From: Acidimicrobiales bacterium
Lineage (GTDB): Bacteria > Actinomycetota > Acidimicrobiia > Acidimicrobiales > MedAcidi-G1
Assembly: GCA_028823445.1 (NCBI GenBank)
Contig: JAPKBH010000015.1
Span: 1-42,745, forward strand
Reading direction: 5' to 3'
Length of the DNA stretch: 42,745 nucleotides
Within the stretch, counting starts at the first letter, position 1. Each line of letters begins with the position of its first letter. The translations under genes were made by a program, and so were the position numbers. Below, piece after piece: positions 1 to 42,745 of this stretch. Under the pieces are notes generated by a model. The model was not told the origin of the DNA, made no database searches, and saw only the letters and a program-made list of their open reading frames with translations.

Positions 1-528
1 CCATGCTTCCTGCACTGCTTTTGCCAAATCGAACCCGGGCATTACATAGGGCACGGTTACCACGGCATCTCCGTACACCTCGGCTATGGTTTCTGGGCCT
101 TCAACCACATTGGTGAGGCTCAAGATGACGTCGGCATGGCTGTGTTGAATAGCCCGAAAAGGCAAAAAAGCGTGGAGTAGTGCCTCCACTGACGGTTGTG
201 GGGCATCAGCGCGCAAACGGGCAGTTGACATTTCAGCCATCATGTCCTCATCGCTTAACCGGTCAAGACTAAGTAAATCACTCATACGCTCTAAAGGAAG
301 TGGAGTAAAGCCAGGGGTTTCAATGCTGGCTAAGTCCCACCCTGACCCTTTGACGTAAACCGCATCAATGGTTCGGCCGGTGATGTCTACCCAATCAGCT
401 TTGACCGAAGTGTTTCCCCCGCCGTGGAGCACCAGTGATTGGTCGCCGCCCAACAATCGAGAGCCATAAGCGCAACAAGCCAGTGCTCCGCCATCGCCGC
501 AATCGTGCTCATTCCAGAGGTCTTCCAT
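1..528 (-). CDS. Class II aldolase domain of a rhamnulose-1-phosphate aldolase/dehydrogenase-type protein (3' end outside window)
   Basis: The frame is open from the window edge to an ATG at 528 on the minus strand, giving the first 176 residues; the rest lies outside. Visible motifs are LHGGGNTSVK (about 29-38), VKGSGWDL, PSVEALLHAFLP and IQHSHAD. In the class II aldolase/adducin fold the His-x-His of this last motif binds the catalytic zinc. The spacing matches the N-terminal aldolase half of bifunctional rhamnulose-1-phosphate aldolase/lactaldehyde dehydrogenases (YuxG/RhaD type), which cleave a sugar phosphate and oxidise the aldehyde. The dehydrogenase half is not visible, so the bifunctional assignment is inference. 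The start has a GGAAGA purine stretch just upstream, and the gene lies 25 bases after the mscS-like gene on the same strand. Confidence 0.8.
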   Translation of the reverse strand, partial: MEDLWNEHDCGDGGALACCAYGSRLLGGDQSLVLHGGGNTSVKADWVDITGRTIDAVYVKGSGWDLASIETPGFTPLPLERMSDLLSLDRLSDEDMMAEMSTARLRADAPQPSVEALLHAFLPFRAIQHSHADVILSLTNVVEGPETIAEVYGDAVVTVPYVMPGFDLAKAVQEAW

Positions 529-553
529 TGTCTCTTCCGCCTTTTAGCTTTTC

Positions 554-1645
554 TTAATCTTCAGCATCCGCGCCAGATCGACTTTCAAGAAGATCGGTGC
601 GAATTTTAATTTCAGGAGCAGTGCTTGATTGGGCGGGTTCATCAGCAGTGTGCATCCATACCGTGCGTTGGGGGAACGGAATTTCAATATTGTGAGCGTC
701 AAATGCTTTTTTCATTCGCGCCCGCAAAATACGGCCAGTGGCCCATTGTTCTCCAGGTTCGGTTTTGACAGAAAGGCGAATGGTTATGGCATCTGCACCG
801 AAACTTTGTAAACCTGAAACAACCGGTTCTTCAATAATGGTGGCTGCTTCAAGTTGTTCTTCCCATAACTCATCGGCGGTTTCTTTAATCACCGTGGCCG
901 CTAAGTCAATATCGGTGTCATAAGCCACGTCAAGGTCGAGCACTGTTTTGGCCCACAGTTGTGATGAGTTTCCTACTCGTTGGATCTGTCCATTAGGAAC
1001 AACCCACACCGTGCCGTGAGCATCGCGCAACACGGTGGTTCGCAGGGTGACTCGTTCAACTGTTCCCGAAGCGGGGCCAACATCGATCCAGTCTCCCACT
1101 CCGTACTGGTCTTCAATAATGACAAAAATGCCGGCAATGAAGTTGGCTACCAAATCCTGAGCACCAAAACCGACTGCTAAACCAATAATGCCGGCTCCAG
1201 CAATAAGTGGGGCAAGGTCAATGCCCAACTCGCCTAAAGCAATCATGAACCCCAAAAGATAAACCACTCCGGTACTGATGCCACGAAGCACCGCCCCGAG
1301 GGTTAGGGCCCGTTGGCGTGAGCGGTCGCCTTGTTCGGCAAGGCGTTGAATTTTACGCCGAGCTCGGTTTCCCATAACGGCCAACAGTTTGTTGGACTCG
1401 ACTTCTGCTACTTCTTGTTCTTTTTCGCGTGCTTCAATGAGGCGAGCCACCATGCGATCTATGCCGCGTCGTACCAAACGGTTGACCACTATTGACACCA
1501 ACAAAATAAGAATGATTTTGAGCGGTCGTTCTACAAACCATCGCGCTGTTTCGGCCATAGCGTCATTTTCGGTGGTGTTCCATACCCATTTACAAATTGC
1601 ACTTGGGGTAGGCCCGCAAGCATCCGTTATTCCAGTTGGCAACAT
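554..1645 (-). CDS. MscS-family mechanosensitive ion channel
   Basis: Predicted 363-residue membrane protein of the small-conductance mechanosensitive channel family, which opens under membrane tension during hypo-osmotic shock. Hydrophobic segments lie at about 43-60 and 123-144. The pore helix at about 146-180 is rich in Gly and Ala (LIAGAGIIGLAVGFGAQ) and is followed by the family motif FIAGIFVIIEDQYGVGDWI. The C-terminal part is the soluble beta/alpha-beta vestibule. An AGGAGA Shine-Dalgarno sequence stands 8 bases before the ATG at 1645. The N-terminal ACGPTPSAICKWV stretch before the first helix could form an extracellular loop with two Cys. The family assignment is firm; which MscS subfamily it belongs to is not resolved. 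Confidence 0.93.
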   Translation of the reverse strand: MLPTGITDACGPTPSAICKWVWNTTENDAMAETARWFVERPLKIILILLVSIVVNRLVRRGIDRMVARLIEAREKEQEVAEVESNKLLAVMGNRARRKIQRLAEQGDRSRQRALTLGAVLRGISTGVVYLLGFMIALGELGIDLAPLIAGAGIIGLAVGFGAQDLVANFIAGIFVIIEDQYGVGDWIDVGPASGTVERVTLRTTVLRDAHGTVWVVPNGQIQRVGNSSQLWAKTVLDLDVAYDTDIDLAATVIKETADELWEEQLEAATIIEEPVVSGLQSFGADAITIRLSVKTEPGEQWATGRILRARMKKAFDAHNIEIPFPQRTVWMHTADEPAQSSTAPEIKIRTDLLESRSGADAED

Positions 1646-1723
1646 GGTGATCTTCTCCTCGTCTTCTTAGCGACGGTAACCGAAGCCACGCCTAAACGGG
1701 CGTTAGCCAACAATCGCTTCTAT

Positions 1724-1930
1724 CTAACTACCTAAAAGTGTCCCCAAGGCAGCCACGGTGGCTACTAAACCCAGTGAAATATAAAGCACACTGCGCCAAA
1801 GTGGCGCTTTTTCAAGGTCTCCCTCATCAAGCTTTTCTGGGGGGCGGACTAACGCCAAACCGTTACCCACCATCATGGATGCTCCCAAGGCCAGCAGAAG
1901 CCAACCCAAAAGATCTTCGCCTAAAAACAT
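1724..1930 (-). CDS. Small two-helix membrane protein, function unknown
   Basis: A 68-residue protein with two hydrophobic segments (about 8-27 and 48-66) separated by a charged loop (RPPEKLDEGDLEKAP), consistent with a helical hairpin in the cytoplasmic membrane. Its ATG lies two bases after the dnaB stop on the same strand, so it is probably the last gene of the dnaB transcript and translationally coupled to it. I see no independent Shine-Dalgarno sequence. I do not recognise a family. Position and composition argue that it is real, but it is not tied to a function. Confidence 0.65.
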   Translation of the reverse strand: MFLGEDLLGWLLLALGASMMVGNGLALVRPPEKLDEGDLEKAPLWRSVLYISLGLVATVAALGTLLGS

Positions 1931-1932
1931 GG

Positions 1933-3420
1933 TTACGAGGTGCGAGCCATGTCGGCAAACCGGGTGTAGTGAGGCAAAAAGGCCAGCCTTACTGTGCCGG
2001 TAGGGCCGTTACGGTGTTTTGACAAAATAACTTCGGCTGTACCCATATCTGGGCTCTCTGGGTTATAAACCTCGTCGCGATAAATAAATACCACAGTGTC
2101 AGCATCTTGTTCCAGTGATCCAGACTCGCGTAGGTCGGACAACATGGGTCGTTTATCTTGGCGGGCTTCTAGCCCACGAGAAAGCTGAGATAACCCAATC
2201 ACTGGGGTTTCAAGTTCGCGAGCCAAGATCTTAAGACCACGGCTAATTTCAGACACTTCAACTTGCCGATTTTCTGCGGTAGAGCGTCCGGTCATGAGTT
2301 GGAGGTAGTCCACCACGATGACCCCTATGTCTCCTACCCGACTTTTTAGCCGGCGAGCTTTGGCGCGAATTTCCATAATCGAAGTATTCGGGTTGTCGTC
2401 AATCCAAATTTTTGCTTCGGAGAGTTTGCCAACCCCGTGATTAATGCGGCTCCAGTCATCTTCTGAAAGTTTTCCGTTTCGTATATTTTTTGAATCCACT
2501 CGAGCTTCTGAACATAGGATTCTCTGACTGAGTTCTAACTGGCTCATTTCTAACGAGAAGTAGAGCGCAGGCAGGTTTGCGGTGGTGGCCACGTGGGTGG
2601 CGAGACCAAGAGCAAATGAGGTTTTTCCCATAGCGGGACGTGCCCCTAAAATCATTAGAGAGTTTTTTTGCAAGCCGGAAATAAGGTGATCAAATTCGGT
2701 GTAGCCCGTGGGCACCCCAGTTATTTCGTTGCCACTTTCAAAAAGTTCTTCTAATCGGTCCAGGTTGGCATCAAGTAGGTCACGAATGACCGCCATGGAG
2801 TCGGTGACTCGACCCTGACCAACTTGAAAAACAAGGTTTTCTGCTTCGTCGACCGCTTTAACGACATCATCAGGGTGCCCGTAACCAATTTCGGCAATCT
2901 CATTAGCCGCCCCAATGAGGCCACGCAACGTGGCGTGTTCTTGAATAATGCGAGCATATTTTGCTGCTGCAGTAATAGCCGGAGTGGTGGCTTGAAGATC
3001 CATCAACACTCCATCGCCACCTATTTGGTCAAGAAAGCCTGCCCGTTTGAGGGTTTCGGCCACCGTTACCGTGTCGGCTGGTTCTCCGGAAGAATACAAC
3101 GTGCAAATGGCATCAAAGATGTGCGCATGGGACGGCTTGTAGAAGTGTGCTGGCTTGACAATCTCTAAAGCATCCGCAATTGCGTCTCGAGAAAGCAGCA
3201 TGGCTCCCAACAGTGAGGCTTCTGCATCAAGGTTGTGGGGAGGCACCCTGGTTGATGCTTTTGTGGGTGCTTGCCGTCTTTTGAATTTTTCAACCGGTGG
3301 CGGTTCATCAAAGGGAGACGGCCCGAGGTCGGGTTCGTTTACCATATCTGGGGCTTCATCGGCCGGCAAGGGGGCCGCTTCATCTTCGCTTGTTTCAGTA
3401 TTTTCTGACTGTTCACTCAC
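1933..3420 (-). CDS. dnaB: Replicative DNA helicase DnaB
   Basis: The 495-residue hexameric helicase that unwinds DNA ahead of the replisome. The N-terminal DnaB domain runs from about 58 to 160 (starting PPHNLDAEASLLGAML). The RecA-like ATPase starts near 235, with Walker A GARPAMGKT at 259-267 and Walker B-like VIVVDYLQLM further on, followed by the arginine-finger segment near SKHRNGPTG. No intein interrupts the ATP site, although actinobacterial dnaB genes often carry one. The first 55 residues are an acidic, Pro-rich extension. Translation starts at GTG 3420 with GGAG 7 bases upstream. The gene follows rplI, as in mycobacteria, but after a 179-base gap that contains a DnaA-box match. Confidence 0.97.
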   Translation of the reverse strand: MSEQSENTETSEDEAAPLPADEAPDMVNEPDLGPSPFDEPPPVEKFKRRQAPTKASTRVPPHNLDAEASLLGAMLLSRDAIADALEIVKPAHFYKPSHAHIFDAICTLYSSGEPADTVTVAETLKRAGFLDQIGGDGVLMDLQATTPAITAAAKYARIIQEHATLRGLIGAANEIAEIGYGHPDDVVKAVDEAENLVFQVGQGRVTDSMAVIRDLLDANLDRLEELFESGNEITGVPTGYTEFDHLISGLQKNSLMILGARPAMGKTSFALGLATHVATTANLPALYFSLEMSQLELSQRILCSEARVDSKNIRNGKLSEDDWSRINHGVGKLSEAKIWIDDNPNTSIMEIRAKARRLKSRVGDIGVIVVDYLQLMTGRSTAENRQVEVSEISRGLKILARELETPVIGLSQLSRGLEARQDKRPMLSDLRESGSLEQDADTVVFIYRDEVYNPESPDMGTAEVILSKHRNGPTGTVRLAFLPHYTRFADMARTS

Positions 3421-3542
3421 CGAGAGACTCCAAAAAGAAAGAGGGGAACTTCATTCTCTAGTCTGCTAGGAATGCCCTGTGAATCGCTAGGGGATATCCG
3501 GTGGATTTCGTCCGTTTTAAGGCGCGTCAATGGGGAAAGACT

Positions 3543-3551
3543 TGTGGACAA
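3543..3551 (-). promoter_or_regulatory. Single DnaA-box match between rplI and dnaB
   Basis: The plus strand reads TGTGGACAA, the reverse complement of the actinobacterial DnaA box TTGTCCACA, with no mismatch. It lies in the rplI-dnaB gap, about 120 bases before the dnaB start, far from the oriC cluster. It could let DnaA act on dnaB transcription, or be chance; one isolated nonamer is weak evidence. Confidence 0.4.
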
Positions 3552-3599
3552 CTTTTGATACTGAAAGGAGGGGGTAAAAAGTGCCGACCCTCCCATGGC

Positions 3600-4046
3600 T
3601 TAACCCTCGGGGGTTACCTCAATGTTCATCGGTACGGCCACCTCAGGGTGGAGTTGTACCGTAAATTCATGAGTACCTACATCTTTGATGGTTTCGATGG
3701 CGATCTGTGTGCGATCAACATCTACCCCAATTTGTGAAGCAAGTGCCGCAACAATTTCTACCGCTCCTACAGAACCGAAAAGGTGACCTGTGTCAGAAGC
3801 TTTCGCTGAAGCGGTGACCGTTTGACCAGCCATTGAGGCAGCAATTGTTTCTGCTCCTGCTCGATCAGCAGCTGACTTAAGGGCACGCTTGCGTTGCATG
3901 GCTTCTGCTTGGGTCGCCATGCCAGCAGTAGCCAGAACGGCCAAGCCTTCAGGTACCAAGTAGTTGCGGGCATAGCCGCGTGCTACCTCAACAATGGCGC
4001 CCGTTGTGCCGAGCCCTTCAACGTCGGAACGTAACAAAACCTTCAT
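3600..4046 (-). CDS. rplI: 50S ribosomal protein L9
   Basis: The 148-residue protein has the usual L9 length. The N-terminal 23S-binding domain begins [21 protein letters not shown] and includes the [13 protein letters not shown] signature at about 24-36. A long connecting helix (about 40-75, Ala/Lys/Arg rich) leads to the C-terminal domain ending [12 protein letters not shown]. The ATG overlaps the rpsR stop as ATGA, so the two are translationally coupled. It closes the rpsF-ssb-rpsR-rplI cluster; the next gene, dnaB, has its own gap and ribosome-binding site. Confidence 0.97.
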
Positions 4047-4489
4047 TCCGCTACCTCCTCGGTGGTCGTGGTGTCAACAACTTCAATAGTTGCTGACAAA
4101 GCTTCTTCGAGTACTTCGGTTACTGCTTCTTCAACTTCGTTTTCGGTGCCTGGTGGCGGTGAAGACGGGGTGGGGGCTGGCCCAGAAGAGCGTGCTCCAC
4201 GGTCATCAGGGCGACGCTCACGACGCTGCGTGGCTACCCGGTTTACGTAAGGAATTAGTGCCATTTCTCGGGAGTTTTTTACTGCCCGAGCAATGTCTCG
4301 TTGTTGACGAGAATCATTACCGCTTACTCGACGTGCCTTAATTTTGGATCGATCAGAAACAAATTTGCGCAGCAAGACAGTGTCTTTGTAATCGACGTAT
4401 TCAATCTTGCCGATAGTTAACGCAGATATTTTTTTCTTTGAGCGACGCGCGTTATCGCGGTTTTTTTCTCGGCGTGGGGGACGGGCCAT
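4043..4489 (-). CDS. rpsR: 30S ribosomal protein S18 with a long acidic C-terminal extension
   Basis: Residues 1-90 are a standard S18: a basic N terminus, [19 protein letters not shown], the [19 protein letters not shown] core, then [23 protein letters not shown]18 pairs with S6 on the platform of the 30S subunit. The protein is 148 residues instead of about 75-90, because a 55-residue tail follows. The tail is first Pro/Ser/Gly rich, then acidic ([14 protein letters not shown] and TTTTEEVAE). It is in frame and ends exactly at the ATGA junction with rplI, so it is not an obvious sequencing error. The ATG shares its A with the ssb stop (TAATG). The tail's role is unknown. Confidence 0.95.
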
Positions 4490-4923
4490 TAGAAGGGCTC
4501 CTCATCAGTAGGAAAGTTGGACGTTGGGGCGGTGTTTGAGTCGGCAGGGGCTTGGCTGCTGCCTCCACCATCACCGCGAGGGGTTCTTGTTACTTCAGCA
4601 GTTGCCCAGCGAAGGCTTGGGGCTACTTCATCAGCAATGATTTCAACCTTGGACCGTCGTTCACCTTCTTGGTTTTCCCAAGAACGTTGCTCGAGTCGGC
4701 CGTAAACAATTACTCGATTGCCTTTAGTAAGAGACTCGGCGACGTTTTCTCCAAGTTCACTCCAGCAAGTGACATCAAAAAAAGATGTGATGTCTTCGCC
4801 GCTTTTAGTGCGACGGTTCCAGGCCAACCCAAAGTTGGCTACTGCAGCACCACTTGGGGTGAACCGCAGTTCTGGGTCACGGGTGATGTTCCCGATGACA
4901 GTAACGGTGTTATCAAATGCCAT
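4489..4923 (-). CDS. ssb: Single-stranded DNA-binding protein
   Basis: A 144-residue SSB. The OB fold covers about residues 1-110 ([54 protein letters not shown]). A short Gly/Ser/Pro linker leads to the acidic tip DEEPF, which in this family docks replication and repair partners. It coats single strands during replication. AAGGAG lies 7 bases before the ATG. It sits between rpsF and rpsR, the conserved bacterial order. The linker is short compared with many actinobacterial SSBs. Confidence 0.97.
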
Positions 4924-4939
4924 TTTCTTACTCCTTAAA

Positions 4940-5302
4940 TCAACCAGCGTCTGCTGGTGTTGCTTCGCCGACTAAGCCGCGGCGTGCGGCCTCATCATCG
5001 GGAAGGCGCATAATTTTATGGCGGACGATTTCACTGCGGTCCGCGAGTCGCAAAATACGATCGGCTGTATCGAGGTTGAATGCCTCGGTTACCACGGAGA
5101 GAACGACATAGAAGCCTTCCCATTTGTGGTTGATTTCGTAAGCAAAGCGACGTCGGCCCCAAGGCTCAGAGTCAAGCTTCGAAGCAATCGTGCCACCTTC
5201 GGCCTCTATGGCTTCAATAGCCTTGGCTAAACTTTGTGCATCTTCGCCCTCAGTGAGCTCAAGATCGCCATCTACGATGACCATTAATTCGTAATACCGC
5301 AT
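4940..5302 (-). CDS. rpsF: 30S ribosomal protein S6
   Basis: A 120-residue S6 starting [15 protein letters not shown], with the S6 beta strand [21 protein letters not shown] at about 48-68 and the [13 protein letters not shown] segment near the C terminus. S6 binds S18 before the pair joins the 30S platform. A strong AAAGGAGGT ribosome-binding site stands 10 bases before the ATG. A two-stem structure resembling the S6:S18 autoregulatory RNA precedes it immediately. It is the first gene of rpsF-ssb-rpsR-rplI. Confidence 0.97.
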
Positions 5303-5321
5303 ATCGGCAGGAACCTCCTTT

Positions 5322-5356
5322 GGACACGATCCACGACCTTCGTGGATTCGGGGCCC
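5322..5356 (-). promoter_or_regulatory. Candidate S6:S18 autoregulatory mRNA leader
   Basis: In the rpsF 5' untranslated region the minus strand can form an outer stem GGGC/GTCC (5353-5356 with 5322-5325). An asymmetric internal loop follows, with CCCGA on one side (5348-5352) and CGT on the other (5326-5328). An 8-bp perfect hairpin ATCCACGA/TCGTGGAT with a 3-base loop closes the structure (5329-5347). The rpsF Shine-Dalgarno sequence follows after two bases. An internal loop with CCG flanked by two stems, placed before rpsF, is the described layout of the S6:S18 leader that mimics the 16S rRNA site and represses translation. The structure is seen by eye; the identity is inference. Confidence 0.55.
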
Positions 5357-5491
5357 TTAAACAGGGCAGGGGAAATAGATTTTTTAAACTCCCGGGGGAG
5401 CCATGTGATGCTATCTGCACAAAAGCCGGTCGCGTTCCTCATAGACATCATCTTGCCAGAGGGGTGTGACAATCTCGAAAATCTTACCGAT

Positions 5492-6343
5492 TTAACCCAT
5501 TCCGTACAGTTTTAACTCTTCTGCCACTTCGTCACACAGGCCATAAACCTCTTGTGGTGCAGGGAACTCACCTGACCGCACATCAGCAGCAAACTCCTTC
5601 AAGGCCGCTACCCCTGTCCCGTGGAGGTCGGCATAGCGACGCACAAACTTTGGCAACACCCTTTTTTCGATGCCAAGAACATCGTGAAAAACTAAGACTT
5701 GTCCATCACAATGCGGGCCGGCCCCAATACCGATAGTTGAAACATCTACCGCTTCAGTAACCATGGCCGCTACCTCTGCAGGCACCCCTTCGAGCACCAA
5801 AGAAAAGCAACCCGCATGTACCAAAGCCTTTGCCGCATCAACCAAATCAAGTGCCGCTTTCGTGTTGCGGGCTTGAACCTTAAAACCACCCATGGCGTGC
5901 ACCGACTGTGGCGTCAACCCCACATGGCCCATAACCGGAATCTCTGCCGCCACCAAGGCTTCAATCATCGGTAAACGCCGGCGTCCGCCTTCAAGTTTTA
6001 TAGCACCCGCCCCGGCTCGAATAAGTTGCGCTGCATTACGCAAAGTGTCTTCCGTTGATACGTGATAACTCATCCACGGCATATCAGCAACTACCAAAGC
6101 CTGAGGTTTAGTGCGGGCCACCGCTGCCGTGTGGTGAGCAATGTCGTCTACCGTTACCTGCAACGTGTTTTCGTAACCCAGCACCACCATGGCCAGCGAA
6201 TCGCCGACCAAAATCATGTCGACGCCTGCTTCATCCACCATGCGAGCACCAGGGGCGTCGTAAGCCGTCACCATGACCAAAGGGTCAACACCCTGTGCTG
6301 CTTTATGATCCCGAATAGCGGGGACGGTCATTTTTTTAACCAC
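5492..6343 (-). CDS. panB: 3-methyl-2-oxobutanoate hydroxymethyltransferase
   Basis: PanB transfers a hydroxymethyl group from methylene-tetrahydrofolate to 2-oxoisovalerate, giving ketopantoate, the first step of pantothenate and CoA synthesis. Motifs include VMVTAYDAPGARMVDEAG, ILVGDSLAMVVLGYENT, KLEGG, GHVGLTPQSVHAMGGFKVQ and IGIGAGPHCDGQVLVFHD. The Asp and Glu residues in these motifs hold the metal in the family. I chose GTG 6343 (283 residues) because AAGGAG lies 7 bases before it and the protein then starts next to MTVPAIRDHK. An upstream in-frame start at 6373 would add ten residues without a ribosome-binding site. The cytosolic assignment is firm. Confidence 0.95.
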   Translation of the reverse strand: MVKKMTVPAIRDHKAAQGVDPLVMVTAYDAPGARMVDEAGVDMILVGDSLAMVVLGYENTLQVTVDDIAHHTAAVARTKPQALVVADMPWMSYHVSTEDTLRNAAQLIRAGAGAIKLEGGRRRLPMIEALVAAEIPVMGHVGLTPQSVHAMGGFKVQARNTKAALDLVDAAKALVHAGCFSLVLEGVPAEVAAMVTEAVDVSTIGIGAGPHCDGQVLVFHDVLGIEKRVLPKFVRRYADLHGTGVAALKEFAADVRSGEFPAPQEVYGLCDEVAEELKLYGMG

Positions 6344-6429
6344 TTCTGTACTCCTTTTCCGTCCAGTGCACACAGGCTGCCGGCGGTCTCTACAGGATAC
6401 ATGATTTAGTTTCTACGTGGAGAAATTTG

Positions 6430-6840
6430 TTAATAATTTCCCAGTGTGGTGGTTCGCACCATGTGGTTCCATCGACACCCCAAGCAAACTTCAATCAGGT
6501 AAGCGGTGAACTCGCCTTGCCGGTTTGCTAAACGCTTTAATTCTTTAGGTGTGCTAATGCATCGTCCATGCGCTGGTAACCGTGGGCCAAAAACGTAGGT
6601 GACGTGACGTACCTGATGTTCGGCGCAAATGGGGCAATCGACGCTGGTTGGGGTGCTGCAATGTTCGGCGTTGCGTAACAACATGGGTTGGGCATCGCAC
6701 ACCAGGTCACTGCCGATTAATCTTTTTTCAAAAGCATCAATCATGCGTTGCCGAGCCAAGCGGTAATCCACGTCGGCGGTTCGCCGCGCCGGAACCAAAC
6801 CCTCACGGTTAAACCCTCGAGTGGTGGTACGGCTCCCCAT
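6430..6840 (-). CDS. DUF5318-like actinobacterial protein with paired Cys motifs
   Basis: A 136-residue soluble protein. After a basic N terminus it has DYRLARQRMIDAF, a CPIC pair (about residue 70), the HVTYVFGPRLPAHGRCIS block, and EVCLGCRWNH near the end. The CxxC pairs suggest a zinc ribbon. The arrangement resembles actinobacterial DUF5318 proteins encoded near the rpsF cluster in mycobacteria; this is from memory of the family and was not checked by search. AGGG stands 7 bases before the ATG. No biochemical role is known to me. Confidence 0.7.
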   Translation of the reverse strand: MGSRTTTRGFNREGLVPARRTADVDYRLARQRMIDAFEKRLIGSDLVCDAQPMLLRNAEHCSTPTSVDCPICAEHQVRHVTYVFGPRLPAHGRCISTPKELKRLANRQGEFTAYLIEVCLGCRWNHMVRTTTLGNY

Positions 6841-6884
6841 GGCGTCACCCTAGGACACTGGTCTGGGGTTGGCCAGTCGGTGAA

Positions 6885-8138
6885 CTATGTGCGGTTGTCC
6901 CACCACGTTTGTAGGCGAGCCTCTACCTCGTCGGGGGTTAGCCGACCTTCGTCAAGGCGTAAGGTGGTTAACCATTTCAGGGCCTCCCCTATGTGAGGCC
7001 CTGGTTCAAGGTTTAAAACTGACATCACTGTTTGGCCGTCTAATACTGGGCTTAAATCATCTAGTTCGCCTGCTTGTTTTAACCGTTGAGCAGTTTGGTC
7101 AAATACAGAGAGTTCCACATTTAACGCACGAGCAATGCGTATGGCATCTTCAAGGTGTGGCCCTGTTTGAGCAGCAAGGTGGCGAAACTCGGCGTCGCTC
7201 CAAAATGATGGTTGGTGTTTTTCAATAACTTCTACCGCTTGTTGCATCACGGTGATTTGACGAATTTGCTGACTTGAAAGCCTCAAGGCTTGCTGCCGTT
7301 CAAGAGGCACGACTGGCCCTAATGCGGCGAGGCGCAACAGTGGTTCAGGGGGCACCAACGAAAGGCGTCGTAAAGTTTCTTGCTGGTCATCAACGGGCAA
7401 CACATTGAGTTCTGACCAGAACTGAGCGAGCAGTGTGGCCTCAATTAAAAAATCAAACCCAGGTTGAGGGTCGTCCACCATAAGCAACCGAAACAGTTCG
7501 TCACGCACCCGTTCAATAGACACGATGGCTAAACGACTGCTTAATGTTTTGGCAGCCGCCAAAAGCCCAGAAACTGGGGTAAACCCGTACCCGGCAATAA
7601 AACGAGCCGCTCGCAGGGTTCGTAAGGGGTCGTCGGCAAACGATTCTTCTGGGTCCAACGGGGTGCGCAACGTCAACGTGTCGATGTCTTTTTGGCCGCC
7701 GTAGGGGTCGTAGAGGCCGCCATCGGCCACGTCAATCGCCATGGCATTTACCGTGAAATCTCGCCGTACCAGGTCTTCAGTAAGGTCTTTCGAATAACGC
7801 ACTACCGGTTTGCGTGAGTCATCTACATACGACTCTGCCCGGTGAGTAGTTATTTCTAAATCCCACTGGCCGAGACGCACCCCGATGGTGCCAAACCGTT
7901 CACCTTGAAGCCACACGGCATCGGCAATGTCGGCCACTAAGGAGCGGACCTCTTCGGGTAAGGCATCGGTGGTGAAATCTAAGTCGGGGGTTTGGTTTGG
8001 TCGCTCCATCAAAACGTCTCGTACCACGCCGCCCACTAAATACAGTCGCGCCCCGGCAGCAGAGAACCTTTTCGCTAAAGGTTCCACCAGTTTCAAAACT
8101 TCTGCGAATCCTTGCGGGTAGTCAACGGGTTGCGTCAT
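6885..8138 (-). CDS. cca: CCA tRNA nucleotidyltransferase / poly(A) polymerase family
   Basis: Adds or repairs the 3' CCA of tRNAs, which is needed here because the tRNA-Ile gene in this window does not encode CCA. The nucleotidyltransferase head shows YLVGGVVRD (34-41) and DLDF (52-55), the metal-binding Asp pair, then VRRDFTVNAMAID and the DDPLRTLRAARF RNA-binding neck. The C-terminal third, where actinobacterial homologues carry an HD phosphohydrolase-like domain, is shortened and shows no His-Asp pair (RLAALGPVV where LLHDIGK would be expected). The length is 417 residues against roughly 470-490 in mycobacteria. Its start overlaps the deacetylase stop by 4 bases. Confidence 0.92.
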   Translation of the reverse strand: MTQPVDYPQGFAEVLKLVEPLAKRFSAAGARLYLVGGVVRDVLMERPNQTPDLDFTTDALPEEVRSLVADIADAVWLQGERFGTIGVRLGQWDLEITTHRAESYVDDSRKPVVRYSKDLTEDLVRRDFTVNAMAIDVADGGLYDPYGGQKDIDTLTLRTPLDPEESFADDPLRTLRAARFIAGYGFTPVSGLLAAAKTLSSRLAIVSIERVRDELFRLLMVDDPQPGFDFLIEATLLAQFWSELNVLPVDDQQETLRRLSLVPPEPLLRLAALGPVVPLERQQALRLSSQQIRQITVMQQAVEVIEKHQPSFWSDAEFRHLAAQTGPHLEDAIRIARALNVELSVFDQTAQRLKQAGELDDLSPVLDGQTVMSVLNLEPGPHIGEALKWLTTLRLDEGRLTPDEVEARLQTWWDNRT

Positions 8139-9136
8139 GGTTTAAATCGCTCTGCAACTTGGTGCACCACTGCTAACCCAGGGCCAACGCTGGTTGCCTT
8201 TTCTGGTTGATACGAACCACCCAAGAGGGCCGACACGGTGGCTGCTGTTGATTCGGTGAGTGCAGCAAGGTCGTAGCCGCCTTCTAAAAAAATCAACGAC
8301 CGGTAAGCCGGCACTAAAGCAACGAGACGAGTCATGAGGTCAGCGTAATCCCCAGAAGTTAATCCAAGGGAAGCCAAAGGGTCGTCTCGGTGAGCGTCAA
8401 ACCCAGCAGAGATCAACAACCAGTCAGGATTAAACCGTTCTACCGCCGGGGTAATCACCTCGTCAAAAGCTGCTCGATACGTGTCGCCGGCGGCCTGAGG
8501 AGGAAGCGGAACGTTTACCGTAAAACCCTGACCTTTTTGGGCCCCGATATCATTTATCGCTCCCGTTCCAGGAAACAGCGGCCATTGATGGCAAGACACG
8601 TAAAGCACTTGGTCGTCGTCCCAAAAAGCATCTTGGGTTCCATTGCCGTGGTGAGCGTCGATGTCCACAATGGCCACCCGGTTTCCTTCGGCAGTTAATG
8701 CAGCCGCCGTTATGGCCACATTATTCAATAAACAAAACCCCATACTTTGGGTTGGTGTGGCGTGGTGACCGGGTGGACGAATGGCGCAAAATGCTTGGCT
8801 TACTCTTTTTTCTTTTAAGGCGGCCACCGCTTGTATTCCTGCGCCAGCCGCCAAACGGGCGGCCTCCCAAGACCCGGGGCTCATTCGAGTGTCAGGGTCA
8901 ACTTTTCCGCCCCCTTGTTCATTTAAAGAAACCAAGCGTTCAAAGTGTGCGGCGCTGTGTACTTTTTTAATCAGCTCATCAGCGGCCGGTATTACGGGTT
9001 CTCGCAAAATGTCTTCCGCTACTCCGGACTGGTCTAAGCCCTCCCACACCGCTTGCAACCGGTCGGGGCGTTCCGGGTGCCCGCCTCCGGGGACATGTTC
9101 AAGAAACCGTTCATCGGTTAATACCAGCATGGTCAT
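8135..9136 (-). CDS. Histone-deacetylase-family / acetoin-utilisation (AcuC-like) deacetylase
   Basis: A class II HDAC-like amidohydrolase. RPPGHHA carries the catalytic His pair, and IVDIDAHHGNGTQ and ISAGFDAHRDDPL carry the zinc ligands (Asp, His, Asp). ERPDRL near the N terminus and FLEGGYDL near the C terminus are also typical. Members remove acetyl groups from lysines (for example acetyl-CoA synthetase) or from polyamines; the substrate here is unknown. I place the start at ATG 9136 (or 9130) because family members begin close to MLVLTDERFLEH. A GTG at 9154 would add six residues with no better ribosome-binding site. It is divergent from a GNAT acetyltransferase gene. Confidence 0.9.
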   Translation of the reverse strand: MTMLVLTDERFLEHVPGGGHPERPDRLQAVWEGLDQSGVAEDILREPVIPAADELIKKVHSAAHFERLVSLNEQGGGKVDPDTRMSPGSWEAARLAAGAGIQAVAALKEKRVSQAFCAIRPPGHHATPTQSMGFCLLNNVAITAAALTAEGNRVAIVDIDAHHGNGTQDAFWDDDQVLYVSCHQWPLFPGTGAINDIGAQKGQGFTVNVPLPPQAAGDTYRAAFDEVITPAVERFNPDWLLISAGFDAHRDDPLASLGLTSGDYADLMTRLVALVPAYRSLIFLEGGYDLAALTESTAATVSALLGGSYQPEKATSVGPGLAVVHQVAERFKP

Positions 9137-9270
9137 CTCGTGATGATAATCCACTCACCACGGCGTAAAGCGAAGGGTCAGCATCCTTGCTCTCTTCGCT
9201 CAAGCGATTACCAAGGCGCTGAGGGTCGTAAAGTGTCAATATCGCCACACATCTTTCCTCTCCTCGCTTT

Positions 9271-10020
9271 ATGGTTCGACTGTTTTCGCAGCCTGCCCAT
9301 GGGTCGCCTCCGGCTGGAGTTTTTACTGCACCGGGGGGCCAGCGTTTTCGTTTTGGGCCTTGGCGTCGAGAACCCTCTGCAGGGCATTTAGTTCCCCTTG
9401 GCGGGTTTGTTGATGGTCTTTCTGCTTTGGCGGCAACTGACCATCTTCATGGTTTGGGATATAAAGAAATATTTACTTCGGCCTTAACTCCTCAAGAACG
9501 AGAACCATTTTTAGGTTTGGGTTATGCGGTAGACCAAGAATTGTCTCTTTTGAAACGGCCTTTGAATATTGGTGTTTCACTGTTAAAAAGGCCCCGACCT
9601 CGTCCTCTGCGGCGCAGCGATGGTCATCAAGTCTTATTAATAGATGAGTTATCTTTTGATGATTTTTGGCGTTTTGATGCGGCCTCCATATACGAGGCCA
9701 AGCGAGCTACCCCGCAATCCCGTCAACGTGTTTTTCGTATGGATGGCCAAGCAGTGGCTTATGCGGTGATCGGTGCTGGTCTTACCGATGGGTTTATTCA
9801 ACGGTTGGCTGTTCACCCAGACCATCGGGGTCAGGGGTTGGGTTCTCAACTATTGGACGATGGGTTGCGTTGGTTACAAAGAAAAGGTTTAACCCAAGCA
9901 TGGGTGAATACGCAGCCTCAAAATGAACCTGCTTTGCTGCTTTACCGCAAAGCAGGTTTCGTTGATTGTTCGGGTGGTTTAGCGGTGCTAAAACGTGTTT
10001 CTGATGAAGAGAGCGCCTAG
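9271..10020 (+). CDS. GNAT-family N-acetyltransferase
   Basis: A 249-residue protein whose C-terminal half (about 140-240) is a GNAT fold. IQRLAVHPDHRGQGLGSQLL is motif A, with the Q/RxxGxG/A acetyl-CoA pyrophosphate loop, and EPALLLYRKAGF is motif B as in RimI-type enzymes. The N-terminal 130 residues are less conserved and may be a degenerate second GNAT lobe. In-frame stop TAA at 9229 limits the start to ATG 9271, which has no visible Shine-Dalgarno sequence, so the mRNA may be leaderless. Its stop TAG overlaps the GTG of the next gene. The substrate cannot be read from the sequence. Confidence 0.85.
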   Translation: MVRLFSQPAHGSPPAGVFTAPGGQRFRFGPWRREPSAGHLVPLGGFVDGLSALAATDHLHGLGYKEIFTSALTPQEREPFLGLGYAVDQELSLLKRPLNIGVSLLKRPRPRPLRRSDGHQVLLIDELSFDDFWRFDAASIYEAKRATPQSRQRVFRMDGQAVAYAVIGAGLTDGFIQRLAVHPDHRGQGLGSQLLDDGLRWLQRKGLTQAWVNTQPQNEPALLLYRKAGFVDCSGGLAVLKRVSDEESA

Positions 10021-11963
10021 TGCGATCCGTTAAATACTTCTTTTTGACGTTGGTTCTTTTGGTTTCGTTGGCGCACCCGGTTGGTGCTGAAGAATCTGGT
10101 GGCCTTTCTTTGATTGGTCAAACTCCTTGGGTAAGCGAAGAACATCTCACTTTTGACCTTCGGGTTTCTGGCCCCTTGGAGCGAGGATTTTTTGTCATCC
10201 AAGCCCATCAAAGCATTGATAATATTTCTTCTCTGTCCATTGACCAAATAGGCGCCGGCGACTCTTTAGGGAGCCCTGTTTTGGTGCCGTTGAGTAGTAG
10301 TTTGAATAGTTCCGGGGTGGCCACCTTTGATCTTTCGGTCAGCGATTTACCAGAAAATGAAGCCGACTTAACGTTGGATTCTGGCGCGGTTTACCCATTT
10401 ACCGTGCAGTTAACGAGCATTGACGGAACGGTTCTTGACCAGTTCGTCACTCCGGTTATTGTTCCTACTGATTTTTTTTCGCCTCCTTTATCCACCGCCT
10501 TGCGTTTGTCGGTGACCGGCCCGCCTCCCTTACAAAGCGATGGGTCGCTGGTCTTTGATGAAACACTGTTAACTGAGTTGCGTTCTCTTGGTGATGCGAT
10601 CGATAGCCATCCATCGGTGCCGGTGACCGTTCAGTTGCCCCCGGCCAGCGTCGTGGGTTTGTCCCGTTCGGGCCTTGAGTCTCATGGGCAACTCGTTGAT
10701 GCTCTCACTCCAGGCTTTGAGTCTTCAGTAAAAATTGCTTCTTCTTCTTTTGTTACCGCCGACCCCGAAGCATGGCGGCAAGTAAATCGTTCTGACGTTT
10801 ACCGTGATCTTCTTACCCATGGTGATGTGGTTTTTGTTGACCGTTTGGGTGTATCACCCCAGCGCTCGGTCACGCTTTTAGAACCCACCGCTACTGCTGA
10901 AACATTGAGTTTGTTATTGCAGTTTGGAAGCACAGAATTTTTAGTTGACGCGCATCACCTGACCCCTATTCCTGATGCTTCAAGTGATGCCTTTGTTCAA
11001 CCGGTAGCGCTCCGTGATCCCAACGGGCAGTTACGTCCGGCTCGGGTGCTTGACCCACAGATAAGCACCTATTTCATGGACTACAACGAACCGGTGTTAG
11101 CAGTCCAATTTTTGCTCGCCCACCTTGCTCTTTTGTCATGGTCTGTTCAAGAAGAGGCAGCCTCTGTGGTGGTAGTCCCCGGTGCTGTGACACTGTCACC
11201 TCTTCTCGTTGATTTACTTTTCAATACTTTAAGCGAAGCACCGTTTGTTGAACTTTCTCATTTAGAGCCTTTAGTTTTTCCGGAAAACTTTTCTGGCCTT
11301 ACTTTTGATCTTTGGCCCACCGAGGTAACAAGCATGGTCGACCGATCCAATGGACGGGGTTTGGTTGAAATGGTGTTGTCGGCTTATCAAGACCTTTTAG
11401 GTGGCCCGCATCCATCGGTGGTTGCTCTTGCTGAATTACTTGAGGCCGGTACAGCAGGCGAATTGTCCAACGATGAAGTAGACGAATATTTCAGTGCTAT
11501 CTACCATGAAGTTACCGACATGATGAGTCAGTTTTATTTGCCTGATAATCAAAATGTCCGTTTAACGAGCCGTCAGGCAACTGTTCCTTTTACGGTAGAA
11601 AACAATCTCTCGGTGCCGGCCACCGTTGTTATTGAACTAACCAGTGATGGCCGTTTGGCGTTTCCGGAAGGCGAAGAAATGTTGGTTACTTTGCAACCTG
11701 GCAGTAATCGTCTTTTATTAACGGTGGCCGCTCGGGCCTCTGGTGATGCTCGGGTGCAGGTAACGCTTCGTTCCCCTGATCCATCTCGGTTACTTCAATT
11801 AGCTTCGACTCAGCTTTTTGTTCGTACCACTAAGTTGTCGGGGGTCGGTGTGCTGTTGTTGGTTATGGCGCTGAGTGTGCTTGCTGTGTGGTGGGTGCGT
11901 TCAGCACGTGCCGCTCGACCGGTTTCACCCGACTACCATGAAGTTAACCCTCAGGAGGATTAA
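10020..11963 (+). CDS. Large secreted, membrane-anchored protein of the DUF6049 type (Rv3909-like position)
   Basis: A 647-residue protein with a signal peptide (about 1-23, ending PVGA), a long extracytoplasmic region and one C-terminal transmembrane helix (about 612-632, GVGVLLLVMALSVLAVWWV) followed by a basic cytoplasmic tail. Features are the DLWPTEVTSMVDRSNGRGL segment and beta-rich C-terminal stretches (SRQATVPFTVENNLSVPATVVI). Position and architecture match the actinobacterial DUF6049 proteins that precede murJ/mviN near the origin. The start is GTG overlapping the previous stop (TAGTG), with GAAGAGAG upstream. It is probably envelope related, but the function is unknown. Confidence 0.8.
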   Translation: MRSVKYFFLTLVLLVSLAHPVGAEESGGLSLIGQTPWVSEEHLTFDLRVSGPLERGFFVIQAHQSIDNISSLSIDQIGAGDSLGSPVLVPLSSSLNSSGVATFDLSVSDLPENEADLTLDSGAVYPFTVQLTSIDGTVLDQFVTPVIVPTDFFSPPLSTALRLSVTGPPPLQSDGSLVFDETLLTELRSLGDAIDSHPSVPVTVQLPPASVVGLSRSGLESHGQLVDALTPGFESSVKIASSSFVTADPEAWRQVNRSDVYRDLLTHGDVVFVDRLGVSPQRSVTLLEPTATAETLSLLLQFGSTEFLVDAHHLTPIPDASSDAFVQPVALRDPNGQLRPARVLDPQISTYFMDYNEPVLAVQFLLAHLALLSWSVQEEAASVVVVPGAVTLSPLLVDLLFNTLSEAPFVELSHLEPLVFPENFSGLTFDLWPTEVTSMVDRSNGRGLVEMVLSAYQDLLGGPHPSVVALAELLEAGTAGELSNDEVDEYFSAIYHEVTDMMSQFYLPDNQNVRLTSRQATVPFTVENNLSVPATVVIELTSDGRLAFPEGEEMLVTLQPGSNRLLLTVAARASGDARVQVTLRSPDPSRLLQLASTQLFVRTTKLSGVGVLLLVMALSVLAVWWVRSARAARPVSPDYHEVNPQED

Positions 11964-12799
11964 TGACCGTTCGTATTGTTACCGACAGTGCCTGTGATCT
12001 CACCGACGCTGAAGCTGCTGCCTTAGATATTGACATTATTCCGTTGAGTATTCGTTTCGGCGATGCCGAATACATCGATCGTCATGAACTTTCGGTAGAC
12101 GAGTTTTATAACAAAATGTCGACCAGTGAGCATTTGCCACAAACGGCTGCTCCGGCTCCTGGTGCTTTTGAAGAAGTCTTTCGCAAACGGTTAGATGCCG
12201 GTGCCCAAAGTGTGGTGTGTATAAATATTTCTGCCGGGGTTTCCGCCACTATGCAATCGGCTGAAGCGGGGGCCAAGGTCTGTGGGGGCGACGTGCTGGT
12301 GGTTGATAGCGGTTCGGTAAGCGTCGGGCAGGGAACCATTGTTTTGGCTGCCGCAGAGGCGGCACGTTCTGGTGCTTCGGCCGCAGAGATCACTGATTTG
12401 GTGGCTGACCTTTCGGCGCGTACTTCTCTTTTTGGGGCTTTGAATACTTTGGATAATTTGGTGAAGGGTGGCCGTATTGGGGGGGCTAAAGCCATGGTGG
12501 CCAATGTTTTGTCCATTAAACCTTTGTTAGATATCAGTAGTGGCGTGGTCGAAGAAGCGGGTCGCCAACGGACTCGAAAAAAGGCCTTAGCTTGGCTGAT
12601 CAACAAGGTAGTTGAGCAAGGTGATGCGCTTGAGTCTGTGGCGATCGCTCATGCCATGGTTGACGACATTGATACTTTTACCGAACATCTTTGTGAGGCC
12701 ACTGGGCTAGTAGAGGCTCGAGTAGCAGTTATCGGCCCTGTAGTAGCGAGCCATGGCGGTCCTGGTTTGGTTGCTATTAGTTACGTGCTTAAGTCTTAA
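11963..12799 (+). CDS. DegV family fatty-acid-binding protein
   Basis: A 278-residue DegV protein: VRIVTDSACDLT at the N terminus, then DIIPLSIRFGDAEYIDRHELSVDEFYNKM, the loop SEHLPQTAAPAPGAFEEVF with the conserved Ser/Thr-Ala-Pro segment, and GGRIGGAKAMVANVLSIKPLLDISSGVV in the C-terminal domain. DegV/FakB proteins hold a fatty acid and, with FakA, present it for phosphorylation. AGGAGG lies 4 bases before the ATG, which shares its A with the upstream stop (TAATG). It sits between the DUF6049-like gene and the pseudokinase, an unusual place compared with mycobacteria. No FakA kinase gene is visible. Confidence 0.93.
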   Translation: MTVRIVTDSACDLTDAEAAALDIDIIPLSIRFGDAEYIDRHELSVDEFYNKMSTSEHLPQTAAPAPGAFEEVFRKRLDAGAQSVVCINISAGVSATMQSAEAGAKVCGGDVLVVDSGSVSVGQGTIVLAAAEAARSGASAAEITDLVADLSARTSLFGALNTLDNLVKGGRIGGAKAMVANVLSIKPLLDISSGVVEEAGRQRTRKKALAWLINKVVEQGDALESVAIAHAMVDDIDTFTEHLCEATGLVEARVAVIGPVVASHGGPGLVAISYVLKS

Positions 12800-12808
12800 C
12801 TGAGGGGT

Positions 12809-12831
12809 ATGCCCCCTTTGGGGGGCGGCAT
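12809..12831 (+). terminator. Possible intrinsic terminator after the degV-like gene
   Basis: ATGCC (12809-12813) pairs with GGCAT (12827-12831), with a CCC/GGG inner stem, a TTT loop and a small bulge. A T-rich TTTATTA follows. It lies 10 bases after the DegV stop. The bulge and short T tract keep confidence moderate. Confidence 0.45.
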
Positions 12832-12849
12832 TTATTACGTTGATGAGCG

Positions 12850-13599
12850 GTGGCTCTTCAACAGGCGTCTGGTGGCGCACCCGGGTTAGTAATTGCTGAC
12901 CGATATCGGTTGGATCAATTATCTGGCGACACGCTGCGTACCGAGGTCTGGGAGGGTTGGGACCTCACTTTGGCTCGCCCGGTGATGGTCAAACTTATTC
13001 ATGCAGGGGATATCCCTACGGCGGGTGGTCGTCTTGGCCTTGCGTTGGTGGTTGATCTTTTTGATGTAACCAGGCATGAGGGAATGGCTGTTTTAGTTTT
13101 TGAGCGTCTGGAGTGTTGGCCCCTTAATCAGTTACTGCAGCAAAGGCCGGTTCTTCAACCTGACGAGGTTTCCTCCTGGATGGTTGGAGTCGCCCAGATT
13201 GTGGAGTCTGCTCATCATTGCGGTATTCCTCATGGGGCGATTACCACTTCTAATATTTTAGTTTTAGCTGATGGTTCGGTGCGTTTAACTGATTTTAGGG
13301 GTCGTCAAACAGGTACCGGTGATGGTCCTTTTGATACGCAGCCTGATTTGCTTGCTTTGTGTTTTTTGTTGCACGATTTGTTGTTGCATTGTTCGCGTTC
13401 GGTGGTTTCTAATTTTTTGTGGTCGCTGGCTGACCCGGATGCGCTGCCGCAACCTGACTCTGTTTTAGCATTTCGTTTGCTTCTTGAGCACCAACCCGAA
13501 GGTTCTTCTTTGACTAAAAGAAAGTGGTGGTGGCCGGTCGTGGCTTCTGGGCTTTTTGTAGTTGGGGTGACCGCTCTTTCTTGGCTCCTTATTACTTAG
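12850..13599 (+). CDS. Stand-alone tail-anchored pseudokinase (MviN pseudokinase-like)
   Basis: A 249-residue Ser/Thr-kinase-like fold in which the VAIK lysine is kept (VMVKLI, K48). The glycine loop is degenerate, helix C is missing or very short, HRD is replaced by HGA (128-130), Asn135 remains, and DFG is DFR (148-150). It should therefore bind but not phosphorylate. One hydrophobic helix closes the protein (about 226-247, preceded by KRKWWW), making it tail-anchored with a cytosolic head. In mycobacteria a pseudokinase is fused to the MurJ flippase MviN at this position and is bound by FhaA; here no flippase domain or gene is present. Start GTG 12850 is limited by an in-frame TGA at 12844. 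Confidence 0.8.
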   Translation: MALQQASGGAPGLVIADRYRLDQLSGDTLRTEVWEGWDLTLARPVMVKLIHAGDIPTAGGRLGLALVVDLFDVTRHEGMAVLVFERLECWPLNQLLQQRPVLQPDEVSSWMVGVAQIVESAHHCGIPHGAITTSNILVLADGSVRLTDFRGRQTGTGDGPFDTQPDLLALCFLLHDLLLHCSRSVVSNFLWSLADPDALPQPDSVLAFRLLLEHQPEGSSLTKRKWWWPVVASGLFVVGVTALSWLLIT

Positions 13600-13674
13600 A
13601 AGCCGGCGCGGTAACCTCCGAGTATTAATTCTTCCGACTCGTCACCTTCATTTTTAGAGGATCCTGATCTTCTT

Positions 13675-14220
13675 TTGGTGCGTGCCGCCCAGAAGGGTAA
13701 TGCGGAGGCCCTTGATCAACTTTTGCGCCGTCATCATGACAAGGTGTGGGGTATTTGCCGCCGGTTGGCCGGCAACGATGCCGATGCTTTAGATGCGACG
13801 CAGGAGGCTTTAATTGCTTTAGCTACTCGTCTTAATCGTTTTGATGGGAAGTCCCGTTTTACTACTTGGTTGTATCGGGTCACCACCAACGCTTGTTTAG
13901 ATGAACTGCGGCGGCGTGATCGGCGGCCGTTGGTGGGTTTGGATGCTGAGGTTGAGGTTGTAGATCTTTCTGCAACACCGGTGGATGGTTTGGTTGCTGA
14001 TCGTTTGCTTATTGATGCTGCGTTGGCGCGTCTTCCTGAAGAGTTTCGCGTTGCCGTGGTTTTGCGTGATTTGCTTGACCTGGATTATGCAGAGATTTCT
14101 GAGATTCTTGATATTCCCCCGGGGACGGTGCGATCGCGTATTGCTCGAGGCCGGGCCGCTTTAGCAAATTTTATAACTCCCGGGAACCAAACAGACTCGT
14201 CGGGGCGTCAGAACCTATGA
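13675..14220 (+). CDS. ECF-type RNA polymerase sigma factor (SigM-like position), start codon uncertain
   Basis: A sigma-70 family protein with region 2 (LVRAAQKGNAEALDQLLRRHH, DATQEALIALATRLNRFDG, FTTWLYRVTTNACLDELRRR) and region 4 (LPEEFRVAVVLRDLLDLDYAEISEILDIPPGTVRSRIARGRAAL). It would direct RNA polymerase to a stress or envelope regulon. Synteny with sigM upstream of trxB is clear. The first canonical start is TTG 13675, but the same frame reads protein-like upstream (EDPDLL just before) back to an in-frame TAA at 13612 with no ATG, GTG or TTG. An ATT at 13624 may be used. The stop overlaps the next ATG (ATGA). Confidence 0.9.
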   Translation: MVRAAQKGNAEALDQLLRRHHDKVWGICRRLAGNDADALDATQEALIALATRLNRFDGKSRFTTWLYRVTTNACLDELRRRDRRPLVGLDAEVEVVDLSATPVDGLVADRLLIDAALARLPEEFRVAVVLRDLLDLDYAEISEILDIPPGTVRSRIARGRAALANFITPGNQTDSSGRQNL

Positions 14221-15020
14221 CTATGGAACCTGAAAATCTTTCTGTACCTGTAGAGGTGTCGGATCTTGATGATCAAGCGGCGTCCATTGTTGAGGGTTTG
14301 ACTTCGCTTCCGGCGTCCCCTTCAGCGGAGTTGCTCGCTCGAGTAAAAGAATTTCACCAGGTGCGGGCCCATCTTTCTACGGCACTGGTTTTTCCTGATG
14401 CATTATTAAGGGATGCTCAATTGGCGGTTGCTGTTTCTTCGGCGGGCGATCAGGTAGTGGTTTCGTTGCGTAAGCGCCGGGGCCCTTCATCAGTTGTTGC
14501 CGTGGGTATTGCCGCAGCCGCTGCCTTGTTGTTGGTTGCCGTGAGTTTGACCAGTGGTATTTTTGAATCTGATCCGGAGGGTGTTGCGTCGGTGGCTCTG
14601 CCGTCGCCAACTACTTATGCGGCGGCGGAAGTAATGAAAACGCAAGTCACCTTTGCGGACGGAGCAGACTTTTCGGATAATGCGCCGATCGTTCCAGAAA
14701 GTTTAGCTTTGGAACGCTCTGTTGATCTTGTCGATGGCTTTCCATTTTTAGAACTCCATAATTTTGAGGAGGTCGCTACTGAGCGTTTTTTTGCTCGTCA
14801 TGAGACCGCTACTCTTTCTCACGAAGATTCTCCTTGTGGGTTTTCTTTAGCAAAGCAACAGGAGTTGTTGGGTGAGGTACCCGACGGTTCCGAGTGGTTG
14901 CCTGTTGAGGTTGAGGGTGGCCAGCAAGAGGTTTGGGTAATTTTCGGCCAACGCAACTTGCTGCTTATTGACCCGTTTGATTGTTTAAACATGTTGTTGG
15001 TTGAGGTAATCGTTTCTTAA
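14217..15020 (+). CDS. Putative membrane anti-sigma factor
   Basis: A 267-residue protein with a soluble N-terminal part (1-85), one transmembrane helix (about 92-114, SVVAVGIAAAAALLLVAVSL after KRRG) and an extracytoplasmic C-terminal domain of about 150 residues with two Cys (SPCGF and FDCLN) that could form a disulfide. Overlap with the sigma gene by ATGA, the single helix and the N-in topology are those of a sigma-factor antagonist, as for the gene after sigM in mycobacteria. No HxxxCxxC zinc anti-sigma motif is seen, so the function rests on context and topology. Confidence 0.6.
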   Translation: MTMEPENLSVPVEVSDLDDQAASIVEGLTSLPASPSAELLARVKEFHQVRAHLSTALVFPDALLRDAQLAVAVSSAGDQVVVSLRKRRGPSSVVAVGIAAAAALLLVAVSLTSGIFESDPEGVASVALPSPTTYAAAEVMKTQVTFADGADFSDNAPIVPESLALERSVDLVDGFPFLELHNFEEVATERFFARHETATLSHEDSPCGFSLAKQQELLGEVPDGSEWLPVEVEGGQQEVWVIFGQRNLLLIDPFDCLNMLLVEVIVS

Positions 15021-15058
15021 CTAATCTGGTGAACCGGTTGGCTGTGTAGGCTCCACAC

Positions 15059-15391
15059 ATGGCTGATGAATCATCACAAAACCCCACCGGCGATGTTTCT
15101 GTGGGGTGGGAAGCGCAGGTTACCGAGCGCTTTGTTGGCGTTGTTGATCGTTTGCGGGCTCGCACGACGCAACCGTTGCTTACTGCTTCGCGGGGTGTGG
15201 TATTTGGTTTAGTGGCCATTATTTGCGGGTTGACGGTTTTGGTTTTATTTAGTGTCGGAATATTCCGCTTGTTAAATAACGTTCTCCCTGGGGGAGGTTG
15301 GGCCGCTTACCTGGTTTTGGGCGGCCTTTGCTGTGCTCTCGGGGCTTGGTTCTGGTCACGTCGTCTTCCTGATTCTTCGCCTTCTCAATAG
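15059..15391 (+). CDS. Small two-helix membrane protein
   Basis: A 110-residue protein with a hydrophilic N terminus (about 1-42) and two transmembrane helices (about 46-70 and 80-98) ending in a short basic tail. It lies between the anti-sigma-like gene and trxB on the same strand. I see no catalytic motif and do not recognise the family. It resembles the small integral membrane proteins often found beside envelope sigma factors, but this is context only. Confidence 0.65.
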   Translation: MADESSQNPTGDVSVGWEAQVTERFVGVVDRLRARTTQPLLTASRGVVFGLVAIICGLTVLVLFSVGIFRLLNNVLPGGGWAAYLVLGGLCCALGAWFWSRRLPDSSPSQ

Positions 15392-15412
15392 TCTCGTCAC
15401 TTAAGGATTTTT

Positions 15413-16372
15413 ATGTCTGCTCATCATGAAGTTGTCATTATTGGTTCGGGTCCGGCTGGTTTAACAGCTGCTATTTATACTGCTCGTGCTGATTTAGCTC
15501 CTTTGATCATTGAGGGTGAACCTTCCTCAACAAGCGACCAACCGGGTGGGCAATTGATGTTGACCACGGAGGTCGAAAACTTTCCTGGTTTTCCTCAGGG
15601 GGTTATGGGCCCGCAACTTATGGCCGATATGCGTGAACAGGCTGCTCGTTTTGGTGCGGATTTCCTTACCGCTCGTGTTAGTCGGGTAGATTTTTCTCAG
15701 CGGCCTTTTTCTGTTTGGGTAGGCGACAGTGAGGGAGAGCCCACTTATTTAGCCGAGTCGGTCATTGTTTCTACTGGTGCTCGATCAATCATGTTGGGGT
15801 TAGAGGCGGAAACCCGTTTGATGGGTCATGGTTTATCTACTTGCGCTACTTGCGATGGTTTTTTCTTCCGTGATCATGAGATCGCGGTGGTGGGAGGCGG
15901 GGATTCTGCGTTAGAGGAAGCAAACTTTTTGAGTCGTTTTGCCAGCAAGGTCACCGTGGTTCATCGTCGAGATGAGTTGCGTGCTTCAAAAATTATGCAA
16001 ACCCGTGCTCAAGAAAACCCTAAAATTGAATTTGCTTGGAACTCCACCGTGGAAGAAATTTTAGGTGACACCAAAGTGGAGGGCTTGACCTTAAAAGACA
16101 CCGTTACAGGCGAAACCCGAAACCTGCCGGTTACTGGTGTGTTTATTGCTATCGGTCACCGTCCAAATACTGACTTGTTTGTTGGTCATCTTGAACTTGA
16201 TGACAGTGGATATTTGATTACCGGGGCGGATAATTCTACTACTGGGGTCGCTGGTGTTTTTGCTTGTGGCGATGTCCAGGACCACACCTATCGCCAAGCT
16301 GTTACCGCTGCTGGGTCGGGGTGCATGGCAGCTTTGGATGCTGAGCGGTGGCTTGAAAGTTTGCAGGATTAG
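15413..16372 (+). CDS. trxB: Thioredoxin reductase
   Basis: A 319-residue flavoprotein that passes electrons from NADPH to thioredoxin. FAD-binding [15 protein letters not shown] is at 11-25, the redox-active CATC at 144-147, NADPH-binding [13 protein letters not shown] followed by HRRDELRAS, and FAD motif [10 protein letters not shown] near the C terminus. Length and order are standard for the low-molecular-weight enzyme. It lies 21 bases after the small membrane protein, with AAGGA about 7 bases before the ATG. trxA follows after a 130-base gap, as in mycobacteria. Confidence 0.98.
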
Positions 16373-16502
16373 TTTTTCTCGCTGTGGCGTGACAATCGAC
16401 CAGCGCCCTACGTGCGGTTGGCTGGCGTTCAGCGGGTAGACAGAACATGAAAAACCTTTTGGTTTCTCATCCATCTGATCGCAAAAGAAAGAAGCGCCCT
16501 TC

Positions 16503-16829
16503 ATGTCTGATTTAATTTCACAACTTTCCGAAACAACTTTTGATGAAGAGGTTGGTTCTGCTGCTGAACCAGTTTTGGTTGATTTTTGGGCGGAGTGGTG
16601 TGGCCCTTGCAAAATGATTGCTCCGGTGCTTGAAGAGATTGCCGATGAACAAGTTGGTTCTTTGAAAATTGCCAAGGTGAACGTCGATGATGCTCCGGGT
16701 TTGGCGCAACGTTTTGAGGTCATGAGCATTCCTACTTTGATTCTTTTTAAAGACGGCCAACCAGTAAAACGCATTGTTGGCGCCAAGGGGAAACCTGCTC
16801 TTCTCACTGAATTATCTGAATTTATTTAA
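16503..16829 (+). CDS. trxA: Thioredoxin
   Basis: A 108-residue thioredoxin with the WCGPC active site at 32-36, the buried Asp of VDFWAEWCGP, and the cis-Pro in MSIPTLILF. It reduces protein disulfides (ribonucleotide reductase, peroxiredoxins) using the reductase encoded just upstream. The 130-base gap after trxB contains a small AAACC-TTTT-GGTTT hairpin near 16448-16464 but no clear promoter. Cytosolic, with no signal peptide. Confidence 0.98.
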   Translation: MSDLISQLSETTFDEEVGSAAEPVLVDFWAEWCGPCKMIAPVLEEIADEQVGSLKIAKVNVDDAPGLAQRFEVMSIPTLILFKDGQPVKRIVGAKGKPALLTELSEFI

Positions 16830-16877
16830 TCTGGTCTTTTCTCAGGTCTAGACTGCACTCCGTGAAGGAGCGCTGCC

Positions 16878-17882
16878 ATGGCTGATCAGAACCCCCAGCA
16901 TGAGGTGTTTCTTGGTGATGGCTCTTCTGGTGATTTAGTACGAGACCTCCACCACCGCCTATCTGTGGCTGGTTTTGAAGTATCAGGCACCGAGGCCACC
17001 ACTTTTACTTTTTCTTCGGCAACTGAGGCTCAGGTAAGAGATTTTCAATTGACCCGGCGGTTGATGGAAGATGGAATTGTTGGGCCACAAACTTTGGCTG
17101 CTTTAGTTGAAGCAAGTTTTCAGTTGGGTGACCGACATTTGTATTTGCATGTCCCGATGATGCGGGGAGATGACGTTGCTGATCTGCAGTTACGTCTTGG
17201 TGCGTTGGGTTTTGATGCGGGTCGGATTGATGGAATCTTTGGGCCGGACACTTCGCGCGCTTTGTTAGATTTTCAACGCAATATTGGGCTTCCTTCAGAT
17301 GGTATTACTGGGGTGAGTACGGTTCAAGAGTTACACCGGCTAGCTGGCCGGTCTGCTGGTTCGACTCCTGTGGTTCAAGTTCGCGAGTTAGAGCGTTTGC
17401 GTCAGCGTCGCGTTGGTTTAGACGGCCGGCACATTGCTTTGGGGCAATTTGGAGCTTGTGGGGCACTGACTACCGCTATTACTCGCTCGTTAAGGGCTTT
17501 GGGGGCCAATGTATTGCTGCTTGATCACCCAGAGGAGAACAACCAGGCAGAGACTGCTAATCGTTTTGAGGCTGAGCTCTATTTAGGGCTCCGCGTTAAG
17601 AATCATTCTCAAAGTTCGCTTGCTTTTTTTGCGACAGAAGGTTTTCATAGCGAGGGGGGCCGTCAACTTGCTGCTTTTTGCGCCACAAACTTAACGCCTT
17701 TTAGCCAAGAGAAGCCCGAACTTCATGGCATGCGACTACCCGCTTTACGTCGCACTCGAATGCCTGCGGTTCTTTGCCTTTTAGGGCCACCGGCGTGGGT
17801 GGTTCAGTCCACAGCAGAGTTGGCAGAAGCCCTCTCGTTGGCCATCGTCACTTGGATTAACAACCCTGAAGAAACCCTTTAG
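16878..17882 (+). CDS. CwlM-like protein: two peptidoglycan-binding domains plus a dead amidase fold
   Basis: A 334-residue protein with no signal peptide. Two PG_binding_1 domains are seen (about 10-77 with DGIVGPQTLAAL, and 93-154 with DGIFGPDTSRALLDFQ), then an N-acetylmuramoyl-L-alanine amidase (Amidase_3)-like domain at about 183-330. The amidase zinc site is absent: DPGHGG is replaced by ALGQFGACG, the second His motif by LYLGLRV, and the C-terminal Glu motif by MPAVLCLLGPP. In mycobacteria CwlM at this position is cytosolic and regulates MurA rather than cutting peptidoglycan. AAGGAG stands 8 bases before the ATG. Its 3' end overlaps convergent parB by 4 bases. Confidence 0.82.
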   Translation: MADQNPQHEVFLGDGSSGDLVRDLHHRLSVAGFEVSGTEATTFTFSSATEAQVRDFQLTRRLMEDGIVGPQTLAALVEASFQLGDRHLYLHVPMMRGDDVADLQLRLGALGFDAGRIDGIFGPDTSRALLDFQRNIGLPSDGITGVSTVQELHRLAGRSAGSTPVVQVRELERLRQRRVGLDGRHIALGQFGACGALTTAITRSLRALGANVLLLDHPEENNQAETANRFEAELYLGLRVKNHSQSSLAFFATEGFHSEGGRQLAAFCATNLTPFSQEKPELHGMRLPALRRTRMPAVLCLLGPPAWVVQSTAELAEALSLAIVTWINNPEETL

Positions 17883-18763
17883 AAAGAGTTTTCCCCGTTA
17901 ATAAGATTAAATAGGCGGGAAAGGTCATCGTTATCGGCGAAGGTAACCACAATTCGCCCGCGCCCTCCCTTTGTACTTACCGCTACTTTGGTGGCCAAAC
18001 GATCGCTTAACACTCGTTCTACTTCTAAAACACCGGCATCTCTCAGAACATGTGGTTTTTCTGAAGTGGGCCGAACTATTTCATGGTCATTGAGGTCGTT
18101 TACTAGTTTTTCTGTTTGCCGCACCGAAAGTTCTTCATCAATTATCCGCTGAGCCAGGGTGTTTTGCGCTTCTTGGTCGTCGATACCTAAAAGTGCTCGC
18201 CCGTGTCCCGCTGAAATCTGACCTTGACGCACCATTTCTTGTTGTGTGGGGCGCAAATGCAGCAAACGAAGCGCATTGGCCACCGTGGGCCGCCCTTTGC
18301 CCACTCGATCAGCTACTTCTTGTTGGGTGAACCCAAATTCTTCCATAAGGCGAGAAAAGGCTTGGGCTTCTTCAATGGCATTTAAATCATCACGCTGGAG
18401 GTTTTCTACCACTGCTTGTTCAAAAGAGCCTTGATCATCTACCTGGCGCACCAAAGCGGGTATTTGTGTGAGTCCTGCTTCTTGAGCAGCTCGCAAGCGG
18501 CGCTCGCCAGCTATCACTTCGTAACCAAAGGGCGCTAAACGTACTAAAATTGGTTGAAGTACACCGTGAGTTCGCACTGATTCGACGAGTTGTTGCTGTT
18601 TTTTGTCATCAAACCTGGTGCGTGGTTGTAATGGGTTCGCTACGACCTCTGATAGAGGGAGCCAAGCGAACCTTTCTTCGTCTTCGCTTGTTTCTTTCTC
18701 TGTGGTTGCACTTCCAGGAATAAGAGCGGAAAGGCCTCGCCCAAGCCCACTTTGACGGGTCAT
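17879..18763 (-). CDS. parB: Chromosome partitioning protein ParB
   Basis: A 294-residue ParB that binds parS, spreads as a CTP-dependent clamp and loads SMC. The N terminus MTRQSGLGRGLSALIP is the usual ParA-interacting segment. The CTPase motifs are VIAGERRLRAA and ENLQRDDLNAIEEA. The helix-turn-helix FTQQEVADRVGKGRPTVANALRLL reads parS. A C-terminal dimerisation region ends the protein. The ATG overlaps the parA stop (ATGA). Two parS sites lie just upstream of parA. Confidence 0.97.
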   Translation of the reverse strand: MTRQSGLGRGLSALIPGSATTEKETSEDEERFAWLPLSEVVANPLQPRTRFDDKKQQQLVESVRTHGVLQPILVRLAPFGYEVIAGERRLRAAQEAGLTQIPALVRQVDDQGSFEQAVVENLQRDDLNAIEEAQAFSRLMEEFGFTQQEVADRVGKGRPTVANALRLLHLRPTQQEMVRQGQISAGHGRALLGIDDQEAQNTLAQRIIDEELSVRQTEKLVNDLNDHEIVRPTSEKPHVLRDAGVLEVERVLSDRLATKVAVSTKGGRGRIVVTFADNDDLSRLFNLINGENSF

Positions 18764-19545
18764 AACAGAATCTCCCTTGCGAGTTGTCGGTAAGCCACCG
18801 CACCTCGTGCGGTGGGGTCAAATACGGTTATTGGCTGCCCATAAGAAGGCGCTTCTGATAAACGAACAGATCGAGGGATTATTTGCCGGCACACTCGGTC
18901 GCCAAAGTGTTCACGCACCTCGTGCGCTACCTGTTCAGAAAGCTTGGTTCGTGCGTCGTACATCACCAAAACAATGGTAGAAACTTCTAATGTTGGGTTG
19001 AGGTTTTCTCGCACCAACTCCACATTGCTCATAAGTTGTCCAAGGCCTTCTAAAGCGTAGTATTCGCATTGAATAGGCACCAAAATTTCATTAGCTACCA
19101 CAAAAGCGTTTACCGTAAGAAGGCCCAAAGCCGGCGGACAATCAATTAAAATCATGTCGTACCGGTGTTCAACGCTGGCCAAAGCTCGCTCTAAACGGTG
19201 TTCGCGGCTAAATGCTGTTACTAGTTCAATTTCTGCCCCAGCGAGGGCAACATTTGAGGGCAATAGGTCAAGCCCCTCTACTTCGGTGGCCAACACGGTG
19301 TCTTCCGTGCTTGCTGTTTGTGACAAGACATCATAAACAGAGCGGTCGAGTTCTCGTGGAGAAAACCCTAACCCAGTGGTGGTGTTTGCTTGCGGGTCAA
19401 GGTCAACAACAAGGACTCTCTTTCCTTGCTCTGCCATTGCCGCCCCAAGGTTGATGGTGGTAGTAGTCTTCCCTACTCCGCCTTTTTGGTTTGCAATAGC
19501 GATTACTCGCCGGTCTCGCCCTGATGGCTCGGTGAATTCATTCAT
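18760..19545 (-). CDS. parA: Chromosome partitioning ATPase ParA
   Basis: A Walker-type ATPase that moves ParB-parS complexes. The deviant Walker A is KGGVGKTTTT near the N terminus, Walker A' is VLVVDLDPQANTT, and Walker B is MILIDCPPALGLLT. I place the start at ATG 19545 (MNEFTEPSG, 261 residues), where AGGA lies 8 bases upstream. The open frame runs on to a TTG at 19581, adding 12 residues and reaching almost to the parS site. The gene is upstream of parB and overlaps it. Confidence 0.96.
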   Translation of the reverse strand: MNEFTEPSGRDRRVIAIANQKGGVGKTTTTINLGAAMAEQGKRVLVVDLDPQANTTTGLGFSPRELDRSVYDVLSQTASTEDTVLATEVEGLDLLPSNVALAGAEIELVTAFSREHRLERALASVEHRYDMILIDCPPALGLLTVNAFVVANEILVPIQCEYYALEGLGQLMSNVELVRENLNPTLEVSTIVLVMYDARTKLSEQVAHEVREHFGDRVCRQIIPRSVRLSEAPSYGQPITVFDPTARGAVAYRQLAREILL

Positions 19546-19586
19546 CTTGGGCATCCTGCCCGGCATTTGAGCAAAATGCAAGTCAA

Positions 19587-19602
19587 TGTTTCACGTGAAA
19601 CA
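19587..19602. promoter_or_regulatory. parS centromere site 1
   Basis: The 16-base palindrome TGTTTCACGTGAAACA is a perfect match to the bacterial parS consensus. It lies 41 bases upstream of the chosen parA start, between rsmG and parA. ParB nucleates here. Confidence 0.97.
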
Positions 19603-19633
19603 CGAAAATCGAGATTATTCATTAAAAACGAGA

Positions 19634-19649
19634 TGTTTCACGTGAAACA
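19634..19649. promoter_or_regulatory. parS centromere site 2
   Basis: A second perfect TGTTTCACGTGAAACA copy, starting 47 bases after the first site starts and 5 bases from the rsmG stop. Two sites in one 108-base gap form a parS pair about 4-5.5 kb from the dnaA-dnaN origin. Confidence 0.97.
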
Positions 19650-19653
19650 CCCC

Positions 19654-20292
19654 TTAAAACAGCGGGTTTCCTGTTTGTCGAGAGAAACGGCGAGGGAAGC
19701 GTTTTTCTGCTTCGTTGGTGGATATTAGTGCTTGATAGCCTGCATGGCCATTGTGCCACTGTGTTAAAGGAGCCAAACCGAGTTGTTTAAGTTCTTCTTC
19801 TGGCCAGCGAAATGCATTATTTGGCGGTTCACTAACCACCAAACACCCTCCTGGAGTAAGAAGGGGGGCGCCGCATTCTGCGGTGGATGCTGGAGAGGCA
19901 AAACTGCGTGCTGTCACGAGTTTTACCTGCCCCCTTTGTGGACCGTGAGCAAAATCGGCGGCATCCGCTTCTTTTACTTCCACCCGATCCTCTAAAGAAA
20001 GCTCACGCACCGCCCAAGTAAGAAATTGACATCGCCGGTTTCCGCGATCAACAAATATCCAACGGCATGGGGTGAGTACTGCCAAGATTAATCCGGGCAC
20101 CCCTCCACCAGTACCTAAGTCAACCGCCATGCAGTCCTCGGTAAGGGGGAGTGGGTGGGTCGCTAAAAAACCCAAAAAGCCCGCGCTATGCGCGGGCCCT
20201 TCGGTAGCCGCCGGTGGGGTTAAATACCCTTCGGAGACCGCTGCATCAAGTACTTGACTGATGCAGTTTTCAACTTCTTCAGTTAGTGACAA
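19654..20292 (-). CDS. rsmG: 16S rRNA (guanine-527-N7)-methyltransferase RsmG (GidB)
   Basis: A 212-residue SAM-dependent methyltransferase that modifies G527 (E. coli numbering) of 16S rRNA; loss in other bacteria gives low-level streptomycin resistance. The SAM motif AVDLGTGGGVPGLILAVL is near residues 57-74, IFVDRGNRRCQFL follows, and LVTARSFASP is the conserved RsmG segment. It starts inside the end of jag (14-base overlap), so it is translationally coupled. Its stop is 5 bases from a parS site. Confidence 0.95.
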   Translation of the reverse strand: MSLTEEVENCISQVLDAAVSEGYLTPPAATEGPAHSAGFLGFLATHPLPLTEDCMAVDLGTGGGVPGLILAVLTPCRWIFVDRGNRRCQFLTWAVRELSLEDRVEVKEADAADFAHGPQRGQVKLVTARSFASPASTAECGAPLLTPGGCLVVSEPPNNAFRWPEEELKQLGLAPLTQWHNGHAGYQALISTNEAEKRFPRRFSRQTGNPLF

Positions 20293-21175
20293 CTTGAATA
20301 ACCACTCGACGGTTCATATCAGATCCTTGTGAGATGGTCTCCAAACCCTCAATATCTGACACCGTATTATGCACAATACGGCGGTCAGCGGAACCCATTG
20401 GTTCAAGGGATCGTGCTCCTCCGTCAGCCAAAACTGCTTCTGCTTGAGTTCGCGTGAACTCTTCAAGAAACGATTGGCGGCGGGCTCGGTAACCACCAAT
20501 GTCCACAATCATGGAGCCACTAGCGGCACCATCAGAGCGGCGTTGAATAATGGTTCGGGCAAGTTCGGTAATGGCACGCACCGTGTCCCCTTGTTGGCCA
20601 ATAGCTAAACCAAGGTTTAAACCATGGGCTTCTACAGTGAGGTGATCTTCGTCGATAGTGCTCACTACGTTTGCATCAAGGCCCATCTCGCTAAGCAACC
20701 CTCCCACAAAGTCTTCGGTTATTTCTGCCTGTGTAGGCAAGTCCATTTTTTCCACGTCTGCCTTCTCCTTCGCTGGTTGCCGATCTTTTTGTCGGTTTCG
20801 CTGGTTTTTTGGGTTATTTTCGGTTTTCGATTTTTCTGACTTGTCAGGTTGCTCAGTTTTCTCTGATTTTTTCTTTGCCTGATCACCCTGGTTGCTTTTC
20901 CGATCCTTATTACTGGTTTTTTCATTTTTCCCACGGCTATTTGGGTTACGGTTCCGATCTTTACGGTTCCGATCCCGACGTTCTGTCTTAGGACGCGGGG
21001 TTGTAGGCCGCACGCGAGCCTTTAACCGGGCTTCTGTCTTTTTTAGGCCAAACATTGACTTTGATGGCTCAACAAGTACTTCTATTTCAAGTTCGTCCTC
21101 GGCAACACCAAGTCGATCTAATGCGAAGTCTTTAGCCTCATCAATAGTGGCCCCGGTGGTTTCAATCCATTCCAC
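20279..21175 (-). CDS. jag: Jag/KhpB RNA-binding protein (Jag-N, KH, R3H)
   Basis: A 298-residue protein. Jag-N domain at about 1-52 (EWIETTGATIDEAKDFALDRLGV and FGLKKTEARLKARV). A very basic Lys/Asn/Arg/Gln linker of about 100 residues. A KH domain at about 155-225, with GQQG in the GxxG position. An R3H-like end (PMGSADRRIVHNTVSDIEGLETISQGSDMNRRVVI). Partners in other bacteria link it to KhpA, cell-wall control and YidC. GTG 21175 is preceded by AGGAAG at 6 bases. It lies directly after yidC. The long basic linker is unusual in length. Confidence 0.93.
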   Translation of the reverse strand: MEWIETTGATIDEAKDFALDRLGVAEDELEIEVLVEPSKSMFGLKKTEARLKARVRPTTPRPKTERRDRNRKDRNRNPNSRGKNEKTSNKDRKSNQGDQAKKKSEKTEQPDKSEKSKTENNPKNQRNRQKDRQPAKEKADVEKMDLPTQAEITEDFVGGLLSEMGLDANVVSTIDEDHLTVEAHGLNLGLAIGQQGDTVRAITELARTIIQRRSDGAASGSMIVDIGGYRARRQSFLEEFTRTQAEAVLADGGARSLEPMGSADRRIVHNTVSDIEGLETISQGSDMNRRVVIQVVTN

Positions 21176-21178
21176 GGG

Positions 21179-22390
21179 TTACTTCCTTTTCTTTTTGTTC
21201 TTTTTTCGGTGAGAACCACCAGGTTGTGCCGTCCCAGAAGGGGTAGTCCGGCCTCCGCCCTTACGAGCTGATGGTGGTTTTTGGTCATTTACTTCGTTTT
21301 GCTCCGCATTTTTTTGGCGGCCAAAACGGCGACGCTTTTCCTTCGGTTCAGCATCTTTTTGCTTTTCTGAATCTGAAGGTGTTTGTCGCTTCTCATTCTT
21401 ATTTTGAGAACTATTCTTATTATTGCCGGCAGTGGTTCGATTTCTTTTAACTGCCGACCCTTGGTTTGCTGCGGACCCACTCAAACTCGAGTTTTTCTCT
21501 TGTTTTTGGGGCTTATTTGACTTTTTCCCGGTTTTCTCTGGTTTGGTTGATGCGTCTGGTTCGGGCTGAATTACCACCGGTTTATCTTGTCCTGACCCGT
21601 ACAACGTCCTCGTAATATACGACTGTTGCGCAATCCGGTAGATGTTTGAAATCACAAAATAAAGCACCAAGGCTGCGTCAAGGCTGTAAGAAATCACAGG
21701 AAGGAAAAACGGCATTACCTTCATAATCATTTGCTGCTGCGGGTTGACTGCCTGACCAGTACTCCGGCCTCGAATTTGCTTTTGTTGATACCAAGAGCTC
21801 ACAAAAACCAGAAGCATCAACACCAGGTAAGGAAACATTGAAACAAACGATTCACTCAAAGCATCGCTAGCCGACCGCGAAAGGTCAAAACGCAAGAAAA
21901 TCATTTCCGTGGTATTACTGAGATCTTCAAAAAGTCTCGACCCTGCAGAAATATAATCTGGGAAGAAAACTGATGGTTCGTCCGGTACCCCGCTAGCAGT
22001 TTGCCCTGAAGCTAAGCGACCGGCGATCCAGCCTGCGCTCTCACCAACATCTGAAAGGCGTCGAGTTAACCCACGTAAAACGTTGTAAAGAACAATAAAA
22101 ACCGGCATTTGAATAAACATCGGAAGGCACCCACCCATTGGGTTAATGCCATTGGCCTGATAAAAGGCCATCATTTCCTTGTTCATTTTTTCTCGGTCGC
22201 CCTTGTACCGAGTTTGAATTTTCTTCATTTCCGGCTGCATGTGCTGCATTTTGATCATCGACCGCGTCCCTTTAAGGGTCAACGGGGTAACCACCACCAT
22301 GACCACCATGGTGAGCAGCACAATGGCCAAACCATAAGACGGGACAAGTTTGTAAAACCAAGCCAACAGCGAGGCAATTAAGTCAAACAT
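21179..22390 (-). CDS. yidC: Membrane protein insertase YidC/Oxa1
   Basis: A 403-residue insertase of the Gram-positive type, without the large periplasmic domain and without a lipobox. Hydrophobic segments start near 18-37 (SYGLAIVLLTMVVMVVVTPL), then about 108-130 (GCLPMFIQMPVFIVLYNVL), then a third (YLVLMLLVFVSSW) and last ALVLYFVISNIYRIAQQ. The cytoplasmic C1 loop (QTRYKGDREKMNKEM) is typical. The last 120 or so residues are a Lys/Arg/Asn/Gln-rich tail ending HRKKNKKKRK, probably contacting the ribosome. The ATG overlaps the yidD stop (TGATG). Confidence 0.95.
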   Translation of the reverse strand: MFDLIASLLAWFYKLVPSYGLAIVLLTMVVMVVVTPLTLKGTRSMIKMQHMQPEMKKIQTRYKGDREKMNKEMMAFYQANGINPMGGCLPMFIQMPVFIVLYNVLRGLTRRLSDVGESAGWIAGRLASGQTASGVPDEPSVFFPDYISAGSRLFEDLSNTTEMIFLRFDLSRSASDALSESFVSMFPYLVLMLLVFVSSWYQQKQIRGRSTGQAVNPQQQMIMKVMPFFLPVISYSLDAALVLYFVISNIYRIAQQSYITRTLYGSGQDKPVVIQPEPDASTKPEKTGKKSNKPQKQEKNSSLSGSAANQGSAVKRNRTTAGNNKNSSQNKNEKRQTPSDSEKQKDAEPKEKRRRFGRQKNAEQNEVNDQKPPSARKGGGRTTPSGTAQPGGSHRKKNKKKRK

Positions 22391-22689
22391 CAGCGAACCT
22401 CTTCAGATAAACAAGAATGAGTAAGAACGGTACGGGTGGGCTCAGTCGGTGAAGGTACAGGGTCCCAACCACTTTTTCCCCAAGGGTTACAGCGCCCAAT
22501 ACGACGAATCATGAGCCAAGACCCCTTACCTGCGCCATGTTGTTCAAGGGCATCGAGTGCATAATTTGAACAAGAAGGAACAAAACGACACGGGGAAGGC
22601 CGCCCGGACCCAAGGCGTTGATAAGCACGGACCACAAAATGAATAATTTTTGCGGAAAACCCCAGTTCAGACCCTATTTTTTCAGTCAT
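22390..22689 (-). CDS. yidD: Membrane protein insertion efficiency factor YidD
   Basis: A 99-residue YidD: the amphipathic N-terminal helix is followed by [19 protein letters not shown] and the [17 protein letters not shown] signature with its three conserved Cys. It helps YidC-dependent insertion at the inner face of the membrane. Its ATG overlaps the rnpA stop by 4 bases and its stop overlaps yidC, so rnpA-yidD-yidC are tightly coupled. Confidence 0.95.
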
Positions 22690-23027
22690 GATCGTGCCTT
22701 TAAGTCATCCAACATGCTTTGTGTCCAGTCTTTTAATTCAGTAAAAGTCGCTTGGGATGCTGCTGGTTGCACGCGAATCAAGTAATCCCCACTAGGGAGT
22801 AAAGACTCGGAAAAAGAAAGGTCAGTCATAATAGCGCGCAAGCGGCGACGGATACGGTTTCGAATCACGGCGTTTCCTACCGAGCGCCCGATGGCATAAC
22901 CAACACGAATAGATCCTGGGGTGCTCGCTGAAGCCAAAAACTGCAGTTGGAGCGGACCGCTTCGTGCGCGTTGTCCATGACGGCGGAGGGCATCAAAATC
23001 GCCCCGTGTTCCAAGCCGACCAATCAA
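22686..23027 (-). CDS. rnpA: Ribonuclease P protein component
   Basis: A 113-residue protein subunit of RNase P, which matures tRNA 5' ends. Core motifs are [41 protein letters not shown] (the RNR signature) and a C-terminal helix. The start is TTG 23027, overlapping the rpmH stop as TTGA; no other start fits the frame. There is no good Shine-Dalgarno sequence, so translation probably depends on coupling to rpmH. Confidence 0.93.
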
Positions 23028-23158
23028 GCTGACAGGCGTGCGCGACCTTTATGGCGGCGGGACTTAATAATTGACCGTCCGGCTCGGGTGCTCATACGGT
23101 GACGAAACCCGTGTTTACGCGCCCGGCGACGAGTGTTGGGTTGAAAGGTACGTTTCAT
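23024..23158 (-). CDS. rpmH: 50S ribosomal protein L34
   Basis: A 44-residue very basic protein: [18 protein letters not shown], then [24 protein letters not shown], the complete L34 signature. AGGAG lies 6 bases before the ATG at 23158. The stop overlaps the rnpA TTG. It is the first gene of the minus-strand operon running toward parB. Confidence 0.97.
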
Positions 23159-23176
23159 TTATAACTCCTGTCGGTT

Positions 23177-23208
23177 GCTTGGTGTCATAAGAAGAAGGAG
23201 CACCAGGC
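23177..23208 (-). promoter_or_regulatory. Hairpin in the rpmH 5' leader
   Basis: Arms GCTTGGTG (23177-23184) and CACCAGGC (23201-23208) pair over 8 positions with one G-T wobble. On the minus strand the 16-base loop begins CTCCTTCTTC, which is complementary to the AGGAG Shine-Dalgarno sequence of rpmH a few bases downstream. It could hide the ribosome-binding site in an alternative fold. The regulatory role is inference. Confidence 0.35.
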
Positions 23209-23215
23209 AACAGCG

Positions 23216-23247
23216 ATATATTGAGGCCACCGGTGAGAATCTGACAA
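23216..23247 (-). promoter_or_regulatory. Candidate rpmH promoter
   Basis: On the minus strand TTGTCA (23247-23242) is a good -35 element. About 17-18 bases later an AT-rich TCAATATAT stretch (23224-23216) could hold the -10 element. It would put the start about 50 bases before rpmH. The -35 lies inside the inverted repeat 23240-23257, which could act as an operator. Confidence 0.35.
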
Positions 23248-23354
23248 ACCTGTCAGACTTAATGCTCGGGTGACATACGAGGCATCACTAAAGGCTACGG
23301 GTATAAGACCACGCGCGCCAACCGGTAAACCCGGAAAGCCACATTGCCACAAAG

Positions 23355-23363
23355 TTATCCACA
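23355..23363 (+). promoter_or_regulatory. DnaA box TTATCCACA
   Basis: An exact match to the strong DnaA-box consensus, about 130 bases upstream of the candidate dnaA promoter. It could serve origin function or dnaA autoregulation. Confidence 0.8.
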
Positions 23364-23487
23364 GGGTTGGTTTTCCTTCTTTTGGGTTTAGGCGCGGCGC
23401 GGCGGCTATTTAAAAACGCGTCTTTAGCCCCTGTAGTAACGCGCGAAACATAGAATAAGCAGGACTTTTACTTTCCGCGATTTCCAG

Positions 23488-23518
23488 TTGCGCGCGATGT
23501 GTATTCTGGTGCTACGTT
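23488..23518 (+). promoter_or_regulatory. Candidate dnaA promoter (extended -10)
   Basis: TTGCGC (23488-23493), a 19-base spacer and TGC-TACGTT (23510-23518) form an extended -10 type promoter. The same TGCTAC core is found before gyrB. The transcript would start near 23525 and carry about 105 untranslated bases. Confidence 0.45.
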
Positions 23519-23555
23519 GCCACGTCCATTCAAATTGGTGAGAGAGTGCTTGTCT

Positions 23556-23573
23556 AAAGCCCCCAAGGGCTTT
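23556..23573 (+). promoter_or_regulatory. Hairpin in the dnaA 5' leader
   Basis: AAAGCCC (23556-23562) and GGGCTTT (23567-23573) form a perfect 7-bp stem with loop CCAA. A pyrimidine run (TTTCCTCTCTTTCC, counting the end of the stem) follows. It lies between the candidate promoter and the dnaA start and could act as an attenuator or an mRNA stability element; no leader peptide is evident. Confidence 0.4.
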
Positions 23574-23630
23574 CCTCTCTTTCCACAGGGTGGTCCACAG
23601 TTGTGGAAAAGACGACAACGGAGTAGGGCA

Positions 23631-25049
23631 TTGAACGAAATAACAACAAAGGAAGAATCAGCCACCATCTGGGCGGCTTGTTCTGAAGCAATTCGACTAC
23701 AGGTCTCTGATGTGGTTTGGCAAATGAACTTTCAATCCACCACAGCAACTAACGTAACTGATGAAGAATTAGTTATTTCTGTACCGAGCACTGTGGTGCG
23801 TGATCGTATTGATGGCCGCTATCGAGAAATTGTTCAAGATGCTTTGACCGAATTATCGGACGGGAAACTCAAGTTACGTTTCGAAGTCGTTACCGACAAC
23901 GATCTTTTAGACACTACCCCGGTCGTTCCTCTTGCTGTGGAAGAAACCAGTTTTGTTCCTATAAACAAAACGGCACAATCGGTTCAACAACAAAACACCC
24001 AGCCTTCTTCGCCGGCGGCATCATTTGGAAAGCGCTTAACTTTTGATGATTTTGTTGTTGGTACTTCAAACCGTTTTGCTGCTGCAGCTGCTCTTGCCGT
24101 AGCGGAAACTCCTGGCCGCAACTACAACCCTCTCTTTATCTATGGTGATGCTGGGTTAGGTAAAACACACCTTCTGCATGCCATAGCCAACTATGTACGT
24201 GATCATTACCCCACACATCGTGTTCGCTATGTGTCTTCTGAGGTTTTCATGAACCGCTTCGTTGAAGCTATTCGTAATAAAACTTTGCCGGAGTTCAAGC
24301 AGTACTACCGCGAAATTGATGTTCTCTTAATTGATGACATTCAGTTCATGGAAGGAAAGCAAGGGCTTCAAGAAGAGTTCTTCCACACCTTCAACAGTTT
24401 GCATCAAGCGGGTGGTCAAATCGTACTATCAAGCGATCGACCACCAGATGCCATACCCACTCTTGAAGATCGTTTAAAGAGCCGTTTCAAAATGGGTCTT
24501 ATCACTGATATTCAACCCCCCGACATTGAGACCCGGCTCGCCATCTTGCGTAAAAAAGCCGAAGACACTTCTTCGAAAGTAAAAATACCGGCAGAGGTTC
24601 TTCTCTTTATTGCAGAAAACATCACCGACAACATTCGAGAACTTGAAGGTGCCCTTACTCGAGTAACCGCTTTCTCTAGTCTGAACGATGTTCAATTAAC
24701 TGAGGACATGGCTCGCACTGTGCTCCAAGACCTCATTACCGCAAACAAACCTTTGCGTATCACCCCAGATTTGATTCTTGAAAAAACGGTAGAAATGTAC
24801 AGTTTCACCCTTGATGAACTTACCGGAGGAAGCCGGCGACGTCCCCTGGTTACCGCTCGACAAATCTCTATGTATGTCTTTAGGGATCTCACCGACATGA
24901 GTTACCCAGCTATCGCTAAAGAGTTCGGTGGCCGAGACCACACCACAGTTATTCACGCCGTAGACAAAATAAGTAACCTCATGGCAGAGCGGCGAGAAAT
25001 TTACGACCAGGTAACCACCCTTACTGCCGCCATAAAATCCCAGAAATAG
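23631..25049 (+). CDS. dnaA: Chromosomal replication initiator protein DnaA
   Basis: A 472-residue initiator. Domain I is near 1-85 (ESATIWAACSEAI, DVVWQMNF), followed by a short linker. The AAA+ domain has Walker A GDAGLGKTHLLHAI, Walker B VLLIDDIQF and sensor/box motifs. Domain IV carries the DNA-binding signature GGRDHTTVIHAVDKI. I chose TTG 23631 because GGAG lies 7 bases upstream and the product begins like other DnaA proteins; the frame is open back to 23499, adding 44 unlikely residues. Two DnaA-box-like nonamers just upstream suggest autoregulation. dnaN follows across the probable origin. Confidence 0.97.
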   Translation: MNEITTKEESATIWAACSEAIRLQVSDVVWQMNFQSTTATNVTDEELVISVPSTVVRDRIDGRYREIVQDALTELSDGKLKLRFEVVTDNDLLDTTPVVPLAVEETSFVPINKTAQSVQQQNTQPSSPAASFGKRLTFDDFVVGTSNRFAAAAALAVAETPGRNYNPLFIYGDAGLGKTHLLHAIANYVRDHYPTHRVRYVSSEVFMNRFVEAIRNKTLPEFKQYYREIDVLLIDDIQFMEGKQGLQEEFFHTFNSLHQAGGQIVLSSDRPPDAIPTLEDRLKSRFKMGLITDIQPPDIETRLAILRKKAEDTSSKVKIPAEVLLFIAENITDNIRELEGALTRVTAFSSLNDVQLTEDMARTVLQDLITANKPLRITPDLILEKTVEMYSFTLDELTGGSRRRPLVTARQISMYVFRDLTDMSYPAIAKEFGGRDHTTVIHAVDKISNLMAERREIYDQVTTLTAAIKSQK

Positions 25050-25247
25050 CTGAGGGCGAACTGTGGACAAACAACCAGTCATCCACAGGCCATTTGTGGG
25101 CCTGTCTGCACCTTGTGGACAATGGTGGATGAACGGTGTAAAAAGAAATACCCTGTTACCTGCACGAATGTCCACTCATCCACAATCCACAGCCCCTACT
25201 ATCCCCACTATCTATGTTGAACCTTCCAAGGAGAAAGTGAAGTACCT
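25050..25247. other. Probable oriC: dnaA-dnaN spacer with clustered DnaA boxes
   Basis: This 198-base spacer contains two perfect boxes of the TTGTCCACA type in reverse orientation (TGTGGACAA at 25062-25070 and 25114-25122) and two TCATCCACA copies (25079-25087, 25176-25184). It also has CAATCCACA (25183-25191, overlapping the previous one) and weaker relatives near 25124 and 25169. Such a cluster between dnaA and dnaN is the usual actinobacterial origin. A short A-rich stretch (25140-25150) might help unwinding, but no long AT-rich element is visible, so part of the origin may lie in the rpmH-dnaA gap. Confidence 0.85.
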
Positions 25248-25251
25248 GTGA
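25237..25251 (+). other. Possible 4-codon mini-ORF overlapping the dnaN start
   Basis: GTG AAG TAC CTG TGA begins 3 bases after AAGGAG, and its TGA overlaps the dnaN GTG. The Shine-Dalgarno sequence is 14 bases from the dnaN GTG, too far for normal use, so ribosomes may translate this mini-ORF and reinitiate at dnaN. This is read from the sequence; translation is unproven. Confidence 0.35.
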
Positions 25252-26342
25252 AGTTCCGTTGCGAACGAGATGTCCTCGACCATGCATTTACGATTGCTCG
25301 GCAAGCAACCTCCACTAGGGGTGGTGCTTTGCAAGTGCTTTCAGGATTGCATTTACAATTAACCGGCAATGATCTCACCGTTAGTGGTACTGATCACGAC
25401 CTCACTATTCAGGTGGCGGTTGACGTTGGTGGTCAAGAAAATGGTGCGACGGTCTTGCCGGCCAAACTGGCGTCAGACATTGTTCGTGCGTTAAGCAGCG
25501 GCCAAGTCGAGGTGACCATTGATGATGATGGCGCTAATTTATCTTCAGGGCGCAGCGATTTTAATTTACGCACAATGCCTGCCGATGAGTTTCCTCGTTT
25601 GGAACCACCTAGTGGAGAAACGGTTACTTTAGATGCCGCCGGGGTAGCAGCAGCACTTGATCAAGTAGTAACTGCAGCCAGCGGCGATGATTCTCGCCCA
25701 ATTTTAACTGGGGTATTGTTGGCCCCAGAAAATGACGGTCTTCGTTTTGTTGCTACAGATTCGTATCGTTTAGCAGTTCGTGATTTACCTGGTACTTCTG
25801 TTTTGCAAACCGATCAAACCGTGCTGGTTCCTTCACGAGCTCTTGAAGCAGTCGGGAAACTTCTTTCTGATGCCAATGAACTCACCGTGGCTTTTGGCGA
25901 ACACGATGCAACTTTTTGTGTGGGCGGCGTAAGCGTGTCAACACGTTTGATTGAAGGGGAGTTCCCCAACTACCGAAACCTCATTCCTAAAGATCACCCC
26001 AACACTTTGGTTATTGACCGAGCAGTTTTGACGAATGCTTTACGTAGGGTCCGCTTGTTGGCGCAAGAAAACACCCCGGTGCGGTTAGAAATGTCTGCTG
26101 ATGGGGTGGAGTTAATTGCCATTACCCAAGATGTGGGCCAGGCTCGAGAAACCATTGATGCGGAATATTCCGGGGAAGATTTAACGGTGGCTTTTAACCC
26201 GGGTTACCTTCTCGATGGGCTTGAAGTTTCTTCTGGTACCGAGGTGCGATTAGAAACCATCGACTCGTTAAAACCAGCGGTATTACGCAGTGTGGGCGAT
26301 GAGCAGTTTCTTTACCTGCTTATGCCGGTACGCGTGTCTTAA
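25248..26342 (+). CDS. dnaN: DNA polymerase III beta sliding clamp
   Basis: A 364-residue clamp of three repeated domains, starting MKFRCERDVLDHAFTIARQAT. It includes GRSDFNLRTMPADEFPRLE (end of domain I), TDSYRLAVRDLPG (domain II) and the C-terminal LMPVRV. It encircles DNA and tethers the polymerase. Start GTG 25248 has AAGGAG 14 bases away, with a mini-ORF between. recF begins five bases after the stop. A standard length for the family. Confidence 0.97.
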   Translation: MKFRCERDVLDHAFTIARQATSTRGGALQVLSGLHLQLTGNDLTVSGTDHDLTIQVAVDVGGQENGATVLPAKLASDIVRALSSGQVEVTIDDDGANLSSGRSDFNLRTMPADEFPRLEPPSGETVTLDAAGVAAALDQVVTAASGDDSRPILTGVLLAPENDGLRFVATDSYRLAVRDLPGTSVLQTDQTVLVPSRALEAVGKLLSDANELTVAFGEHDATFCVGGVSVSTRLIEGEFPNYRNLIPKDHPNTLVIDRAVLTNALRRVRLLAQENTPVRLEMSADGVELIAITQDVGQARETIDAEYSGEDLTVAFNPGYLLDGLEVSSGTEVRLETIDSLKPAVLRSVGDEQFLYLLMPVRVS

Positions 26343-26347
26343 CCCTT

Positions 26348-27424
26348 ATGCCGGTACGACGGCTTTGGCTTACTGATTTTCGAAACCATCAAACGGTTGA
26401 CCTCACTTTTGGTGAAGGCCTTACTGCCATTGTGGGAAACAACGGCCAAGGTAAAACCAATATTTTAGAAGGCTTAGCCTGGTTGTCTTTAGCGGGTTCG
26501 TTTCGGGGTGCCTCAACAGAAACTCTGGTTCGTAATGGGGAAAGTCAGGCCATAGTGCGAGCAGAAGTGATTTCTGGTACCCGCACAGTGTTGTTAGAAG
26601 CAGAGTTGTCGCTAACCGGGCGAAATAAAATTTTAGTGAACAGTAACCCGGTAAAACGAGCCCGTGACCTTTTAGGTTATTTACGCACCACAGTCTTTGC
26701 CCCTGACGATTTACGCCTGATTAAAGGAAGCCCTGGGGAGCGGCGTGAATATTTGGACCACCTGCTTATCAGTTTGCATCCCCGTAATTACGAACTTCAT
26801 ACTGCTTTGGACAAAGTATTACGGCAACGCAACACGTTATTAAAACAAGCAAAAGGCCGAAATACCCCAGACGTGTTGAGCACGCTTGATGTCTGGGATG
26901 CCAAACTTGTTGAAACTGGGGAAGCGTTAGTAGATGCTCGACGTCTTTTGGTTGAGCAACTCCAAGACCCTGTTTTTAAAATTTTGGTTGGCTTGCAGGG
27001 TGAGGGAGCAACAGGAACACTGCAATACCAATCAGTTTGGGCCGACCAAGGGCTCGCTGCTGCTTTAGAAGAGTCACGCTCTGATGACCTCCGTCGAGGA
27101 GTAACCACAGTGGGCCCTCACCGTGATGACCTGGTTATTACTCTTTCTGGTATGCCAGCTCGAATACAGGCTTCTCAAGGAGAGCAGCGATCATTAGCCC
27201 TTGCTTTGCGCTTGGGGGGCCACCAGGTGGTTGCTGATGCAGTGGGGGTGCACCCAGTAATTTTATTGGATGACGTTTTTTCTGAACTAGATGAAACCCG
27301 CTCCGCTGGGTTGGTTGCCTTGCTTCCTCAGTGTCAAACCTTGGTAACTTCAGCAGGCCAACTTCCTAAAGGGGTGACTACATCGCAAGTCGTTCATCTT
27401 GTTGAAGGAAAAATACAATCGTGA
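26348..27424 (+). CDS. recF: DNA replication and repair protein RecF
   Basis: A 358-residue SMC-like ATPase that helps load RecA at gaps. Walker A GNNGQGKTNILEGL is at about 31-44, the ABC signature region is ASQGEQRSLALALRLG, and Walker B is VILLDDVFSELDE. LWLTDFRNHQTVDL is the usual N terminus. It lies five bases after dnaN, and its stop overlaps the next GTG (GTGA), the conserved dnaN-recF-DUF721 arrangement. Confidence 0.96.
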   Translation: MPVRRLWLTDFRNHQTVDLTFGEGLTAIVGNNGQGKTNILEGLAWLSLAGSFRGASTETLVRNGESQAIVRAEVISGTRTVLLEAELSLTGRNKILVNSNPVKRARDLLGYLRTTVFAPDDLRLIKGSPGERREYLDHLLISLHPRNYELHTALDKVLRQRNTLLKQAKGRNTPDVLSTLDVWDAKLVETGEALVDARRLLVEQLQDPVFKILVGLQGEGATGTLQYQSVWADQGLAAALEESRSDDLRRGVTTVGPHRDDLVITLSGMPARIQASQGEQRSLALALRLGGHQVVADAVGVHPVILLDDVFSELDETRSAGLVALLPQCQTLVTSAGQLPKGVTTSQVVHLVEGKIQS

Positions 27425-27738
27425 TACAACGCAGAAGAGTTCCGACGCCGCTACGGCAAAGCTTGGAACGCCTTATGGCTGATATGGGTGCACCAGAAAT
27501 CGATGCCACCACAGAGATCATCAAGGCGTGGCCAGAATTAATGGGCCCCGAGTTAGCTACTCGAGTTCAAGCGGTTGCCGTAAAAGGCTCTGTTTTGTTA
27601 GTTCGAGTAGAGGACCCCGCTTGGGCGAGTCAAATAACTTGGCTAGAAGCGCAACTTTTAGAGCGAATCGAAGGCCTGGTTGGGCCAGGAAAAATCACTA
27701 AAGTACAGGTTCGTGTGCGACCAAACGAGTATCGCTAA
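27421..27738 (+). CDS. DciA-like (DUF721) helicase-loading protein
   Basis: A 105-residue protein with a C-terminal KH-like DUF721 fold: IIKAWPELMGPELATRVQAVAVKGSVLLVRVEDPAWASQI, followed by LLERIEGL. DciA is the ancestral bacterial loader of DnaB at the origin, and no DnaC or DnaI is visible here. Start GTG 27421 overlaps the recF stop. It matches the small gene between recF and gyrB in mycobacteria. The N terminus is short, without the long disordered extension of some homologues. Confidence 0.85.
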   Translation: MIQRRRVPTPLRQSLERLMADMGAPEIDATTEIIKAWPELMGPELATRVQAVAVKGSVLLVRVEDPAWASQITWLEAQLLERIEGLVGPGKITKVQVRVRPNEYR

Positions 27739-27817
27739 ACGTCCATATTTTTGGCTGTGTTTTTTTAAAGAGCGATAGTTTTTGCTCTTGATTATTGATC
27801 CATATTTTGCGTGGTGA

Positions 27818-29857
<2,040 letters not shown>

Positions 29858-29865
29858 GGGTCATT

Positions 29866-32382
29866 ATGAGCGATACCAACGACACGCCAACAGAAAACAT
29901 ACCGATGGGCACTATTGAGCCCATTGCAATCCAAGAAGAGATGGAACAATCCTTTTTGGATTACGCCATGTCGGTCATTGTTTCTCGTGCGCTCCCTGAT
30001 GCGCGAGATGGTTTAAAACCAGTGCATCGCCGAATTTTGTGGGGTATGTACGACCTGGGGGCTCGCCCCGACCGGCCAACTATGAAATGTGCTCGGGTTA
30101 CCGGCGAAGTTATGGGTAAATACCATCCGCACGGGGATTTAGCTATTTACGATGCGTTGGTGCGCATGGCACAAAACTTCAGTTTGCGCCATCCAGTTAT
30201 TCACCCCAAAGGCAACTTTGGTTACTCTCCTGATGATTCGGCGGCTGCCGCTCGTTACACCGAGTGTCGTTTGGACCCCATTGCTTTGGCTCTTCTCAAC
30301 GGGATCGACGAAGACACGGTTGATTTTATAGACAACTATTCGGGTGAGTTCAGTGAGCCCGAAGTATTGCCGGCTCGTTTTCCTAACTTGTTGGTTAATG
30401 GAAGCCAAGGCATTGCTGTGGGGATGGCCACCAACATTGCTCCCCATAACTTGGGTGAGGTTATTGATGCCACCATGCATCTCATTGATAACCCAGAAGC
30501 CACCCCAGATGATTTGATGCAGTTCATGCCAGCTCCAGATTTCCCCACTGGCGCATTTATTTTGGGTCGAGCCGGAAGCCGGGATGCTTACCGCACCGGC
30601 AAAGGCAGCATCCGCATGCGAGCTCGTACAGAAATAGAAGAGGGTAAACGGACCAACCGTATTGTGGTGAGCGAGTTGCCTTACCAGGCCAGCCCAAACC
30701 AAATCATGGTCAAAATTCGTGACCTCGTTGATAGCCGTGAAATCGAAGGTATTTCTGATATCAACGACGAGTCGGCGCAAGGAAAAACCCGTATTGTTAT
30801 TACCTTAAAACGGGATGCTCCGGCATTAGTAATTTTGAACAACCTCTTTAAGCGAACACCGTTAGAGACCACTTTTTCGGTGAACTCGGTGGCGTTAGTT
30901 GATGGGGTGCCTCGCCTTTTGAACTTGCGGGAACTTCTGGTTGCTTATATTGAGCATCAGGTGGAGGTTGTTACCCGCCGTTCGCAGTACCGGCTAGAAA
31001 AGGCCCGGGCTGAATCTCACATCACTGAAGGTTTAATCAAAGCCTTAGACCAAATAGATCAAATCATTGCCTTCATTCGCTCTTCAGAAGACCGTAGTCA
31101 TGCCCGTGAAGGGTTAATGGGTGAGGATTTTGGTTTCACTGAAATTCAAGCGAACCATATTTTAGATATGCAGTTAGTCCGTCTTACTCGTTTGGGTAGA
31201 ACCAATTTAGAGGCACGGTTAGCTGAGCTTAAAATCATTATGGAAGCTCTGAAAGCCATATTGGGTGACGAAGTACAACTTCGCGAGGTCATCAAAGAAG
31301 AAATGCAAGCGGTTCGTGAAGCTCACGCCACGCCACGAAAAAGCGAACTGATGGTCGACCCAGGCTCGCTTGATGTTGAAGATTTGATTGATGATGAAGA
31401 ACAAGTGTTCACCATGAGTGCCGGCGGGTATGTGAAGCTAATGCCCGCTGATGAGTTTCGCACTCAGGGTCGCGGGGGTCGCGGGGTCGCTGGAGCTCGT
31501 CTTAAAGACGAAGATGTGGTTACCCACTTGTTGCATACCTCTGCGCATGCATATTTGTTGTTCTTTTCTACCCGGGGCAAGGTGTATCGCTTAAAAGCGC
31601 ATCAGGTGCCGGTAGCGAGTCGCACGGCACGCGGCACCGCCATTATTAATTTGCTGCCATTAGAGGCAGAAGAACGCATTCAAGCAGTGATCGATACCAG
31701 AGATTACGAAGCACACCGTTTCTTGTTTTTTGCTACCCGTAGTGGTCGAGTAAAAAAGACGCAGTTCTCTGCTTATGACTCTTCGTTAAAAGCGGGCCTT
31801 ATCGCTATCAAACTCAATGACGGCGATGAATTGGTTGATGTTATGGCCACCAGCGGAGAAGACGACTTGTTGTTGGTGTCTCGGTCGGGCCAAACCTTAC
31901 GAATGGATGAATCATCAGTCCGAGCTATGGGCCGTACCGCTGCTGGGGTACGAGGGATGAAGTTTCGAGCGGACGATGAACTTCTGTCTTGTGCTGTAGT
32001 ACAGCCTGGGGCTACCGTTTTACATTTGACGACACAAGGGTTCGGTAAACGAACCAACCTTGATGAGTTTTCTACCAAAGGTCGGGGCGGGTTAGGGGTG
32101 CGTGGCATCGGGGTAACCGAAGAACGCGGCCAGGTAGCAGGGGCGGTGGTGGTTAACGAAGATGATGATATTTTTGCGGTGACCTCTGGTGGGGTGATTA
32201 TCCGTATGTCGGTTTTAGATATTTCGGTGCAAGGAAGAGGCGCTACCGGAGTCCGGGTAATGAACCCTGATGATGGGCATCACGTGGTGGCGTTGTCTCG
32301 GGTTCCCGCTGAAGACATGAGCGAAGACGAAGCTGAAAACGAAAACGAAGCTGAAGTTGAAGCTGTCGACCCTGAAGAATAA
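29866..32382 (+). CDS. gyrA: DNA gyrase subunit A, with Leu at the quinolone-site serine position
   Basis: The 838-residue cutting and rejoining subunit. The catalytic Tyr is Y131 (AAAARYTECR). The quinolone-resistance region reads GKYHPHGDLAIYDAL (85-99). L92 stands where E. coli has Ser83 and M. tuberculosis Ala90, while the acidic partner Asp96 (E. coli Asp87) is kept. A GyrA-box-like QGRGGRGV (about 525-540) precedes the six-bladed C-terminal propeller. The tail is acidic (EDEAENENEAEVEAVDPEE). It forms an operon with gyrB. Confidence 0.97.
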   Translation: MSDTNDTPTENIPMGTIEPIAIQEEMEQSFLDYAMSVIVSRALPDARDGLKPVHRRILWGMYDLGARPDRPTMKCARVTGEVMGKYHPHGDLAIYDALVRMAQNFSLRHPVIHPKGNFGYSPDDSAAAARYTECRLDPIALALLNGIDEDTVDFIDNYSGEFSEPEVLPARFPNLLVNGSQGIAVGMATNIAPHNLGEVIDATMHLIDNPEATPDDLMQFMPAPDFPTGAFILGRAGSRDAYRTGKGSIRMRARTEIEEGKRTNRIVVSELPYQASPNQIMVKIRDLVDSREIEGISDINDESAQGKTRIVITLKRDAPALVILNNLFKRTPLETTFSVNSVALVDGVPRLLNLRELLVAYIEHQVEVVTRRSQYRLEKARAESHITEGLIKALDQIDQIIAFIRSSEDRSHAREGLMGEDFGFTEIQANHILDMQLVRLTRLGRTNLEARLAELKIIMEALKAILGDEVQLREVIKEEMQAVREAHATPRKSELMVDPGSLDVEDLIDDEEQVFTMSAGGYVKLMPADEFRTQGRGGRGVAGARLKDEDVVTHLLHTSAHAYLLFFSTRGKVYRLKAHQVPVASRTARGTAIINLLPLEAEERIQAVIDTRDYEAHRFLFFATRSGRVKKTQFSAYDSSLKAGLIAIKLNDGDELVDVMATSGEDDLLLVSRSGQTLRMDESSVRAMGRTAAGVRGMKFRADDELLSCAVVQPGATVLHLTTQGFGKRTNLDEFSTKGRGGLGVRGIGVTEERGQVAGAVVVNEDDDIFAVTSGGVIIRMSVLDISVQGRGATGVRVMNPDDGHHVVALSRVPAEDMSEDEAENENEAEVEAVDPEE

Positions 32383-32444
32383 ATTGTAAGCAACAAAACT
32401 TTCCCTTTTGTATTCCAATTACTTGGAGACCAAGTGAGGAAATT

Positions 32445-32780
32445 ATGTTGTTTAAAAAAGAACCCCTTAATAACCAAGGTCAAATTTTACCCTTAATGGC
32501 TTTGTTGGTTTTACTGGCGGTGGGTTTAGCGATTCTTGCTGCGGAGTTAGGGGCGGTGGCGGTGGAGCGTGCGCAAGCCCGTACGGCAGCAGACGCCGCA
32601 GCGTTAGCAGCAGCAACTGAACGAATCAACCCGGAAAAAGCAGCACGCATAATAGCCACCAGCAATGGAGCGACCCTGGAGTCATTCCGTCGTGATGGTT
32701 CTGAGGTGGTAATTGTGGTTCGGGTTGGTCGGGCGAGGGCCACTGCTAAGGCGCAAAGTGTGACCAGTTTTATCCCTTGA
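32445..32780 (+). CDS. TadE/TadG-like small pseudopilin-family protein (Rv3654c-like)
   Basis: A 111-residue protein. A short N terminus ends NNQGQILPLMALLVLLAVGLAILAAELGAVAVERAQARTAADAAALAAA, with one hydrophobic helix (about 15-36) followed by the Ala-rich TadE/G-like segment. This is the pattern of actinobacterial helicase-associated or tight-adherence TadE/G-like proteins. GAGGAAATT precedes the ATG. No other tad/flp pilus gene is nearby, so assembly into a pilus is doubtful. Its stop overlaps a TTG-started version of the next gene, but I start that gene later. Confidence 0.7.
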   Translation: MLFKKEPLNNQGQILPLMALLVLLAVGLAILAAELGAVAVERAQARTAADAAALAAATERINPEKAARIIATSNGATLESFRRDGSEVVIVVRVGRARATAKAQSVTSFIP

Positions 32781-32803
32781 AAAGAGAGTTTCGAAGGGTA
32801 AAT

Positions 32804-33568
32804 ATGAGGCGACCGCAACCAACTGCTCGGATTCCTCTAGACTCACCGGTCGTGGAAGAAGAATCTGAACAGGCTGAAAACGAAGAGGTGGTTGACCCCA
32901 CGTCAGGGAGTGACGAACTTCCTGAATTGGGTGGACCAGCGACTACCGCAGCGCGCCTTGAAGACCTTTTTCAAAGCAGCGGAGATGAACAACCAACAGA
33001 GTTTGAGCCAACGGGTGAAAACGAAAAAGAGTTCTTTGATGCAGAATTAAGCCCAGAAAAAGTTTCTCGTTTTCGCAAGCCAGAAAAAGAACTGAAACCT
33101 GAACGTATTACTGGAAGAGAGCGCGGCGGGTTTCGCGTACGCCGGGTGCGTCGACTTTTGCGCCATATCGAACCTTGGTCGGTACTTAAAATTGGTTTAA
33201 TTTTTTACTTGTGTGTATGGGGTATGACGGTTATTGCCACCTCCATGGTTTGGGGAGCAGCCAGCGATGCCGGAACTATTGAAAAAGTTGAGCATTTCAT
33301 TGCACAACTGTTTGCCTTAGAAGACTTTGCTTTTGACACAGAACAAATCTTCCGCATCTTTGTTTTGGGCGGTTTGGTCATGGTGGTGGGTGGTACCGCA
33401 ACCACCGTGGTGTTGGTCGTGGTCTTTAACCTGATCAGCGATTTGATGGGCGGTATTCGTTTTACGGTCATCGAAGAAGAGACCGCAGTACGGAGAAGGA
33501 AGGTTCGTTCGGGTGACCGGGTGCTTCCCAAATTAGGAAATAAGAGACAACCTCCCCCAACCGGGTAG
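32804..33568 (+). CDS. DUF3566 membrane protein (Rv0007-like)
   Basis: A 254-residue protein with a long acidic, disordered N terminus (about 1-100), a basic stretch (RVRRVRRLLRHIEPWSVLKIG) and the DUF3566 domain with two transmembrane helices (about 132-155 and 190-215), ending GGIRFTVIEEE plus a basic tail. The same family follows gyrA and precedes tRNA-Ile in mycobacteria, where it is suggested to act in cell division or morphology. I chose ATG 32804 because AAGGG lies 5 bases upstream; a TTG at 32777 would add nine residues. Confidence 0.85.
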   Translation: MRRPQPTARIPLDSPVVEEESEQAENEEVVDPTSGSDELPELGGPATTAARLEDLFQSSGDEQPTEFEPTGENEKEFFDAELSPEKVSRFRKPEKELKPERITGRERGGFRVRRVRRLLRHIEPWSVLKIGLIFYLCVWGMTVIATSMVWGAASDAGTIEKVEHFIAQLFALEDFAFDTEQIFRIFVLGGLVMVVGGTATTVVLVVVFNLISDLMGGIRFTVIEEETAVRRRKVRSGDRVLPKLGNKRQPPPTG

Positions 33569-33606
33569 CGACCGACCACTTGCCGGCGATACCGTTTTGG
33601 CACTGC

Positions 33607-33680
<74 letters not shown>

Positions 33681-33714
33681 CGTAACCCGCAGGATTAGGA
33701 GTAGGGCCGAGATC

Positions 33715-33855
33715 ATGATGCGCACTATCCGTGGAGCTCTTGAATCAGTTATGGCTGCTGCTGCCGTGGCGAGCGTTTTTCGGGCCATTGGTATCACCCG
33801 TACCCCTCGTCAAACGGGTGGGTGGCGCCGTCTTGAAGGTCCGGATCTTCAGTGA
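33715..33855 (+). CDS. Small 46-residue hypothetical protein between tRNA-Ile and a dehydrogenase gene
   Basis: ATG ATG at 33715 opens a 46-residue frame (MMRTIRGALESVMAAAAVASVF, then RAIGITRTPRQTGGWRRLEGPDLQ). An Ala-rich helix is followed by a basic tail. AGGAG and AGGG lie upstream but 8-13 bases away. The TGA overlaps the next ATG (TGATG), and the end of this ORF supplies the GAAGG that could serve as its ribosome-binding site, which argues for coupled translation. I do not recognise a family. It may be a real small protein or a coupling leader. Confidence 0.45.
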   Translation: MMRTIRGALESVMAAAAVASVFRAIGITRTPRQTGGWRRLEGPDLQ

Positions 33856-34850
33856 TGAGAGTTGCTGTTTTAGGGGCTGGAGCAGTAGGAGCACGGGTGG
33901 CTCGCCAATTACTGTCGGGGGACTTAGTTGACCAAGTGGTGTTACGTGACACGGACGCCGACCGTTTAGCTTGGGTTTCTCGGTCGCTGGGTGACCGGCT
34001 CATTATTGAACATGCCCCTTTTCCGGCTTCTCTGGAGGCTGATGTGGTGGTGGTAGCGACCCCGGGGGGTACTCAACTCCCGGCTGTGGTTGATGCTTTA
34101 GCGCATCAACGTCCGGTCATAACAACTGGTGATGGTTTGGCAGAAACGGTGGCGATGTTGAAGTTGGCTCCTCAAGCACAAGAAGCGGGAGTTTCGGTGG
34201 TTTTGGGAGCTGGGTTTGCTCCTGGTTTGAGTTGTGTACTGGCGGCTCATGGGGCAATGTGGCTTGATCATGTAGAAGAGATTCATGTTGCTAAAGCAGG
34301 CACTGGGGGGCCGGCGTGTGCTTTGGTGCATCATCGGGCGTTGAGTCGCATTGCTTACGATTGGCGCCAGGGGCAGTGGGCGCGTAACCCGGGTGGTTCG
34401 GGGCGGTCATTGTGCTGGTTTCCTGAACCGGTGGGCCCACAGGATTGTTATCGAGCAGCTTTGGTGGGCCCCGTGCTTTTACACCATGCTTTTCCGCAAG
34501 CAGAGTGGATTACCTCTCGGGTTTCTGCAACCCGTAGAGACCGCCTGTCGGCTCCGTTGCCAATGTTGGCGCCTCCTCACTCAGAAGGCGGCCCGGGGGC
34601 GATACGGGTGGAATTACAAGGTAAACAAAATGGTGCACATAAGGCGGTGGTGTTGGGGGTTACGGAGCGCCCGGCGGTGGCGGCGGCCACGGTGGCGGCT
34701 ATTGCTGCTGAGTGGGCGTTAACGGGCCGCTTAAAAAAACAAGGGATGGCTGGTTTGGCTGAAATGGTTGACCCGGTGGGTTTTTTGCATGATGTGCAGG
34801 CACGCGGGTTGGTGGTAGAAATTTTTGAAGGTGACCATGCGCCGACCTAA
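33855..34850 (+). CDS. Saccharopine-dehydrogenase-like NAD(P)-binding protein
   Basis: A 331-residue protein with an N-terminal Rossmann fold: RVAVLGAGAVGARVARQLL (GxGxxG type), an acid-ended second strand (LRDTDADRL), then VVVATPGGTQLPAVVDAL. GAGFAPGLSCVLA and a catalytic-domain-like remainder resemble saccharopine dehydrogenase family reductases. The substrate is unknown; lysine synthesis genes are not nearby. ATG 33855 shares its A with the upstream small ORF stop; a GTG at 33852 is also possible. The 3' end overlaps the next gene. Confidence 0.75.
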   Translation: MRVAVLGAGAVGARVARQLLSGDLVDQVVLRDTDADRLAWVSRSLGDRLIIEHAPFPASLEADVVVVATPGGTQLPAVVDALAHQRPVITTGDGLAETVAMLKLAPQAQEAGVSVVLGAGFAPGLSCVLAAHGAMWLDHVEEIHVAKAGTGGPACALVHHRALSRIAYDWRQGQWARNPGGSGRSLCWFPEPVGPQDCYRAALVGPVLLHHAFPQAEWITSRVSATRRDRLSAPLPMLAPPHSEGGPGAIRVELQGKQNGAHKAVVLGVTERPAVAAATVAAIAAEWALTGRLKKQGMAGLAEMVDPVGFLHDVQARGLVVEIFEGDHAPT

Positions 34851-35520
34851 GGGTCTGTGGTGGTTTTTGTTGGTTGCCGCAGGGTGCGGCACGGGGGCGG
34901 TGCAGGTAGTGCCCTCATCAACGCTGGCTGCCACAACAACAATGACTGTTTCTTCAACAACGGTGGCGGTGGATTTATCTGAGGTTGAAGAAGTGGGAAA
35001 CTTAAGTCGGGACCACACACCGTTTGATGTGGACTATGCCACGGTTCCTCCTTCTGGAGGGGACCATTTTGATGTGTGGCACAACTGTGGTGTTTATTCG
35101 GTTGAGTTACACGATGAAATGGCAGTGCATTCGTTGGAGCACGGTACGGTTTGGGTGACGTATTTACCAAGTTTAAACGAAGATAATGTTTCGTATTTGG
35201 CGGAATTGTTTAGCAGTAATGAGAAGTTGTTGATGTCGCCTTATCCGAAGCAGCTTGCACCGGTGGTGGTTACTTCGTGGGGTCGGCGTTTAGAGATTCA
35301 AGAAGTAGACGACCCAAGAATCTTGGCTTTTGTTGAGGCTTTTACCGATGCGGAGGATTCCCCAGAACCTGGGGTGCGCTGCACTGATGGTTTAGGGGTG
35401 CCTCCTGATGAGCCGTTTGCGCCGGCGAAAAGTTTAGGAGTTCAGGGTTTTGATGATGGCTTGATGGAGGCTTGGGTTGGCCGCTATGGCGCTGCCTCCT
35501 TGAGCGGTAACGTTTCCTGA
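34837..35520 (+). CDS. DUF3105 lipoprotein
   Basis: A 227-residue protein starting MRRPKGLWWFLLVAAGC, a short basic-hydrophobic signal with a lipobox-like AAGC, then a Thr/Ser/Val linker. The DUF3105 domain shows YATVPPSGGDHFDVWHNCGVYS and MAVHSLEHGTVWVTYLP, whose His residues are typical of the family and may bind metal. I chose ATG 34837 (GAAGG 5 bases upstream) over TTG 34825. The last 87 bases overlap the end of the convergent phosphatase gene. The family function is unknown. Confidence 0.85.
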   Translation: MRRPKGLWWFLLVAAGCGTGAVQVVPSSTLAATTTMTVSSTTVAVDLSEVEEVGNLSRDHTPFDVDYATVPPSGGDHFDVWHNCGVYSVELHDEMAVHSLEHGTVWVTYLPSLNEDNVSYLAELFSSNEKLLMSPYPKQLAPVVVTSWGRRLEIQEVDDPRILAFVEAFTDAEDSPEPGVRCTDGLGVPPDEPFAPAKSLGVQGFDDGLMEAWVGRYGAASLSGNVS

Positions 35521-36213
35521 GAAATCGGTAAAGATGCCGCCGGCTTCGGGAAAAATGGTCAGCATGGGGGCAACGTCCCAGCGGTTAACAAGCGGGTCAA
35601 TCATTGCGTCGGCTCGGCCGGTGGCTACTAAGACGTATCCGTAAGCGTCACCCCAGGTGCGCATAACCGTGCCGGGCTGAATGAGGGGTTCTAGTTGGGT
35701 GACTGAGGGCCAGTAGTCCACGCCACTGGTTACTAGGCAGGCGCCTTCGAGCGTGGTTTGGTTAGAGACGTGCACTTGGGTTCCGTTGAGAAAGCATCCG
35801 TTTCCTCGGCCAGCGGAAACACATTCACCGAGCCCGGGAATATTTATGACCCCGACCGCTGGGCCGTGTTGGTCTTCCATGGCGACGAGATTTCCGTAAA
35901 GGGGTACTCCCCGGATAAAAGATTCAGTTCCGTCGATGGGGTCGAGGATCCAGGTGCGTCCGGAGGTTCCTTCGGTGTCGGCTTCTTCTTCTCCCACGAT
36001 GGCATCGTCGGGAAAAGCCTCGCTAATGCGTTGCCGCAAAAGACGTTCGGCGCCCCGATCGGTGGCGGTTACCGGGGTGCCGTCTCCTTTGCCTTCTACG
36101 GCCAGATCCGCACTTTGAAAGGTTTCTAAGGTGTAGGCCCCGGCTTCTTGAGCGATGGTGGTGGCGAAGTCAACCAGTGATTTATCAACAGAGGGGAGGG
36201 TTTCGTTGTTCAT
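35434..36213 (-). CDS. Inositol-monophosphatase-family phosphatase (HisN-like)
   Basis: A 259-residue Mg-dependent phosphatase of the IMPase fold: GEEEADTEG (metal Glu), WILDPIDGTESFIRGVPLYGNLVA (the DPIDGT motif), and NRWDVAPMLTIFPEAGGIFTDFSG (WDxAP-type motif). IMPase, fructose-1,6-bisphosphatase and histidinol-phosphatase (HisN) share these; the RGVPLYGNL spacing resembles actinobacterial HisN, but the substrate is not certain. No his genes are nearby. Its end overlaps the DUF3105 gene by 87 bases on the other strand. Confidence 0.88.
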   Translation of the reverse strand: MNNETLPSVDKSLVDFATTIAQEAGAYTLETFQSADLAVEGKGDGTPVTATDRGAERLLRQRISEAFPDDAIVGEEEADTEGTSGRTWILDPIDGTESFIRGVPLYGNLVAMEDQHGPAVGVINIPGLGECVSAGRGNGCFLNGTQVHVSNQTTLEGACLVTSGVDYWPSVTQLEPLIQPGTVMRTWGDAYGYVLVATGRADAMIDPLVNRWDVAPMLTIFPEAGGIFTDFSGNVTAQGGSAIAANPSLHQAIIKTLNS

Positions 36214-36260
36214 GTGGTGAGCCTACGCCTCTGGTTATTAATGGGCGAGCATGAAGCGAG

Positions 36261-36294
36261 AAACCCCGACCCGAAAATTTCTGGGCCGGGGTTT
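36261..36294 (-). terminator. Terminator hairpin after the L,D-transpeptidase gene
   Basis: AAACCCCG (36261-36268) and CGGGGTTT (36287-36294) are perfect inverted repeats, with further CCC/GGG pairing inside and a loop of about 9 bases. It lies 15 bases beyond the stop of the minus-strand transpeptidase gene and before the phosphatase start. On the minus strand it ends GGTTTCTCGC, so the T tract is short. Confidence 0.6.
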
Positions 36295-36308
36295 GGGGGT
36301 CCCGCGAT

Positions 36309-37163
36309 TTAGTTATGGATGCTGACCGGTGTGCCGAGAGGCAAAAGGTCGTTTAATAAGAGGGCAATTTCGTTGGGGGTGCGGATACATCCGTGGGAGG
36401 CGGCGGTACCGATGGAGTCCTGCTGGTTGGTGCCGTGGATACCAATTTGGCCCGGTCCTCCGGCAAAAGAGGACAGGGTGTCGGAGTATGCAGAGAGTCC
36501 GAAAGCGACTGGGCCGTAAGCGCCGCTTGGGTTGCCGGTGAGGAGTTTGTCAGTAAGAAAGAAGTCTCCGTTTGGGGTGGGGTTTTCTTCACTACCGATC
36601 GCTACTGAGGTTTCGAACACGATGTCTGGGCCATCGTTGACGGTGAGGGTGCGGTCTGACTGGTCAATGGTGACGGTCAAAGTGACGGTACGAAGCTCTA
36701 TTTGGCTGGCGTGTACCCAGCCACTGGTTTCGTTGGGGCGAACTGGCAAATCAACGTTGTACCAGTCGCCGTCCACTGAGTTGACAAGAAACACGGTGGT
36801 GGAGCCGTAGTCGGTGGTGGCCTCAAAGGTCCAGGAGGGGTCGGTGTCGCTGGGGTCGGCGTAGGCCTCAACGGCCCCGGTTGCTCGAGCCACGTAGATG
36901 GGGTCGGGGACAAATGCGACTTCTTCGACCGGTGCTTCGGTAGGGGTGGGGGCGGGAGCTTCGCTCGTTGAGGGTGCCAATGCCTCGGTGGTAGCCGGTG
37001 CTTCGGTAGGGGCGGGGGCGGAAGCTTCGCTCGTTGAGGGTGCCAATGCTTCGGTAGGGGTGGGGGCCTCGGTGGTTGTTTCTTCGGTGGGGCTGGTGCC
37101 TCCACAAGCGGTAAACGCCAGGGTGACGGTTAGAAGAAGGGCGGTGGTGCGGAGGTTTTTCAT
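36309..37163 (-). CDS. L,D-transpeptidase (YkuD) lipoprotein with SH3-like domain
   Basis: A 284-residue protein. Lipoprotein signal MKNLRTTALLLTVTLAFTAC (Cys20), then an Ala/Pro/Thr/Glu repeat linker (about 25-78) coded by a 66-base direct repeat. An SH3-like domain (about 82-152, with SVDGDWYNVDLP and SGWVHASQ) follows. The YkuD domain (about 155-284) has IGIHGTN and the catalytic SHGCIRTPN Cys motif. It forms 3-3 peptidoglycan crosslinks or attaches proteins to the wall. AAGGA lies 6 bases before the ATG. A GAACCTGT element shared with the next two genes lies 69 bases upstream. Confidence 0.93.
   Translation of the reverse strand: MKNLRTTALLLTVTLAFTACGGTSPTEETTTEAPTPTEALAPSTSEASAPAPTEAPATTEALAPSTSEAPAPTPTEAPVEEVAFVPDPIYVARATGAVEAYADPSDTDPSWTFEATTDYGSTTVFLVNSVDGDWYNVDLPVRPNETSGWVHASQIELRTVTLTVTIDQSDRTLTVNDGPDIVFETSVAIGSEENPTPNGDFFLTDKLLTGNPSGAYGPVAFGLSAYSDTLSSFAGGPGQIGIHGTNQQDSIGTAASHGCIRTPNEIALLLNDLLPLGTPVSIHN
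36931..37060 (-). repeat. 66-base direct repeat in the transpeptidase linker
   Basis: Two near-identical copies (36931-36996 and from 36997 to about 37060) encode an Ala/Pro/Thr/Glu/Ser-rich unit of 22 residues containing TEALAPSTSEA. The second copy differs by a few bases and is incomplete. Such a repeat can change copy number by slippage and vary linker length. Confidence 0.85.
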
Positions 37164-37224
37164 GATTGGTCCTTTTGGTTGGTTGTTGTGTCCAAAGTGT
37201 TGAGTAGTTAGGGGCGGTGTTCTT

Positions 37225-37232
37225 ACAGGTTC
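37225..37232 (-). promoter_or_regulatory. Shared upstream element GAACCTGT, copy A (transpeptidase gene)
   Basis: The minus strand reads CGAACCTGTAAGAA. The same GAACCTGT-N-AGA core lies 69-79 bases before the starts of three neighbouring minus-strand secreted-protein genes. It may be a -35-like promoter element or regulator site. Confidence 0.5.
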
Positions 37233-37252
37233 GAAACGGATTTTTACGCGTT

Positions 37253-37280
37253 GATGCCGGCAGCAAGAGCTGCCGGCATC
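37253..37280 (-). terminator. Perfect 12-bp-stem hairpin after the first PLFTG protein gene
   Basis: GATGCCGGCAGC (37253-37264), loop AAGA, GCTGCCGGCATC (37269-37280): a fully paired stem 14 bases beyond the stop. The T tract is weak (AACGCGTAAAAATCC on the minus strand). The same stem with a different loop follows the paralogous gene at 38038-38065. Confidence 0.75.
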
Positions 37281-37294
37281 AAGGGTGAGAAGGT

Positions 37295-37933
37295 TTAGCC
37301 AGTGAAGAGCGGTGAACCGGGTAGGGCCTCGTCTACTTCTGATTCTTCGACTTCTTCGGTGGTGGTGTCCTCAGGCTTGTCTTCTGGGGTGTCCTCAGGG
37401 GTGTCCTCAGGCTTGTCTTCTGGGGTGTCTTCTGGAGTATTTCCGGGAGTAATGGGGTCAGGATCCGGACAATACTTGCGGATGAACCTGGTGAAGTCGG
37501 CACCTTCTCGCAAAGCGTTGTCAGCGTCGTAACTGTGCTCTGCTACATAAACCGAGATAAGTGCTCCGAAACTGCCAGCCGGAGCAGAAAAACCGTAAAT
37601 AGCGTGGTCTCCTGGAGCAAGAAGTTCAAAAATGGTGGGTGCTCCAACGGGCTGCCAAGCTTCAACAATACCGTCGAAACCAACATCAAAACTGGCGGCT
37701 ACCCACCGGTTTGTGGTGGTGTTGTTTTCGATGCTTACTACGGCACCTGTGGGTTCACCCTCGCAGTGGCCATCAAGAGCAGTGATGAAGTTTACGTCAA
37801 CTGAGCCGGTGACCACTGGAGCAGCGATAGGAATGTAGGGCTCGATGCTAATTGCTGAAACGGTTTGAGGGGTCATCATTAGCGACGAAGCTAAAACAAC
37901 CATGACAGTAATAAGGTGGGTAAGTTTTTTCAT
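37295..37933 (-). CDS. Secreted Ig-like-type protein with acidic PED-repeat tail ending PLFTG
   Basis: A 212-residue protein with a signal peptide (about 1-27, ending TVSA), one beta-rich domain (about 40-155) and an acidic tail (156-212) of PEDTPEDKPED repeats ending EESEVDEALPGSPLFTG. Two Cys frame the domain (DGHCEG and RKYCPD), suggesting a disulfide, and NRWVAASF lies inside. The neighbouring gene has the same plan, the RWVA motif and the same last residues, so they are paralogues. AAGGAA precedes the ATG at 7-8 bases. I do not recognise the family. No transmembrane helix or basic tail follows PLFTG, so it is not a standard sortase substrate. Confidence 0.8.
   Translation of the reverse strand: MKKLTHLITVMVVLASSLMMTPQTVSAISIEPYIPIAAPVVTGSVDVNFITALDGHCEGEPTGAVVSIENNTTTNRWVAASFDVGFDGIVEAWQPVGAPTIFELLAPGDHAIYGFSAPAGSFGALISVYVAEHSYDADNALREGADFTRFIRKYCPDPDPITPGNTPEDTPEDKPEDTPEDTPEDKPEDTTTEEVEESEVDEALPGSPLFTG
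37369..37441 (-). repeat. 12-base tandem repeat coding PED units
   Basis: Variants of a 12-base unit (of the type TCCTCAGGGGTG on the plus strand) are repeated six times and encode the PEDT/PEDK units of the acidic tail. Likely length-variable. Confidence 0.8.
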
Positions 37934-38004
37934 GTGGGTTTCCTTTTGTTAGTGCTTGGTGTTTCCAAGCTTCAAAAAGGGGATGACTTAGGGTGAAAAA
38001 TCTG

Positions 38005-38012
38005 ACAGGTTC
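38005..38012 (-). promoter_or_regulatory. Shared upstream element GAACCTGT, copy B (first PLFTG gene)
   Basis: The minus strand reads TTGAACCTGTCAGATT, 79 bases before the ATG at 37933. It shares the CCCTAA[C/G]T stretch at the same distance downstream with copy A. Confidence 0.5.
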
Positions 38013-38037
38013 AAAGAGACTTTCCATTAGACGCGTA

Positions 38038-38065
38038 GATGCCGGCAGCATTAGCTGCCGGCATC
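38038..38065 (-). terminator. Perfect 12-bp-stem hairpin after the second PLFTG protein gene
   Basis: GATGCCGGCAGC (38038-38049), loop ATTA, GCTGCCGGCATC (38054-38065): arms identical to the hairpin after the paralogue, 16 bases beyond the stop and followed on the minus strand by TACGCGTC. Either a duplicated terminator or a repeat element. Confidence 0.75.
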
Positions 38066-38081
38066 TCGATAAGGGAAGGGA

Positions 38082-38738
38082 TTAGCCGGTGAAGAGGGGG
38101 GACCCTTCGATGGCTTCGTCTACTTCGGACTCTTCAACTTCTTCAGTGGTCTCCACTGGCTCTTCAACTTCTTCAGTGGTCTCGACGGGTTCGTCTGGGC
38201 TGCAGTCAACGCTGACCGTTCCTTGCCAAAAGACTTCATCATCGGCGATCATTTCGTCGATTAGTGCTCCTGCATCAGGTAGGTCAACTTCGCGGAGGCT
38301 GAGGTAGAAGGTCACGGTTGCTTGGTAGCTTCCAGGGAGGGCATCTGGGGTAAAACTGAACCCGTCTCCTTCTTCAAATTTTCCAAAGCTTGGAGTTGAG
38401 CCGTCTGATGGTGCCCAACCAATGCCGTCGTTATCTTCCACACTTATAGCGACCCACCGATCGGCAGCAGTGAAGCCCTCACCGGTGTAGTTATTCATGA
38501 ACGAAACGGTGAAGGTTCCGTCGTCGGCGTCGCAGTGGGTTTCAAAGTCACTGGTGAGTTCAATATCAAAACTTCCGAGGTCTACATCAGGGAAGTCGGG
38601 TCCGGGGTCTCCGATGACAATTCCGTCGGGAACGAAACTGTCGGTGTCAATTGCTGGCCGGGCGTGTGCGGATCCCCCAGTTGAGAGGGAAAGGGCGGCC
38701 ACCAAAATGATGGCCAATATACGTAGTTGCTTTTTCAT
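38082..38738 (-). CDS. Second secreted Ig-like-type protein with acidic tail ending PLFTG
   Basis: A 218-residue protein with signal peptide MKKQLRILAIILVAALSLS up to SAHA, a beta-rich domain (about 45-180) framed by two Cys (ETHCDA and SVDCSP), with DRWVAISV inside. A Glu/Thr/Val acidic tail follows, with a doubled EPVETTEEVE unit, ending EESEVDEAIEGSPLFTG. The last 17 residues match the neighbour in all but two positions. I start it at ATG 38738 because AAGGAG is 5 bases upstream; the frame is open further to 38951 but without signal-like sequence. Not recognised as a known family. Confidence 0.8.
   Translation of the reverse strand: MKKQLRILAIILVAALSLSTGGSAHARPAIDTDSFVPDGIVIGDPGPDFPDVDLGSFDIELTSDFETHCDADDGTFTVSFMNNYTGEGFTAADRWVAISVEDNDGIGWAPSDGSTPSFGKFEEGDGFSFTPDALPGSYQATVTFYLSLREVDLPDAGALIDEMIADDEVFWQGTVSVDCSPDEPVETTEEVEEPVETTEEVEESEVDEAIEGSPLFTG
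38130..38189 (-). repeat. 30-base tandem duplication in the acidic tail
   Basis: Two adjacent 30-base copies (38130-38159, 38160-38189) differ at three bases near their ends and encode the repeated EPVETTEEVE unit. Confidence 0.85.
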
Positions 38739-38809
38739 AATTGCTCCTTGGGTTGGGCACCAGGGTTTGGTGCGGTTCGTAAAGGAGATGAAAAGCAGCG
38801 AGGTTTCTA

Positions 38810-38817
38810 ACAGGTTC
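38810..38817 (-). promoter_or_regulatory. Shared upstream element GAACCTGT, copy C (second PLFTG gene)
   Basis: The minus strand reads TTGAACCTGTTAGAAA, 79 bases before the ATG at 38738, the same distance as copy B. It lies only about 24 bases from the start of the divergent GH43-like gene. Confidence 0.5.
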
Positions 38818-38840
38818 AATTTGGTCTTAATAAATTCATC

Positions 38841-39971
38841 ATGAAGGTGCTCTACGCTGCAGGAATGATGCGATGGATTGGTGCAGGGTTTTTGTTGTTT
38901 GCCGTGGGCTGCACAACGCTTGAAGCAACGGTTGTTTCCCCTGCCACGCAAGCACCGACGACAATGGTGAGCACAACTACCTCAATACCTACAACAACAA
39001 GCGTGTTACCGGAAGGCCCGCCAACGACCTCAACGGTGCCAACGACCACTAGTGAGCAAACAGAACGCACCGGACGGCCAAAACCAACAGGCTTTGGCGC
39101 TCCCGACCCCGAAATGGTGATGAAAGAAGACCAAGCGTTTTTGTACGCCACCAATGTGTTGATGAACAACGGGTTTTTTAATGTGCCGGTGTGGTCATCA
39201 AGTGACCTGACTCAGTGGGAGTTTGTTGGCGATGCTTTGCCAACGCTTGGGGTGTGGGCTGAAATTGGGTACACGTGGGCGCCGGGGGTGTTAGAAACCG
39301 ACACTGGATGGGTGTTGTATTACACGGCTCGGGTAGCGGGAACTACAGAAAACCCAGCGTTGCCGGCCGGGGAGCAATGTATTGGGGTGGCGGTGGCGGA
39401 TGATCCGTGGGGGCCGTTTGTTGACGAACGGGACAAGCCTTTAGTTTGTCAACATGAGTTAGGTGGGTCAATTGATCCGTCGCCTTTTGTTGATGCCGGG
39501 GGCACTTCGTGGTTGGTGTGGAAATCTGACGGTAATGCACCACATGCGTCTACCGGGGTGCAGTTGTTTGTGCAAGAACTTTCGTTAGATGGAACAGCGC
39601 TGGTTGGTGCTTCGGTGGTGGTGCTTGATGCCGTCACGGTAGGTGAAGAGATAATTGAGAATCCTGAGATAGTTCGTGCGGCTAACGGCAGCTTGTGGCT
39701 GGTGTTTTCTGCGGGGTGGTGGGCCGATGATACTTACCGGGTGGGCTTAGCCCGTTGTGAGTCTCCTGTTGGCCCTTGTGAACTTTCTGATCGTCAGGTA
39801 GGCACCGTCGGCCCGTTGGTTGGCCCGGGTGGGGTCAGCGTGGTAGATACCGGCGAAGAGTCACTGGTGGTGTTTCATACTTGGGTGGGGGGCACCGCAG
39901 AAACAGGAGGAACTCGCCAAACCGTGGTGACCACTCTTGATGAAGTGTGGGCTTATACCCAACCTAATTAA
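38841..39971 (+). CDS. GH43-like glycoside-hydrolase lipoprotein
   Basis: A 376-residue protein with a lipoprotein signal (MMRWIGAGFLLFAVGC within the N terminus), a Thr/Val/Pro linker (about 35-75), then a five-bladed-propeller-like domain. The GH43/62 signatures fall in order: APDPEM (base Asp), YTWAPGVLE, SIDPSPFVD (second Asp) and ENPEIVR (acid Glu). It would cut arabinose- or xylose-containing glycans outside the cell; the substrate is inferred only. ATG 38841 is used, but ATG 38868 (GCAGGA upstream) gives a cleaner signal peptide. Its stop overlaps the convergent next gene by 4 bases. Confidence 0.75.
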   Translation: MKVLYAAGMMRWIGAGFLLFAVGCTTLEATVVSPATQAPTTMVSTTTSIPTTTSVLPEGPPTTSTVPTTTSEQTERTGRPKPTGFGAPDPEMVMKEDQAFLYATNVLMNNGFFNVPVWSSSDLTQWEFVGDALPTLGVWAEIGYTWAPGVLETDTGWVLYYTARVAGTTENPALPAGEQCIGVAVADDPWGPFVDERDKPLVCQHELGGSIDPSPFVDAGGTSWLVWKSDGNAPHASTGVQLFVQELSLDGTALVGASVVVLDAVTVGEEIIENPEIVRAANGSLWLVFSAGWWADDTYRVGLARCESPVGPCELSDRQVGTVGPLVGPGGVSVVDTGEESLVVFHTWVGGTAETGGTRQTVVTTLDEVWAYTQPN

Positions 39972-40573
39972 GGCTCGTTGTTGAAATCAAAAAGACCGTC
40001 AAAAATATCGTCTACCGAGAGATCTTCGCCCATCCAGATGGCGCAGCGTTCTAAGAGATATTTATAGACAATCGGGTAATGAAAAGTAATTCCGGATCCA
40101 TCTACTTGTTGGTGAGATTCTTTTGTGAGTAGAGGGATTTCTGAACGGAAGGCTTCGGCAAGGGCTTCCGCGTTGGCAATCACTTCGGTTTCGTTTTTTG
40201 GGGCGGCGCTACTGACCCAGTCGGCCTGTTTGGCATGGGCTTCCCAAAGGCTTTGTATAGCGCCCCACCAGGCAGGGCTTTCAGCATCGAGAGACATAAG
40301 GCCAGCCATGTCTACATGGGCGAACGTTTGCCCCTGGACAACGATCCAGTCTTGACAAAAGTCACCACTGAGTCCAAGGTCGCTATTGCTCCCTAACGGA
40401 ACTAACGGAGGAAGTTCTTCATCTTGAAGAGGAACTAGATCAGGGAGTGGGTCTTCTGCTGGTATTTCCTCAATGGGGCCGATTTCTACAATTGGTTCAA
40501 CAGCTTCATCGTTGCCAAAACACCCACTGGCTATTAAAAAAAGAAGCAAAAATGAAAAGCGGAAGTTTCGCAT
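39968..40573 (-). CDS. Lipoprotein of unknown function
   Basis: A 201-residue protein with lipoprotein signal MRNFRFSFLLLFLIASGC (Cys18), an acidic Pro/Glu/Leu linker (about 20-62), then a helical domain with SGDFCQDWIVVQG, MSLDAESPAWWGAIQSLWEAHA and a second Cys near the end (LLERCAIWMG). Not recognised. It is divergent from the propeller lipoprotein gene, only 46 bases away. No Shine-Dalgarno sequence is visible before its ATG, so the mRNA may be leaderless. Confidence 0.7.
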   Translation of the reverse strand: MRNFRFSFLLLFLIASGCFGNDEAVEPIVEIGPIEEIPAEDPLPDLVPLQDEELPPLVPLGSNSDLGLSGDFCQDWIVVQGQTFAHVDMAGLMSLDAESPAWWGAIQSLWEAHAKQADWVSSAAPKNETEVIANAEALAEAFRSEIPLLTKESHQQVDGSGITFHYPIVYKYLLERCAIWMGEDLSVDDIFDGLFDFNNEP

Positions 40574-40619
40574 AAGGAAAGGTTAGACGCTACGGGGCCG
40601 GGCGACTTAACATGACTAC

Positions 40620-42047
40620 ATGAAGAGGCGTTTGTATTGGGTATTTTTGGGGCTGCCGATAGTTCTTGCTGCATGTTCTCAAACGGTTTCGGTGCTGCCA
40701 ACAGCCACGACGGAACCCCCGGCGGTTCTGACTCCATCTACGTCGACCACCACAACGTCGACCACCACAAGTACCACGACCACCACGAGCGCACCGGCAA
40801 CCACAAGTACCACCACTACCACCACGCGGCCCCCGCAACACTTGTTGCAACTCACGGTTGAGCAGCAAGACGCAGAGATTGTGGTTGTGTTACCTGACGG
40901 CACAACAATGAGCGGAGGAAACTCGTTTTCCGACATATTATTTGGACCAGTCACCGTATTTGTGGAGGCTGAGGGCTTTGCCCCGTTGGTGCAAACGTTT
41001 TTGTTAACAGAAGAAACGGTGACCCACCTTTATTTAGATCTTCCCGATCAGTTGCTTCACAAGGTGGCGTCGTGGCGGTCGGGGGGAGCACCTAAGCAGG
41101 TGGCTTTTACCCCAGACGGCAGCGAACTTTGGGTAACTCAGTTGGTGGGTGATGGGGTGGAGGCTTTTGACCCTCGAACTGGGGAATTACTGGGTTCGGT
41201 GAGCCTGCCCGATGGTGGTTCGGTGGAGGTCATTTTTAACCAGGCCGGCACTTTGGCCTATGTCAGCCAAATGGAAACCGGGTCGGTTTACGAAATCGAT
41301 GTTGCTTCTCGCGAGATATTGCGCACCCTTAATGGTGAGGGAAATTGGTCCAAAGTGATGGTTTTGTCGTCTGATGAAAAAACCTTGTGGTTGTCTAACT
41401 GGTCAAGCAACGATGTGAGCGAGATCGACCTGGTGACGGGCGAAGTGCGGGTGCGGATGCGCACTGTGGTGACCCCGCGTGGGCTTTGGGTGACCCCAGA
41501 TGACCAATACCTTTATGTAGCCGGTTTTGAAAACGGTGACATTGAGGTGATTGATTTAGCGACGCGTGAGGCTGAGGTTATTCACCGCACTGGCGGGGCG
41601 ATGCGCCATTTGGTGGGCGATGATGCCACCGGGTTGCTTTATGCCTCAGAGTTGGGGCGAGATTATGTGGTGGTGGTTGATACGGCTACCGATGAGGTTG
41701 AGATCTTGGCTGAGGTAGACAATGTGCCCAACACCATTGATTTAAGCCCCGATGGCCGGGTGCTTTATGTTTCGAGCCGGGGACGCAACAACCCGGAGAG
41801 TTATCATTTGCGAGGCCCAGAGTGGGGGTCTATCGCGGTGATTGATACGGCAACTGGAGCATATTTGGATGCCATTATTGGTGGTAATCAACCCACGGGG
41901 CTTGATGTGTCACCCGACGGCACCATGCTGGCTTACAGCGACTTTTTAGACCACCGGGTAACGGTGTACGAAATCCCATCCTACGAAGTGTTGATGGCCG
42001 GTAACGGCGGCCGCTGGGAAGCGCATTTGAGGGAGATTGTTAAATAG
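40620..42047 (+). CDS. YVTN/YncE-type beta-propeller lipoprotein
   Basis: A 475-residue protein with lipoprotein signal MKRRLYWVFLGLPIVLAAC (Cys19), a long Thr/Ser linker (about 28-70), a small beta domain (about 73-140) and then a seven-bladed-type propeller. The propeller has YVTN-like repeats: AFTPDGSELWVTQ, NQAGTLAYVSQ, SSDEKTLWLSN, TPDDQYLYVAG, SPDGRVLYVSS and SPDGTMLAYSD. It is probably an extracellular binding or scaffolding surface protein; the ligand is unknown. A three-codon ORF (ATG ACT ACA TGA at 40612) overlaps its ATG, and no Shine-Dalgarno sequence is seen. Confidence 0.88.
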   Translation: MKRRLYWVFLGLPIVLAACSQTVSVLPTATTEPPAVLTPSTSTTTTSTTTSTTTTTSAPATTSTTTTTTRPPQHLLQLTVEQQDAEIVVVLPDGTTMSGGNSFSDILFGPVTVFVEAEGFAPLVQTFLLTEETVTHLYLDLPDQLLHKVASWRSGGAPKQVAFTPDGSELWVTQLVGDGVEAFDPRTGELLGSVSLPDGGSVEVIFNQAGTLAYVSQMETGSVYEIDVASREILRTLNGEGNWSKVMVLSSDEKTLWLSNWSSNDVSEIDLVTGEVRVRMRTVVTPRGLWVTPDDQYLYVAGFENGDIEVIDLATREAEVIHRTGGAMRHLVGDDATGLLYASELGRDYVVVVDTATDEVEILAEVDNVPNTIDLSPDGRVLYVSSRGRNNPESYHLRGPEWGSIAVIDTATGAYLDAIIGGNQPTGLDVSPDGTMLAYSDFLDHRVTVYEIPSYEVLMAGNGGRWEAHLREIVK

Positions 42048-42053
42048 AAGAAA

Positions 42054-42745
42054 CTATTCAAAGCCGCAGTCCAGGTCACCAGAGATAGGTGGCTCGGGCC
42101 CGTCTGCTTCGTAGTCGCCACCGGCGCTCATTCCCACAGGCTCCCATTGGCTTTCCCAAAGGCCTTCTCGGGTCATGTGTACAGACCAGATTAAGGGGTA
42201 GCCATCGTCACTGCTTTCTGAGATGGTGGCGGTATAGGTGCGAATAAAGGGCATCTCGGGGTCACAAACTACTTGCAGGACGTTGGATATTGAAGCCCCG
42301 AAGTGCCAGACGGCGGGAGGCCCATCAACGGTGGTGGTGCGAATGATTTCACAGTCGTGATATTGAAAAACCCCAAAAGCAGTGGTGTAGGCACCACCGG
42401 TAACCGTGACGAAAAGTTCTTGAATGGTGTCGTCGTCTATGTAGAGAACTCCAAGGATTTCGCTTAAATAAACCCCGTGAGAATCAGAAATTTGGTGACC
42501 GGCTTGGTCTACACCGTCAATAACTCGAAGATGCCAATGGTCGCCGCCAGGGAGTATCCAAGTAAATACTTCTTCATCAATACCATCTCCGTCAAGATCG
42601 GAAAACACGGAAGCATTAATGATTGCTTCATCGGGTACTGGGAGGATTGGTGGGCAGGGTGGTTCCTCCGGGGCTTCGGTGGTGGTTACTGGGGTGGTGG
42701 TTACTGGGGTGGTGGTTGCCGGGGTGGTGGTTACTGGGGTGGTGG
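42054..42745 (-). CDS. Secreted or lipoprotein VCBS/FG-GAP-like protein (5' end outside window)
   Basis: The frame is open from the window edge on the minus strand to the stop at 42054, about 229 residues seen. The visible start is a Thr/Pro/Val linker (TTTPVTTTPATTTPV), then a domain with FSDLDGDGIDEEVFTW, a calcium-binding-like DxDGDGxDE loop as in VCBS/FG-GAP repeats, and IDDDTIQELFVTVTGGAYTT. The signal peptide must lie outside. A shorter GTG start at 42608 is possible but would cut off the linker. Convergent with the propeller gene, 6 bases apart. Function unknown. Confidence 0.7.
   Translation of the reverse strand, partial: TTPVTTTPATTTPVTTTPVTTTEAPEEPPCPPILPVPDEAIINASVFSDLDGDGIDEEVFTWILPGGDHWHLRVIDGVDQAGHQISDSHGVYLSEILGVLYIDDDTIQELFVTVTGGAYTTAFGVFQYHDCEIIRTTTVDGPPAVWHFGASISNVLQVVCDPEMPFIRTYTATISESSDDGYPLIWSVHMTREGLWESQWEPVGMSAGGDYEADGPEPPISGDLDCGFE
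42678..42745 (-). repeat. 15-base tandem repeat coding a Thr/Pro/Val linker
   Basis: The unit GGTGGTGGTTACTGG (plus strand) occurs four times in a row with one variant copy and runs off the window edge. It encodes TTTPV/TTTPA. It is a coding microsatellite, not a CRISPR array. Confidence 0.85.

Follow-up and report, generated by a model that had tools for sequence, protein, structure and literature searches.

A Candidate Autoregulated ECF Sigma Factor Regulon of an L,D-Transpeptidase and GSPLFTG-Ended Secreted Proteins in an Actinobacterial Genus

An L,D-transpeptidase and two paralogous secreted proteins that share the C-terminus GSPLFTG are encoded by three consecutive genes of an actinobacterial genome, and these genes appear, with a probability of roughly 0.7, to belong to a small autoregulated ECF envelope-stress regulon. 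The upstream DNA reads as a bipartite motif, TGTNAGA-N15-NNTC, characterized by (i) fixed spacing, (ii) a place before unrelated genes, including a sigma factor gene, and (iii) occurrence in several genomes. From this arrangement we infer that the motif is read by a sigma factor of the G000:C35 type, a protein encoded elsewhere in the same genome. Envelope damage is the presumed signal, and disturbance of the cell envelope probably activates the three genes jointly.

In the proposed mechanism, the element shared by the three genes would be the -35 part (TGTNAGA) of a promoter and the NNTC exactly 15 nt further on its -10 part, and G000:C35 would transcribe both the regulon and its own gene. 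The sigma factor would stay tethered to the membrane until a signal from the envelope arrives, with release most likely by proteolysis; membrane retention is proposed because a zinc anti-sigma motif, a helix, and an extracellular extension lie in one chain with the sigma factor. Release would provide more L,D-transpeptidase (for 3-3 cross-linking or wall repair), more of the secreted β-sandwich proteins with their long acidic linker and fixed C-terminal GSPLFTG, and more of the sigma factor itself as well as, in relatives, of a WhiB-type regulator.

The Gene Cluster

The window, i.e., the whole 42.7 kb stretch of DNA that was analyzed, comes from a marine actinobacterium of an uncultured lineage whose 1.93 Mb genome is G000 in a set of eight genus genomes. 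The features of the cluster and the candidate sigma factor gene are collected in Table 1.

Table 1. Positions of genes, predicted promoters, leaders, and hairpins (window coordinates, save for the last row)
Feature	Position	Strand	Details
YkuD-type L,D-transpeptidase, putative lipoprotein	36309-37163	-	LAFTAC|G; PF03734 (3e-16) and translation
Predicted promoter of the L,D-transpeptidase	37202-37232	-	GAACC-TGTAAGA-N15-ACTC; no SD-covering stem in leader
Hairpin soon 3′ of the P2 stop, probable terminator	37253-37280	-
P2, secreted protein of the GSPLFTG family	37295-37933	-	signal peptide, two Cys, acidic P/E/T linker
Codons for the invariant C-terminal GSPLFTG of P2	37298-37318	-
P2 leader	37934-37981	-	inner hairpin GCTTGG-AAACA-CCAAGC, 37954-37970
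Possible outer stem over the SD in the P2 leader	37975-37980 with 37942-37947	-	CCTTTT with AAAAGG
Predicted promoter of P2	37982-38012	-	GAACC-TGTCAGA-N15-CATC
Hairpin soon 3′ of the P1 stop, probable terminator	38038-38065	-
P1, secreted protein of the GSPLFTG family	38082-38738	-
Codons for the invariant C-terminal GSPLFTG of P1	38085-38105	-
P1 leader	38739-38786	-	inner hairpin GCACCA-AACCC-TGGTGC, 38757-38773
Possible outer stem over the SD in the P1 leader	38782-38787 with 38744-38749	-	CTCCTT with AAGGAG
Predicted promoter of P1	38787-38817	-	GAACC-TGTTAGA-N15-CATC
Element GAACCTGTNAGA, three copies	37221-37232, 38001-38012, 38806-38817	-
Probable sigma factor G000:C35	start 4129	-	elsewhere in the same genome

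The L,D-transpeptidase carries a YkuD domain (Pfam PF03734, E = 3e-16, 60.7 bits against a cut-off of 23.4) and the motif SHGCIR, which fits the catalytic SHGCXR of YkuD; its closest solved relative is the YkuD protein of B. subtilis. Its N-terminus reads as a putative lipoprotein signal, while those of P1 and P2 read as ordinary signal peptides (AHA| and VSA|, respectively). P1 and P2 align with 32% identity over 231 columns (two-sequence E = 2e-9) and are paralogues that share the C-terminus EESEVDEAxxGSPLFTG, and the hairpins that follow them have identical 12-bp cores. Apart from these two hairpins, the window contains no perfect stem of 10 bp or more with a loop of 3-8. An earlier note on this DNA had described both the three consecutive genes with signal peptides and a common element 69-79 nt upstream and the paralogous pair with its hairpins, and both descriptions hold at the places given.

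A ATGCCGGCAG...CTGCCGGCAT-type hairpin lies 17-23 nt past the stop codon of each gene of the GSPLFTG family. These 3′ hairpins are probably terminators that were duplicated with the genes and stand outside the tail signal, a reading based on the T-rich DNA into which the hairpin runs in the relatives G004 and G007.

The Promoter Pattern

The 5′ end of the element GAACCTGTNAGA lies 69, 79, and 79 nt upstream of the three start codons. The 1.93 Mb genome contains exactly three copies, all of them inside the cluster, and the reversed pattern gives no match in the same genome. Comparison with the upstream regions of relatives shows that GAACCTGTNAGA is only the upstream half of the longer conserved pattern TGTNAGA-N15-NNTC, to which all 20 sites from six genomes conform (one begins with CGT, as CGTCAGA) and which lies 38-50 nt upstream of an ATG in every case. 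By column counts, G, T, A, G, and A are invariant in the first block and TC in the second, while the N15 spacer is nearly random and little conserved. The putative -10 part is mostly CATC, although that of the L,D-transpeptidase promoter reads ACTC, and a less strict SARNN directly precedes TGTNAGA. Judged by its sequence, the pattern has the layout of an ECF promoter.

In other genomes of the genus, the pattern stands upstream of the homologues of the cluster genes. It also precedes the second L,D-transpeptidase gene of G004, and a search with a covariance model of the leaders revealed further carriers in the genus: WhiB genes in four genomes (G002, G004, G006, and G007) and, in the cluster's own genome, a gene for a 70-residue secreted protein (G000:C60). 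Weak matches of the model led to an ECF sigma factor gene, whose orthologues in G000 and G003 share the pattern; a site is found upstream of this gene in all four genomes in which the sigma factor was detected. The sigma sites were left out of the building of the RNA model, and they stand upstream of one and the same gene in two forms that have diverged in sequence. A direct search of the eight genus genomes for SARNNTGTNAGA-N15-CRTC returned 17 places, 16 of them upstream of regulon-candidate genes, against eight places for the reversed control; as the pattern had been derived from those same sites, these counts alone are weak. Because the reversed control gave eight places, weight is placed on the position of the sites and not on their number. 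Five matches fall outside the sites of the RNA model, four being the sigma sites and one looking like chance. The occurrence of the element before homologous and further envelope and regulatory genes in other genomes, the ECF sigma gene among them, supports the earlier proposal of a co-regulated envelope module.

Among 48 genomes of the family and 298 of the order, no convincing leader match was found outside the genus. One model match in another genus (L057 in G016) was set aside as spurious, there being no start codon after it.

An unlikely alternative is that a DNA-binding regulator, such as the WhiB-type protein whose own gene carries the site in the four genomes named above, binds the element, with the housekeeping sigma factor reading the promoters. 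Some sites do include TTGAAC, a hexamer resembling a -35, with a T/A-rich stretch 17-18 nt further on. Against this, neither G000 nor G003, both of which have sites, yielded a WhiB-a gene, the site columns contain no conserved sigma-70 -10 hexamer, and a scan of the region found no sigma-70-type promoter on the cluster strand; NNTC at a fixed distance is, moreover, the usual form of an ECF -10. A plain sigma-70 reading of the element was rejected for want of a conserved -10 hexamer.

The closest known promoter layout, though not an equal one, appears to be that of ECF41 sigma factors, which recognize TGTCACA-n16-CGTC in B. licheniformis and R. sphaeroides (PMC3426412). Both systems combine a bipartite promoter, with a TGTCA-type -35 and a CGTC-type -10, with a regulatory part fused to the sigma factor. 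They differ in (i) the -35, here TGTNAGA and not TGTCACA, (ii) the spacer, here 15 and not 16, and (iii) the fused part, here a zinc anti-sigma motif and a membrane helix in place of the ECF41 C-terminal domain. The ECF41 combination of TGTCACA, n16, and CGTC does not describe the 20 sites.

The Candidate Sigma Factor

ECF sigma factors have regions 2 and 4 and lack regions 1 and 3. G000:C35 has a recognizable sigma region 2 (Pfam PF04542, E = 5e-11). Pfam reported no region 4, while the sigma70-ECF model TIGR02937 matches residues 18-174 (63.7 against a cut-off of 42.9), and the closest solved relative is SigW (7e-9), aligned over residues 13-175. An HX3CX2C zinc motif (HLTQCDDC, residues 213-220), also readable in the orthologues of G003, G004, and G007, is followed by a hydrophobic membrane helix near residues 314-332. 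After the helix come a Thr-rich extension and a C-terminal domain that are predicted to lie outside the cell; the C-terminus has no Pfam domain and is FN3-like by eye only. Neither S. coelicolor sigma-E nor C. glutamicum sigma-D is known to be a single chain with a fused anti-sigma and membrane part.

Such an architecture is known from the ECF48, ECF52, and ECF53 groups of Actinobacteria, e.g., SCO4117, which are tethered and thought to be freed by proteolysis (PMC8999054, PMC5826349). As in these groups, G000:C35 combines a sigma factor, a zinc finger, a membrane helix, and a long extracytoplasmic extension in one chain, and the two hallmarks of a fused zinc anti-sigma part, HX3CX2C and a helix in the extension, are both present. 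Autoregulation is suggested for those groups and for the present system. The C-terminal carbohydrate-binding domain of ECF52 is not recognized here by Pfam, and TGTNAGA-N15-NNTC is unlike CSGYN-17-SRHA, the motif published for ECF52.

The sigma factor and the GSPLFTG family are present in the same four of the eight genus genomes, and the other four, in which neither was detected, are less complete. G002 and G006, where the WhiB site is present and no sigma orthologue was detected, are 83% and 73% complete, respectively, and these two genomes are the chief weakness of the case. A paralogous sigma factor of the same genome, G000:C27, has the same architecture and is 42% identical to G000:C35; it could be the promoter reader in its place.

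The targets also recall known ECF regulons. S. coelicolor sigma-E, whose promoters end in CGTC, CATC, GGTC, or CTC, has three L,D-transpeptidases in its regulon (PMC6767563), and in C. glutamicum the L,D-transpeptidase LppS is a target of sigma-D (PMC6338062). These regulons resemble the candidate regulon described here in placing L,D-transpeptidases and secreted proteins under an ECF sigma factor, whereas no GSPLFTG-family protein is known in either of them.

The 5′ Leaders

Most leaders contain a 4-8 bp hairpin between the promoter and the start codon, before the ribosome-binding site, whose sequence varies while its pairing is kept. This inner hairpin is treated as real. In Rfam 15, only tRNAs match at the gathering score and nothing relevant at E up to 10, and assignment of the leader to a known RNA family was rejected.

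Around the inner hairpin, an outer stem of CTCCTTT with AAAGGAG could cover the SD, which raises the alternative that the leader is an SD-sequestering RNA, either thermometer-like or protein-controlled, that places most of the regulon under translational control. This was demoted from an account of the whole leader to a rival once the fixed TGTNAGA-N15-NNTC made CATC a probable -10; it is compatible with an ECF regulon, and its chances are put at somewhat under even. Changes on both sides occur in 12 of 14 pairs, and 82.7% of alignment cells are paired against 49-65% in slid controls, figures taken from an alignment fitted to the structure whose 14 rows include a spurious match (L057). Cognate anti-SD and SD arms pair more strongly than swapped ones (-6.56 versus -5.35 kcal/mol, P about 5e-5), an advantage that holds when swaps stay within lineages, and individual leader folds reach z values down to -5.1. 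The pairing signal, however, arises in the bases that immediately follow NNTC, with no excess at positions 5-12 after the -10 (P = 0.24), and an outer stem is absent from all three leaders of the main L,D-transpeptidase. ECF transcription normally starts 5-8 nt downstream of the -10, so the outer stem may be missing from the mRNA; with NNTC as the -10, most of the CTCC arm would be left untranscribed.

The GSPLFTG Proteins

The GSPLFTG proteins are an undescribed family found only in this genus, with eight members (one cut by a contig end) in four of its eight genomes. Searches of Pfam, NCBIfam, and PDB sequences gave no matches, the GSPLFTG pattern was not found in other genera of the family (two weak matches concern the linker only), no member was found in phage or viral records, and the literature yielded no paper with the tail motif in the sense used here. 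The named contigs belong to Acidimicrobiales MAGs, one of them labeled AG-410-I20.

G000 has two copies, G003 three in tandem followed by an L,D-transpeptidase gene, G004 one beside gyrA and another between two L,D-transpeptidase genes, and G007 a single copy beside gyrA. Adjacency to an L,D-transpeptidase gene, seen in G000, G003, and G004, is common and not obligatory. The earlier expectation that tail, element, and adjacency would recur in relatives is borne out for the first two, the tail being kept in all eight proteins, and in part for the third, given the lone gyrA-side copies of G004 and G007.

Every member contains exactly two Cys and an acidic linker and lacks a second membrane helix. 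Identity to P1 across the alignment is 27-45%, save for 89% in the G003 orthologue, and GSPLFTG is invariant in all eight. The codons for GSPLFTG differ among members by synonymous changes, which points to selection on the protein; that the heptapeptide is fixed while the remainder is mostly only 27-45% identical implies that something must recognize the tail. Fold comparison of the domain returns a common Ig/FN3-like β-sandwich at low confidence (mean pLDDT 59.5), and its best matches (Z 8-9), transglutaminase domains and the biofilm scaffold RbmA, are tied and not specific.

Our best guess is that GSPLFTG docks the protein non-covalently to an envelope partner. The wider proposal, that it is a new C-terminal docking or sorting signal that functions without a sortase or membrane anchor, is read by an envelope partner, and marks products of an ECF envelope-stress regulon, is tentative and on balance doubtful. 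In E. coli, DegS senses the ends of outer-membrane proteins; by analogy, free tails might be detected by a PDZ-type protease that then acts back on sigma release.

The earlier note had also suggested that the acidic tail is an attachment signal, and its recognition half is favored by the invariance and the synonymous codon changes, while attachment by the neighboring L,D-transpeptidase is very unlikely. The adjacency in three genomes and the ability of L,D-transpeptidases to link some proteins to peptidoglycan (PMC12729407) speak for a covalent bond. Known protein acceptors, though, provide a Lys side-chain amine or an N-terminal amine, and the review describes such linking in Gram-negative species (PMC12729407). 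The invariant tail has no Lys or other amine donor, five of the eight proteins have no Lys in their last 40 residues, and no conserved motif follows the signal peptide in the eight-protein alignment; the family was accordingly not assigned to L,D-transpeptidase-anchored proteins of the Lpp, OMP25, or BpbA type.

A reading of GSPLFTG as a truncated or aberrant form of the LPXTG sorting signal is hardly credible: PLFTG superficially resembles LPFTG, and the proteins share with LPXTG surface proteins secretion, a flexible acidic linker, and a short fixed C-terminal motif, but the motif has PL where the sorting signal has LP, no membrane helix or basic tail comes after the final G of the protein, and no sortase (PF04203) was found in the eight genus genomes whereas control genomes did match, on which grounds a sortase substrate was rejected.

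Implications

Three orphan genes are converted into a testable circuit that would comprise a membrane-tethered sigma factor with its promoter code and target genes. Transcription of the outer leader stem would mean that the regulon is controlled at both transcription and translation, which would be unusual for an ECF regulon. The family itself presents a seven-residue C-terminus frozen in fast-changing secreted proteins that have neither a sortase nor an attachment amine at their disposal. What is new here is a variant of a known regulon type together with an orphan C-terminal signal.

Genes carrying the promoter and leader

The promoter and leader of the cluster genes are also found at a WhiB-family gene in four genus relatives (G002, G004, G006, and G007); close WhiB paralogues within the genus, which are 68-70% identical, carry neither. 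In G006, and in none of the other three, the leader is separated from the WhiB gene by an upstream ORF of 41 residues, MKKRTQRARASVVKVSRFITSSNAGLEHRNKAICDPNFRYF. In the own genome, a gene for a secreted protein of 70 residues has GAACCCGTCAGA-N15-GGTC as its promoter, and its ribosome-binding site is spanned by an 8-bp GGGGTCTC/GAGACCCC complement. Despite a long DDGG repeat in the linker, the third GSPLFTG-tailed protein of G003 keeps ESEVDEAVVGSPLFTG.

Coordinates of the features in the fetched loci
Feature	Locus	Positions	Genome:contig
WhiB-family gene promoter and leader	L048	6370-6444	G006:C29
WhiB-family gene promoter and leader	L049	2861-2936	G002:C9
WhiB-family gene promoter and leader	L050	9091-9166	G007:C106
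WhiB-family gene promoter and leader	L051	5482-5552	G004:C8
41-residue upstream ORF	L048	about 6451-6576	G006:C29
70-residue secreted protein	L052	4988-5282	G000:C60
Third tail protein	L013	1446-2180	G003

Sigma factor genes

Short upstream ORFs lie between the leader and the start of the gene for the ECF sigma factor, the candidate promoter reader (L092/L093, L104/L105): MFLLYFPATWVASSLW in the own genome, MFLLHLLATWVASSLW in G003, MKKNLKIINRSHRFSDQSCGMI in G004, and MRQKHNMIMNRFDRFSDQSCGMI in G007. The latter two end 4 nt ahead of the sigma start, and translational coupling of upstream ORF and sigma factor is possible.

L097 and L098 (G000:C27 and G003:C16) encode a second sigma factor, which shares the fused architecture and is 42% identical; the promoter pattern is absent from the fetched flanks. 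This paralogue could be an alternative reader of the promoter.
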